DNA of 64,000 nt from Calonectria ilicicola. Lineage: Eukaryota; Ascomycota; Sordariomycetes; Hypocreales; Nectriaceae. Position numbers and translations under genes: made by a program. Every line of letters starts with the position of its first letter. Positions within the stretch are counted from its first letter, which is position 1. Positions 1 through 64,000 of this stretch are shown here, piece by piece. Below the pieces are notes generated by a model, which was not told where the DNA came from, did no database searches, and saw only the letters and a list, made by a program, of their open reading frames with translations. The stretch lies in NCBI GenBank assembly GCA_020809705.1, contig CP085835.1:2852001-2916000 (forward strand), written 5' to 3'.

Positions 1-1
1 A

Positions 2-3000
2 GCCGTGAGTGTATACACATCTGGTGGTAGCAGCAGCGGCAGCAGCAACGGTTCCGGCTCCTATGGTTCTGGCTCTGGCTCTTCAGAGTCAGGCTCAAAC
101 TCAGGCTCTGGTAGCGGCTCGGGATCAGGCTCCTATGGATCTGGCTCGTCTGGCTCTAGTGGTTCTAGTTCAGGATCTTCTGGATCATCAAGCTCTGGCT
201 CTAGCTCTGGCTCATACGGCTCTGGTTCCTCCTCAGGGTCTGGTTCCTCGGGCTCGTCTGGCTCCGGTAGCCATAGTGGCTCAGGTTCTGGCTCCGGTTC
301 TTATGGCTCGGGCTCGTCTGGTTCCGAATCCTCGGGCTCTGGCTCTTCTGGCGCAGGCTCTATTTCTGTTTCTGTCAGCCATACCATCTCCAGCTCTAGC
401 TCCAGTTACACCAGCTCCTATGGTTCTGGATCTGGTTCAGGCTCTGGCTCTGGCTCTGGCTCTGGCTCCTCTGGTTCCTCTGGATCTGGATCTGAATCAT
501 CAGGTTCTAGCTCAGGCCACTCAAGCTCGGGCTCAGGTTCAGGCTCTGGATCGTCAGGCTCTGAATCATCTGGCTCTGGCTCCTATGGCTCTGGCTCCTC
601 CGGTTCCTCTGGCTCCTCTGGAGCTGGATCTGAATCATCAGGTTCTGGTTCTGGCCACTCAAGCTCGGGCTCAGGTTCAGGCTCTGGATCTTACGGCTCT
701 GGCTCTGGGCACTCCGGCTCAGGCGCCTCTGGTGCTGTGACTGGTAGCGCGACCATTTCAAGCTCTGGATCTAGCTATACTGGCTCAGGCTCAGGCTCCC
801 ATGGCTCTGGTTCTTCAGGTTCAGGTTCAGGCTCCGGCTCCTACGGCTCCGGCTCCTCTGGCTCCTCTGGATCTGGTTCTGAATCATCAGGCTCTGGCTC
901 TGGGCACTCCGGCTCCGGCGCCTCTGGTTACGGCTCCTCTGGTGCTGTGACCGGTAGTGCGACTGTTTCAAGCTCCGGATCTAGCTCTACTGGCTCAGGC
1001 TCAGGCTCTCATGGCTCAGGTTCTTCAGGTTCAGGCTCCGGCTCTTATGGCTCTGGATCATCTGGATCTGGATCTGGCTCCGGTTCCTCCGGTTCCTCCG
1101 GTTCATCTGGCTCAGGCTCATCTAGCTCAGGATCCTCATCTTCTGGTAGCAGCGGCTCCGGATCAGGTTCTTATGGCTCTGGATCTTCTGGTTCTGGAGG
1201 CAACACAGGATCCGGCTCAGGCTCCTCTGGTGCTGTCTCTGCTAGCTATACCGTTTCAAGCTCTGGCTCTAGCCACACTGGCACTGGATCTAGCTCTGGC
1301 TCATCAGGTTCTGGATCTGGCTCATCTGGCTCGTCTGGATCGGGTTCTTCCGGTTCTGGTAGCAACACAGGCTCTGGCTCTGGATCCTATGGTTCAGGCT
1401 CTAACTCCGGTTCTTCTGGCTCCGGAAGTCACACCAGTTCGGGCTCTGGGTCTTCTGGTAGCAGCACAGGCTCTGGCTCTGGATCTTATGGTTCAGGCTC
1501 ATCTGGCTCAGGTTCTGGATCCTCCGGCGCTGTCACCGGTAGCCACACTGTGTCCAGCTCTGGCTCTAGCTCAACTGGCACCAGTTCGTCAGGCACTGGC
1601 AGTGGATCAGGCTCCTATGGCTCTGGATCGTCTGGTTCCGAATCCGGTAGCCACAGTGGCTCTGGCTCTGGCTCCTCTGGCCCCTCTGGCTCCTCTGGCT
1701 CTGGATCTGGATCTTCTGGCTCTGGTTCAGGCTCTTACGGCTCTGGCACTGGATCCTCTGGAGCTGTTACCGGTAGCCACACTGCCTGTAGCTCCGGTTC
1801 AAGCTCTACAGATACTGGATCTAGCAGTGGATCCGGATCCGGTTCTTACGGTTCTGGTTCCTCCTCGGGCTCAGGCTCCTCGGGCTCGTCTGGCTCTGGT
1901 AGCCACAGTGGCTCCGGCTCTGGATCTGGCTCTTCTGGCTCTAGCTCCGGTTCCTCAGGCTCTGGATCGTCAAGCTCTGGCTCTGGATCTTCCGGTGCTG
2001 CCACTGGTAGCCATACCGCCTCTAGCTCTGGCTCAAGCACTACAGGTACTGGATCTAGCAGTGGATCCGGATCTGGATCTTACGGTTCTGGTTCCTCAGG
2101 ATCATCTGGCTCTGGCAGCCACAGTGGCTCTGGTTCCGGTTCTAACTCTTCGGGTGCCGGCTCTTCTGGCTCTGGCTCTTCCGGCTCTGGATCGTCTGGT
2201 TCTGAATCATCTGGTTCTGGCTCAGGCTCTTATGGTTCAGGCTCAGGATCTTCTGGTGCAGTTACTGGTAGCCACACTGTTTCTAGTTCTGGCTCTGGCT
2301 CCACTGGTTCCGCCTCAGGTAGCTCCACTGGTTCTGGATCTTACGGTTCTGGTTCCTCGGGCTCTTCTGGCTCCAGCAGTCACAATGGTTCTAGTTCTAG
2401 CTCTAACAATTCTGGCTCTGGCTCATCAGGCTCTGGCTCAGGTTCCTATGGCTCCGGCTCCGGCTCAGGCTCTACAGGCACTAGCTCCGGTTCTGGATCT
2501 GGCTCTTATGGCTCTGGCTCGTCTGGCTCAGGTTCTTCTGGTTCTGGCACTCACACCGCCTCTGGCTCTAGCTCCAGCTCCACTGGTACTGGCTCTTCCA
2601 GCTCTGGCAGCAGTGGCTCTGGTTCATCTAGCTCCTCTAGCTCTGGAAGCAGCAGCGGAAACTGCGTGTCTAACGGTAACTTTGATACCGCGACTGGTAG
2701 CCACTATGGAACTGGCTGGACCTTTGGCGGAGACTGCGACGTCACTTCTTCTTCGAGCCTCCTGAGTGCCTTCACTGGTAGCCACTTCCTCGACATGTGC
2801 TACTCTAAGACTCTTGGTGCCCCCGTTGCTTATACCACGCTTACTGGCATTGAGGCTGGCAAGGCCTACAAGTTGAACTACTATGCCAGACTTGGACTCG
2901 ATGTTGCTTCACTTCTCAGCACCTGCAAGCTTGAAGTTACCGTTGGGGCTAAGGTGATTGACACCCTTGAACTCAAGGCGTCGCTCTCTTCTTGGGGTCT

Positions 3001-3151
3001 CCAGACCTCTGAGAGCTTCTCTCTGTCTGCTAGCACTGAGGCCCAGCTCAAGCTTAACTTGAGCTGCAACAGTGGTTGCTTCGGTGTACACGCCTACATC
3101 GACGATGTCGCTACTGTTGAGGTTGATGGAACTGCTTCAATCACCATTTAG
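2..3151 (+). CDS. Ser/Gly-repeat surface-type protein, 3' end only
   Basis: The frame is open from the window edge to a TAA-type stop near 3151 (TAG), so the true start and any signal peptide lie upstream. About 880 of 1,049 visible residues are Gly/Ser low complexity (SGSGS, YGSGS). Every 80-120 residues this is broken by a recurring non-GS cassette, roughly GAVTGSHTVSSSGSSSTGTG. The last ~160 residues (from about 2660) form a distinct domain starting near CVSNGNFD and containing six cysteines. It resembles a beta-sandwich carbohydrate-binding or adhesin tail (inference from composition and the NGxF start). No GPI-type hydrophobic tail is visible. A long flexible stalk ending in a compact disulphide domain suggests a cell-wall or secreted adhesin. 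No splice sites are needed across 3.1 kb. The family is not recognised by name. Confidence 0.85.
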   Translation, partial: AVSVYTSGGSSSGSSNGSGSYGSGSGSSESGSNSGSGSGSGSGSYGSGSSGSSGSSSGSSGSSSSGSSSGSYGSGSSSGSGSSGSSGSGSHSGSGSGSGSYGSGSSGSESSGSGSSGAGSISVSVSHTISSSSSSYTSSYGSGSGSGSGSGSGSGSSGSSGSGSESSGSSSGHSSSGSGSGSGSSGSESSGSGSYGSGSSGSSGSSGAGSESSGSGSGHSSSGSGSGSGSYGSGSGHSGSGASGAVTGSATISSSGSSYTGSGSGSHGSGSSGSGSGSGSYGSGSSGSSGSGSESSGSGSGHSGSGASGYGSSGAVTGSATVSSSGSSSTGSGSGSHGSGSSGSGSGSYGSGSSGSGSGSGSSGSSGSSGSGSSSSGSSSSGSSGSGSGSYGSGSSGSGGNTGSGSGSSGAVSASYTVSSSGSSHTGTGSSSGSSGSGSGSSGSSGSGSSGSGSNTGSGSGSYGSGSNSGSSGSGSHTSSGSGSSGSSTGSGSGSYGSGSSGSGSGSSGAVTGSHTVSSSGSSSTGTSSSGTGSGSGSYGSGSSGSESGSHSGSGSGSSGPSGSSGSGSGSSGSGSGSYGSGTGSSGAVTGSHTACSSGSSSTDTGSSSGSGSGSYGSGSSSGSGSSGSSGSGSHSGSGSGSGSSGSSSGSSGSGSSSSGSGSSGAATGSHTASSSGSSTTGTGSSSGSGSGSYGSGSSGSSGSGSHSGSGSGSNSSGAGSSGSGSSGSGSSGSESSGSGSGSYGSGSGSSGAVTGSHTVSSSGSGSTGSASGSSTGSGSYGSGSSGSSGSSSHNGSSSSSNNSGSGSSGSGSGSYGSGSGSGSTGTSSGSGSGSYGSGSSGSGSSGSGTHTASGSSSSSTGTGSSSSGSSGSGSSSSSSSGSSSGNCVSNGNFDTATGSHYGTGWTFGGDCDVTSSSSLLSAFTGSHFLDMCYSKTLGAPVAYTTLTGIEAGKAYKLNYYARLGLDVASLLSTCKLEVTVGAKVIDTLELKASLSSWGLQTSESFSLSASTEAQLKLNLSCNSGCFGVHAYIDDVATVEVDGTASITI
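340..2640 (+). repeat. Recurring cassette repeats inside the Gly/Ser gene
   Basis: Eight to nine degenerate copies of a cassette read as SGAV(T/S)(G/A)SxTxSSSGSSxTG, embedded in (GS)n. Copies begin near nucleotides 353, 728, 938, 1226, 1526, 1757, 1991 and 2258, with a decayed copy near 2550. Copies are more alike in protein than in DNA, because synonymous Gly and Ser codons vary freely. Confidence 0.75.
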
Positions 3152-6100
3152 ATATGGTAGCTGTTAGGAAAGGGTTTTGGTGGCATGATGTGTGCGGAAA
3201 CACGATCATTAGCAAGTATGAGTCACTCTTTACACTGGAATTTTGTTGTACTGGTTTGCATGCCACATAGACTGCTTTGCAGTAACAGTATTCGCTCCTT
3301 GTTTTAATATCTAATAAAAGCTTTGTTATGTCATAATAATTTTATTGATCCACATGTGAAATAACTACATGCCAGTGTTTCCATCATCTTGGCTACAAAT
3401 CTTCAAATACTTATAGGAGTGCAAATCTCCCACTCCAAAGCGTAATTTCTGTGTTAATCTGATTGATATACTGGTTGTGGAGATTTAGAAGTTGCTTCTA
3501 CAGCATGACGCAAATGCGGATGCTTTGGTCAGAAAGAGTTATTGTGGTCGCGTAGTTCTTCAAATGTTCACGTTAAATGGCTTCCTCACTACTGTGCTTT
3601 TGACTGTGCTGTTAAAGGCACGACACTGGCCTATGCCCCCTGAAAGAAAGAGTATAAAAAGTATCGCTCCCGTCAATTTATGCATATCCAAGTACTATCT
3701 GTGATTCATATTAAATTATCGTATGTAAGCTTCTGTTCTTTGGAGCCAGGCAAACTGGAATTATATTGGAATAGGATACTTGTATAAGAAACCTTACCAA
3801 CGACGGACTACTTGGAAAATTGAGATTTATATATTTACTTTTGTCTGGCATCCACCAAATTGTATTTTTATAATAGAATCCCCTGACCTGTGAGAGGCCG
3901 ATTTCGTCTTGATGCCGCTGTGCCATGCGGGTGGATATACATACTAAACTCATTCAGACATCAAATTGAAGTATAAGCCTCTAGATTCATCCTAAATATG
4001 AGAAGTATTACTTCAACACGAAGCCGGCGCATAGCATTTAGACATTCTCCCTGGAACGTAGAACGCAACTGGTGCTACCGTCATCGTGAAACGTGCAAAC
4101 CTGGATTGAAAATTAGTTTGGTTGCAAGACATACGCGAATGATCATGCAGATAAACTTACAGGTATCGTTGAGCATACGACTTGGTTATTTTGATTAATA
4201 TAACATTGCCGTTTATCGAGTGTTGTTGTGCGTGGTGTTGGTGCAGCATCAATAACGGCTGCAAAGATGACACAGAACATAAAGAAGGTTTTCATTTTTG
4301 GAGGTTTAGAAAACACTGGTGAAAGATTGGGTATATTAATCTCTCAGAATTCGGTGTTGATAGCAGGTTAGATTTAATGCTGTTAATAGATGGGCAGAAA
4401 TGACATATTTATGACACTGACAGTAATTTGTACATATAAATGGTGCGGGGGCAGATTTTTTTCTTTGGAATGGATAGCCCACAAAAGCAGCCATTAAGAT
4501 TGACGATTAATTTGGGCGAAGAGAGTCATTGGTATAAAATTAAATGTTTAAGTTAGAAGTCAATAAATGGAGATCTGAGTCGTGGGAGGGAAATAACTCG
4601 GATTAGAACAAACCTAGAAGTTTTGCGACATTTCTAACTTTAATAACTGAACCAAGCGCAAGCCTTGCCAAATTATATTCTTGTCATGACGTTGTTGATT
4701 GGGTAGGATGGTGTTTGGCCTTTTCATATCCGTTAAGATTGCTGTCGCACGGATTGCTGCATAATTTCCAGAAGTTTAACTTGCCTCTGACGAAGACTAT
4801 GTTGTTACCATGTCATACAGATCAACATGCCGGCACTATTTGGTTTCTTAGTTCGATTCAGAGAAAGGGAGTCTTTTTTGACATAGTTTGATGTTTCTTG
4901 ACAATCCAGACCAGGCTTATCAAAGCAGGTTTTGTTCAAATTGTGCTGAGATGAAATGGCACCATCTACTAGCAAGTGAACCTTGCTTTTGCTCAGTTGA
5001 TTGAAGTGATCACGAAATACAGCGTCGGACTAAGAGGGAAGACGAAACAGCGTGATGAAAAATTGCTAAATTTTGGTAACCATGGTAGAGCCATTGGATT
5101 GAGGTGAGGTGTGAGTGAACTGATAATTCGATACCAAGAAAAAAGCCTGAGGAAGAGCCCTGAGAGCCGCAAACCGTTGCCGGAAAGCTAATGAAGGTAG
5201 CTATCAGTCTATCTGCGGCTAGCTTACCTCAGCTACGACTCCATTTCAAAGTAACGATAGTGTCTGCCTGGATAAAATTTTTGAAGTTGGACGAATAAAA
5301 TTGCATGCCAGGACACGGACGACCGGAATCTGAGCGATGAGGCTCAAATTAATGAATAAAACCACCCACCCTTGAGATAACAACGCATCCGACTAATGTG
5401 GCTTTCGGCAATGTGATCACATACATGATCTCCACCACGCACCATTGTGGAGGAGCGCGGCATGATACCAAGAGCGGTATCTCTCGGGCCGTACAACGAG
5501 CCGCAATTCCTAATAGCATCGTTCGGGTATTTGGCCGTTTGCTGTCTAGCACAGCATCTTCGGGCCACCCGTGGGATACCAGCTCTCCGCCTGCCCCGGG
5601 ATTCCGAAAAAAGGTGGAAACCATCCATGGATCAGGCTGCGTTGGCTAGCCCTATTAGGCTATCATGCAAGCTTTAGCCTGATTAGGCACTAGGTTCGTA
5701 GCCCGATACAACACCAAAGGAGAGAACAGCGGAAATCAAGCGCACTTGCTGGGAGGAACAGTTGCGGTCGTAAATGCGGATGACCTGGATTCAACCTGGA
5801 GGCCGACCAGAGGCTCATTTTGTCCAACCAAACTGACTAAGATGGCTTCTCACGACTCATTGGTGCCGCCGATGTGTGGGATGGAGGCTTAAACTGTGAC
5901 ACCGGTCATGTGCTGCACTTGTCACGATTCATTTGTGTAAATCACAAATGCATCAATCATCTCTGTCCAAGTTCCGGCTCGGCGACGCCGACTTGGCGAG
6001 CGCCACGGAGGGTTCCATTCAGTGCTTGATAACCGGGTGTGAGTCTCACTATCCGCGATCACTCACCGGTTCAGCCTTGTCAGCGTCATCCTTGCTTCTG

Positions 6101-6828
6101 CTAATGCTACGCATCCTCTCCCAAGCATAAAAGTGCAATTCAACACGTCATGCCTGCACATGTTGGGGAGAAGCCATTCGCTGAATGTGGCCCCACTCAC
6201 TTCACCGGTTGGTGATTTCCCCCTCAGTTGAGGCTCTGCGGAAAATACCCTTTTCAAGATGTCGGTCACAAGGGAGGACTGGCCGAAAACCTGGAATGAT
6301 TCTGTTGGGTTACAGGTCTTCGTACCACACTTCATAGTTGATATTGGACAAGGGGCTTCTCTGGATGGCCAATGAAGTCGCCCGTCACTCCAGTGTAACA
6401 CTACGAAAGAGGAGTTCTTGCATGATCACAGCATGTCTGTGCATCGCTCTCGGCCGATTCCAATCTTTTCAGAGACGAAATGTCCCCGAATCCTTGGATT
6501 GACCAATGTTTTGAACCTGCACTTCTCCTCCTTATGCTACGTTCCCCGCAGTGACTACTAATGACGATTATTGGGAGAACAATCGTATCCATGTGCATAG
6601 TACGGCTAGACTTTCTTTATTCGGTAATTGTGTCTTTTCATTTCGGCCATGCTAGGGTCATGTACCGAATTTTCTGCCACCAGGACGTTGATCCTGTGAT
6701 TACAGTGTGGTTGTTCGTGGAGTCTGGCAAGAGGAATTGTTGGCTAGCATATGTGCTTGGACACTCTACGTCATTAGTGGGATCCGTAGTGCCGGCATAG
6801 GATATTATCTGACAAATAACAATAACAA

Positions 6829-6860
6829 ACGGGATGAAATTTTATCCCAATTCATCCCGT
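6829..6860. repeat. Perfect 10-bp inverted repeat
   Basis: ACGGGATGAA is followed 12 nt later by its exact reverse complement TTCATCCCGT. The spacer contains another TATCCC. It could be a dimeric regulator site or a small hairpin; it lies about 0.7 kb upstream of the dioxygenase ATG. Confidence 0.6.
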
Positions 6861-7256
6861 AGCGGGCCGGATGGCTGAGGCTCTGTGATGCGGCTCAAAC
6901 GCTAACCCACCACACAGCCCCTATCGTGTCTGTCTGACTACTCCTTGAACAACCTATCATAATTAGTCTAGCTAAGAATTCAAATATTGTAATTTGAGAG
7001 AGTTTGAGGTTCGCGCTAAACCTCTGGCGTTTCAACGCACCAATATGTCCCAGGGTATCTACCATAGGTTGAGTCTTAGCCCCACAACACGAAAACTACA
7101 CCACGCTTTCCTAGCAAATGTGTCATAGGGCTGACGGATAAGGAAGTTGGATAGCATGGAGGCTCTGCTAAAACCTGATCCGTCGCTGTTATTCGATGTC
7201 ACTGCCGGGTGGGTGCGTTTCGGAGCGCCGTCGCACCCTAGACGTCACCCCATGAT

Positions 7257-7286
7257 GCACCCAAACTGCGGGCACCCAAACTGTGG
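7257..7286 (+). repeat. Tandem 15-bp direct repeat upstream of dioxygenase
   Basis: Two abutting copies of GCACCCAAACTGYGG (one C/T difference), followed by GCGG. They lie about 170 bp upstream of the TATA box of the TauD-type gene, so a regulator-binding role is possible but unproven. Confidence 0.55.
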
Positions 7287-7452
7287 GCGGCAATTGAAAC
7301 CATCCAATTATGATAAGGTAAGGCTTGAAAGTGCAAGACTCGATTGTTCGGGAGGGAAACGTGTGACTTCGTGAGGCTCTGCTGGCCGAAAGGATGATTC
7401 ATCACGGTTGTGCAAGTTGGTCTCGCAATCGTGAAAGAAAGACCATATCTTC

Positions 7453-7460
7453 TATATAAG
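7453..7460 (+). promoter_or_regulatory. TATA box of dioxygenase gene
   Basis: TATATAAG lies 117 nt before the ATG at 7577. It is followed by an A/C-rich leader with many CAACA/ACAAT triplets, typical of fungal 5' UTRs, and ends in ACATCATGGC. Confidence 0.6.
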
Positions 7461-7576
7461 GACCACAACACCACAGTTATGAAAAGTTATCAAACCAAAC
7501 AACATCAACAATCACAGAAACACAATCTACTACACTCAAGCAAACATTTTCTACCACTTCTAAATCAATTGACATC

Positions 7577-9098
7577 ATGGCTGCTATCGAATCTACCACT
7601 CCCGTCTCCTACCTCCACCAGGGACTCCGAGGCAAATATCTTTTGCAAGAAAAAGCCTTCACCTACATGGGAAGCAAGTCTGCTGATATCGACTGGATTC
7701 CAAACTATGAAAAGTACATGAAGCGGCTTGAAGACCGAAGTGGTCTCCACAAGACCCATACCCAAGTCCCTAAGGGCTGGCCCGAGTCTCTCGACTCCCC
7801 CCTTGCTTGGACTTCGGATAGCTTCAACGAAGCGAACTTGTACTTTAATCTCACCGAGGGCCAGAAGAAAGAAGTGTACGATGCTGTTAAATTCTTCAAG
7901 TGTGAGAATTCATTCCATAATCCTCTATAGTAGAAAGATATAGGATACTAACAACGCGCACATAGGGCTTGGTATTGGTATCCGTGATATTAGCCGGGAC
8001 AACTTCCCGTTGCCAACTTTGGCTGCTCACTTGGATGACATGACCAATGACTTGCACAACGGAAAGGGATTTGTCATTATCCGCGGTCTAACCCCGTCTT
8101 CTGCGCCTGAGGATGACAATAGCATCGCCTTCCTGGGGCTCTCTGCTTACATGGCTCCCCAATTTGGTCGTCAAGATCAGGCTGGAAGCATGATTGGTAA
8201 GATGATAGACAAAGGGTATTCCCCAGGAAACCCGCTAACAATTCTAGTTCATATTTTGGATGCCAACAACTCCAAGGTGCCCAAGGAAATGCGACAGTCT
8301 GTCTACAGCAACATCGCTCAAGTACGTGTCTTATTATAGCAACCTTTGATAGAGAACGTTAACTAAGAAATATTACAGCCCTTCCACAATGACGTCTTTT
8401 GCGAAATCCTGGCCTTGCAGACTAAGAGCTGCGCCTGCAGCGGAGGAAACAGCATCATTGCTTCGGCTTGGACTGTTTACAATGAAATTGCAGCCACCAG
8501 GCCCGATGTGATCCATACCCTTGCGTCGCCTGATTGGACTTTCGATACGTGAGTAAACCACAATTGAGCATGGAGCCGCGCTTGAAAAACTATCGTGAAG
8601 CTGACCATGTATTTTGATGGCAGATTTGGCCGAAACCCTGCTTATCACCAGCGGCCTCTGTTGTACTGTGAAGATGGAAAGATCATCATGAACTTTTCTC
8701 GTCGAATCCTTACCGGATCTTCTACTTCCCCTCGTACCCCAGGCATCCCCCCAATGACCGAAGCTCAAGCTGAGGCTTTGGATATGGTTCACTTCACTGC
8801 TCTCAAGCACCAACTCTCTTTCCGAATGCAGGAAGGCGACATTCGATTCATCAACAACCACGCTGTTCTTCATGCTCGGGATGCCTTTGATGATGGTGAC
8901 CAGGCGCAGCGCCACCTCGTTCGTCTGTGGCTTCGAAACCCCGACATGGCCTGGAAAATGCCCAAGGGACTCCAGATGCCTTGGGACCGTGTCTATGAGG
9001 ATCTCGAATGTGACAATGACGATGAAAGCTGGCCCCTTCGGCCAGTCATTAGTGAAGAGCGTCTTATGAACCGCCAGGCTTCTTGTGGACAGGGCTAA
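7577..9098 (+). CDS. TauD/TfdA-family 2-oxoglutarate/Fe(II) dioxygenase
   Basis: Five exons close in frame: 7577-7901, 7966-8196, 8248-8321, 8379-8548 and 8624-9098, giving 424 residues. The second exon carries the family-typical stretch GKGFVIIRGL (~residues 140-150). The Fe(II) ligands are visible as H213-N-D215 (PFHNDV) and H350 (VLHARDAF), with R367 or R371 in HLVRLWLR as likely 2-oxoglutarate anchor. Known relatives hydroxylate or desaturate small acids (taurine, 2,4-D, gibberellins), and fungal members of this length are usually annotated only as TfdA family. No signal peptide or membrane segment is seen, so it is probably cytosolic. The substrate cannot be read from sequence. It is convergent with the Zn2Cys6 regulator downstream, hinting at a shared pathway with the regulator and amidase. 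Confidence 0.9.
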
Positions 9099-9557
9099 AG
9101 CTTGTGTTTACTAGCAGATTGGGGATGGAGACTTGAAGTATTGACAACTGGGGCCCATTAAGAGATTGAAGAAGCGTCGGAACCTCGCGTTTATCCTAGT
9201 GTAACTCATTTCAATGTACTCCTTATTTAGCTTTGCATTTGATTGGTTTTAGCCTGCTGGCACCACAAATGGTTCACTCATTAATATAAATTCTAGTTTG
9301 TTTTAGAAATCCTGCCAGTACCATATGAATTTCGAGTATATGTGAGAAGCAAAGTACATTAATTGATCATTGAATAGACCTTTTGATAGCAGATAAGAAA
9401 AGAAAAAGAGAAAAAAAAGGTGACCTTGAGAGTGAAAGTAGGTTTTCCTTCAGATTACCAGCTTGCGCTTGGAGTTTAAATAATAATAAATAAAAAACGA
9501 ATTAAAATGAATATCGCTCGTCTACTCAAAAATTTCTAGAGCGCCAAACTAGGAAAG
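9099..9557. other. Short intergenic region between convergent genes
   Basis: AT-rich 3' flanks of the dioxygenase and the Zn2Cys6 regulator, with A-rich runs around 9398-9420 and 9480-9500. I see nothing else. Confidence 0.6.
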
Positions 9558-12174
9558 TCAGAGCATGTTTTTGAAGGGGTTAGAGCGATCTAAATGGCCA
9601 TTAAACATCTTCGACACGAGATGCAACTCGGCATCATACTGATCGCAGCTTTCGAGGCCCTGCAAATAATCGGCTTGAGAGAAGTTAGACTATGGTCAAG
9701 GTTATATATCGATGTGATCAGAAGTGACTTACCTTGTGCCGCAATGTATTCAGCCATATCTTTGATGTACACTTTCTGGCTATTGGTAAAAGGGGCAAAT
9801 TCATCGGGCTTTTCGTTTTTCTTGCTGTTCCCGCTTTTCTTGCTGTTCTTGCTGTTCTTGTTGTTGTTTTCGTTCTTCTCGTTTTTATCGTCTTTATCGT
9901 CTTTCTCATTCTGGAAAGGCACATGACCCTTGCAGCAGTATTTGAAGTGAATTAGCAAGGTTTTGGCACCTGCATGATATGCCTCTATTAACTTCTTGTC
10001 TGTATAAGAAGTCTAAAGTATGTTAGCTATTGACGGCTTCTAAGCTTTTGGGATCGAGGTTACCTGTAGTCCGTGATTTCTGGCAAAGTTTCGGTCATGA
10101 ACGATGGCGATTTCGTAGTTGTGCAGCATTAAAAATGTGCACAGGAAAATGATGAACCAGTTTTCCCGCTTGTTTGCAACGACCAATCCTTGCAACCTTT
10201 TTTGAATATTGTTCTTCAAGGGCATAAGGATTCTCTTGATAATAATTTGATCCAGCTGATGGTCCATAACTGGGCTGACTGGGACCGAGTCAGGCACTTG
10301 GGCACCCCTGGTGCGGTTACGGTCAAGCGTCTGTGCTGCGGGGACCTCCCAGGCCTTCTCAATAAATCTTGTTGCAACCCAAAGGTCAAGGGTATCTTTT
10401 AAAAGATCAACATTCTTAATTTGCTGGGAATAGAAATTTAGTACACGATGTAGGCTATTTTCTGAGAGACTCATACCTCTGGGTTGTCAATCGTTGAACG
10501 AATCATGGAGAATGTTCTCTTAACAATCATTGACTTCCCCATTAGAAAGCTATCAATGTATAATTGAGTGGCACTGGCGATATGGCGCTTTATTTCCTGA
10601 ATTGCTGCATGCCGAGATGCAATGGCATAGGGTGTATAGGAAAGATGGCGGGACCCATCGGTTCGCTCTAGAGTGTCATCATGTCTAGGATAGAATCTCT
10701 TGATCTTCAACCGCATAGAAGATCGACCGTATCCTTGGGTAAGGATCATGTCGCTCTCTCCACTATTCCGGTACCAAGTGGATTCATCGTCCCATGACTC
10801 GTTCAGCCATCTCTTTGCCTTGATAAAGTCATCCGAGGGTCCTAGATTGTTAATAAGTGGAAGTGCCATGACCAAAAGTGCAAATGGTAATTACCTAATC
10901 TGAAAAATTGCTGGATGTCAGTAATTTTCAAGCGGAAACATGGAAGCAAGATGGTGTTTGGGTTTGACCCGCGGCAGGTGAGGCAACCTCCACGTGGATC
11001 ATGGGGATCGGGAAAACACTAAATACGAGTCAGTCGAAGAACTATCGGAAATATAAACTCGACTTACTCTGATCTTAAAGAGGTGGCATCGAGTGCAAGC
11101 CTTCATTTTTCGTGTTTCTTTGGCAGCTTTTCTGTCAATTTCATTCAAAGGACCCTTCTTCCTGCCTTTACGTTTTCCCTTAGCGTTCTTGACGTTCTTG
11201 CGCCACTGACGAACGAGTTCGGATTCAAGGTCAGATGAACTAGGCTCTGGGCTAACATCATTCGTGGAGCACTGTGTACTAACTGCGTCATCATTTGGAT
11301 CAATTCTTGAACCCATTGGAAGCTGATTCGTCGGTGACTTTTCATTGGACGTGGGAGATGGCTGTGCTGTACATCCGCCGAATGGAGCTCCATTCGGTTG
11401 ATGTACGTGCATGTCAAAAGCCGGCTGTGGTTGCATGGCCATGTCACCTAAGGCAAGGCCTATGGGTCCGAGCGGGCTGTTTAGCCATTCTTGAGGAAGG
11501 CCTAGATTATCTCCATTTACGTTAGGGAGTTGTGCCAAGTCTGTGATCAATGATGGGTTGATCGGTTGCGGATGGAATGTTTCAAAGTCTGGTGTCGAAT
11601 TCAATGGCCACGGAGAGGGCCCCACAAGGTTCTGGGGCTGTAGAAAGGAACCAGGGGCGTCGAAGGACACGAGACCTAGATCGATATTGGGATTTGTATT
11701 TGTGCCGACAAGGGTGGGCTCCTCGATGGGGTACTGAACCTGCAAGTCTTGCGGCCGTACGCCCGCAAACGCCGCACTAGGAGCAGGATGAGAGGGAGAG
11801 AAGAAGGAATTATCCGATATCGCAAAGGAAAGCAGACCAGAATACGAATCAGTGAGGATGTCTGTCGAATCACTGAAACCCAGGCTGGCGGTAAAATCGG
11901 CCGTATTGGTGGTAGTGTCGGTGGGGAATGGGAAAGCATCAGCGATGACAAGGCTCTGTTGCACGAGCTCAGAGGGCCGTGGCAGAAGCAGATTCGTCTG
12001 CATAACGCTTCCCAGGCGTGCCGAAAGGTTGTTCCCATAACTATATCTGGGTGGCCGCACAATAGCCCGCGATTGCGTATTGGGGAAGCCGAGGGGATCC
12101 ATGGCGGTGAGGGCGAAATCCGGCTGCAATGGCAAAACGGATTGAGCTTGCCGGCGGTCACGAGAGCCGAGCAT
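9558..12174 (-). CDS. Zn(II)2Cys6 transcription factor with central DNA-binding domain
   Basis: Six exons close in frame (12174-11068, 11018-10895, 10841-10477, 10423-10064, 10012-9733, 9673-9558), giving 783 residues. The zinc cluster is assembled across intron 1: Cys 360, 363, 370, 381, 384 and 396 (ACTRCHLFKIR joined to C...GGCLTC...LPC), followed by FRLKITD. This spacing, with a wide second loop and LPCxRxKIT, matches a known subgroup of fungal C6 regulators. The cluster sits in mid-protein after ~355 residues rich in Pro, Ser, Asn and Gln, an activation-type region. A lysine/asparagine-rich loop lies near the C terminus. It is divergent from the amidase across ~720 bp and likely nuclear. 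It may control the amidase and dioxygenase (inference from position only). Another upstream in-frame start is possible. Confidence 0.85.
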
Positions 12175-12896
12175 GGCGTAGCACAGACTGACCAGGAAAT
12201 AGACCAGGTGATGGAATCTGACAGGGAGCTCCAGCGCGTCCGGAGGGGAGTGAGTGAATTGTGCGAGACAAGGCTGAATGAACCACGCAGGAAGGGAAGC
12301 GGGGGGGGATGGAGGCTCTTAATGGAGACTCAAGCTTACTAGTCTGAAGTAATCAGCAAGATGCGACCGTAGGCCACCTCCAGGCATTTAAGGGCTCACT
12401 GGCCAAACGACCTGTCACAATATGATTTCTTTTTTTCAACCCCATTCTGCCTCCTCCCATCTTAGGGACTTTGCCAGTCGAGTTGAGGATAGCGCTACTG
12501 TCGCTTCGCGTCCACAGTTTGTGCGTCTGTCTGACACAAATCTCGGGCAATTTTGCATTTCAGCGAGCACAGCCCCCAAGATGTACCGACTGCAACTGCA
12601 AGTGCAAGGGTGACGCTACCTTTTGTGAATGTGCGCTTCCAGCGTCATGCATGGACCGGTGAAAGAAATAGAACTGCACTCGTGTTTGGATCGCACTGCA
12701 CCTGTGTTTGGATAACCAAGATGCGGCTCTGCGACGAAAAAACTACTTCTGATGGTGTTTAAGCTCTGCTCTAGTGTTCTGCCTGCCTGCCTGCCTCTCT
12801 TCGTCGACGCAACCTCGAGTCGCAAAGCAAAGATAGCGTGATCCACTCCTCCAAATTCCCGCCTGCATCGCTGCCACCACCACGGCACAGCCCCCC
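12175..12896. promoter_or_regulatory. Divergent promoter region, regulator/amidase
   Basis: A 722-bp spacer between two start codons pointing apart. It contains two direct copies of GTGTTTGGAT about 21 bp apart (12685-12715), a CCTG tandem run near 12779-12795 and a pyrimidine-rich stretch before the amidase ATG. No perfect TATA box stands out. A bidirectional control region is plausible. Confidence 0.5.
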
Positions 12897-15397
12897 ATGT
12901 CTTCTTTCACCGAATACTTGTTCGCCTTATTGAAACAGGGACAGGCAGCGAAGACGGCCCAGCACTATGAAGCCCCACCGCCGGGCTTGGTCGATGCGAA
13001 CAATGCCAATGCAAGCGAGTTTATTTTTCAACACCAAGATAATTCCTTTTTAGCCCGACCGCTGCCTCGTCCAGTTGCCATAGACGCCGCTGAGCCACTC
13101 ACTGGGCTGTGCACCGTGCTTCGACCAGCCGCCCCCAAGGTGTCGCGTCTGTGGATAGAGGAGACCGTCAACCACTTTGGGCGGACAGACGATGTTTACC
13201 ACGCGGGGTTTAAGGCGACCATTGTTTTGGTGCGCGGCCCACGCGAACCACCCCTCCAGCTCGATGCCGACGTCCAATCCCTACTAAAGGATTGGCACTC
13301 ACAAGCCGCATTCGCAGTAGCCGACCGCGAGACACTCCCCAAGGGGCCCTATTACATGCAAAATGGCATTCTCCACGCCATTTGGAAGCTGTGTCCTGAC
13401 GATTATGAGGCATTCATGACAGCCACACTGCCAAAAACTGAGGCCCCCCAAATGTAAGCCCAGGCATGTCTGTGCGCAGATTGATTGATTGAACACCACG
13501 ATTGACGATTGTTGGGCAGCTACCGAAAATTTTGGTGTAGTGATGGCTGTAGGCTAGTAATTGGCGTGCCCTCGCGTCTCTACTATGAGCCGCAGCAGGG
13601 CAAACCGCTAAATGGCTTGCGGATAACCATCAAAGACAATATGGACCTCTCGGGCATCAAAACGACGCTATCGTGCCGATCATGGGAGAAGCTGTACCCG
13701 CCAAGAGAAAAGACTGCCACAGCTGTGCAGCGATTGCTGGATTTAGGCGCCGTGGCGGTCGGAAAAACAAAAATGAGCCAATTTGCCGAGGTTGAGTATC
13801 CCACTGCTGACTGGGTGGATTTCCACTGCCCATTCAATCCTCGTGGCGATGGTTACTTGAATCCAGAAGGGAGCACCACTGGAGGCGCTGTTGCGCTCGC
13901 GGCTTACGACTGGGTCGACATTAGCCTTGGAACTGACAGTACGTTTGTAGAAATAGCATTTAATTTATTGCGTGCCCCGTGCAGACTTATACTAACCGAC
14001 GCGCTAGCTGGTGGAAGCCTTAGAGAACCGGCCTCGAAGCAAGGCCTATTTGGGATCCGTCCAACATGGAATAGTCTACCGTTGGATGGCGTATTTCCGC
14101 TTGCTCAGTATAAACAATCTATTCAAAATGGCCTAGCGACATATTCTAACTGTAGACAGTTCGCTAGATACCATCGGCCTCCTCTGTCGTGACGCGGACC
14201 GTTTGCATGAGGTAGTAGACGTCTGGTTTGCTAAGAACTTAGAACAATTACCGTCGCGTGTATGTGCATTCTTGTTTACAACACCTAACCCAACACTTTC
14301 TACTCAAACAAAAATTGAGACTAAACCTCATAAAACTATACAGGACCCTTCTCATGAATTTAAAAACATCAAAGTGCTATCGGACTTTGAGTATGAGCCT
14401 GGTCCTGCAAAGGACGCTTTCGACAACTTTGTCGCATGCTTCGCGAAAGCAGCGGGGCTAAATAAGATGCACACGAATTTAGATGCGGTTTGGAAGGAAC
14501 AAAATCCATCTGGTGAAGGAGAGGCTGTCGCTGAGTACATTGGCAAGGTGCGTCATTTTAAATGCACCGATATTCAAATGGCGATTGACTAAAATGGGCA
14601 GCGACAAACAATGAGAGCCATCAAGGCCTTTGATCTCTGGAAGACAACTGAAGAATTCAGGAACGAGTACCAGCAACAATTCGGCAGACAACCTTATGTC
14701 AACCCCACTGTACAGCAGAGATGGTGAGTACTTTCTACGGGGGGTTATCGCTGCAGTGCAGAAGCGAGAGGCGCTAACTTGTCCCAGGTCAGAGGCAAGG
14801 GCAGCAACCGCCGATGAGCAAACGTCCGCTTTGGAACGCAAGAAAGTCTTTACCCACTGGTTTCTTGACTCCGTGCTGAACGTAGGTGCTGCCGATGGGC
14901 CTAGCACAGTCACTATCGTCCCCATCTCGGATGCAAATCCAGAATATCGCGATGTTTATCCAACGTAAGAAGCGCTGCCCCAAACCTGCTTGTTGCCTAG
15001 AGATTAACCACCAACACCAAAAAGCGGACCTTGGATGGGTGGAAACGGGTTTCACCGCAACTTCTTGTCCTCACTGACAGGCTGCCCCGAAGTCTTCGTG
15101 CCAAGTAAGTAATCGGCCCCAAAAGGCATTGTTCACGGCTGACTGAGACGCCTTGCAGTTGACCAGGTCACGTACGATTCTCGCATCACAAAGCAAAAAG
15201 AATACCTCCCCGTTGTTGTTGCAATCCTGGGTCCACCTGGTAAGACAACCAGCCCCCAAAATCCGTGGCGATGCCTGCAGCTAACACTTGCAGGTTCCGA
15301 TGTTGCGCTGACCAAACTTGTGGCACAATCACTGCGCCTTGCAGGCCTGCCGACCAAGGTAAAAACTGGCGCCGTGGCTTTCAAGCCAAAGGCGTAA
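12897..15397 (+). CDS. Amidase-signature family enzyme (cis-Ser replaced by Thr)
   Basis: Nine exons close in frame: 12897-13453, 13520-13938, 14008-14107, 14160-14547, 14602-14723, 14788-14964, 15025-15104, 15159-15239 and 15294-15397, giving 675 residues. The amidase-signature core runs from ~residue 200. The catalytic lysine is K224 (ITIKDN), and the nucleophile S329 lies in GTDTGGSLREPA, built across an intron. The glycine-rich strand reads GSTTGGAVAL. T305, 24 residues before S329, occupies the position of the cis-Ser in the Lys-cisSer-Ser triad. The ~185-residue N-terminal extension is typical of fungal members. The C-terminal LTGCPEVFVP and YDSRITKQ motifs also fit the family. The expected activity is hydrolysis of a small amide, substrate unknown; Thr305 may reduce or alter activity. 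Coding splice structure is otherwise clean. Confidence 0.88.
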
Positions 15398-16509
15398 ATC
15401 AACGCGAATTACTGGTGTCTTGGCCATAGTTGTGGCGCATCTCACCTGGGCGTTACGCGCCCGGCAAAGTTGGCGGCAAGCACTCAAGGTTTCGGGGCGG
15501 ATGCGAGGTTTCAGTTTTCTATTGAAAAGGGGAAAAGTAAAAGAAAGAAATCAGAAACAAAGAAATAAGAAAAAGAAAAACTAAATACATGCAATTTCCA
15601 ACAATTCTTGGCATTTCACATCCCCCGAGAGCTGGAAACCTCATTCGTTTTACTGGTTTCTTATATAAACCCGCTCCACACCATCACACCCAACCAACAG
15701 GGATCTTCAGCCACGGCTGAATCACTACAGGGATGAAACCAATCAGCCCAACATTTGCTCCCAGCCCCTCGGCGGTGCATCCAGTGCATGCCATTGTTCA
15801 ACGAGTTTTCGTCAGCAGCTAGAGCTGACTGGCGGCGTTGATCGACAGTATGCATTACCTGTTTGCAGCACTAGAGAACATGATCGACATCGACTTGATC
15901 ACCTTCCTTAATCGACTTCCAAGCGCCTCTTTTTTTTTTTTTTTTTTCCCTAGCAGCATGAATTGGTTGACAGGGTTCCAGGTTTCGCGCTTTATTCCCA
16001 AGCCCCCAAGGCAGTACGGATGGCTCTCTTGATGCCCTTGTGATGTCCGTGTTTTGTGACATGTCAATTTACATTTCAAAAGTTAATGCTTCTAGATTCG
16101 CTGCTATCTTGTTTCTACCACTCTGCTCCGCCGATACAATTTAGACACCGGTCCAAGTAGAACCAGCGAGACAACTGAGCCACGTTCTTCTACTTCCGAG
16201 GCCGATCCGTGCAAATGTTTCTCTCTTCTTGATAGGCCAGTGGAGGGATATGTTCAACACGGCCGGCCACACAGGACACATCTGTGTAAACTTGGACAAT
16301 GGCTTTTCATCCCCCAGGCAGAAGTTACAACCAACAGACGATGATGGACCGGCGTAATTTCAGAGGGCCTCCCAGTGGATGGTCATAAAAGGGAACATGG
16401 CGTACATATTTACCTAGCATTAAGCAACTGCTCAAGCACAAGCATTTCCAACCACTAGTATCAATATACAAAGAAGTCCAAAGATTTAGCCCGCGTCAAT
16501 ACCGCAAAT
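15398..16509. other. Intergenic region, 1.1 kb
   Basis: An A-rich stretch near 15535-15590 and an 18-T homopolymer at 15930-15947. No gene is seen. TCATAAAAGG near 16383 may serve as promoter for the small gene that follows. Confidence 0.55.
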
Positions 16510-16690
16510 ATGTCCCAGCCCACAACCTTCTCGCGCCCTTATACCGACCTTATCAGCGGCAACGGTTAGTTGATCTGGCAACATCATATGAAAATAAAAA
16601 CTAACAACTGTCAAAGGAGACTGGCCTTTGCCTCTCGGTGGCTCTCAGGGCGGCGGATCCTCCACAGGTGGAACGCAAGGCAGCCGATAA
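16510..16690 (+). CDS. Candidate 42-residue spliced small protein
   Basis: ATG at 16510 begins MSQPTTFSRPYTDLISGNG. A canonical 52-nt intron (16565-16616, GTTAGT donor, CTAAC branch site, AAAG acceptor) joins it in phase to a Gly/Ser-rich tail ending in TAA at 16690. The 5' flank has an A/C-rich leader and a TATA-like ATAAAAG about 125 nt upstream. There is no signal peptide and no known domain. The in-frame splice across a textbook intron is the main support; without transcript or homologue evidence it remains a candidate. Confidence 0.5.
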
Positions 16691-16987
16691 TTCACGCTTT
16701 GCAAACACGATTCAAGATTTAAATTCAAACTATCGGAGCATCGGCATCATGCACAGCACATTGCTTCGCATAAGACAGTCTGCGCAAGCTCAAGAAAGAC
16801 GAACCACTCAGAATGTACACAACTGGAGTTTATAGAAGGGAATACCCAGCAAGATAGAATTTGTATCATATCTGGTGATAAGATGGCTGTACATAAGGGT
16901 CGGAATTCATGTATAAAGAGAATCTGGATAGAGGAGTAATGGAATGATTTTTTTTATTATACATTGAACTTGCTCCAATCAGGTGAC

Positions 16988-19051
16988 CTAAATAAGACAA
17001 ATGTCTTCCACAGTGTTTTCCCACACTTCCCCATGCATAATACCATGCACATATGCATCACCTACAAATTCTGCAAAGCCATGTTCCATTGGTCGTATCA
17101 CCATAGGAACTTTAGCGCCAGCAAATAAGACAATTTCATCACCAGCCCTTGCAGTCCGGGGAACTAGGCCGATACAACCAAGAATGCTATCAGTAATGGC
17201 GAAACGACGCATCGCGGTGGAAACCAATATATCTGCAGTAGCCCTGAATATGTCCATTTTAGAAAACTCTGATCCCACAAGGAAGGTGTCGAGTTTTTCG
17301 AGGTTTGCTCTCGTTTTGGTTGCCCAGTCCCACCAAAACTGATATAGTCGCCGATGGGCATCCAGGTCTTGGACAATGACAGGTTTCTTCCCAAGGCTAG
17401 ATACAGAAGAGCAGAGAACTAGCCAAAAAGCATCGCTCATGGACTGTAGTGGGGTATCATCAGTCTCTATGAACCTGTCGGAGAAGATTGGGTTATTTCC
17501 GTCAGCGAGATGGACATTGTTGAATGTGCGATAGTATCGAGACCCAGGCGCGTCAATGCGAATCATCTTGCGCCATGATTCATATGCAGTGATGGCTGTC
17601 ATAATTTTATCCGTTCTTGCAACCTCACCTACCGCTGTAATTCTTCCAATAACATGACCCTTTAGCTTGAGACAGCTACTTCCAGGCCGGCTCAGATTAC
17701 AAACCGAGTCTCCGCACGTTCTATACAAATTTAATCGTTCAAAACGGCTTGCTGCATCATTAAAATCCTCGCTTGACCCATATGACCAGTCTGGTACCCA
17801 ACCCTGTGTACACATTCTCTCGCTCCCGTTGGTTTTTACAGAGCTCTCGTGAGCTAGGGCCAAACTCAAGACGTCTAACTCTCTCGAACTTCGAATAAAG
17901 GCTTTTGCAATCTCTTCGTATACAATCCCCACTGATTTTTGGTAGTCTGGAATGATTTGACCAAAGATCTCGTCATCTTTGACCAACCCAAGGATCCCAT
18001 AGACCTTATCCCGCGGATCTGAACACTCCCGTGTCCTGTATTCCAACACCAGTCTCAAAAGGTCAGTGTCTCGATAATTGTGGCGGTACCGATCCAGAAC
18101 GCAGAGGGTCAACATGGTTTCCATCAGGTCTTTGGGGCAGTGCGCGTGAAAGCTAATGCAGCAAGTATTGAGATGCTTAAAAAAGCTTCTGCTCACGCCG
18201 AATAAAGTCTCAGAATCCATATAATGGCTACCGCATAGAAATTTGAGGCTCTTGGGTAAGATGCTCTCTTGCAGTGTCCAGACTCTGTGCCACCATGCGC
18301 GCTTGAGTAATGAATGGATTGCGTCGAGAGATCCTTCGCCTAGAGATGTCTCAATCGTTGTGTCATTCCAATGATGTTCTGACAAGTCTGAGAGTTTTGA
18401 AAATGTCTCAAACCCACACCCGCTACCTTCTGTCTCCTCCCCGAGCCATGCTGTAACATTCGTCGCCATTTTGTACACGTCTCTCATCTGGCGAACCTGG
18501 TGGCCACGCTCTGAAAGATTGGACTGATCTATGGATATTGCATCAATCCAAATATTTCTTGTTCCATTTTCCTTTCGTAGTCGTCGTAGGGAGGCATAGA
18601 GGTTAGCCGTAACAGTGTGGACGTGCCCATTGACAGTGATCTGTGCGGTATTATCAGGCTCACCCCACACGTAGGAGAGGGCTTCGTAATTCGGGTTCTC
18701 AAGCAAAGAAACCGTATACAAAGTGCATATTATGGGGTCCTCGGGGCTGCCTTCTAACAGCCCAACCAGACGGATGTGTTTTTTATTAGGATCCAATGAG
18801 CGGTATAAAGGATAGTTTTGCGAATCTAGAGGATTGAGCCCAAGCTTCCCCAATTGAGCTGTCGGGCCCGTAGCTGAGCTCTCGGACTTGTCAGACGACA
18901 GGGGCGCTGGATATGCAGAGCGACGCTGGGGAATGTGCGCTGGTCTTTCAATCTCATGATTTTGTGGTTGTTGGTGGAATAGATTTGTGAATAGATTTGT
19001 GGTTGTTCCGTTAAGGGCATCTCTCCTCCGAGGTGTGGAAGGGCCAAACAT
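16988..19051 (-). CDS. HET-domain (heterokaryon incompatibility) protein
   Basis: A single exon of 687 residues. Three HET blocks are visible: YEALSYVWGEP (~residues 133-143), NIWIDAISIDQ with the following HQVRQMRDVY (~175-200), and later KVYGILGLV. The C-terminal part ends with GDAYVHGIMHGEVWE, the usual terminal motif of long HET proteins (GxAYVHGIMxGE). HET domains are TIR-related cell-death effectors that act in vegetative incompatibility and related immune-like responses. No NACHT or repeat domain is fused, so this is a stand-alone HET protein, probably cytosolic. The N-terminal ~80 residues are low in structure. It lies 22 kb from the NLR/kinase genes. Target and partner cannot be inferred. 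Confidence 0.92.
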   Translation of the reverse strand: MFGPSTPRRRDALNGTTTNLFTNLFHQQPQNHEIERPAHIPQRRSAYPAPLSSDKSESSATGPTAQLGKLGLNPLDSQNYPLYRSLDPNKKHIRLVGLLEGSPEDPIICTLYTVSLLENPNYEALSYVWGEPDNTAQITVNGHVHTVTANLYASLRRLRKENGTRNIWIDAISIDQSNLSERGHQVRQMRDVYKMATNVTAWLGEETEGSGCGFETFSKLSDLSEHHWNDTTIETSLGEGSLDAIHSLLKRAWWHRVWTLQESILPKSLKFLCGSHYMDSETLFGVSRSFFKHLNTCCISFHAHCPKDLMETMLTLCVLDRYRHNYRDTDLLRLVLEYRTRECSDPRDKVYGILGLVKDDEIFGQIIPDYQKSVGIVYEEIAKAFIRSSRELDVLSLALAHESSVKTNGSERMCTQGWVPDWSYGSSEDFNDAASRFERLNLYRTCGDSVCNLSRPGSSCLKLKGHVIGRITAVGEVARTDKIMTAITAYESWRKMIRIDAPGSRYYRTFNNVHLADGNNPIFSDRFIETDDTPLQSMSDAFWLVLCSSVSSLGKKPVIVQDLDAHRRLYQFWWDWATKTRANLEKLDTFLVGSEFSKMDIFRATADILVSTAMRRFAITDSILGCIGLVPRTARAGDEIVLFAGAKVPMVIRPMEHGFAEFVGDAYVHGIMHGEVWENTVEDICLI

Positions 19052-19694
19052 ATTGGGTATATCTTAACCAGTGTGGAGGCGTTTTCTTGGCTGCAGCTGT
19101 GACGAGTGTAACAGTGCCAGAGGGAGTGAGTTGATAAGGAGATGGATGCGGCCCAAGGCGAACCATTTGCGAGTCATCGTGGCTGGCGGCTGACGAACAC
19201 CATCCGCTTTTGTACAGTTAGCGTGCATTTCCATTTCCCCTCTTTGCCTCGTTGCCTACCCGTCCACCAAAAGCTCTGCGCCCGCACCCAAGAACTTGTA
19301 GGTTATTTAACGAAGAGAAGCAGCACTCGATTATCCCGTGGTAAATTAAGAACTTCGCATATTCTAGCGCCCTTAGTTTTGCTTCTTTGGCCGCAACATC
19401 ACTGAATGCCTGCTGCTGCAGGAGTTGGCGCCTTGGTTTTGTGGGGATGCTAGCTAGCGTACCAAATTGTGGCGTTGTCCCAGTGAACAGGGATAGAAAT
19501 TCACTGATGGAACAAAATTTGAGACTGTCACTTGGAGCTGTGACCAGGATTTTAGCTTTAATGCTATTTAATGTTTCATTGCTACTCATTATAATGATAT
19601 ATGATAAATGCTATCCTACTAGCGCATCGTGAGAATACATCGCAACCGCTAAACAATCTGTGGAAATGTAATACGCCGAGAGTTGTACGTAATG
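19052..19694. other. Intergenic region between HET and membrane-protein genes
   Basis: An unspliced minus-strand ORF at 19218-19589 (123 codons, MSSNETLNSI...) has no recognisable domain and lies in ordinary AT-rich DNA; I do not call it. Otherwise nothing is seen. Confidence 0.45.
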
Positions 19695-21265
19695 TTAAAC
19701 AATGCTGGATCCCGCACGGACAGATGCCTTATTACCCCTGTTCCGTTCATACCACGCCTCGTCATCGTCTGCATTCTGCTCGTGGGTGATGGCATAAGTC
19801 GTCCGCACCACCACCGAGTTGGGGAAACCAGACTTTCCAACGATTGATTCCTGGCTGCTGTTCCCTCTTTTAGAGTCGCTGTTTCCATCGTTGATGCTTG
19901 GAGTAAGCTCGTATGGGCCATTAATATCGCCTGACTTTCCACCGATTGTAGTCGTTCTGAGGGAATTGCTGTGCGTAGTAGGCACACCGGTCCAAAAAGA
20001 GCGTTTAAACATCGGTCGCAGAACAGGGATGTTGACAGTAATGATACCGACGATAGTCTCGCGAACTCCCCAGCTGTTGATCGTAAGGGCGGAGGGCTTT
20101 CCAGAAAGCGTTAGGGTTACACGAATGATAGCGGCCGAGATCACGAAGAGACCCGAGGAGAGAAGAAGGCCGATAACGAGTTTCCTGATTTTGTTAGTAT
20201 TCCTAGCTATCGTCCTAGCACTTTCAGAAATAAGAACGTACTTCTTGGGGGGGACTTGAAGTGTCCATAAAAGAGGCAAGGGGATGCAAAGAATAAGAGC
20301 ATCGGTACTAATAGCAAGTTAGACATCTGTCCATACATTTCGAGACGGTAAACTAACATGACATTGAATACTGTCGTCACAACCAAATTCTGCATCCTGA
20401 AAGTGCATTGTCCTGTGAATATTGTGAGTCGTCATGTATAGAAGAATTCGGTTTGGGGAGACGAACGTCCAGGAGTAGGAACAACCCTATTCAAAAGTTA
20501 GTTGCTATGTTGCAGCTAGGAGAATGAAATCATCACTTACTGCCAGTTTTTAGGAATAGGATAGCAGCCGAATGTAACCTAACATGACTCTCGTTAGTCA
20601 CCCCGCCCGAAGCTTCCTTCTAGGTTTGTAGAATATCGTACCGTGAGGAAGACAGCCAAGTATCCGAGGGCGCAAATAATAGACACAGTCTTGACAAGCA
20701 TCCTGTGCCATGTTCCAATAGTCATTCGGGCGAAGAAACAAAGCATAGTGCCTTTGAGAGACCAAATAAGTGCTGTGTAAGAGTACCATGCAGTTAATTC
20801 GAGTTTCGAGCCTTTCGTAAATTCGTTTATATCGCTTTGTGATAACGCTTTTCTTCCTGTTAGTATCGGTGAGAGTGCAAATGATAGATCGCGTAACATA
20901 CTTTGTGTCTCCATCAATATGGAGGCTTCCATGTTGGTTCCCAGAAAGTCTAATGTATGTCAGTTCATGTACGGGGTTAGCAGCTTCTTTGAAGCGAACA
21001 AACATACAAATTAAATGCACTGTAAAGCCATCCATGGCGTAGAATATGATGACGAGGGCGGCAAAGAAATCATCGCCCTGGAATCCGCGGATGCCCACCG
21101 TCTTGATGCGGACGGCGAACCGCATAAGAAGAATCGTCGTGCCGATGGCATAGAGCGTCCATGCCTCGACCAAGAACTGTTCCAAATGTCAGTTGAGGCC
21201 AAACTCGATGCCAAGGCGGGCCCGCAGCAGTAGCTTACCGAGGGTCGATACTCGGTGATGGGCAT
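19695..21265 (-). CDS. Seven-helix SAT4/Pth11-like (fungal rhodopsin-fold) membrane protein
   Basis: Nine exons close in frame: 21265-21239, 21176-21008, 20949-20902, 20856-20642, 20578-20541, 20486-20467, 20412-20358, 20307-20242 and 20184-19695, giving 375 residues. Family landmarks are YFLGTN, GSKLELTAWYSY, LIWSLKGTMLCFFARM, TFGCYPIPKNWQ, MQNLVVTTVFNV, DALILCIPLPLLW, the hydrophobic helix after PPKKLVIGLL, and WGVRETIVGIITVNIPVLRPMF. These are the conserved features of the fungal rhodopsin-like (SAT4, Pth11-related) domain. Seven membrane helices are expected, with a Ser/Asn-rich cytosolic tail of ~100 residues. Such proteins are putative G-protein-coupled sensors or orphan membrane proteins, and the ligand is unknown. 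A 45-nt intron (20901-20857) is inferred from GTATGT and ACTAACAG; it is a multiple of three, so retention would add 15 residues without a stop. Confidence 0.88.
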
Positions 21266-24200
21266 CGTGTCCGTTTCTTGGCACGCAAGTCACCGTCGAT
21301 GGCTAAGTGATGTTGTCGTCTTGGCTTCCCAGAATAACCACCTCGATATGGACAGACGCACTCCCCTTGCAGATGCCACCGGGCTTGACCAGGGAACCTT
21401 GGGGTTTTGTAAACGCGGGCCAGCCGTTGTGGCCCCTGCGGGATGGGCCGTGGAGCAATCCTCCGTCTTCCACCAGTTCCACGGCTCACAAACTAGCCAG
21501 CTTCACCTGCAAACTCTAAAACTCCATGACAGGCGGAATGGTGAGGGGAAGCCAAGGCCAAATTGCACTCGATCATGTCAAAGCGAGTCTCGTTGTCAGC
21601 TATTGACAAGCGGGGCAGCTATTCGCTACCTGGGCATTGCTGAGCATGCAACATCACGCCATGAGGCTTGCAACCAGAGAACCGGTAGCCAGCTCAGCAG
21701 GTTCTGGGCCAGGACGAAGCCCTTCTCGAGACGACGGTGCCTGCCCGGTTCCAGTTGAAGACGACGACCTTGCTGTTAGGGGGTTGGTGAAGGCCTAGCG
21801 CCGTGTCTGAGCTTCAGGTAGATTGACGGCCTCGGCGCAGGCGGGCAGCGCCACACGGTATTTGCGGCGTGACGAGGCGTTTAGAGCCGCAAGTCATGAC
21901 GGGAAATGGCAGTCTCGATGTCTTCGAGAGGCGGCACGGCATCCCCATGCTGTGGAGTCACGTCGGTAGAAATCCAAGGAGGCTTCGGCACTTGGGCGAA
22001 ACATTACATGTTGTGAGACACGTTTGGCGACATCGCCAACGACTTCGTTAAACTCGGCGCCATGTCTCAACTCCTGAACGACTGGCTCACACTTGCGTCC
22101 CGTGTGTGTAAGGCGGGCAGCCTAGGTCGTATCTTCCCCAGACTTTACCAAGTCAGGTGCTGGGAGGTGGTCCAACGACCGGGGGGGTCAGGTCGGGATA
22201 CCCAGCATAGCATCAACTGCAACCAGGGAATCCCACATGCCGAAAGATGTCGGGAACATCCTGGAGGACAAAAGTGCAGTCGGCAAAAATTCTCTGAGCA
22301 ACCCCAACAAATCAAATGACGGTACGCTTTGCGCTACGAGCGCGCCCAGGCCCTGAAAAGCTTAGGCTAGCCCGCTCCCGTCTTAGTAGGGCTGCGGTGG
22401 CTAGTCAGACCCAGCGGTTGGGGTGCATGGCTCTCACCCGGTTCTCTCCCCCGAACCCAGGATCCCAGTTTCTGATCCCTGGATCCCGAGATCGAGGGTA
22501 ATGATCAGCCCCTTGCATGTGCTGGCGGGTAACTCAATAGTTTGTGGAACACGGCCACGAACATCAATATCGGCCAAGTAAGGCTATCTACTAGTCTATT
22601 TTTGCGTACTAAGAAGCACAGTCATTTCACTTTCATCCAGTAGTTCTTCATTCACCTGCAGCCTCTTGCCTTTCATTTGACAAGCGCCACTTTGGTAGCC
22701 TCGCCGCATTGACAGGCGGGCTGAGTGTTACAGGGAATAGGAAATAGCAACACCATCTTCTCCTCACATATATACAAATTAATTAAATGAAAAGAACAAG
22801 AGACCAATACATACATCACACCGATATCCAGTACTTCAATAATTCTTACTCATCAACAAACGGCTGAATATGCCACAACACGTGGACGCCTTCTTTGTGT
22901 CGTCATTCTCAACTTCTGAGAGCTTTTGAATCAGATTCACCCACGTCAGCAAATTGCAAAAGCTGGGGCCGGATATACTACATCCTAGTCCCCCCCCCTC
23001 CATTGCATCTGTGCACGTCGCGCTACTGGTCCCTGACACCAAGGTGGCGATTCCGGATTCGGCCGAGCACTACTAAACTTCGGCGCCTCATTTCCAGGGA
23101 CCAATTGGGCGAAAATGGAATTCTCCCTCGGGCGAATTCACCCTCGGGTTTTTGTTTTCTTCTCAGCCTCATGGTGAACTAGTAGAGATCAACAAGATGC
23201 CAAGGATCTGTAAGCGATGGAAGCTATATTTAACGCGGGAGTGCAGATCATTTCACCATCATGTCAATGATGAGCATTTGGTAATTATGGGGCAATGGGG
23301 CAGCCCGATCGCGGAGATATTTCATGCACAGATTGCACTATATGGGGCACGATTTGGTAGTCATTATCTCGGGTTCCCTACCCGGGTCTCGCCCGCGTTG
23401 ACCCTTCAAGAAGACAGGCAACGTGGATTCATTTGATGCATCTGTCGCGTATGGCTCTAGGACTAGTGAGGATATCAGTGATTGAAGTCGTGACTAAGTT
23501 AGTAACATTGAATGAGATGACTTTGACGGCACGAATGTACGTCATAGAGTCCGCCATCGTCTCCCGAATCGTTACCAGCCCGTGGCAGCCCGTGCGGACG
23601 GTATTAACATCCAGAACCACGTTCTAGGCTGACGACCGGCTGGAAACGGGATCAACGAAGGAGTTGGGTTAGACCAATTCCTGTTTCTTGTTAGCGCAAA
23701 CACACCGCAACGAGGAAAGGGACACCATTCTCTTCCAAGTTAGTCATACACATTTAGCCTCTTGATTACAGGCCACAAGGATTAGAAAGGTTAAAGGGTG
23801 ATGTATTTGTGGCTGACTCCATCAGCCATAGATGATAGGGTCAACGGGATGTGGCAAAGTTGCCATTGGCAATGAGCGATTGCACTAAAAATCTTGCATG
23901 TACTCAGTACATCTTTTTCTAATGAAATAAATAAGCCCAAAAGTACAGTACAAACGCCACAAGTCACGCTTTAACCTTTCTAATCCTTGTGGCCTGTACA
24001 TGTGATAGGCGCAATGTTCTTATACTTCGCGCTAGTGTCGGGTGCCAGGTACGGTTCTGGCGAGCGATTCATGCCCTCGCGGATACCGGGTAGCAGACAG
24101 TGATTATTTGGTTTTGCTATAAGTTATATCGCAATCATTAAGGATTTTTCAAATTAACATCGCCATCTAATTTATTCTGGAGGAATGCTATTGAAATTGT

Positions 24201-25332
24201 CCAAAGTGCTTGTTGGGTCATCAAGCGAGAATATGCTGTAGAAATTTCCGATGGAGGAAAGATACCGCTTGGAACACTCTACTCACAATCGGAAATCTCT
24301 GACCGACTCTCGGCTATATTTCATGAGAGTCATTTGAAGAAATAATTGCTCTTTGTTTCGACCAGAACAATATACCACTGTTTCTACGAAGGCACCATTT
24401 AAATGCAGTAAAAAATGCGTTTGTCTATTAGCCCTCATGATTTGTAGGGATTGATTAACTGTATAATGAACAATACAACTCTAGGCAACAGTGACCTGCA
24501 TGTCGGCTATTTGGCAGCCAGTATTCGGCCGAATTATCATTCAAACCCTGTAATATCTGGCGTGTCGGCAAATTACAGGATGTTACGAGTACCCTTGCCG
24601 CCCCTGCACCCTAAGACCCGGGAACATCTGCCGTTTTCCGAACGTAGATGATCAGCATTGCCCAAACCTGCTAAATTACTCTCCTTGATGTCGCCTCGAG
24701 GTCAATAAGCGACCCATGCTTTTGGCTCATCGTCAGCCACTCGCTCGGGCTGGCTGACTTTTTGTGGATACGCGCTTGGAGCGGGGCAATAGTTCATGAC
24801 GATGGCCAAGCAGTCACCAGGGGGATGGATGGACTAGCTAGCTTGAAGGCACAAGATGGAATCAATATTGCTTGTGAAAAGGGCCCACTGCCTTTGCCAC
24901 AAGTCTGGTCTTACTGGGTCAAACAGGGCCAAATAGGTGACTGTAACACTGTCGTGAGCGCCAAGACAAACCCCGCATTCCTCCCGCGACCCCACAGATG
25001 CATCTGCACTGTTGCTTTTAACTCAAGCCATCTGTCGTGCAGCGGAGCTAGGAAATGTACGATCGTGATATATTGCTATTTCATTTTTTCTTTTGCTCGT
25101 TCTTTACAATACCTCCAGGCTGTATCCAGCATGGCGCGGGTATCAACATACCCCCTGTAGATGTCTGATTTATCACTATAACAGTGTATATTTACTTAAC
25201 AGTCGACTAAATCTGGCAGATGATCAAACCCCACTTTGCTCTCATCCCAATTGCCTCACGACCTCATCCATCCCATCTTCACCCTTTTCAAGTTGTGCCT
25301 CGGTTAGAACCTGATAAATTCATTTTTGCAAC
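21266..25332. other. Gene-poor region, 4.1 kb
   Basis: No gene with domain or splice support is seen. The first 1.2 kb (21.27-22.5) is GC-richer with several overlapping spurious ORFs, possibly decayed coding DNA. It then becomes AT-richer and holds the MITE at 23769-23996. A short direct repeat, CCCTCGGGCGAATTC then CACCCTCGGG, lies near 23125-23150. Confidence 0.55.
23769..23996. mobile_element. 228-bp MITE with 28-bp terminal inverted repeats
   Basis: The left end begins CAGGCCACAAGGATTAGAAA and continues GGTTAAAG; the right end is its exact reverse complement, giving 28 bp perfect, or 33 bp with one mismatch. The element is flanked on both sides by TA (23767-23768 and 23997-23998), the target duplication of Tc1/mariner-type elements. 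It has no coding capacity. It is best read as a Stowaway-like non-autonomous element; the autonomous partner is not in the window. Confidence 0.85.
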
Positions 25333-26117
25333 ATGTCTTCGACTAGCGTGCAATATGGACCTCAAGGAGATGAGGAGCAACCACTCTTGCGACACCGTCC
25401 ACAGCCACGCTTCTCTGTAAATCTCCAGCACTGGGACTTTCACCCTCTGGGGAATGAGGAATGGACCCTCCAAACCACAAAGGCCAAAGTCTCTCGCTTC
25501 CTTTCGTCAAAATATGGCCACTATTTAGTGCTTACCCTAGTGTCACTTGATGTCCTCGGCATGATTGCTGGTGAGCACCAAAACGCCAGGACTAAAGCGT
25601 GCAACTGACAGCAATAGATTTCATTCTACGGCTTTTCAAATGCGAACAAGGTAAAGGTGGCCCAGATTGGGATCTTGCTTTGGACATTCTAGGTTCAACA
25701 GGTTTGGTATTCTCTTGTCTGTTTATGGCTGAATTGATTGCATCAGTGTGGGCGTTTGGCTTGAAGTATGTCCCTTCCCGTGCATTTCCCCCACTGCGCA
25801 TACATACTGACCAGCCCAGCTACTTTAATTCTTGGTTCCATTGCTTTGATGCATTCATTGTCATCGCCGGCTTCATCGTTGACGTTGTTTTGGTCGGCAT
25901 CATTGAGGAGATTGCCTCTTTGATCGTTGTAATGCGTCTCTGGCGAGTCACCAAAATCATTGAAGAGCTTAGCCTTGGTGCACAAGAACGAGGCGAGGCC
26001 CTAGAGCGGCAGATTGAGGAGCTAAAGAGTGAAAACGATCTCCTCAAAGAGGAGATTTCACAGTTGAGGCAGAACCTAAATGCAACTGGTGACGAGACGG
26101 CTACTTCCTCATCTTAG
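25333..26117 (+). CDS. Voltage-gated proton channel (Hv1 type)
   Basis: Three exons (25333-25570, 25618-25765, 25820-26117) give 227 residues. The protein is one voltage-sensor domain with four helices. S1 carries D73 in LVSLDVLGMIAD, the expected equivalent of the selectivity aspartate of Hv1 (human D112). The S4 motif is R168-LW-R171-VT-K174, matching the R..R..R/K signature of proton channels. The tail from ~180 is a heptad-patterned coiled coil (ERQIEELKSENDLLKEEI) that should dimerise the channel. There is no separate pore domain, which separates it from K+ or Na+ channels. It conducts protons outward on depolarisation at the plasma membrane, regulating pH. The 50-residue N terminus is cytosolic. 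Lys at the third S4 charge is also seen in other fungal channels. Confidence 0.92.
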
Positions 26118-27298
26118 GAGTTTTGCAAAGTCATAGCCACCATCTTTTAGTTTTGTCCCGAGGTTCTTTACCCAGGAGAAGCTATGCCAAAGCTGCATTA
26201 AGGTCTTTCAGTTCACACTTGGCTGCGCCACCACAATTGTTGGGCTAAGGGGTGGAAACGTGCTCATGCGAGAAAGTCATTGTATCATATCTATGAAATG
26301 ACCATTGGAAGTTCTTAGATCTTTATATTCCAAAATCGCGTGGAATCTGGTATAAATAAGTAATGTTTTTATTCAGCGGACCGGATCAAGTGCTTCGGAT
26401 CCGATATTAATTTAATTTGGTCAACAACTTGACGCAAACCAGGCCATGTGGGGCCAGTTTCAGACGCGCCACGGTGCAGGGTAGGTAAACAAGAGCGAGC
26501 CCTGATAAAACGAAGTTGAAGAATTAAAGCTAATTTTTATGATGCTGTTAATCTATGTCTATGTATCATTTGGATTGGAGCCATATAAAGTGTTATCTCT
26601 AGTATTTTCCCGTAAATACAGCGCCAGCTAGGATTGCTACTTCAGTAACCCAAGACGAAAATTTTGAACTCGGACCTGAGAGACATCCAGACCAAAGCAA
26701 GGACCAAATTGTTCTGTATGAGAGCTATTTTGGTCGATGTTCCAGGACCGATGTATCGAACCCTTTTTAATGATGTGACGGTCGCAAGTGATGTAAGAAG
26801 GGTAACATTACCCGTACACAGCGAATTCGCATGGCTTCCCTCCGACTCCGATGGGGAAACAAAACACCGGAGGACGAGTGGGTTATTCAGAAATAGACCA
26901 AACTACTGCATGGTGTGGGGGTTTATTATCTTTGTAACCATATAAACCGTGTTGTATGAAAGACAATGTTCTCCAAAAAATCGAGTCTGGTGGAAAATAT
27001 TCCGAAAATAACCCTTTTGCTCTTGTTTTGGGTTTACATTTGCAAGCCTGATTTTGTGTATTAACCTTGCTGGATACCTAGACTTTCATATAAATAAAAC
27101 GAGAAAGAGTCTCTTATTGACAGTACTTTCCGAGGTTCTATTTTATTTTGACGCATAAAAAGTGCTTGCTTTCGGATACGTTTCAGCAACCCGTGTGCTG
27201 TAGATAGACAAAACCCACACAAGGAACCCATTTCCTTGCTGATAAACGCCACCCCATAAATTCGTGAAACACATTCAGGATAAATTTTGTTCAAAACG
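26118..27298. other. Intergenic region, 1.2 kb
   Basis: AT-rich 3' flanks. Short ORFs show no domain or splice support, and nothing else is seen. Confidence 0.5.
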
Positions 27299-27973
27299 TT
27301 ACAAGGACGAGTCAACAGAGTGGTGCGAATCAGCGCTGTTGTTCGGGGATGTGCTCTCTTTTCCAACGTGAGGAACATAGGATATAGCATTAGAAGTTGT
27401 AAGACAAGAAGATGATGATGGAATGGGATGTAATTGAGGACCCCCATTATGGAAGTCCACTAGAGTTGTTGCTGAGAAAAGCGATTCGTCAAGATAAAGA
27501 GCGGAGTCTTCGCGCGTGGCCTCCCCGCGACGCCCTTCCAAAAATGCATCGTATAATTGAGTCCATGAATCTCCTCCTAGCGCATAATTGTTTAATTGTC
27601 GTGAAATGTAATCCAATGATGGGCTCACTGAAGCCATGCCGACTACAGGGAACTCGATATTATTGATCGTTGGTACGGCTTGACCAGAGTTGCAAGGTGA
27701 GAACGGCGACCCTTGGTGATAAGATTCTACTACACTGCGGTGGATTTCGGAAGGTCTTATCGGGTGGCGTTGGCTGGGGCTTGCTAGACTCGCAGGATAT
27801 TTCGGCTTTCGAATGTATTTGCCACGAGCGGTTGGTGTAAAACGGCAATCGGTCATGCCACGTCGAAAACAGCCAGAGCATGGAATTCCTCTCTGCTGTG
27901 CATCGCATTTGGATTTCTGGGTGCGGCAATTGCTGCAGGCAGCCCCAGCACGTAATCGGACGGATGGCGCCAT
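27299..27973 (-). CDS. Short Zn(II)2Cys6 protein, probably truncated regulator
   Basis: A single exon of 224 residues starting MAPSVRLRAG. Residues 12-45 form a C6 zinc cluster (ACSNCRTQKSKCD...IPCSGCFRRGMTDC) resembling the cutinase-factor (CTF1/FacB-like) class, followed by a basic GKYIRKPK segment. After ~120 residues of linker, the region near SALYLDESLF and GPQLHPIPSS looks like the sequence that normally leads into the fungal middle-homology domain, but the frame stops ~45 residues later. The usual 350-500-residue regulatory domain is absent. No intron that would extend it was found. It could be a functional DNA-binding-only protein or the residue of a larger regulator. A TATAAAG-type motif (28042-28050) lies ~70 nt upstream. 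Confidence 0.65.
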   Translation of the reverse strand: MAPSVRLRAGAACSNCRTQKSKCDAQQRGIPCSGCFRRGMTDCRFTPTARGKYIRKPKYPASLASPSQRHPIRPSEIHRSVVESYHQGSPFSPCNSGQAVPTINNIEFPVVGMASVSPSLDYISRQLNNYALGGDSWTQLYDAFLEGRRGEATREDSALYLDESLFSATTLVDFHNGGPQLHPIPSSSSCLTTSNAISYVPHVGKESTSPNNSADSHHSVDSSL

Positions 27974-29460
27974 GTTTCGATCCGCTAATGATACGAATAG
28001 CTCCGCGGATAATCTTGGGTGGGCGCCAAGATACCAACCTGGCTTTATAAGGGAGTAGAGACGGCATTTGAAGGCGAATGTGTGGGGTGCGTGCTATGTG
28101 CATTGGGCTGAACTAGCCTAAATTGGCTCTACAGTCTGGCCCCATCTTGGAAGTTTATTACCATCCATACATAATAGTGAGCATCCCGCGGATTCCGAAA
28201 AATCAGGGTACCATGCTTCAGAGTCTACGAAAGCTCAGTTCATTGTTCCGCCGTGAGAAAGACAAAATGGTTGGCGACAGAAGGACTGTATACACAAGAC
28301 TTGTCTATTTTATAAGAACCATTGAATTAAAATTTACCAACTGGCCATCTCACCATTCTGTATAGATGGTTCATTTATATCAGCGAAAACACACCTTTAG
28401 TACCCTTTCCCCTCTATGTTTATAGCAAGATTAGGTTTGCGACATAACGTCGCTCTATAAGATTCGAAACATGTGCAAACTTGGCGTGACAACAGTGAAC
28501 TGTCTAGAACGGGAAATATCGCTCCGGTAGCCAATTAGGGAGCATTTTCTAGATCTAATAATGGAATCGGGTTGCATTGAGAGTGGAAATATTTGTCATG
28601 AAGGAGGAATTAATCTCATCCTCGTGAGCTTATTACGAGGAATGCAGCATGTGGCGACCCAAAGCCGCGTTAGCGCCAGCACGGGTCTTTGAGCTTGGAA
28701 TAAACGTACAATGTAAACGGCCAGTTAATTGGCTGCATTCATGAGGGGAATGTGTGGATTATTCGTTTACTTACGCGTAATTATTATGACTTGGGAGGAA
28801 GGCGACCCATTTATGGGTACCATGTCAGTCCGCAGAGCTGACGATCATAAATATCTTGAAATGTCTCGTCACCCAAGAAATAATATGCGGATCATAACCC
28901 AAATAGACGCATTTATCTCACACATTATATCCGGGTGCTTTCGAACCCAAAATATTTGTACTAGAATTTGACCCAACAGGCGCATAAAACTCTGGCGGGA
29001 GACACTAGATCGTCATCGCCAAATCGAGAAGAACCGAGCCTACGAGTTTTCTTACCCAGAGGCAGATTCAGTCATTTTTTGCGTGAATTTAGCTGGAGAT
29101 GAAGACATTTCTGGTTGGCATTCTCGTGTTGAAGTCTTGGATTCTTCCCGGAACGCGCGGACGCCGGGGTTGCTGGGGAGCAGCCCCTGAACAACTAGTA
29201 AGATGAGGATCAATTCGGTGGCTTCTCTCATTTAATATGGCTCGCTATTAGTTATACGTCAGTGCGACGCGACATACGAAGTACATTGTGCACATGTAGA
29301 AAGGTGATCCTTGGTTGACTCCCAACTACGAGAAGATATTTCGGAATCCATCGATTGGAATTAGAAAGAAGTGAACTGTCTCAGATTGAAGAAAAATAAC
29401 TATTGCCAAAATAATAGAGCAAAAATTCTCCTTGCCAAGAGTCTGCGCAATTTTCATGCC
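27974..29460. other. Intergenic region, 1.5 kb
   Basis: AT-rich, with no gene seen. It holds the 5' flank of the C6 gene and the 3' flank of the permease. Confidence 0.5.
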
Positions 29461-31722
29461 TCAATCCTTCTCCGTTGACGCAGACTCAGACTCTACTCGG
29501 ATAGCACCAGCCCCAGCCTCACGCACACGACCGGTTGCATCATGGGTGGCATCCCACTCACCAATCTCATCATTGGGCACCTTTGTGATCCGATGCGATT
29601 GCGCGCCATCATCAAGGCTTATAAGCTCCTGGCGGAGCTTGTAACCCTTCCATTTGGGCAGGAGGGACACCCAGACCCAATAGTAGAGACCACACAAAAT
29701 AAGACTGGGAAAAATGTCAGGCTCACGAGTCAAAGAAAGATGGAATCTTTGATGTCACTTACATGCCAATACCAGTCACGATATATGTTCCATACCAAAA
29801 GCTTACATCGCCAGCGTACATTCCACCAGCAGGTGGGTACCACGGCATGACAAGAAGATATAGCTGGATCAGAATATTGAAGATTACGACAGCATGGTAT
29901 GCCTTGAACTCAGGTTCGGGGAGGTTGGCTCGCTTGCGGCGCCATCTCACCACATAGAGACCAAGCGCCATGCAAAGGTTGAAAGCAGCAGTGGGGAATA
30001 CTCCAAGGTCGCTCACTGCCAAGAAGTTAGTACTTGTAATAATATTATTTACCTCCATTATCCCATTGGAATAACGTACCAAAGTTGAATGCATCGCCTG
30101 TGGGAACGGCGAGAATCATCAGAGCTGTGAGGAACCAAACCACAAGGTAAGGTCCTATCGGTGTTCCAAATGGCTTCACAGAAACCCAAAAGTTGGTCCA
30201 GGGAAGCACGCCTTGTCTACAATATGGAGTTAGCGCAAAGATGTATAGGGTGTTAGCGGAGGGAACATACCTGCCACATTCTCGGATTCTACGAGAAAGT
30301 CCAATGATCACGGCCATGATGTTTCCGAAGGCACTCAAGGCAATGAGGAAATTTAATCCACGGACGGTACCGCTGTTTCCGAAAACCTTGGTGAAAAACA
30401 AACTTGCGGCGGTAAGACCAGAATTCTCCAGCTCCTCCTTAGGGACTGCGAGATGCTTTCGTTAGTATGAAGGAAATTGTGAGCATGCTTACTCTGTGTA
30501 CATACCGGCAGCCAGCCAAGCAACATTGGCAAACATGTAGAGCAGATAGACAATAGTAAGAGCAGCAGTGGCATAGATCTTGAGCTGTCTCACAGGATTC
30601 TGTTCAAATGTTATTATTATTTTCCCGACGCGACAAGTTGAACTAAGATCATACCTTTACTTCGTTTGCAAGATTAAAAGCGTTGTTATATCCTCCATAC
30701 GAGAAGATAATACGGTATAGAGCGTTAGTGAGACCGTACGCACTAGCTGAGGCGGTACCGCTAAAGGCGTTGCGAAAATTGGCCTTGGGATCTTCTACTG
30801 CAGTGTGGCCACCCAAAACAACAAAGCCAGTGACGATGACAAAAAGAATTGTTCCGACTTTCACAAGACCTACGGCATTGGAAAACCAGTAGGCATATTT
30901 CGTGTTGAAAACCAAGCCTTGATTCACGCTGTTAGTGCTATCCGCCGCGCGAATACGAGAGAGGAGATCTTACACAATGTCGCGATTGAATATCCAGCCA
31001 ATGCTACACCTTTGACTTGCCAGTTAGTGCCCTCATGACCAGAAATGGCAAACAGGTACTTTGCCAAGACTGGGCGCCAAGAGTTAGTGGGAAGCTAATC
31101 TGTACAAAACCAACGACACGTACCAACGGCATTACTGCTTCCAAATGATAGAATGACACTTTGTACCGCAAATGTTGTCGGAAAGAACCAGATAGGGCGC
31201 GGGAATGCCTGCTCAAGGAAAACCACTTCAGAGCCAGATCGGCTGGGGAAGTACGCCGTGAACTCGAGATAGACGGCACCTGATGCAAGGCATAACTGTA
31301 TAAAGAGTTAATATGGACACTGGCACCGTTGCCCATGTTACATACAAGATAACCAAGAGTCCAGTAGATGAAGCTCAGTCCCACTGAACCAGTTCCAGAT
31401 AGAATGGCGGATGCTGAGAGAGGTTAGAAGATGATGCAATGCGGGATAACGTGCATTAGCGATTCTTACGAGTAGAGTAAATTCCAGTGCCGATCATCAT
31501 GGTTACATTAAGAAGAACGATAGTGACGGGTCCAACAGAGTATCCCAAAGGCGAATCGTGCTCCACAGGGGCTCCAGTTGCTTCTTGGTACGTCGTTTCA
31601 GCATTATTGCCGCCCTTCTGACCAACGTACTTGAGGCTTCCATCAGAGACGTTCCCAAGATCAGAGTCTGATGCGACAACCGCGGTGTCGCGGACGCCAA
31701 AGGACTTTTCCCAAGGCGCCAT
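29461..31722 (-). CDS. APC-superfamily amino-acid permease, methionine-permease (MUP1) like
   Basis: About ten exons. Exon 1 is 31722-31470, the later introns are 45-70 nt and the last exon begins near 29700; the product is just under 600 residues. After a ~60-residue cytosolic N terminus the first helix holds MMIGTGIYSTPSAILSGTGS, the signature of the LAT/MUP1 branch. Later segments (YLEFTAYFPSRSGSEVVFLE, VVLGGH, FSYGGYNNAFNLANEVKNPVR, RIRECGRQGVLPW) also match fungal high-affinity methionine permeases. Twelve plasma-membrane helices are expected. The C-terminal tail is acidic and Ser/Thr-rich, as in transporters controlled by ubiquitin-mediated endocytosis. One junction, near 30965-30930 (ACATT joined to CGTGAATCAA), is the least certain. 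The gene appears intact. Substrate is inferred from family only. Confidence 0.88.
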
Positions 31723-33672
31723 TATGTTATGTGTGAATGGTCAGACAGACACTGATAAGGCCTTGAAGGATGCAAGCCAAGAAATGTCGAGATTTTAGGA
31801 AGCGGGCGCCAAGTAAATGGTGTTCCAGATCTAAAATATTAAATATTTTTATGGATCGCCTTATCATGGCGGGAAAATCCCACCAAGCAAACCATACAAG
31901 TTCAGCTTCAACGCCCCCCTTGTGCTGGGTCAGCCAACTCTCAACGCCATCATGATTTCGGCATCGGATACCTGAATGACATAACATGTGTGACGCGGGA
32001 GGTGGGATGTGGGATACGCTCATAGAGAGCCAATAGAGTGCTAGTATGAAACCAATTGCCTGGGAATTGCGATATAGGTTTCACTGTCACTGCCAAACTG
32101 GGAGTGGTGCCCGAACGTCTAGTTCGCCTCAATGAACCCTAATTTAGTAGAGTATGTGGCCGACTTTCCGAGATGATATTTCCATCGGATGGCATTCTAC
32201 TAGTCGCATCCCACTCTCTTCACTGTACTATTGTGTCTGTTCACCTTGTCAAGGTGTCAGCTTGTACCTACAGAATGTTTAACGCCCACAAATAGGATGC
32301 TCATTTGCTGTCAGAAATTCGTGTTGTCGGATGCATCATAAACATGCACATCAACAAAATTCGTTCACTATCAGATTATTTCGCCGTTTGAGAAGGAATC
32401 TTCTCCTCAGTTCCCCGACCCGAGTCGAGCACCTCGGCTAAAAAAACAAGGGTGAACCGATTTTGGATGAAACTGCGGGATCAAAACGCCGAACCTGGTG
32501 ATGTCGTGATTGAACCCTTGCCTTATCGCATCCTCGCTGGTTTTTCTGTGGCCATAGCACAGGTGCCATTCGCTACTGCAATGACGCAATGTCCATTGCG
32601 CGTGGAGTCCCACTTGCCACTTTGATGGCTTGGTACGACGGCATGAACGCGTCGTTAAGGCTATTTGGGCAGTAGACATGCATTTAATACAATTATACAT
32701 CCAAAGTTATGTGTAGTGTGTTGATATCGGACCGAATAATATCGCCGCTACTCACGCATACTGTATGTACATAAGCCTAAGGATAAAAGCTGTTGTTTGC
32801 AACCAAAGAACGGCCAAGACAAGTAATATTTTAAAACAAGTAGATAAGAATGCAATATATCCAAATTGTGTTGCTCTTGTTATTGTTTCCATTTGTTACC
32901 AAAGTCAGCCTCCATCATCAACTATAGGCAGAAATGAGATGATCCGCCGTACAAGCTATTGCTGGGTCGATCCCCCCCGGGGATAGCGGATCCGGCGTCC
33001 AGATGGGATAGCGCTACTTCAATATCCACTGTTCCACCTCGAATGTTCATTTCATTACGTTTCGCAACGTGCTTCTTTGGGTGTCAAGCCTGTGCCTCCT
33101 CGCGCCAAGCCATGTCTGGCCAGACGGAAACAATGCCGGCCAGATACAGGAAATCGCAAATCAGATCAGTTCTGATTGGGATAGTTTATTCTGAGCTAAA
33201 ATCTCCGCCTCAAATTAATTTCCTTTTTCGCTTTTTTCTGTGTAATAACTTTGACAAAGCAGGGTTAGCCCCCGACGAAACAAATTGTTGAGCCAATAAC
33301 CAACATTTGAAGTATGAATATACAGCGCAAACGCTTAATTTAGAATGTAAACAAGTAATTCTACAAGAACATATTTGGTCCGTGAAGGTGATCAAAGACA
33401 GCAATGATAATGGAATTTATCAGCGGCCAGTCGTACGCCATGTTGCCTGGTTGACCACTATTATTACTTGAAGGCGGCTGATGTAATATTTGGCCTGAAT
33501 AAAATATTCAATTTTCTATTATGCATTGAGAATAGAATCAAGGGAATATATTGCAAATAACTGTTTGTATTACGTATCTCATAGCTATGCTGCCTCAAAT
33601 CGTATGACCTTATTCTATGGATCAGGACAACGTAGTAACCTATCTTTTGACTAGAACTCAATAAACGTCATC
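31723..33672. other. Intergenic region, 1.9 kb
   Basis: Contains the promoter side of the permease and the 3' flank of the GLEYA gene. No ORF with domain support is seen and there are no notable repeats. Confidence 0.5.
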
Positions 33673-35096
33673 TCAAGTAAAAATATTAGAACTGCAGGAC
33701 TTGACAAAGTATCCAGTAGTATCATCAGTCGTCTGACCGCCTGGTGTGGTAAGCTGGACATGGCTTCGCCCGACACCACCGCCATTAGACCACAGCCAAG
33801 TGATAGGGATGGCATCTCCCTTCTCCAAGGTTACTGACTTAGAGCTACCGTAATATCCTGCGTCAGTTCGGGTGGCTTTGTAAGCGGCAGTTCCATCATC
33901 CTAGTTGTACGCGCTATCTCCAAGCCAAAGATACCCAAAGTTATCGATCTAATCTTTGGACGTGGTGAAGGTGTCTGTTCCGGCCTGTTTCGCGATGAAG
34001 AACCCGTTCAAGAGAAGGGCAGCGTAGCCAGAAGCAAAGCTCTTGCCATCCGAAAGGCTCAGAGTTTCACTGCCGCTAGGCCACGAGGGGGTGGAGAAGC
34101 CCAGACTCTGAATGGTGCCGCTGAAACCAGGAGTTTTGCTCTTGAAGTAAGCAGCATTGAAGCCACTGCTGCTGTTCGCAACGAAGCTGTGATCGTACTT
34201 GCGATAAGCGATGCCGTTGGAAGCGACCACGGTTGCGACGACACTAATGGTGTTTGTTGTTGTTGATGTAACCCAGGTTGTCTGAGTGTTGTAGTTGGTG
34301 GAGGTTTCAACATTCGTGGTAGTACTAAAAAGACTAGCGTCAGCAAGTGGTGCTCTATTCTCCTGTGGTATTTTCAACTTACACATCTACAGTTGGGCTC
34401 AGAGTGGCCGTAGACGTCACGGTGACTGTCTCAGGAGCGAGTGTCTTGAGCTTGGTGAGGGTAGTGGTCGGCGTGGGGATAGACAAGCACGAGCATGCGG
34501 AGGACACCTGAGATTTGACCCAGTGGGTTGGGATGATGGCTGAAACGGCCTTTGTATCGCGCTCTTGGAGATCACGCTCCTCCAACTCAGAAACTGCAGT
34601 TTTGGCGGAGAAAGCACTATCTATGCATGTGAGGGTGACTACTGAGACGGTTGACGTCGTCTCTTTAATTTCCCACTGAGATAAAAATTAGCAAGACTCT
34701 CTCGTTGGATGTTCACGGATACATACATCGGTTGAAGTCTCCCAAACGCCCTCGTCGACAGTAGTTTGTACTACCTGGGTGATGACATTTGTCACTGGTT
34801 CCTCAGTAATAGTCACTGATGCAGTGTCGGTCACAGGCGTGGGCGTGACATTGACTGTTGTGGTGCTGGAAATTGAACGTGAGCTCATTTTCTTTCGCGG
34901 ATTTATGGGAGTGGTTGTTCAATTACCTTGTTTGGGTCGCAATGGACATATAGCTGGAACAGTAGGTGGTTGCAGCGGCATTTCCTCTCAATTCACCAAT
35001 GATAAGAGAATTGATGCTGCAAAATAGACTGCTTGGAAGGAGGGCGGCAGAAGCCACCACCGGAAAGAGAGCCGCGGGGATCAAGTGGGACCGCAT
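33673..35096 (-). pseudogene. Secreted GLEYA-domain adhesin gene with two in-frame TAG codons
   Basis: Four exons (35096-34927, 34865-34727, 34675-34383, 34324-33673) close in one frame of 418 codons. The product begins with a signal peptide (MRSHLIPAALFPVVASA), then a Thr/Ser/Val-rich stalk and a GLEYA/PA14-like sugar-binding domain (GYLWLGDSAY, then ITWLWSNGGGVGRSHVQL). Two TAG triplets sit inside that domain at 33949-33951 and 33901-33903, sixteen codons apart. Conserved family sequence lies before, between and after them, so the downstream part is not random. Either could arise from CAG by one C-to-T change in a CpA context. No intron of plausible size removes them. The gene is read as recently inactivated; readthrough, or a protein truncated within the domain, is possible. 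Confidence 0.8.
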
Positions 35097-36590
35097 ATTG
35101 ATTTCGGCTTTGCAGAAAAAATGAAATCGTTGAATGAAGATGATACAGTCTCACGGTAAAAAAACGTTGGAAGTGATCGAACGAATCTTTTATGTTTGCT
35201 TTATTGGCAAAGCTGACCGCCGAAATGATTATTGCATTCAATAGTTTGCAAGCTATTCAATGACTGCAGCTGGAAAATCCCAGCTTCAAGATCCACCTTC
35301 AAAACTCGGGCCATGGTGGACAGAGACGGAATGCCCGAGGTTTGTTGGCTCTCAGCACTGTGCCCCAGGAAAGCCGCCAGAGGAGACAACAAAAAGCAAA
35401 ATAACTGGAGAACGCAAACAATCGTTAGCATTGAGCACTGAATAATGCTCATTCTGGCAATTGTTTTGCCTTATTGGGCTGAGGTTCGGAGCCTGGCTGG
35501 CCAACACCTTGTGGGGGTGAAAGACGGGTCAACTTTGACTCTATTCCCTCTTCAAAGACTCAGCTCTCCTCGGAGCCTCCGTCAGAAGCATACCAATAAC
35601 CTTCATGATAGCGAAGTGGCCACAATCAAGCCACTGTTGGGTCGTATTCCAGCTATTTTCGATGTTCCAGTGGGGTTGAGCGAATCAGGTCTGCTCTTGA
35701 GCTGTGGAGAAGAGGCTAGTGATGAAACTATTGGCTTTTTTTCATGCAGTAGCGGGCGCGCTATCGTCGGTAGTTACTGGAGGTTAAAGCCTCCAAAACC
35801 ACCAAGCTTTTAACGGTCTCGGACATCTGCTGCAATGGGATTAGGGAGTGGGAATGCATGAGAAAAATTTTGAAAAAGCGGTAATCTTAAAAATTGAGGG
35901 AAGGGCATATTCTCAGATGATGTCAGAGTATGCTTCTCTGATAAGTCGTCGGTGGCGGCGGGTCGGAGAGGGATCTAAGGGCCTTGTTAGCATTGTTAAA
36001 ATTGGTACAATGCTGGTATTAATATTGGTGAAATTTTTTCTTTTGAATGCGGTGCTTTTTACGTTAGTGGTCAATATCTCAAGCTGTCAATTTTGACGAG
36101 GTGTTTCATGTTATTTGTTTTGCTTTAATTTTTGTCCCTTCGCATTTCCTATTTTGCTCTTATTATTTTCCTAAGAATCGTCACTGATACTGTGCTCACC
36201 CCTCTTTGTCATTACCCCCATTGTTCCTTTCAAAAATGTTTCACTTGGTCGTAAAACCAATTTTTCTACTCGCCCAAATCTTTGTCGCTTTATAAGTCAC
36301 TGTGTTCGGGTTAGGGCAACAAAGAAGCCTTGCTTGATTTCTAGACACGTACTGACTAGTTTCTTCTGAAAGGGGCGCTATTTATTTGGGCTGATTTCCT
36401 TGTACTTGTAGGATGATAATGTAATTACAGTCTCTCACTCCCACGTTTTTACATGAAAGCCACGGCCTGAAAAAAAGGGGAAAAAAAAAGGAAAACTGAT
36501 AACAATGTGCTAGGTAAGAAGTTGAGTTAAGTGACCCTCCGTATCGATAGATTCCATGCTTTGAACGTTCATAGCCTATTGCCTACCATT
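35097..36590. other. Intergenic region, 1.5 kb
   Basis: The promoter region of the GLEYA gene, then T-rich DNA. Scattered ORFs around 35.2-36.1 kb show no domain. An A-rich run occurs near 36474-36495. Confidence 0.5.
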
Positions 36591-37028
36591 CTAGTCATTC
36601 TTCCACTTCTTTCTCTCCTTCTCCCTCTCGCATTCCTTTTCCTTCTCCCTCTCGCGTTCCTTCTCCTTCTCCCTCTCGAGTTCCTTTTCCTTCTCCTTCT
36701 CGAGTTCCTTTTCCTTCTCCCTCTCACGTTCCTTTTTCTTCTCCTCCTCCTTTTGCCTCTTCTTCAGCTTCTTGTCACCCCAAGCCCGAATCATTTCCAA
36801 AATTTCCTGGAGCTGCTTTTCGGTGGCATCGTTAGACATGATACTAAACTCTGTGATTGAATAGATTGTTGAAAGCTTGTATGTGTAGTCTATGCTCTTA
36901 AATGTCATATCGTTCTTTTCAAACATTTTTCGTAGCTCTTCCCAAGTTTTCATGGGGAGTTTTTCCTCTTTGCAAATCTTATCAAATTCCTCCCTACAAG
37001 CCGTCGTAAGTTCATCGCATTTTGCCAT
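36591..37028 (-). CDS. Lys/Glu-rich coiled-coil protein, hypothetical
   Basis: A single exon of 145 residues. The N-terminal ~85 residues have normal composition and look helical (MAKCDELTTACREEFDKIC..., then QLQEILEMIRAW). The C-terminal ~55 residues are a highly charged repeat of EKEKELEREK type, predicted as a single long helix or coiled coil. The repeat DNA is a degenerate purine tract, so length variation between strains is likely. No domain is recognised and no signal peptide or nuclear signal is clear beyond the basic tract. The opposite strand is also open but would encode leucine-proline low complexity, which is less plausible. Function unknown. Confidence 0.55.
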   Translation of the reverse strand: MAKCDELTTACREEFDKICKEEKLPMKTWEELRKMFEKNDMTFKSIDYTYKLSTIYSITEFSIMSNDATEKQLQEILEMIRAWGDKKLKKRQKEEEKKKEREREKEKELEKEKEKELEREKEKEREREKEKECEREKERKKWKND

Positions 37029-38597
37029 TTTGAATTGAGGATTAGAACTTTTGAAACAACGGTGAACCGTAGGTATAGTAGAGAGTTTCTGTCGACTTTG
37101 AATCCTTGAAGTCTTAATAGTAACAGTTCAAGTTTGAATCTTCGATTTTGAGCTGGGGTTCCTGGGTATTTTTATAATCACCAAGTGCCTAGATCCCAAG
37201 CCATGTCGGCTATTCTGTTTATATGTTCAAGTTTTAGTTGACGCCACGGGCTCCATGGATTATTCTTTTTTATTATATAAATAGACTTTTGTAGCTATGT
37301 TCTTTTATTGAGGCTATGGACTATTCTTCACCTGCGCTTTGGCTTCTCGGCTGAACGCCAAAAAAAAACGGCCAATCATGGATAAAGAATGCGAAGATTC
37401 GATACAAAGCACAGACTGTTTAGATACAAAGAAACTATCAACATCACATATATTTTGTCTTAGAACAGTTCAACGAAAGTAGTAAGCCAACAGCTGGTTC
37501 GCTTGCCAGCATTGTCACACAACCTGATCTGCTATATGTAGCTTTTTACGAATTGATTACTCGCACGGAGGCTTTTAGTTGCTGTTGCGCACTGCAGTAA
37601 TTACTACAATGGCGACTTCTAGCTAATATTTTACACCATGGTAGACCGATCCTAACACCGCCGTTATGCTTTGGTTGGTGAAAGAAATAAATTACAGCAA
37701 CAAAGAGCGGGGCCAGTAGCTAGTTTCAACGAGGTTATTTTTATGCCAAAGCCTACAAAAGAAGAAGGGCCTCGGGGTATGTTGAATTTAGGAATGAAAG
37801 GCTGGGCCATACAATATTATTCTTTCCCTCCTTGTTCAGCCGTACTCACTCCAGAACCACTCATGCGCTTTGTCATGAGTTAGTGCAAGATCTGTCAGTA
37901 CAAGGAACGTGCAACGGTTGGATCACCTATTGTTGATTCGGAATAGTTTATCCATTGGGCTAGGAAGCACGGAATGATCAGTTCATTGCTAAAGAGTCTT
38001 TGCACTCGGAGTACGTGGGTGCGGGCTTTCTCACTAATAGTGGAGAGCTTCCGAATGATGTGAGTCAATCTTATAAGCTCACTACACATACACAGCCCGT
38101 ACACATTGCCGATTGTCGCTAGAATGCCGCACCGAATGCTGCACTGAATGTCCCTTTGCTCATTACCGGTTGTACGATTTGTGATCATTTACCAAACGTT
38201 CAAGATTATTCAATGACAGTAAATGCCACATGCACTCTATTTGGCCACTTACAATGCCGACAAAAGAAGCCTGTGGCAAGTCGCATTGGCAATGAAATTG
38301 ACCATGTCTTGTGTTGATGTAATAATAGAGCATTTATTTTAGGAAGACATGACTTTTGACTTACGTTCTGGCATTTAGTTTGGTAGGCATTTAATAGACT
38401 TGCTCGAGGCAACAGAATCAATTGTTTCTCATAATACCAACGCACGTTGGCCTCTAGGCTCTCTGTCAAAAGTCCCCAATGCTGCAATACCAAGGTTTAG
38501 GTGCACTTCTAATGCATTATCATGGCTATATTAAACAATAAATCACGAATCCCAGCAAAGCTAGGATTGAATCATATTTACAGGATTTGTTGCTGGA
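37029..38597. other. Intergenic region with possible gene remnants
   Basis: Minus-strand ORFs at 38206-38493 and 37895-38188 are unrecognised. The first has a good GTAAGT donor near 38365 and a CAAG acceptor ~55 nt on. The two could be parts of a decayed gene, but I cannot support a product. The rest is AT-rich with no signal. Confidence 0.4.
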
Positions 38598-39767
38598 TTA
38601 TTGTCGAACAAATCTCGCAGCAGCCTCGTGGATTTCTTTCTGTTCCTTTCCCCACCCTAACATGCTCCCCAAGACATAAATATCGTGTGGCGTATCTGGA
38701 ACCTCCATGTATTCGATGCGATTGCCTGGAATTGCACCCATGGCGTCGGCAAATCCTTTTACACTATCACAGAGAACCTCAGCACCTCCTGCCTGAGCGA
38801 AAATCGGAACTGGGGTTGCGAATGGATGCAGTGCCGGGGAGATGTACGGATCATCCAGTCGCACCGTCTCGGGGGGCGCAATTGCTCTTGCGCCCCATGC
38901 CATCATGCGACCCTCGACGTAGTCTGTCTTGATGTTCCTATGTGTGCTGATAGCCTCGCTATCGCCTTCAAAGCTGTACTCCACCGATGGGGAAAATATA
39001 AGACATGCTTTGGGTGGTGGGAGATGGGCAAGGTCATGGCCTTCTAACTCGTTGACAACGGCAAGGTAACGCAAGAGTGCCACCGCTATAGTTGAGCCCG
39101 TGGAGTCGCCCGCGATGACAATACGTGAGGGTGAGATGCCCATCTCTTTAATGAGGTAGATATAAGACGTCACAGCATCTTGCATGGCTCCGGGATATGG
39201 TGTTGGGTTATTACCGCCACCTAGACGGTACTGCAGCCAAAATGAACGAGTATTGTTGCCCAGCGTGTTGTTTAGCAGGGTTGCAGTGGGCCCCGAGTCG
39301 TCTGGCCGACCAGTCATCCACAGCAGCGAGCCCGAATGAAACGACAACACCACTAGGCCCTGCTCTTTTTCTAGAACATCTTTAGAGGGTAGCTCTGGAT
39401 ACCAGGTACCACCAACCGTCTCTGGCTTGACCGTATTGCTCTCGAAATCGCCTTGATACGCAGACGCTGGCGCAGGGTGAATGACGACGAATCGATCGCC
39501 AAGGCTGCCGGGTTTTAAGGTCAAGGACTGTGAGAAGCCTATTGCGGTTACAACGCTGAAGCCTCTCTCCATAAGCCGAGTCATAAGCGCCTGGCGATAG
39601 GTCCACGTCGAGCTCTGGCGCAGAGAGCTTGGAATGTAGTAGATGCTGTAGAAAAATGCCTCGAAAATGCCCCGAAGGACGCCAATGGCAAGCCAGATGG
39701 CAAAGCCTGGCTGTCGAGTGCGCCAGCCGCTGGGCACAGCATCGTTGTCTGCGAGTTCCCGAGCCAT
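38598..39767 (-). CDS. Alpha/beta hydrolase, hormone-sensitive-lipase-like
   Basis: A single exon. The first ATG in frame is at 39767, giving 389 residues. A hydrophobic segment near residues 20-45 may anchor the protein in a membrane. The nucleophile elbow is GDSTGS with Ser222. The oxyanion segment reads FHSGS (143-147), where HSL-family enzymes usually have HGGG. The C-terminal histidine is likely the one in PDTPHDIYV, with an acidic residue in GGAEVLCDS as third member. Fungal proteins of this type are carboxylesterases or lipases on small esters and sometimes tailor secondary metabolites. No neighbouring biosynthetic genes are seen. The altered oxyanion motif leaves activity uncertain. 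Confidence 0.82.
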   Translation of the reverse strand: MARELADNDAVPSGWRTRQPGFAIWLAIGVLRGIFEAFFYSIYYIPSSLRQSSTWTYRQALMTRLMERGFSVVTAIGFSQSLTLKPGSLGDRFVVIHPAPASAYQGDFESNTVKPETVGGTWYPELPSKDVLEKEQGLVVLSFHSGSLLWMTGRPDDSGPTATLLNNTLGNNTRSFWLQYRLGGGNNPTPYPGAMQDAVTSYIYLIKEMGISPSRIVIAGDSTGSTIAVALLRYLAVVNELEGHDLAHLPPPKACLIFSPSVEYSFEGDSEAISTHRNIKTDYVEGRMMAWGARAIAPPETVRLDDPYISPALHPFATPVPIFAQAGGAEVLCDSVKGFADAMGAIPGNRIEYMEVPDTPHDIYVLGSMLGWGKEQKEIHEAAARFVRQ

Positions 39768-40192
39768 GTTGCCGGGTATCCTATGACGAGTGAAGGTCAA
39801 ATATTTGAACACAACAAATCGCCAAGAGTGCCAAGAGTGCCAAGGACACAATCACAAGGGCAAAAGGCGGGGTCACTTGTATGAAGCTAAGTGGGGGACA
39901 TGCCCAGTAGCTGGCCAATAAAAGTCGAGGCTGTAAATGGTGCCAATTTACGGCACCGCAATCCCGAGAGATTCATTATGCTGACACCAGAACACGATGG
40001 TTGGCAATCATTGGGTGTCTTCGATAAATCACTGATAATTCACGGGAAATCGGCACGGAGCGGCACGGAGAAGCGGGTACATGAACACGTGCTTGCGACT
40101 ATCGCGCTATCAAACAGTTTCTCCTCCAGATGATAATTTCGTAAGGGTAGCAGATGAGCTAATGCACCACAGACTTCTTTCTTCCAGGACCC
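39768..40192. other. Intergenic region
   Basis: The 5' flank of the hydrolase and 3' flank of the F-box gene. Short repeats of AAGAGTGCC (39828-39842) and GGCACGGAG (40053-40069) occur; nothing else is seen. Confidence 0.5.
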
Positions 40193-41434
40193 TCAACGGT
40201 GAAACACCGAGACGCCAGTACCTTCAAACGCTGTTTGAACTGCACCGAAATCCTCCACATCCATGCCCGGCAGGTGCAAACTTTCCAGGTCTGGAAGGCA
40301 GCTGCTTGCCAACTTGGACAACTTCAAAATATCCTTCGTGATATGTTTATGCGGTCGATCAATGCAAAAACTCTGGATCGATTGTGGTAATAAATCGACT
40401 ATCAATGACCCATTTGTTGTAGAATCAGGGCCCGTCTTGGCATAGATAGCCAGACTGTCGACTGAAAATGTCGTCAACTGTTTCAATTCCTTGAGGTTCA
40501 CAATTAAATCTCGATTTGTTAGATCATCATAATAAAATGCATCCGCAAGACAGAGTTCGACATGCTGCAGAGTGTCTGCCCTGATATGCAATGCATCAGA
40601 AATTTCGCGCGGAGTCGCCTCGCTGTCATCGGTTATGAGCGATCCTCCAGAATCATAGGAAAAGCTTCTCAACTTCACTAGCCCCTCCATAAGCGAGATG
40701 AAGGATCCCACTGTCAATACACTACGTGTCAAGTTGACCTCAACAATGTTGTCGTGAGAGATAATCTCGAAGCTGCGTATGATGTGGCCGTTGAACACTT
40801 CCAGGTTAGGTGCAGCATATATGATTGATCGCACAGCCTCAGCGTCCACGCCCGATTCTGTATCCCCATGCTCCAGACTCAGCTCAGTAAGGCGTAACAA
40901 AGAATTGGGCGCACAAAATGGGAACTGCCAAAAATAACCAGCGACAATCTTGAGTACTTCAAGGTTGGGAGTCAGTGCCACCAGTAGTGCAGACAGCGCG
41001 GCTTCGGGTTTGGAAGCAAACAGATCATCATCGGGGTAGTTTTCTTCGTCATAATGCCACTCTGGAGAGAATTTAACCGGATTCCCATCCACACCCTGGC
41101 AATTTGCCATCAAAGCCTCAAAAGGTCCAATATCTTCGGGTGTCAACGTATCCGCATTCCATACATCGTGCATGTGCAGCCATCTTGCTTTCTCCGCCAA
41201 GTCTGGTCGCGTACTCAGAGTGCGCAGAAGAGGTACAACATCCCCTTCATGGGGTGAGGGACAATGGTAGAATATAGGTTGGGCGTATGTCCGCATGGTT
41301 GAGCATGTTTGAGACAGGTAAGATAGCGCGTTTGACGCGTATACAAGCTCATTTGTCGCGTTCATACAGTGAGGACATAGAGCTCGGCATATGGCCTGGA
41401 TGATCTCAGGAGGGAGGTCCAGTAATTGGACCAT
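40193..41434 (-). CDS. F-box protein with leucine-rich-like C terminus
   Basis: A single exon of 413 residues. The N terminus (MVQLLDLPPEIIQAICRALCP...LSQTCSTMRTYAQP) is a standard fungal F-box, which binds Skp1 in SCF ubiquitin ligases. The remainder contains irregular leucine-rich segments (LEVLKIVAGYFW, LRLTELSLEHGD, LPDLESLHLPGM) typical of substrate-binding regions in orphan fungal F-box proteins. The substrate is unknown. Codon use and length are normal, and no introns are needed. Confidence 0.85.
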   Translation of the reverse strand: MVQLLDLPPEIIQAICRALCPHCMNATNELVYASNALSYLSQTCSTMRTYAQPIFYHCPSPHEGDVVPLLRTLSTRPDLAEKARWLHMHDVWNADTLTPEDIGPFEALMANCQGVDGNPVKFSPEWHYDEENYPDDDLFASKPEAALSALLVALTPNLEVLKIVAGYFWQFPFCAPNSLLRLTELSLEHGDTESGVDAEAVRSIIYAAPNLEVFNGHIIRSFEIISHDNIVEVNLTRSVLTVGSFISLMEGLVKLRSFSYDSGGSLITDDSEATPREISDALHIRADTLQHVELCLADAFYYDDLTNRDLIVNLKELKQLTTFSVDSLAIYAKTGPDSTTNGSLIVDLLPQSIQSFCIDRPHKHITKDILKLSKLASSCLPDLESLHLPGMDVEDFGAVQTAFEGTGVSVFHR

Positions 41435-41981
41435 GATGAAGATTGGCCGAGGGGTTTTTGAAAGAAGTGTAGATGCGTGCAGGTGCGAAGACGTCTCCCA
41501 TTGGTGAGAAGTTTGACTGCACCTGATGGTAGCGATAGCTTCAACAATGTTCCAAGCTTAGAGGACGAAAGGATCAAGATAAGCAGTACGCAGATATGTG
41601 AGGCGGCGAAATCTTCAAGGCTGTTTGTGACCATGTAAAACCCAGGTAACAGTCAGATTCATGGTAGACAGATTGAGACTAGAAACGATCCAAGTGGGAC
41701 CGTGGCGTCGTGATCGAATAGTGAGTGGGCCCTAGCGTGTCAAAGAACGCCGAACGAGCACAGAAAAAACTCTCCGATTTGGATAAAAGATTGCGGTAGT
41801 CAACTGGGCTCGCTAACATTTCCGAACTTCTAAAATGGGCTTATAGAAGTTTACCAAGTATGACTTTGAAGAAAAAAAAATGGCCAGCCACCAAAATCTG
41901 ACGACGCATTTAATCACTCTATCCAAGTTGAAACCAAGAACCAGAATCCGCAATTAAAATGACTGTGGATCTCGATCCAGC
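41435..41981. other. Intergenic region
   Basis: The promoter of the F-box gene and the 3' flank of the kinase-TPR gene, with an A-rich run near 41872-41881. No gene is seen. Confidence 0.5.
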
Positions 41982-44900
41982 TTACTGAATAGCCCATTTC
42001 TCCCTTTCTTGGATCCTTTCTAGCTTCCAATTGCTCACAGCAAAAGCTTGGTGTTGCTCACCCAAGATCTGAGCTATTTTCTCACCCAATTCACGTTGAA
42101 TTCTCTCTGCTTCCTCCCAGCGCCCTTGAAACGTGTAGGTTTGAACCAGTCGACCGACAACACCTATCGTAGTCAAATCATCCTCTCCGACTAGACTCTT
42201 TGATATCTGCACGGCTTCTACCTCTGCTTCTTCGGCTCTGTCGACTTCGCCCCGCATCTTCCAAATGTTTGTCAAATGAGTCATGCTATTTACAGCAGCA
42301 AGACTATTTTTTGTAAACTTGCGTATATTTGCCTCGAGAACTTGAAGCGCAATATGTTCTGCTTCTTCAACGCGGTCTTGAGAAAGCATGAGTTGCGATT
42401 GATTTCGCATAATCGTCAGTGTTGTGGAATTCTCTTGTCCAAGAATTCTCAAACTTGCTTGCAATGCTTTTTCTCCTAATTCCTCAGCTTCTTTCCATTT
42501 CTCTTGTCTCATATATGTAGTGACCAGCGTTGCCATTGCCTCAATCGTAGCTGGATTATCTTGTCCCCGCACTCGTGTCATGATATCAATGACCTCCTCA
42601 AGTATCTCCATCGCCTTTGTAATTTCGCCCAAACTGTCGCATATCGTGGCCAATCTGCCCATACTGATCAGCGTGGTCAAGTGCTCCTTCCCTAGAACCC
42701 TGGAGCTGATCTCAATAACCTTAGTTTCTATCTCTGCTGCCTCGACATGTCTGAGCTGTTCATGGTATGCTGCTGCCAACATACTCATGCTAGTTAAGAC
42801 TTCAGGGTGTTCTTCCCCCAAAGCGCGCTTTTTTGTGTCAATTACTTTCAACCCTAGAGTTTCTGCGTCTTTCAACCGGCCTTGGCTATGGTATATGGCC
42901 ACGAGATTAGTCATATTTTTCAACGTATGGTAGTTTTCAGGTCCATGAACCAGATTAGACGCCTCAATAGCCCGGACGAGGAGTTCCTCGGCCTCTTCCC
43001 AACGATCTTCGTCTCTGTAAGTCAATGATAGATCGTTCATAGCCACTATAGTATCTGGGTGTTTTTGTCCCAAGAGCTGTTGTTTTATCTCCACCACTTG
43101 AACCTGAAGCTCTTCGGCTTTTTTGTATAGACCCTGTTCTCTGTAAATGGATGCCAGTGCCAACATGCTGTTCATTGTCATGTGATTTCGAACCCCTAGA
43201 GCAGCTTTGAGTCCACTGAAGGCGCGAGTGCCTTCTTCCTCCGCTTCCCGCAGCTTTCCCTGGTCTTTGTAAAATCTTGCTAGTAAGGTATGTGAGACCA
43301 GAGTAGTAGGGTGGCTACTCCCTAGGCTTGTGATATCCATCTGTATAATGTGTTTCTGTAATTTGACACAATTTTCCCATTGACCTTGATAACCGTGTGT
43401 CTTTGCCAAAAGGCTCATAGCTGCCAAGGTAGCCATGTGCTGCTCTCCCAGCTCTCTTGAGGTCATTTTTACTAATTCGGCTCCAGTTCTTTCAGCCTCA
43501 TCATGAAGTCCAAGCCCGTCGTTTGCCCCGACGAGACTTAACATACTGCCGAGTGTAACCGAGTGTGTCTCCCCCAGAACTTCTCTGCTAATATCAATTA
43601 CTTTCTCCGAAAGCTCTTTGCACTCCTTCCATTGCTGTTGATTCTGGTATACGAGTGCCAGAAACCCCATTGTGGTGAGTGTATCCCGGTGAAATTCACC
43701 CAGAGTCGCAATTCTGATTTCTAAGACTTGGTCTAATATGGTCTCAGTTTCTGCATATAATCCCAAGTCGAAAGAAAGATGAGCGACTTCAGTCATGAGC
43801 ATAGTCTTGACTCTCTCTGAGATTTCAGGTACTTTCTGCAAGTCCTCGATTTCTCGAAGCAGCCATTTTCTTTTTGTATCTGCCAGTTGCAAATCATTTT
43901 TTCCGATAGTCACTGCAGTTAAACTCCCTTCTTGTATCAGCATTGTAACTAGGCTGGGTAAAAGTTTACCACGCTCCTCTCGCTCTATTTCTGAAACCTT
44001 AACACGAATGTCATCCATGTCCAAAATAGTTTCATCCAAAATTTTCATCAACTCTGCTTCATTTCTTGGAGTACCGAACCCGATGTAATAGCAAATAGCT
44101 AGGTCCAATGCTAAAGGGGAATCGGGCCTGTATTTTCTTTGGAGGCATTCAAATATATGAATCCGGACTCGATAATCGCTGTTGTAGAACTCGCTCAGGG
44201 ATTTGCTCATCTGTTGCCAATAAATATCAGATTTCTTTTTTTCTGAATTTTATTAGATAACATACCGTAAACTCTTCGGCAGAAGACATGTACATCTCCT
44301 TTGACAGACTCTCATGTAGTATGTGACTATTCCCTCTGTTAGAATCTTTAGTACCGTGGGAACCAGTAACCTACTTTCGAGGGCGTAACCTTTGCACCAG
44401 GCCATCTAAACTTCCCTCACGATCTTCTCCATTAGGGCTAAGCGACGAGGTGAAGAATTCTATCAAGGCACTTTTTGTATCATCGTCGATGCTAAGCTCT
44501 ATTGCAAGTAATTCGGTAAGTATCTGTGAAAGAGATTCTGATGTGGACTTCAAAGCATTGAGCACGTTTATCTCTGTCATCATTGGTGTTTCACTGACAC
44601 AGAAAATTTGATTTACTCGGCTGTTGTCGAACATCGGCTGAAAAGTCTCCATTCCTATTACATACTCATAAAAGAGACACCAGAAGCACACCAGACCGAA
44701 CGAGAATGTGTCTACTCTCATGGCCTCTTGGCAGTTCCAGAGTCTCCCGCGTCGGTCATGTTCTTTTGGGTTCCAGGGACGCGAGATTGGTAATTGAATG
44801 TTGTGCGCATCATCAGTGAAGAGGGTTGAGTAGCCGAAATCTGTTATTTGTGCTTTGTATCCGACTTCTTTATCTTGGAAAATTAAAATATTTTCAGGCT

Positions 44901-45507
44901 TTATATCACCATGAATTATACCTAAGCCAAATAAGTTACCAGGCATGATTATTAGCTGGAATCGTGCGAACGAACCGTTCATGTGCATCTCCAGAATTGC
45001 GGTCCCAAAATCTAGACACAAAGACAATCGCTCACTGAAAGCTGTCTCTCGTGATGCTGGCAGTCCTAAAAAGTTTCGCAGGTCTCCAAATTGTGATTTC
45101 TCGAATATAAGGACTGGCCAAGGCCTCGCATCGTTTCGAGAAATATCCCAGCAAATTCCCTGAAGCTGGGCGAGATTTGGCAGTTCGCGTGTCTGAATAA
45201 GGGGATGACTCAATATATTAATTTCGTTAATCAGGGTACGAAAGATCTGGTCCTCTTCCCTACTCCGATCGACGACCTTAAAGGCAAAACTTGTGTGAAG
45301 GTTGATAAAGGACTCATTCACGCTGGACGTTGCACCCGAGCTGACATCCTGCCTCCCTGTATCCCATGATAAGGGAAAAAAGACAACATGAAGCTGTTGC
45401 GCTGTAGCTAAAAAAGACAGGAAATCGCAGTCTTGGTGGACGTCCTCTGGTTCGACAACACAAACCGCAGATGATGTTTGAAAGGATCTGTAAGACATGA
45501 CTGTCAT
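41982..45507 (-). CDS. Protein-kinase-like domain fused to a TPR array
   Basis: Four exons: 45507-44976, 44921-44375, 44335-44266 and 44210-41982. They close in frame to ~1,125 residues from the ATG at 45507 (45498 is an alternative). Residues ~30-375 are a kinase fold: K77 in SFAFKVV, catalytic loop HGDIKPEN (D183, K185, N188), and DFG at 205-207. The glycine loop is weak, and HGD replaces HRD. A linker is followed by ~15 tandem 42-residue kinesin-light-chain-type TPRs (LGxxHPxTLxxMxxLAxxYxxQGxxxEAE) from ~residue 500 to the end. Such TPR arrays are the usual sensor half of fungal NLRs, here joined to a kinase instead of NACHT/NB-ARC. It lies immediately downstream of the PNP-NACHT-ankyrin gene on the same strand. 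A cytosolic signalling role is inferred; activity is uncertain. Confidence 0.85.
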
Positions 45508-46413
45508 AAGTGTTGCGCACGGTGACGAATTTGGAGCGATATGCTTGAACAAAGTGTTGACTCAAGGGCACGAAGACTTTCAAATATTTGGAGCAAGTGA
45601 AAGTTGACAGAAAATTCGTGACAAAAGACACAGACTGCTTGTCTAACGCCGAAGAGCTACGTACACCACAAATATTGGATTCAGGTTCCCTTATGTTTCA
45701 TGGCGATCCTTACATGCATTTATGTGCCTCTACCTTCTAAATAGCTCAAGCATAACTAATTCGCGCATCCATCCGCACCTTGCAGCGCCAATGTGGCAGT
45801 GTAAGCCACTCATGCAGCCTGGTTGTACCTTGTAATTCCACGTAGCAACTTTTACACCGCCACGTCAGAATGTGATGAACTGCATGCATCGAAACTATTT
45901 GATACTTAAAACCTCTTTCAGGACTAGTATCAAATTCGCCATGCATTCGCGTGACCCTGTGCACTAGCGCCAGGAAAGGCTATTTTGCCTGTACAGGTCA
46001 ACTTCTGTAACGGTTATATTCATTCATTTATTTTCGGAAGATGTTTGGCTTCACATTTCTAATTAATTCAAGCATTGATTGGCCTTCGAAGCATACATTT
46101 ATCAAGGTATTGAAGTTTGTGTTGGATCTGCCGTTAGCCAAGACATGCTGAAAACTATAGGTATCTGGACTGAGTGAGCTTGGGTTATGCGGGTGTCAGA
46201 TGAAACCTCAAAAGATCTGTAGTGTAGATATAGAGCGTTATTTGTTATGTTTGTATAATAAGAATACAGAGCTTAATATATACTCTAAATAATATTCGAA
46301 GATACATCTCATCATTTAATTATAATAAAAGAATTTAAAATTCAAAATTAATTATTAATAATTAAGAAACTTTTTAAATATTAAATCTGAATAAATTATG
46401 AAATAAATAATAC
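45508..46413. other. Intergenic region with an AT-rich block
   Basis: The promoter of the kinase-TPR gene and the 3' flank of the NLR. From 46241 to about 46420 the DNA is extremely AT-rich (ATTAATTATTAATAATTAAG-like). No gene is seen. Confidence 0.55.
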
Positions 46414-49250
46414 TCAACGTAAACCATAAGACTCAAGCAGTTTTAATATGCCTTGGTGCCCGCCCTCTATCGCCCATGCCATCGGCGGACGACCGTCTTC
46501 ATCTCTCGAGTGTGGGCTTGCTCCCGTATCCAGAAGAAGCCTGGCAACCGCCTCGTTTCCGAAACTTGCGGCATAGGACAGTGGTGTCCTTCGGACCTTG
46601 CTTTTAGAATCCATTAAAGCACCTTTCTGGATCAGTTCACGCGCCACCCTCGTGTGGCCGTACTGGGCGGCCCATGACAATGGCGTCCGCCCCCGACCGT
46701 CTCTGCATTCCAAATCGACATCCTTCTGGAGCAAGCGCTGCATAACCACCAGATCTCCGTACTCGGCTGCCCACATTAGTAGCTCGTCGTACTGCCAGTA
46801 TTTAGCTTGACTCCCCATGTCCTTCTGAAGGAGTCGATCCAGAAGGTCAATATACCCGTACTTCGCGGCCATCAGCAGCTGAAGCCGATGGTATTCTACA
46901 CCGCTAGCACTCGAGTTGGCACCCTTCTCTAGCAGCAGTCTTACAGTGCTCCCGTGATCTCTTTGATCCGCATAACTTATAGGAGTATCGGATGGCTTGC
47001 TCTTGCTGGTGATATCCGCACCGCTGTCGAGAAGCCACTGGACAACCTCATCGTATCCACCGAGCGAGGCCCAGAATAGGGCAGTGTGGCCGCGCTCGTC
47101 CGATGGCTCCGTATCGGCGCCTGCTTTGAGCAATTGTGAAGTGAGAGCGGCGTCCCCGTTCTGTGCTGCCCGGAATAGCGGTGTCAGACCATCCAGAGCC
47201 TTCGACTCGGTGCCGACGCCCTTAGAGAGCAGGAGCGTAACGATGTCCTGATGCTCATACTTCGCAGCCAGTGCCAGTTGAAATTGGCTATATTCGGCAT
47301 CTCGGATTGGCAGCTCCGCAGCCTTCTCTAGTAGCAACCTGATCGTGGTGTTGTAGCCCTCCTGCTCGTCTCTCGGCATCGGAGGACGGTATATATCTTT
47401 GTATTGGTCAAGACTATACAGAGCCCATGACAGCGGGGTTCGGCCGCATTGTGTGTCTTTTATTTCCACGTCGGAGCCTCTGGTGAGTAGGTAACGCACA
47501 ACCGATGCCTTGCCCTCTCGTGCAGCCCACGAAAGCGGTGTTCGTCCCTGCGAGTCCTTGGAATCGAAGTCGACGCCCTTTTTATGCAGCAGACGAACGA
47601 TGGCCTCGTGGCCCTTCTCTGCGGCATAGGATAACGATGTTCGACCTTCATCGTCCGTAGCGCTCGGGTCAGTGGATCTGTCCAGGAGCAAGTGAAGTAC
47701 CGCTTCGTGGCCAAGCTCTGCAGCAAGCGACAAGAGATTCTGTCCTCGGTACGTCTTCAGACTTGAATCAGCACCCATCTCGAGTAGTATCATGGCTACA
47801 GCTTCGTTCTTGTAGAGAATGGCATAAAACAAAGGCGTCCAGGACTGATTGCTCCCCTTGGCATCTACCCTAGCACCGCTTTCAATAAGTTGCCGCACAA
47901 CGGCATTGCTTGCGGTCTCGGCCGCCCGGGAGAGTGGTGTCCGGCCACTGGTGTCCATGTAGTTTATATCTGCACCATTCTTGATCAGCAGTCTTACTAC
48001 TGTCTCATTCCTTGTTTGGACGGCGTGACACAGCGGTGTCCAGTCAAAATTGTCTTTCCACTCCGCGTCGACGCCATTCTCGAGCAGGGACTCCACCACC
48101 GCAGTGTAGCCGTACTTGATAGCCAGAATGAGCTGTCGTCGATAAAACTTCGTGCTCTCGGACTTCCACTCGGGAGCCTTTTCTAACAGCTGCCTTACGA
48201 TGCCCTGTTCCCTCGCCTTTTCGGCTTGATCAATTGGATACCACCCGTACTCTTTGTCGGCGATGTCAATGCCGGCACCCCCCTGAAGCAACTCTCGAAC
48301 GACTTCATCGCATCCCTTCTCCGCAGCATATGAGAGCGCTGGCCGACCGTAAAGGCTGTCTATGGAGTTCACCTTAGCACCCTTCCCAAGTAGCAGCTTG
48401 ACTGTCGTGACGTGACCCTCCTCGGCAGCCCATGATAGCGCCGTCTTGCCCCACATGACTGAGGATTCCAGGTCGGCACCCGCCTCCAGCAGCGTTTCGA
48501 CGGTCGCGTCGTATCCATTTCTCGCGGCCTCGATCAGCGGCGTTCCGCGACCTACCCGCGATTCCACGTCGACGCCGTGTTCGAGTAGAAGCTTTACGGC
48601 GGCTGTGTGCCCCTCTCCCGCGGCGACCTGCAGTGGTGTCTCGTCGAACCTGCCTTTTTGCTCCAGGTCGACGCCGCCGGCTAGCAGCCGCTTCAGCACG
48701 GCCGTGAGCCCGTACTTCGAGGCTAGGAAGAGCTCTCGTGTTTCGTATCCAGGATCTTTGCACTGCGGAAAACCGCCGCCCCTAAAGAGTTCCCGGATGA
48801 CGTTTTCGCGGTTGTAATCGATAGCATGCCAGAGTGGCGTCCGGCCTTCCTTGTCCGTAGAGTAAAGGTTGGCGCCTTTATCGAGAAGTGTCCTGGTTAC
48901 ATCTCCTCCCCAGTTGTGCACCGCCCAAGCTAGCGGCGTCTTACCAGACAAGTCTTGGGATTCCAACTCGGCGCCGTTCTCCAAGAGCAGCGTCACGACG
49001 GAATTATTTGCGTTTCCTGCAGCCCATGACAGCGGTGTCCTACCGTCTTTGTCCGCCGACTCTAGGTTGGCACCGCCTTCCACGAGCAGTCTGGAGGTCG
49101 CTTCTCTCCCCCAGCCTGCAGCCCATGAGAGCGGCGTCCGATGGCTTTTGTCATTGGACTCAATCATGGCTGATTTCTCTAACAACAGGGTTACGACTCG
49201 TACATTACCGCTTTGTACAGCCCACGATAGAGGCGTCCGACCATCCCTGT

Positions 49251-49258
49251 CTCTGGAT
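49251..49258. repeat. Target-site duplication, left copy
   Basis: CTCTGGAT immediately left of the transposon. The identical octamer lies immediately right of it at 52127-52134. It sits within an ankyrin-repeat codon run. Confidence 0.85.
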
Positions 49259-49313
49259 GAGATTTGATATTCGTAGTTACAGCTATTGATATTCGTAGTA
49301 ACAACGTCACGTG
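49259..49313. repeat. MULE left terminal inverted repeat
   Basis: 55 bp beginning GAGATTTGATATTCGTAGTT. It contains two direct copies of GATATTCGTAGT, 21 bp apart, that may be paired transposase-binding sites. Confidence 0.9.
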
Positions 49314-49506
49314 GGGCCCAAAATTTCTCCCCGATCGCATTTTCCTTCCTTCTTTTCTTTCCTCCACAGCCAATTTGTTAGTAAATTAAAGCATGTGCCA
49401 AATCGCACCCCAAGTCATTAAAAAACAGCCCAATTGACAGAAAAAAATCGATTTCTATTAAAATGAATATATTGAACAGCTAGCCGGGCAACAGCCCGGC
49501 CCCAAT

Positions 49507-51954
49507 TTACTCTGTTGCAGCCGTAATACAGTCCCCTGACTCTGCCGTGATATTTGAGCTGTTCCTTAAGGACGTGCCTCCCGCCCGGCCTCCACGACCT
49601 CGTCGGGACCTCGTTTGCATTCCCGTTGTATTTGTGTGTGCATTTAATCTTCTCAGAGACGCCGCTCGAGTGCGCGGTGGGCTCTTGGGTGCGGCTTTCA
49701 TCTCAAGCTCTGACTGTGAGAGCAATCGCCGGGCGCTTGGCTTCAAAGCTGGTCGCGTGCGGCGGGGGCTTGGCTTCGCAATAGGCCTCGAGGCCGGGGT
49801 CGGGGTCACAGTTGAGGTTTGGCTTAAGGTCGGGGTCATCGTGAGGTCTCGTTCCTTAGGGTCAAGGGCTTGAAGCTGCTTGGGCACCTTCAGCTTGTTA
49901 TTCACAGCCTTCCGCGGCCGGCCGCGAAGGTTCTGTACGATATCGGGGTCGCGGATACGAAGGAGCGGTTCCTCGAGGTCCTGTTGGTAGAAGTTAGTGG
50001 GTTTTCAGGCCAAAAAAGGCAAAATCCCTACCAAGGGCTTCCTAAACCACCACCGAGGGTGGCAAAGCTCCTTCGTGAGGGGCCGATTTTCCTTCAAACG
50101 CAGCAGAATTTGGTGGCTGCAAGGCAGAGCATATTGTTGAGTGAATGAGCCCTTGCAGGGGCGTAAGGTTGGATTTTCTGCATCGGCCCTGACGGCAGCA
50201 TCAACATAGCGGTGTTGCGCAGCAATAAGGTCGACGGCAACGTAGGATATTTGTAAGGGAAGCTCACCAAGCCATTCCCTGCCGATGTATTCAACGCGCT
50301 GCCTCATCTTCTCAATAGCTGCTCGTTGTATGTAGTCGCGTTCCTTCTTCTTCAGCATAGCCGTGAGCGCGCTGTGGAGGTGCAAAAGGTCGCCTGTGCC
50401 TGTGAGGAGGAAGCTTTTCACATCCTTATGAGCAGTCTCTGTTGGGCTATTGACCCGCTGGCCGAAGTTGCGATAGAGGCGAATAAAGCAATGTGCCCAT
50501 TGTACCCTCCAGGGCATATATTCCTTCGAGATGTATTTCAGGATGTGGTTTTGGTGCTTTCCATAGGCAAAAAGCATTGCCCCCCATCGCGCCTCAAAAT
50601 CTGCCTCCTCGTCTGCGTAAACAACGCGTTTCCACGCCTCATACATGCCAAGAGGAGAATAATCAATCGGAATAGGCTTCTTTTTGGCCGGCCTAAGAAG
50701 AGTCGCATTCTCCAGTTGTGCCTCTGCTTCCTCTGCCTCCGCCTGGGCTGCCTCACGAGCGCGCTTTGTAAATGCCTCGTTTTGGACCTCATCGCTCTCG
50801 TCATCGCTGATTTCATCGTCTTCGGGAGCATGGGGGTCGTGCCAGCGGGAGAAAATCTTGCTCCTGACGTTGGCGTTGATGTGATAAATGCATAGCTGTT
50901 GCTGGGCATGCGGAAAGGTCTCCAAGAGGGCGTTTTTGAGCGCTGTTTCTTTGTCGGTGAGGATCACGGAAGGAGGCGGAATGCGGAGCGATATTTGCAT
51001 AAAGCTGAGCTGTTGGCAGAGCCAAGAAAAGCCCTCTTCTCGTTCGTTGCTGATGAGGCCAAAGCCAAAATTGACGACCGACTTTTGATCTGTGATGCCT
51101 GTGACCTGGAAGAGATACATATTAAACCGGTTAGTTTTATATGTATTATCAAGTCCCAGAACTTCTGGAAATCGCTTCCACATCTGCTCACACCAAGGAT
51201 AAGTCCAAAATAATGCCTCCACCTTGTTATTCTCACCATAGCGAACCACATGCCGAACTTTCTCTCGTTGAAGGTGGTGTATCCACGCCTGGGTGGCTGT
51301 GAAGCCGTTGAGGCTCTCTCGGCGCAGTCTTTGGCGATCATTATAGATGTCTCGAGCAAGAAAATAAGAAGGCCCTGCCTTAATTCTCCTTAAGCTATCG
51401 CCAACTTCACGCGGGGGGTTCGTTGGATTCTCATGAAACTGCAGTCGGTGCTCCCTTTGTTGCCCAGCAGTTCGCTTTCGATGCGTTGGATGTGCCGCTG
51501 GGTTTTCAGAAGCTTCATGATTATGATAATCTTCAGCTACATAATAAGTCCAGAATCCATTTGCCTGTTGTGATGTTTTGGCGATGATTTTGAAAGGGCA
51601 GTTGGTTTTATTGCTGGAGACCTTCCGTATTCCTTGGCCACTGTTAAAATAAGCCCCCCCACGGTCGCAACCCAGTGTATAATATGTATTAATTAATGCG
51701 CCATTTACCATTCTTTTGGGGCCAGATCCCCTTTTTATGATCGCAGCGCCGTTGCGGCGATAAAATGATTGAAGGAAGAAAAAAAGCTCCTCGAAGGAGT
51801 GGAATTCCGGCGACAGGGGCGCATTTGGGATTATTGGCGTTTCTTCAAAAAATTCCACCCCATCGTCGTCAGGATTGAAGGAAATTTGTTGTGCGGTATC
51901 TGGAAGCCGTGGATAATCATGAAAATCGTTAAAATCGAATTCTGAGTCGCTCAT
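49507..51954 (-). CDS. MULE transposase
   Basis: Two exons (51954-50032 and 49980-49507; 50-nt intron) give 798 residues from MSDSEFDFND. The N-terminal FAR1-type zinc-binding region is seen as a cysteine-initiated GGAYFN segment, then NCPFKI, then HNH. The MULE catalytic core starts with GLDNTYKTNRFN (first Asp) and continues with VILTDKETALKNAL (second Asp); the CxxH-type CIYHINANV follows. The catalytic Glu lies further on, and I could not fix it with certainty. An AT-hook RGRPRKA sits just after the intron, followed by a Ser/Pro/Arg-rich disordered tail ending in a second basic patch (RSRRGRGGR). The frame has no stops or shifts, so the protein is probably active. A further in-frame GTG upstream reaches into the inverted repeat and is not used here. 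Confidence 0.9.
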
Positions 51955-52071
51955 GTTGTCGCAAAAGTCATTAGTTAAGGAGGAAGTTATTTGGTAGATG
52001 AAAAGTCTGAGTTGGGTTGTGGGGTCATCGCGGGCGCGGCGATTTCGGCGGAATAATATTGTTCCGACTTG

Positions 52072-52126
52072 CACGTGACGTTGTTACTACGAATATCAAT
52101 AGCTGTAACTACGAATATCAAATCTC
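52072..52126. repeat. MULE right terminal inverted repeat
   Basis: Exact reverse complement of 49259-49313 over all 55 bp. The disrupted NLR frame runs through it and stops inside the element at 51987. Confidence 0.9.
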
Positions 52127-52134
52127 CTCTGGAT
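52127..52134. repeat. Target-site duplication, right copy
   Basis: CTCTGGAT, identical to 49251-49258. Collapsing the two copies joins ...DLESR to DRDGRTPL in frame, an ordinary ankyrin-repeat boundary. Confidence 0.85.
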
Positions 52135-55100
52135 TCCAGATCGATGCCCTCTTCCAGTAGTAGGATGTTTACTACCGTATCGTGTTCCTTCATTGCTGCA
52201 AAAGATAGCGCTGTTTGACCATCCCTGTCCTTCGCATTGGTAGCTGCACCTTCCTTGAGCAGTCGCGTAATCACGGCATCGTGCCCATTCTCTGACGCAT
52301 ACGATAGCGGTGTTCGGCCTTTTTTGCTACTGGAATCGAAATCAGACCCTCTTTGGAGTAATACTTCAGCCACTTTGTCGTTCCCATTCTGGGCGGCGTG
52401 AGAAAGGGCCGTCTGTCCCTCCTTATCCTTAGCTTCGGCATTGGCACCGGCTTCGAGTAACATACTGACAACCTCATCGTGTCCATTTAGTGCAGCCCAG
52501 GCCACCGGCGTTCGACCGTATGTGTCGCGCGGATCCAGACCAAGTCCCTGGCTCTGTCCCAAGCTGAGAAGCGCCTTCACCGTTTCACGAATCCCAAAGT
52601 ATGCCGCAAAGTGCAGCGGCGTCATGAGTCTCGGGATCCTTTGGCTATAGCCTACCCACGACGTCATCTTTAGGTCGACGAGCAGCGGTTGGCTCGAGGC
52701 CTCCAGCTTCCTTTTACGTTCTAAAAAATCGGTGAGGCCCGGCAGCAGAGTTCCAACCTTGCGAGCGTGATGACCCCAGTTATTTGCTGCGTAGTTATAG
52801 AGCGGGTTCGACCGGAGCCGCTCTCGAAACTCTCCATCTTCGCGGCAGATCCCAGTGTCAAAGACGTCGAAGGATAAGTAGTGGATGCAGAAATTTGTGA
52901 CTTTCGCCTCCGCGCCTGAAAACCATTCCTCTTTTGACCGTTCAAAGTACTCCTGGGTCGTGTAGTGGACGAGACGAATAATGCTGCTTGCCTCGTCCAC
53001 AGTTACAAGCCCAGCACATACCGAAACCATATCCTCGACCTGAGGAAGGTTTTGGTGATCCAGCTCACGGATGTCAGCCTCCAGCTCCAGAGCGAGTGCA
53101 TGTCGAAGCTCCTCCGTAGCCAGAGGCCTCTGAGCACATGTAATCCAAGTCAAGACGTTCTCGGCAAGCCTCCGGAAACCCTCTTTCTGTCCTTGAATCC
53201 TTTCCATCGCGTTCCTGTAAGCCCGGTCCAGTATTTCGCGCTTTTGCCCCTCGCTCGATCCCGGCGTCTGCTTTCGAAACTGCATCACCGCTTTCCGCAC
53301 CTCCTTCGGCGTAATCTTGTCGTCGAGGGAGCTGAGGTAGATCTGTGCCAAGAGAAACCTTGAAGCTCGTTAGCATTGACGCCTCAGCACATGTAGAGAG
53401 TTGGACCACGAACATTCCATCCACCGCGTTTGCGATCCCGGTTGCAATCTCTGATCTCAGGTCTTCATCCTTCCTGACAAAGGAGGGTAGTCTTCCCATA
53501 TAGCCTTCTACGTACTTTTCAATGTCGCCTTCGCTCGCCCGGATCTCCAGTGACACATTCTCCGGGAACATGTTGGTGATATCGGGGATGAATCTGGAAG
53601 TGGCAAAGACACTTAATTGGCAGGCGGCTTGGAGCTCGAAGACCGTCGACAAAACCCTTGTTCGGCCGTCCTCATCGGGCTGGCATTCATCAAGGGCATC
53701 AATGACGACGAAAACTTTAGAGTAATGCGAGGCGGCAGACCCAAAAGCCTCGAATAGTTCTCTGACGGAAGGCCGTGTACGTCTATTCTTGTGGCTGCTG
53801 TAGAGAGTCTTCACATTCTCTGGTATCGCAGGCAGGTCTTGAAGGAGTTGCTTCAGCAAACTCGCGAGGAGATGCTCGACGTCCTGCTGGTATTGTCTCC
53901 GAAAGTTGCAGTAGAAGTATACGGTGCTGGTGCTGGCGTTCGTATGAGACCAGGTAGTGAGGTGCTCAATCACAATGGATGTGAGAATTGTCTTTCCGCC
54001 CCCGGGAATTCCTGGGCAGAACAAGGTCTGGCCTTTGCCCTTCGACCACGCTTCGAATTCTCTCGAGGTGAGAAGCCACTGCCCCGTTCCTGGCTGTCGT
54101 TTTTTGACATGATCGCTCTGCTCCGGGCCGTAGTCTGCCAGAGTGAGCCAGTCCATCAATTCTTTAGCGTCCATCGCTATCTCTCGTCAGAAAAGATGCA
54201 AGTAACAGGGCACATTGTCAGGGGAATCTATGGGCCGAGTAGATTTCACACAGAATGAAAGATCATCATATTAGGCAAAACCAAATATGGAACAATATTC
54301 CCGGCCATGATTTCATCTCACATCTAAACTTCAAATAGCGTACCTCCTTTGTTGTCCGTCGTGATCTTCTTTAAGTCTTTTATGTCGCTGCCAATCACAT
54401 TCATCTCGGTCTCGACTGTGACCATCCGTAGTTAGTCAGCGTATGTTTGTCGGAGCAGGATCGGTTGTTTTTCCATAGTACTTACGCTTCGCCATCGTTT
54501 CTTTCATGCTCTTTGTCTCCTCCATGTCCTCGCCGTATACTTTGAGAAGGATAGCCTTGCTATAGGCCGCAGCGACGGCAGCGGCATAGTTATGCCACCC
54601 ATCCTGCTTGTGTGTGTCGGCATAGTCGCATATGCCTCGGACTACCAGGCAAGGGATCTCATCCATGATGCCAGCAGCTTCCATTTCAAAGCACATCGCC
54701 TCATTATGGCCCCTCTGGAGGCGGTCCCGATCTTCTGGATTCTTAACGACGCCTCCACCCGAGAGGATCAGCCCACGGTGAACAACGGGGAGTTTGGGGT
54801 TGTCACGTTCGGCACGGGCCAGAGTCTGCCTATCCCCAGATGCCTCGCATCCGCTACAGTCGTGGCCCTTATTGACGTGCCGAAAGTCTCTGACGAAAAG
54901 AACATCGCCATTATGAGGTCGTGCGTAGCCGGGCTTCTTGGTGATAATCCTGAGTATCCTCTTTAACGGACTCCGGCCCATCAGTTCGTCATCCTCCAAG
55001 GCGCCGTTCGCACTTATCAAGATGGGAGGAGGCTTGTCGAGCGACCCCTTCAAAACAAACTTCCCATCTGACTCGTACTTGCCGAAATCATACTCAATCA

Positions 55101-55518
55101 CTCCCGGATGACCGTCTCGAGGGATGCTAACTACGACGTCCCCGAGGCGGATGTCGCGATTGGGCAACTCGGGAATGCCAGCGCCGATACCAGTCATAAG
55201 AGCGAAGCGGACATTGGGGAACTGCTGGCAGACGGTCGCAGCGCACTGAGCGGCTTTCACGGTTCCCATCTGATGCGGTCGTGCGATGACGATCTTGTGG
55301 TCTCCAATCCGCCCGAAAGAGTAGACATATTTTCTGGGACCTATTGCTTTCGCACGGCATTCGAATTCTTCGTCTAGGCTGTACTTTACTGCAACTGATT
55401 CATACGAGAGGGCACAGAATATCGCCACGGTGATTTCTTCAGGGCGGATTTCCTTGAACCTCTCCCATTCAGACTCTTCGTCCGTGCTTTCTGCTTGGGC
55501 TTTGGCAACAGTCTGCAT

Positions 55519-57128
55519 TGTTCAGATGCGGACTTCAGCCGCTTGTTGAAAAGCTTCTAGATCCGTCCAAGAACTGAGTTCAACTGTCTTTAGACATTGG
55601 CTGGGCTTACTAATGACACGCAGGTTGGAAGAATTTTGAAAGGAAATAAAAACAATAGAAGAGCGCAGAAACTGCTAAAGCTTAGAAGCAGAAAATGGAA
55701 TGATCCGAACTTGCTCAGCTGAGCCGGCGGGGATTCAGCCGCTTCGATGTCAGCCACACTATTGGCACTAGGTGCTAGATACCCCTCCCCACAACCAAAC
55801 GTAACGAGTGTAGAAAGGTTGCAGCATGGGTTGGCAAATCAAAGCAAGCCACGACAGCCAGCCACCTTATTCGTAGCCAAGCGAGGTGCCCGCTTCGATA
55901 CTACGGTCTTAGTTCTGATGCAGAGTGTCAGACGCGGTCCCTGTCATATCGCGCGTCCTGGAGGCCCAAGGCCAGTACTCAATGAATTCTAGGCGATGCG
56001 TCCCCTAAATGCGCTATTACTTCAGCGAGTAGAGGGTTGTTGGGATTATCAGGCAGCGGGTATACTGTGTACTTCTCTAAGGAAAAGGCAATGAGTCACT
56101 GTTTTCGAGGCAAAGATTTTTGAAATACTACTATGTAGTGCAGACGTAAAATTGGCTGCAACCGCTGAAGGTGAAGATCTAGGAACAAGGGAAGAGGGAT
56201 AGGTTATGGTCGCATATGCTGAGGCTGTCAATCCCAGTATTAGTCTGAGTGCGGACTGCTGCATTCTGACAAATGGAGTCGTTCTCTAGTAGGCATTACC
56301 TCTTCGATGCATGATGAGGCTTTTCAGTCGATTTTCCGATATAGATGCTCCCTCTTCACCAAGTCCCTCGGTGGAGGACCAAGACGAGTAATCATCTGAG
56401 CGAAATGCACAGGGCTTATCGATATGTTCGAGACAGGGGTTAGAAGCACATGGTTGGTTAATCAAACCCTAGTCATGAAAGACGCGAAACGCTAAGGACG
56501 AGCGTTGTCTTTCAATTAATTTCAAGGTCCTGAGACACAAAGTTCAATATATCTTGATAATAGAGCAAATCAGACGGGCTGCGCCTCGTGGGGCAATTCA
56601 TCAGTTCGGTATTTTTCCACATATCAAGTGCCGGTTTGTGAAGATACAAAAATATGGTTTCTAGATGACCCAACCTCACAACACCAGAGCCGCTGAAGAT
56701 CTTTTCACTATAATTGTGAGCGAAATGACAGTAACTTCACCGTAGAAGTATCACGTATTTCCTATTATCATCAATCGGGATTTTTTCTCAGTGAATCGAT
56801 GCAACAGACGCAATGCGCGGGGGCTGTGCCGGCCCCTGGACGTTTGACTCTCTACTCTTACTTGGGAAAAAAAGCACGGTGCGAGTTTAGCGCATCTCCA
56901 ATGCTACTGGGGAATGCAGAGCCCCGTGAAACTTGATTTAGTGTAACAAAAGCGATCAAGTGCTATCAATCTTGACAACTTTTTCTATATCACAAATTTC
57001 GAACTATTTGGCTAATGCAATAATGTGAGGCTCGCGAGGATCAAAGGATGCGTTGATAAAAGTGAATCGCGCCGGCTTTTGTCCTGCATCGTAAATCACT
57101 ACATGTCGTACTAAGTTTAACTCATCGT
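55519..57128. other. Intergenic region, 1.6 kb, with possible secreted-protein fragment
   Basis: The promoter side of the NLR. A minus-strand ORF at 56049-56264 starts MQQSALRLILGLTASAYATI, which looks like a secretion signal, and ends after 71 residues without cysteine pairs or known domain. It may be the first exon of a lost secreted gene or chance. Nothing else is seen. Confidence 0.4.
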
Positions 57129-58616
57129 TCAGGGCTTCCTTCCCCAGACAAAATAAACAGGAAGGTAAAGATGAATCGAGGGATCCCTTAGATTCTTCTT
57201 GCACTTGGCCATGAGAACCTGCATTTCCTTCTCGTCCCAGCCAAGTATGCGTGTAAAGATTGCCGGGGTGTAAGAGTCAATAACTTGTAGCTCTTGAATC
57301 GCCTGGTATCTTCCAATCTCCTTCAACAATGGGTCCTTAGGCCATGGTCCAATGGGGATCTATCTTCTGTTAGGCTGCAAGTTCTGAAAGGGTGGTGGCC
57401 ATTTCGCCAGTAATCAGACATGTACGAACCTTGAGAACCCTTTCCACCACGTCAACGAATCCAGCGTCCTTAAGCTTATCTTTCCAACCAGATGCGTTGT
57501 CAATCGATTTGCCAAACTGGGCTGCGCCCTTGCACAACTCCGTCATCCAACGCTCTGCATCGGTAGCCTTTTCAGCAGTACCGTCGTCAGACATAAACTT
57601 TGCATAAACAGCCTGTAACTCAAAGTATCCTCCGGATTCCAAGTGTCTAAATGCTTGCTGAAATAGTCTGTTGTCGTCAGGAATACATCCTTCTAATTCT
57701 CGAGCGTGGATGTAAGAGAATGGTGTGCGATAGAGCCAGTCTGCCTCAAAGTCGTCAACTTCAAAGATGCAGTTTGGCGGGGTCCTTGATGTCAATTGTT
57801 AGTACCAATCAACACGCGAGTATGTAGTCTGCGTACCACTTGGGTTGAATGGGGCTTAGATCAGTGCCGATGACCTCAGCTGATGGGTATTCACTAGATT
57901 ACACCATGTTAGAACTATCTTCTCATTAATTCTGACAATTGGATGGCGGAATCATCTTACTCAGCAAAATCGATTGCCCAAATACCAGTACCAGTTCCGA
58001 TGTCTAGGACACGTTGGGGGTTGTCGCCGATGGGAGCCATGAACAGCTTTCCTCCTTGTAGTAAGGAGTAAATGTGATGGACCATGTCCATTCTATCCTG
58101 CTCCTCGTCATCATTGGGCTGCGAGAGAATTAGCTTGTTTAATTCTTGCATAATCTGTTCTCATTCGTACCAAAATGTAGGTGCCTTCACGGAATGCATG
58201 ATAACGTCGTCCATTCTAAGTTGAGATAAGTATTTGAAAGCAAGTAAAACACTCTGATGCAACCAACTTCATATCTAGAAGAGACAATAGTTTGTCAGCT
58301 AGAATCCTCAAACAAGAAAGGGTTTTTGGGCGACATACTTGTAGTTCATAATACTTGAGTTTAGGGAGGACAAGTAACTACGGGACGCTTCCCTACAGAA
58401 GCTATTAAAGACTATCCAAAACGGATATTTTGATACTTACGAAGCATTGTAAGCCGAATCGGTTTCATCCAAAGCATCCTAAAACATTGATCAGCATGAG
58501 CATTTTCCAAATAAAGAATGGTGACTTACATCAACCTGGACAGGATTCTCTGCCAAAATGGCTAGAGGCTCATCCTGTCGTTCCTGTTCTGGAGTAGTTT
58601 GCGTAACTTCGGCCAT
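57129..58616 (-). CDS. LaeA-like SAM-dependent methyltransferase
   Basis: Nine exons close in frame: 58616-58530, 58478-58441, 58392-58339, 58274-58268, 58215-58171, 58118-57961, 57893-57837, 57784-57430 and 57359-57129, giving 343 residues. Exon 4 is only 7 nt and is needed to form NYKYENGRRYHAF, the hallmark N-terminal motif of the family. The SAM-binding motif I is RVLDIGTGTGIWAIDFA (~residues 100-118), followed by EVIGTDLSPIQPKW and PNCIFEVDDFEADW. Proteins of this family include LaeA, the global regulator of secondary metabolism, and many enzymes of unknown substrate. This one lacks an obvious nuclear signal and is more likely one of the numerous paralogues. No biosynthetic cluster adjoins it. 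It is probably cytosolic or nuclear. Confidence 0.88.
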
Positions 58617-61600
58617 GGTTGTTAGCGCGGGTAACGTGATGAATGGAAATAACGGCTGGGATGAAGTTTGTTTGAGCTTTTATGATTGTGTACTCTGTAC
58701 TTTTTTATCTTTTCGAGTAACCCCGCCCCAAGCGAGATTGTCATGTCATTCTATTCCAAATTGAGATCCCTGTTGCTGGCCGCGTGTTCGGATCGCATCC
58801 ATGTCAAAAAGCACACACGAGGCGTGGTGCGTGCCATGAGCCAATAGGATCGTATCCCGGGTCATTTCATTTGTGTGAATTAAGGTTTGACATTGTTGGC
58901 TTGCCTTTCAGAGGTACCTTCAGATTGGTAGGAAAATGTAACTGAGGGAATTCCTGATTATCAGCCCCATTCTTTAGGGCTTTAGGCTATGGTGTCTTCA
59001 ACGAACTGACAGCCGATAGCACTGACGATACCCAATAAAATTTCCCGCTGGACCCATAGAAATAAAAATCATGCAGATGTCAGAAGCCAAACTGCGGTGA
59101 GCCGCCCCCAAAGAGGACTTCAAAATGTCCGCCATCCACTCACAGCCGTTTTTTTCTTTATTTACATGATGTCATGCACCAAAACATGCACTATTGAATG
59201 CGGGAGGGTATGGCATTACTCTTGATATCGCTGTCACAATAGGTTTTGGATGAGTGCACCCAGCCGCAATTCATCTTCCACATGATAAGAAATTATACTG
59301 GTCAAATCGATTTCATTCCTCAAGATTGCCTTCAATTTGTCCTTGGTTAATGCTTGGAGAGGTTAAAAATAATAAACATTGCCATGGTAACGAAAATGAC
59401 CATTTGTGCACAGGCCGCTTTGGCTCTGCTTCAACTCAAATCATTTAGGTAATGACCCGATAAAACGTGAAGAATAAAATGCAAACCCGTGGCTTGCAAG
59501 ACACGTATCAATAATAAAGTTAATAAAATCACAAGTGTAGCAACGGTTGATTAAATCTGATGATATCACATGAAGATTATTGGTCCCGTCTGCGTTGCGC
59601 ATTCGCGAAATCTCTTTTCCCTTGGTCGAGGTGCAACGTATTCCTCCTGTCTGCCTCGGAAAAGTTTAACCGTTGATGCTGTAGATAGAACTGCAAGAGA
59701 AGAAAGAATTAGAAGCCTATTTTGGTCATCTCTGATGGTTGAGTATTTCATCATGCATCTTGAAAAACTTTACTATCGGGTGGCAGCCTGATGATCCAAG
59801 CTGCAAGGAAATCGAAAATCCTAGTTGGTCTTTGTCAACTGTTGGATGAGTAGGACTTTTATCGCGTGAATCTCATTGTTTTCGACTCGATATAAATATT
59901 CACTGTTCTCTTCAAATCTAGAGCCAAATGAAACACTACTATTCAATCGATTTACCAATTTCAGCTATGCAGATATTTCGTGGCAAAACATCAAACACGT
60001 TTGTGGTCACCAGCATGATTAGCCTCAGAAGGTGGACCCAATGCCCACCACTTGACAACAAGATTTACTGTCGGATGTGCTGGCTCAATGGGTCTAGCCC
60101 GTCCATTCAGTCATTCCCTAGGTGCAAGATACCTTGACCTTGTCCTGCATTCACATAAAAAAACAGCGGAATATCTGTTTGAAGTTAAGCCAATTGAATC
60201 CATGCCAGCCAATTTGTTGGCCTGGGAGGAGTGAATTGATTAGATTTATTTGATAAAATGCAATGAAAGTTTTATGTGGTCTTTTGTCAACCTGAATAGC
60301 TCAAGCTTGGTCACCTGATCTGACTCACCAGCAGCCTAGACTTTTGAACCCGACAAGTTGAAACCTTTGACTTGAAGCTTTTTATTCACTTTGATCGGTT
60401 TTTTCTTCAAACCCTATTATGACCCAAGTATTATAATGCGTTTCTCCCTCTTAGATCCCAGTTCGAATCCGCACCAGAGACTTTCCCACCATATCAAAGG
60501 TGTAATTCCCAAGCTACTATTACGACAGCCTCCAGTCAACACACAATCCATACCATTCCCACTGTTGTCGTCACAGCCGTATCGCCAACATTGAGGGGAG
60601 GCGACCGTCTTCTTTGCATTCGCGAAACGTCCAAGAAGCCTACTTCGAAAAACAACCAGCACCCTCACTTTCACACAACGCTCAAGAGTGTTCGTTCTGT
60701 TTGTTTTGGCCCACTGCAGAAACTATGGGGGCGATTGGGTCCAATTGTAAGACAAGGCAACTCTTTTTAAACGTATTATAGAAGACTAGCCGTTTTAGTC
60801 CTCTACCTATTTACCCTTTTCTTGGATTCAATGCTTTTTTACTCGTTGAATGCCGAAGGGCCGGCGTCTCTACACACAGGTCAGTATATCACATATGTTC
60901 AATTCCCAAACGCACTTCCAGCCAATTGATTTGTCATTCGCTAACGCATATATAGTTCGAATGATATCCATGATGTGCACTGTGGACACGGACACGAGCA
61001 TGAAATTTACAAATCTTGCAACCTGGTACATTCGGATGCTGACAAGTGGCTTGGTCTGGTAATTATTATGGAGGGCCTCGCATTGGGGAAGGCAGACTTC
61101 ATTGAAATAACGAACTAGCATTCGAATGAAAATATTGCATCAACTCTCAACTTTATCCATCTTATATCCTTAATGATGGGTTGAACTACAAAAAATCCTT
61201 GAAGCCGATAGTTCGTTCTGTATTTTGAATTCTGCTGTCCCAGAATTTTCATCCCACCAGTCACCAAATCAAAGTATCCAAGTCTCTTTAAATGATCTAA
61301 TAGCCATCTTTATCCCTGTGTCTTTATCCCATTCGTATTATTTGATTCACTTTGGAGAGGGTATTCATACGATCGCCATCAGCCATATGGGCGTTTTAAA
61401 TCTGTCAAGTTGAACCGATTCCTGAAGGGACGAAATACAGCTTTTATTTTGAGTTTGGCGCTTCTGTAAGAATTCAATAAATATTTACAGCGGAATAATT
61501 GGTTCAGGGAACTAAAGAAATTTGGGAAGCACTCATAATGGTGTCGCTGCTATGGCTCTATATCTAGGCCCCCCAACAGCTCATCACACACAAGCCCCAA

Positions 61601-62621
61601 AGTCAGCACAAATTTGCCGTTATAATTAGATTAATCATACCAGCAGTGGCCGGGTAGAAATAGCAATAAAAGCTCAGCCCAATAAGCAAGTAATCGTGGC
61701 GGAGACCATTCCCCTTCTTTCTCGGTACAGCGGGGTGGTACAACCTTCTACCAGAGGGCGTTGCTTGAGTTGACCGGGAAAGTTTTCCCGGGAGCATTGC
61801 AACTATTGGGTCGTTTGAAAAATCTTTGATCACAGTTTTTGAATCAACAAAAAATGATTTGACTGGGTCGGGGGGCGATGAAACACTGTTTCCCTGACCG
61901 AGACAAATGGCATGAGGAAAGGAGCTGAGGGGGGCAGTGCAAAAACTACAAGGGTAAAATCCCAACCACTTCACCAACTGGGGATCAATCACATCAGAGC
62001 ACCAGGTCACTGTGGGTAATCTACTGGTAAAGGTAACTTTTAAAATTCATGCACTCCAATCCGAATATTGCTGTCGGGCATGGCTTGGCGGTGATCGCCT
62101 GTTGTTTCCCATGTCAACCCCAACAAGGTAGTTCATGTAACACGCAGATAATATCAAATTTCGAAACAGAAAAAATTGAATTAATGCAAAGTGGTATCTG
62201 TATTCCCCGCTTGCAACGCCAACAGTCTCCATACTCGCTTCCCTAACACTCCATATTCGCCGAAGAGCTACCGATAGGATCAAATCCGCCAGAAAGAAGC
62301 AATGTTTGCTGAATATAACAGAATTTTGTTGAACGTGAGATGAATCCAGTCATCCATTCAATTCAAAGTACCGAGTCCGAAGATAGGAAACCCGGGCACA
62401 AGCCCGAGTGAGGAGGGGTGGTTGATCATGTCGATAACATCCAAGAGGGGTTACACCACCCGCTGATGCGAGAGTGACAGCATAGCCACGGCACAGGTGA
62501 TCCGAACAACTGATCACCCAAGCCTTGTGTTGATAATGATGTAATCGGAACTCGGAGGTTGCAGCAAGGTCACCCCGTCAAAGGTTCCTGTGGCTCCTTT
62601 GCAACACGGACGCCAGCCATC
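58617..62621. other. Intergenic region, 4 kb
   Basis: Mostly AT-rich with short ORFs on both strands. None shows a domain, a signal peptide or a convincing splice chain. A stray tRNA B-box-like GTTCGAATCC at 60461 lacks the rest of a tRNA. Confidence 0.5.
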
Positions 62622-62792
62622 TCAACAACCCGAACAGTTGCAGTCGCAGGAACCACAGTCGAGATCACAGCAATCGCAATCATACGCACTGCAGCCCCAG
62701 CAGTAGGTTTGAAACGAGAGCATCAAGTGAGTGCAGCATGCTTGGAACCAGTACTGCTCTTCCAGGTCGTCTTCTTCATCAAAATAAGCCAT
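62622..62792 (-). CDS. 56-residue cysteine-rich miniprotein, 12 Cys
   Basis: ATG at 62792 in an excellent start context (TTCACCATGG) opens a 57-codon frame. An acidic head (MAYFDEEDDLEEQYWF) is followed by ACC, then a tail with ten more cysteines arranged YCWGC, YDCDCCDLDC, GSCDCNCSGC, ending at TGA. Twelve of 56 residues are Cys, mostly in CxC, CC and CxxC spacings interleaved with Asp, as in metal-binding (metallothionein-like) proteins. There is no signal peptide, so an intracellular metal-binding role is more likely than a secreted effector (inference). Upstream there is a TATATAG box 183 nt before the ATG and a long pyrimidine-rich leader (CTTCTTTTTCACTTTTTTC), both typical of strongly expressed fungal genes. 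The family is not recognised. Confidence 0.72.
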   Translation of the reverse strand: MAYFDEEDDLEEQYWFQACCTHLMLSFQTYCWGCSAYDCDCCDLDCGSCDCNCSGC

Positions 62793-64000
62793 GGTGAACA
62801 AAGGTTTGTAAAAAGAAAAAAGTGAAAAAGAAGCTCAAGGAGGTTGTCGGTTTTCGAGTACCGTGTCTGGCTTGTAGTTGATGGTCAAAATATCTTCATT
62901 TAATAGCCAGGGCAAGAAAGAGGAGATGAATATTCAGTGCTGATGTCTGACCAGATCTGAGAGGAAAACTTGAACTATATACAGCAGGGTGTGCCATCTC
63001 AATTCCGATCTCCGACCGCCTCAAGAAAGACTCAAGGGTCGAGCCCTGTCAGACCCTAACATCGCGCTTGTTCAGCCTTTGTTGAAGGCGTTTCAAAGAC
63101 CTGCCAACAATATTGCATATCAAATGGGTCGGCTGTGCCCCGGGAAACAATGGCGCTTCCCTCCATCATCTCTCCGGGCGGCGGTGTACTCAATCGCCGA
63201 CCACTCTTTGCCCCTAACCCAACAGCTCACAACGTGGCGCCGGATAACCAAGCTTGTGCCTTGCTGCGGGCTTTTCTAGACTCAGTGTGATCAAAGCTGT
63301 CACAAATTGGGCCAACAGCTCGCATGGTCCACTTACTTAGCCTCATGCTCCGCCTCCTCCTTCTGGGGCCGTAAGCACACTAGCTGATTAAGGGACGAAC
63401 CGACTGCTGCCCGGTGGTTTCCACATAAGGAAATATCCTCTCTATCAGAGCATCTTCTCGGGAAAAAAGATGATAAAAACCTCGTATCACCTATTGACTT
63501 TGATGCTCTACCGAAATTAACTGGTTTGTTGTTTCTTGACGACCGGACTGAACGGCTCAGACTGACTGGTTACGGTGGCCAATGTCTCGGACGCAACCAA
63601 CAGTGCGGAATTGAAACACGATGATGCAAAAATTTTCAGCAGGGGCTGAGCACTTTTGATCATTTCGCATCGCGACCAACTAGGGAACTGGGTGGTCCCA
63701 GAACCATAACTGTGGCACCAGCACCTGATCTCGTGAGGCTTGGTGGCTAATTTTAAGCCTAAAAAAAGTCACAAATACCCGACAGTCTGGATGTCCGAGG
63801 ACCACTAGTCTACTCTCAATCAGCCATGATGTCAAGGCGGTTTGTCCAAGTGGCTCAGCACAATGAATCGATTGGAAGAAGTAGCTCGCATTGATCAAGG
63901 GGCGCGGCAGCTGTAATAAATCTAATACATAAAAAAAATCCTGTCCATCGAACAATAACAGAGACCATTCCAGATCTGGTCCGACAGACCACTAAGGCCC
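62793..64000. other. Promoter region of Cys-rich gene and distal flank
   Basis: The first ~200 nt are the leader and core promoter of the Cys-rich gene. Beyond 63.0 kb I see only short ORFs without support up to the window end. Confidence 0.5.
62975..62981 (-). promoter_or_regulatory. TATA box of the Cys-rich gene
   Basis: TATATAG on the minus strand, 183 nt upstream of the ATG, followed by a leader that becomes strongly CT-rich before TTCACCATGG. Confidence 0.55.

What the first reader, a model, noticed from the sequence alone, without database searches (positions are those of the whole stretch)
49259..52126. Young MULE insertion splits a PNP-NACHT-ankyrin NLR
A complete 2,868-bp element with 55-bp perfect inverted repeats and an identical 8-bp duplication (CTCTGGAT) lies inside the ankyrin region of a ~2,000-residue NLR. 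Removing the element and one octamer restores the ankyrin frame exactly; leaving both octamers would shift the frame by 8. The host frame is otherwise undamaged and the transposase is open. The insertion is therefore recent and may be polymorphic between strains, switching a recognition specificity on or off.
Basis: partly seen in the sequence, partly recalled or inferred. Interest (0 to 1): 0.85.

Follow-up and report, generated by a model that had tools for sequence, protein, structure and literature searches.

The report
Jumping gene broke a fungal immune receptor
In this fungus a complete Mutator-type jumping gene has landed inside an otherwise intact-looking immune-receptor gene and cut it short; the event is real and probably fairly recent, but it is a kind of event already known from another fungus, and nothing here shows that it works as an on/off switch.

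Summary
A 2,868-bp element at 49259-52126 has perfect 55-bp inverted repeats and an exact 8-bp duplication. It encodes a predicted 798-aa MULE transposase with an intact D-D-E triad. It sits in the ankyrin array of a PNP-NACHT-ankyrin NLR of about 1,980 residues. Counting one octamer gives an open ankyrin frame; counting both does not. The other frame breaks fit short introns. The gene as it stands would encode a ~1,080-aa protein with about 5 of ~33 ankyrin repeats and a 46-aa element tail.

One other near-identical copy was found (0.53% different); it is split by a 40.7-kb inversion on contig C12 and has a stop at codon 22. Frame integrity bounds the insertion to about 0.6-1.2% neutral divergence: recent, but polymorphism is untested. 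'Switching specificity' is not supported, although precise MULE excision would in principle restore the frame. Ankyrin units average 31% identity, unlike fast-changing sensors. Podospora nwd2, an NLR inactivated by a transposon in het-s isolates, is a direct precedent. New member of a known kind.

The parts
49259..52126 (-). Complete MULE (2,868 bp), apparently autonomous; orientation by its transposase
49259..49313 (+). Terminal inverted repeat, 55 bp, perfect; contains two related direct repeats (TTGATATTCGTAGT..) 22 bp apart
   Evidence: repeat unit read by eye; one search shows that one end of the C12 copy lacks 22 bp here
52072..52126 (-). Terminal inverted repeat, 55 bp, perfect
49251..49258 (.). 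Target-site duplication CTCTGGAT, copy 1
52127..52134 (.). Target-site duplication CTCTGGAT, copy 2
50032..51954 (-). Transposase exon 1 (PF10551 MULE, E 1.5e-32; D269, D334, E506)
49981..50031 (-). Predicted 51-bp transposase intron (GTAGGG...CTAAC...CAG)
   Evidence: prediction, no RNA
49507..49980 (-). Transposase exon 2, including stop 49507-49509
54486..55518 (-). NLR exon 1: PNP_UDP_1 domain (E 3e-14)
54344..54415 (-). NLR exon 2 (linker)
53414..54182 (-). NLR exon 3: NACHT/NPHP3_N, GIPGGGKT and VFVVIDALDEC present; start 54182 or 54176 (or later) by acceptor choice
52135..53358 (-). NLR exon 4 upstream of the insertion: winged-helix domain (PF22939) and about 5 ankyrin repeats
51987..52126 (-). 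Element sequence read in the NLR frame: 46-aa tail, stop 51987-51989
46414..49258 (-). Severed NLR 3' part: 945 codons (about 28 ankyrin repeats by length), open, natural stop; first in-frame ATG at 49167

Best explanation
An autonomous-looking cut-and-paste Mutator-like element inserted, with an 8-bp staggered cut, into the ankyrin-coding exon of a functional-looking PNP-NACHT-ankyrin NLR of a nectriaceous fungus. Shown from sequence: complete element, duplication, transposase motifs, open host exons on both sides, loss of frame. Inferred: the NLR now makes at most a ~1,080-aa protein that keeps the PNP effector, NACHT and winged-helix domains but only about 5 of ~33 sensor repeats, so it has lost ligand recognition, most likely as a plain loss of function. 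Inferred: the insertion is recent on an evolutionary scale, and the host tolerates it because it carries a very large NLR repertoire.
For: Perfect TIRs/TSD and the frame test; Pfam domains of element and host; introns that repair the other frame breaks; catalytic D269 in 12 of 12, D334 in 10 of 10 ungapped (2 of 12 gapped) and E506 in 12 of 12 aligned transposases. An NLR paralogue on C5 (52% identical over the upstream part, the highest identity among the long matches) has a 1,773-codon open frame that runs past the equivalent position. One other near-identical copy was found: 15 substitutions in 2,812 compared sites, 0.53%, 95% CI 0.30-0.88%, 8 of 12 coding changes synonymous (P 0.006-0.012), as expected for a family kept active. 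The 945 severed codons hold no stop: 95% upper bound 0.56-1.2% neutral divergence. RIP index of the element is -0.84, against -0.62 for the whole window and +0.71 in an old relative on C10. NLR-type NACHT domains are abundant: 150 of 150 scored PF24883 candidates matched, of 406 candidates.
Against: No RNA, no second isolate, no ortholog. Introns are predicted. The age bound assumes an indel rate and neutrality, and still allows hundreds of thousands of years or more (recalled mutation rates). Selection could be keeping parts of either half open. Perfect 55-bp TIRs alone bound TIR-TIR divergence only below about 5.5%. PF24883 also matches in 9 of 14 control genomes (5 over the cut-off), so the count of 150 is of NACHT-like domains, not of proven NLRs.
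Confidence: 0.9

Rival explanations
1. The insertion is a reversible, polymorphic switch: the element excises precisely (element plus one octamer) at appreciable frequency, returning a working NLR, and populations carry both states.
For: Frame arithmetic is exactly that of precise excision; MULE Muta1 with 8-bp donor TSDs gave about 90% precise excisions in yeast (PMC5225508, passages); the transposase looks intact.
Against: No second strain or empty allele seen; the yeast result is for a mosquito element; only one intact copy was found, which argues against high current activity; the sensor units are not of the fast-changing class.
Confidence: 0.12
2. The truncated NLR is retained as a new functional protein (sensor-less PNP-NACHT regulator or decoy), and/or the severed ankyrin part is expressed on its own from its ATG at 49167: gene fission by transposon.
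For: Both parts are open; first ATG of the 3' part at 49167.
Against: Openness is equally explained by recency; no promoter or expression evidence was sought or seen.
Confidence: 0.07
3. The NLR was already dead before insertion and the element landed in a pseudogene.
For: Cannot be excluded by frame alone, because young pseudogenes stay open.
Against: All predicted exons open, GT-AG introns, GIPGGGKT and VFVVIDALDEC intact.
Confidence: 0.06
4. Assembly artefact or chimeric join.
For: None seen.
Against: Exact TSD and exact TIR ends; an artefact would hardly make an 8-bp duplication whose single copy restores the frame.
Confidence: 0.01

Closest known systems
Podospora anserina nwd2 (NLR) inactivated by the REPA element in het-s isolates (PMC3321046, passages)
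   Same: A fungal NLR broken by a transposon; there the state differs between wild het-s and het-S isolates
   Different: Other transposon (REPA), other NLR architecture (N-terminal HET-s motif; NACHT and WD repeats recalled), linked to het-S; polymorphism here untested
VdMULE1-3 of Verticillium dahliae (PMC3441728, passages)
   Same: Fungal MULEs with a single transposase gene, 53-86-bp TIRs, sub-terminal direct repeats, one copy each in the table; an 8-bp TSD on one of the three
   Different: 3.4-3.6 kb against 2.87 kb; single exon there, one predicted intron here; termini GGNAA there, GAGAT here; a family member's protein (VDAG_04851 = VdMULE8, P0037) is 38-41% identical
Hop1 of Fusarium oxysporum
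   Same: Active fungal MULE (named as active in passages of PMC3441728 and PMC5225508)
   Different: Shares GGNAA termini with VdMULEs, not met here; its own sequence was not compared
MULE transposase proteins of Fusarium solani (P0001) and F. oxysporum f. sp. narcissi (P0019)
   Same: Most identical of the named proteins in the search, same domains
   Different: 60% over 67% and 62% over 56% of the query; 62% and 66% in the alignment

Membership tests
Mutator-like element (MULE) superfamily | Transposase with MULE (PF10551) domain | tested here: met
   E 1.5e-32, 112.4 bits against cut-off 27.6, full profile 1-99
Mutator-like element (MULE) superfamily | DDE triad | tested here: met
   D269, D334, E506 aligned with 11 relatives; assignment of these as the triad rests on the motifs as recalled
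Mutator-like element (MULE) superfamily | 8-11-bp target-site duplication (range from PMC6446971, passage) | tested here: met
   8 bp; also TACTAAGT on the C12 copy and ATTCATAA on the C4 element
Mutator-like element (MULE) superfamily | Terminal inverted repeats | tested here: met
   55 of 55 bp
Hop1/VdMULE subgroup | Terminal consensus GGNAA (PMC3441728, passage) | tested here: not met
   Element begins GAGAT; not filed in this subgroup
Hop1/VdMULE subgroup | Phylogenetic placement of transposase | not tested
   No tree built; only pairwise identities
Fungal NLR (PNP-NACHT-ankyrin) | N-terminal effector, NACHT, C-terminal repeats (PMC12258605, passages) | tested here: met
   PF01048, PF24883/PF05729, PF22939, ankyrin families
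NLR with high internal conservation repeats | Repeat units over 80% identical (PMC12222747, passage) | tested here: not met
   17 units picked by motif, of about 33 by length: mean 31.5%, max 51.5%; no tandem array at TRF score 40
Heterokaryon incompatibility (het) gene | Allelic non-self recognition phenotype | not testable with these tools
   Needs crosses or barrage tests

The most novel reading that the evidence does not exclude
The only intact copy found of this MULE sits in a core-contig NLR, while the other four stop-free MULE domains of 13 found lie on C12, a small contig with telomere repeats that is about tenfold enriched in transposase domains, as expected of an accessory chromosome. 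The boldest reading not excluded: transposons arriving with an accessory chromosome spread into the core and disarm NLRs of the kind that police foreign cytoplasm, reversibly, since precise MULE excision would restore the frame.
Probability: 0.07. Interest if true: 0.75.

Novelty: new member of a known kind. Interest (0 to 1): 0.3.

Why it matters
It is a clean example of a transposon removing one receptor from a fungal NLR repertoire, with an intact element and an exact empty-site prediction, so presence/absence can be tested by one PCR across isolates. If polymorphic it would be another case like Podospora nwd2 and would show that NLR repertoires turn over partly by transposition. The C12 pattern gives a testable source for the element.

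Tried and rejected
Considered that the NLR had other frameshifts (frame breaks near 53.4, 54.2 and 54.4 kb): rejected, because short GT-AG introns repair each one; introns 1 and 3 also hold a CTAAC, intron 2 only CTGAC/CTAAT-like sites. Considered a 7- or 9-bp duplication: rejected by the flanks. Looked for an orthologous empty site among proteins of up to about 2,090 aa: 6,788 of 7,991 scored candidates matched, as ankyrin proteins; of the 120 listed the top row has 42% identity and the highest is 45%, so no ortholog was seen. Looked for a near-identical intact NLR paralogue in the genome: best 52% over the upstream part (101 of 1,003 candidates scored). Looked in the plasmid collection: no match, as expected. 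Tested for RIP between the two element copies: few RIP-type changes (read by eye: 4 in the C12 copy, 1 in the window copy), not heavy RIP. hAT domains do not share the C12 openness pattern (rows: 4 of 7 open on C12, 14 of 27 elsewhere, p 1.0; one search had been given 13 of 27 by a miscount, also p 1.0), which weakens the accessory-chromosome reading; the core also holds 14 of 62 stop-free DDE_1 matches. Family controls: PF10551 matches in 3 of 14 control genomes, PF24883 in 9 of 14. A literature search for nucleoside phosphorylase domains as ATP nucleosidases in fungal NLRs gave nothing usable; that link is recalled only and not used.

One search failed on a wrong frame and was repeated correctly. 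The upstream NLR piece was in a wrong frame and was redone. In one search the first two listed differences of copy A (positions 22, 25) come from aligning across the 22-bp TIR deletion, and the two at 1578 and 1586 of copy B lie at the inversion junction; these four, the gaps, and the first 55 bases were left out of the count of 15.

Full report
Observation. The element at 49259-52126 is real and complete. It is 2,868 bp long with perfect inverted repeats of exactly 55 bp and identical 8-bp direct flanks CTCTGGAT. In an in-script empty site, keeping one octamer gives one frame without a stop through the ankyrin array; keeping both gives 13, 22 and 15 stops in the three frames. The spacing of the ankyrin motif is 32-33 residues before the join, 34 across it, and mostly 32-34 or multiples after it, so the register is also kept.

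The element. Its minus strand encodes a predicted 798-aa transposase: ATG at 51954, a 51-bp intron 50031-49981, stop at 49507-49509. Exon 1 carries PF10551 (E 1.5e-32) and a ZSWIM RNase-H-like match. In an alignment of 12 transposases (the window protein and 11 chosen from the 54 hits), D269 and E506 are present in 12 of 12 and D334 in 10 of 10 ungapped rows. The most identical named proteins are 60-62% identical over 56-67% of the query (Fusarium,995 candidates scored), so no near-identical transposase was found. Each inverted repeat holds two related direct repeats 22 bp apart (read by eye), similar in kind to the sub-terminal repeats of VdMULEs (PMC3441728, passages). The termini (GAGAT) do not fit the GGNAA consensus of Hop1/VdMULEs, so it is filed in the MULE superfamily but not in that subgroup.

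The host gene. It lies on the minus strand: PNP_UDP_1, then NPHP3_N/NACHT, a winged-helix domain, and ankyrin repeats. Three predicted introns explain the other frame breaks; for the second, four acceptors keep the frame. Motifs GIPGGGKT and VFVVIDALDEC are present (calling them Walker A and B is recalled knowledge). Without the element the protein would be about 1,980 residues (1,035 + 945 with the first acceptor). With it the frame ends at 51987-51989 after 1,065-1,081 residues, including 46 from the element. By length, about 5 ankyrin repeats lie before and about 28 after the insertion. A paralogue on C5 (49-52% identical over the upstream part) has a 1,773-codon open frame that runs through the equivalent position.

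The organism. The Tsr1 protein of this genome (69.9 Mb, 12 contigs) is 88% identical to Thelonectria olida and to an unnamed JGI protein, 86% to Neonectria magnoliae, and 85% to an Ilyonectria and two Fusarium species (120 of 1,848 matches listed). It is thus a nectriaceous fungus whose species I cannot name.

Other copies. DNA search of the genome (counts are lower bounds) gave one other near-identical copy, on C12, in two pieces: 756037-757597 (minus; element bases 28-1588, plus the repeat end after a 22-bp deletion) and 715377-716669 (plus; bases 1573-2868). Both outer flanks carry the same octamer TACTAAGT in element orientation, so it was one insertion later split by an inversion of about 40.7 kb (inference). 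The other breakpoint lies in a Tc1/mariner-type transposase gene: the sequence abutting one piece encodes HTH_Tnp_Tc5, that abutting the other encodes DDE_1 from profile position 54 on. The C12 copy also has a stop at transposase codon 22. Hence the window copy is the only intact one found. More distant relatives are a C9 element (66% and 76% over two aligned stretches, with stops), a strongly AT-rich, RIP-like C10 relative (GC 18%, composite RIP index +0.71), and a 513-bp non-autonomous element on C4 with its own 8-bp duplication.

Age. Leaving out the first 55 bases and the inversion junction, the copies differ at 15 of 2,812 sites, 0.53% (95% CI 0.30-0.88%). This dates the two copies' common ancestor, not this insertion. 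Of 12 coding differences 8 are synonymous and one of the other four is the stop (expected synonymous share 28-31%, P 0.006-0.012), which fits a family evolving under constraint. For the insertion itself, the severed 945 codons hold no stop or frameshift. If neutral since insertion, the 95% upper bound on divergence is 0.56-1.2%, for assumed indel rates of 0.15-0.05 per substitution. The perfect repeats alone only bound divergence between the two TIRs below about 5.5%. So 'recent' is fair, but 'polymorphic' does not follow.

Mechanism. Best reading: one-step loss of the sensor by MULE insertion. In yeast, mosquito Muta1 with 8-bp donor duplications left about 90% precise sites, losing the element and one octamer (PMC5225508, passages), and that is exactly the event that would restore this frame. 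The switch is therefore possible in principle. Against it stand the single intact copy and the absence of any empty allele in the data at hand. Also, the ankyrin units are diverged (17 units, mean 31.5% identity, maximum 51.5%; no tandem array found), unlike the over 80% identical WD40 units of Podospora HNWD sensors (PMC12222747, passages).

Context. The genome is rich in NACHT-type domains (150 of 150 scored NPHP3_N candidates matched, 406 candidates in all; the family also matches in 9 of 14 control genomes), so loss of one NLR may be buffered (inference). MULE domains: 13 matches from 14 candidates; within the matched domain 4 of 4 on C12 are stop-free, and 1 of 9 elsewhere is, namely this one (Fisher p 0.007). 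One of the four on C12 is the split copy with the stop at codon 22, so stop-free domain does not mean intact element. C12 is 1.9% of the genome but holds 4 of 13 MULE, 17 of 79 DDE_1 and 7 of 34 hAT matches, against 4 of 150 NPHP3_N matches. DDE_1 is stop-free in 10 of 17 on C12 and 14 of 62 elsewhere (p 0.007). Telomere repeats were found at the start of C12 (and of C4, C6 and C7); none were found at the far end of any contig. This suggests, without proving it, an accessory chromosome and possible source. Against a simple story, hAT domains show no such openness contrast (4 of 7 against 14 of 27, p 1.0).

Comparison. Podospora nwd2, an NLR gene, is inactivated by a transposon in all wild het-s isolates analysed (PMC3321046, passages). 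A TE cluster also replaces a five-gene stretch of the het-v region in one strain (PMC9262711, passages). So the kind of event is known; the particular element and gene are new instances. Interest is modest.

Noticed in passing
L010 (C12:715377) and L009 (C12:756037): A 40.7-kb inversion on C12 has one breakpoint in the second MULE copy and the other in a Tc1/mariner-type (HTH_Tnp_Tc5 + DDE_1) transposase gene; both elements are cut in two, with the same TSD TACTAAGT on the two MULE pieces.
   Followed up: partly
G000:C12 (1.36 Mb): Contig about tenfold or more enriched in MULE, DDE_1 and hAT domains, with stop-free MULE and DDE_1 domains and telomere repeats at its start: candidate accessory chromosome.
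   Followed up: partly
L012:1138-1650 (C4:927637-928149): 513-bp non-autonomous element with related inverted repeats and 8-bp duplication ATTCATAA; a 65% relative on C7:1751294-1751696 and a lone similar end on C12:846257-846307.
   Followed up: partly
window 41982-45561 (-): A protein-kinase-like frame (44371-45561) followed closely by a long TPR frame (41982-44249) on the same strand, just downstream of the NLR; possibly one kinase-TPR gene.
   Followed up: no
window 16988-19051 (-): HET-domain (PF06985) gene about 27 kb from the NLR's 3' end.
   Followed up: no
window 5-3151 (+): Open frame of 1,048 codons with no Pfam match at E 0.001.
   Followed up: no
L035 (C10:4219797-4221545): Old MULE relative with GC 18% and 51 stops in the matched stretch, a strong RIP-like signature in this genome.
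   Followed up: partly
window 51952-51989: The truncated NLR frame ends 32 bases before the transposase ATG on the same strand, so a read-through transcript would carry both frames.
   Followed up: no
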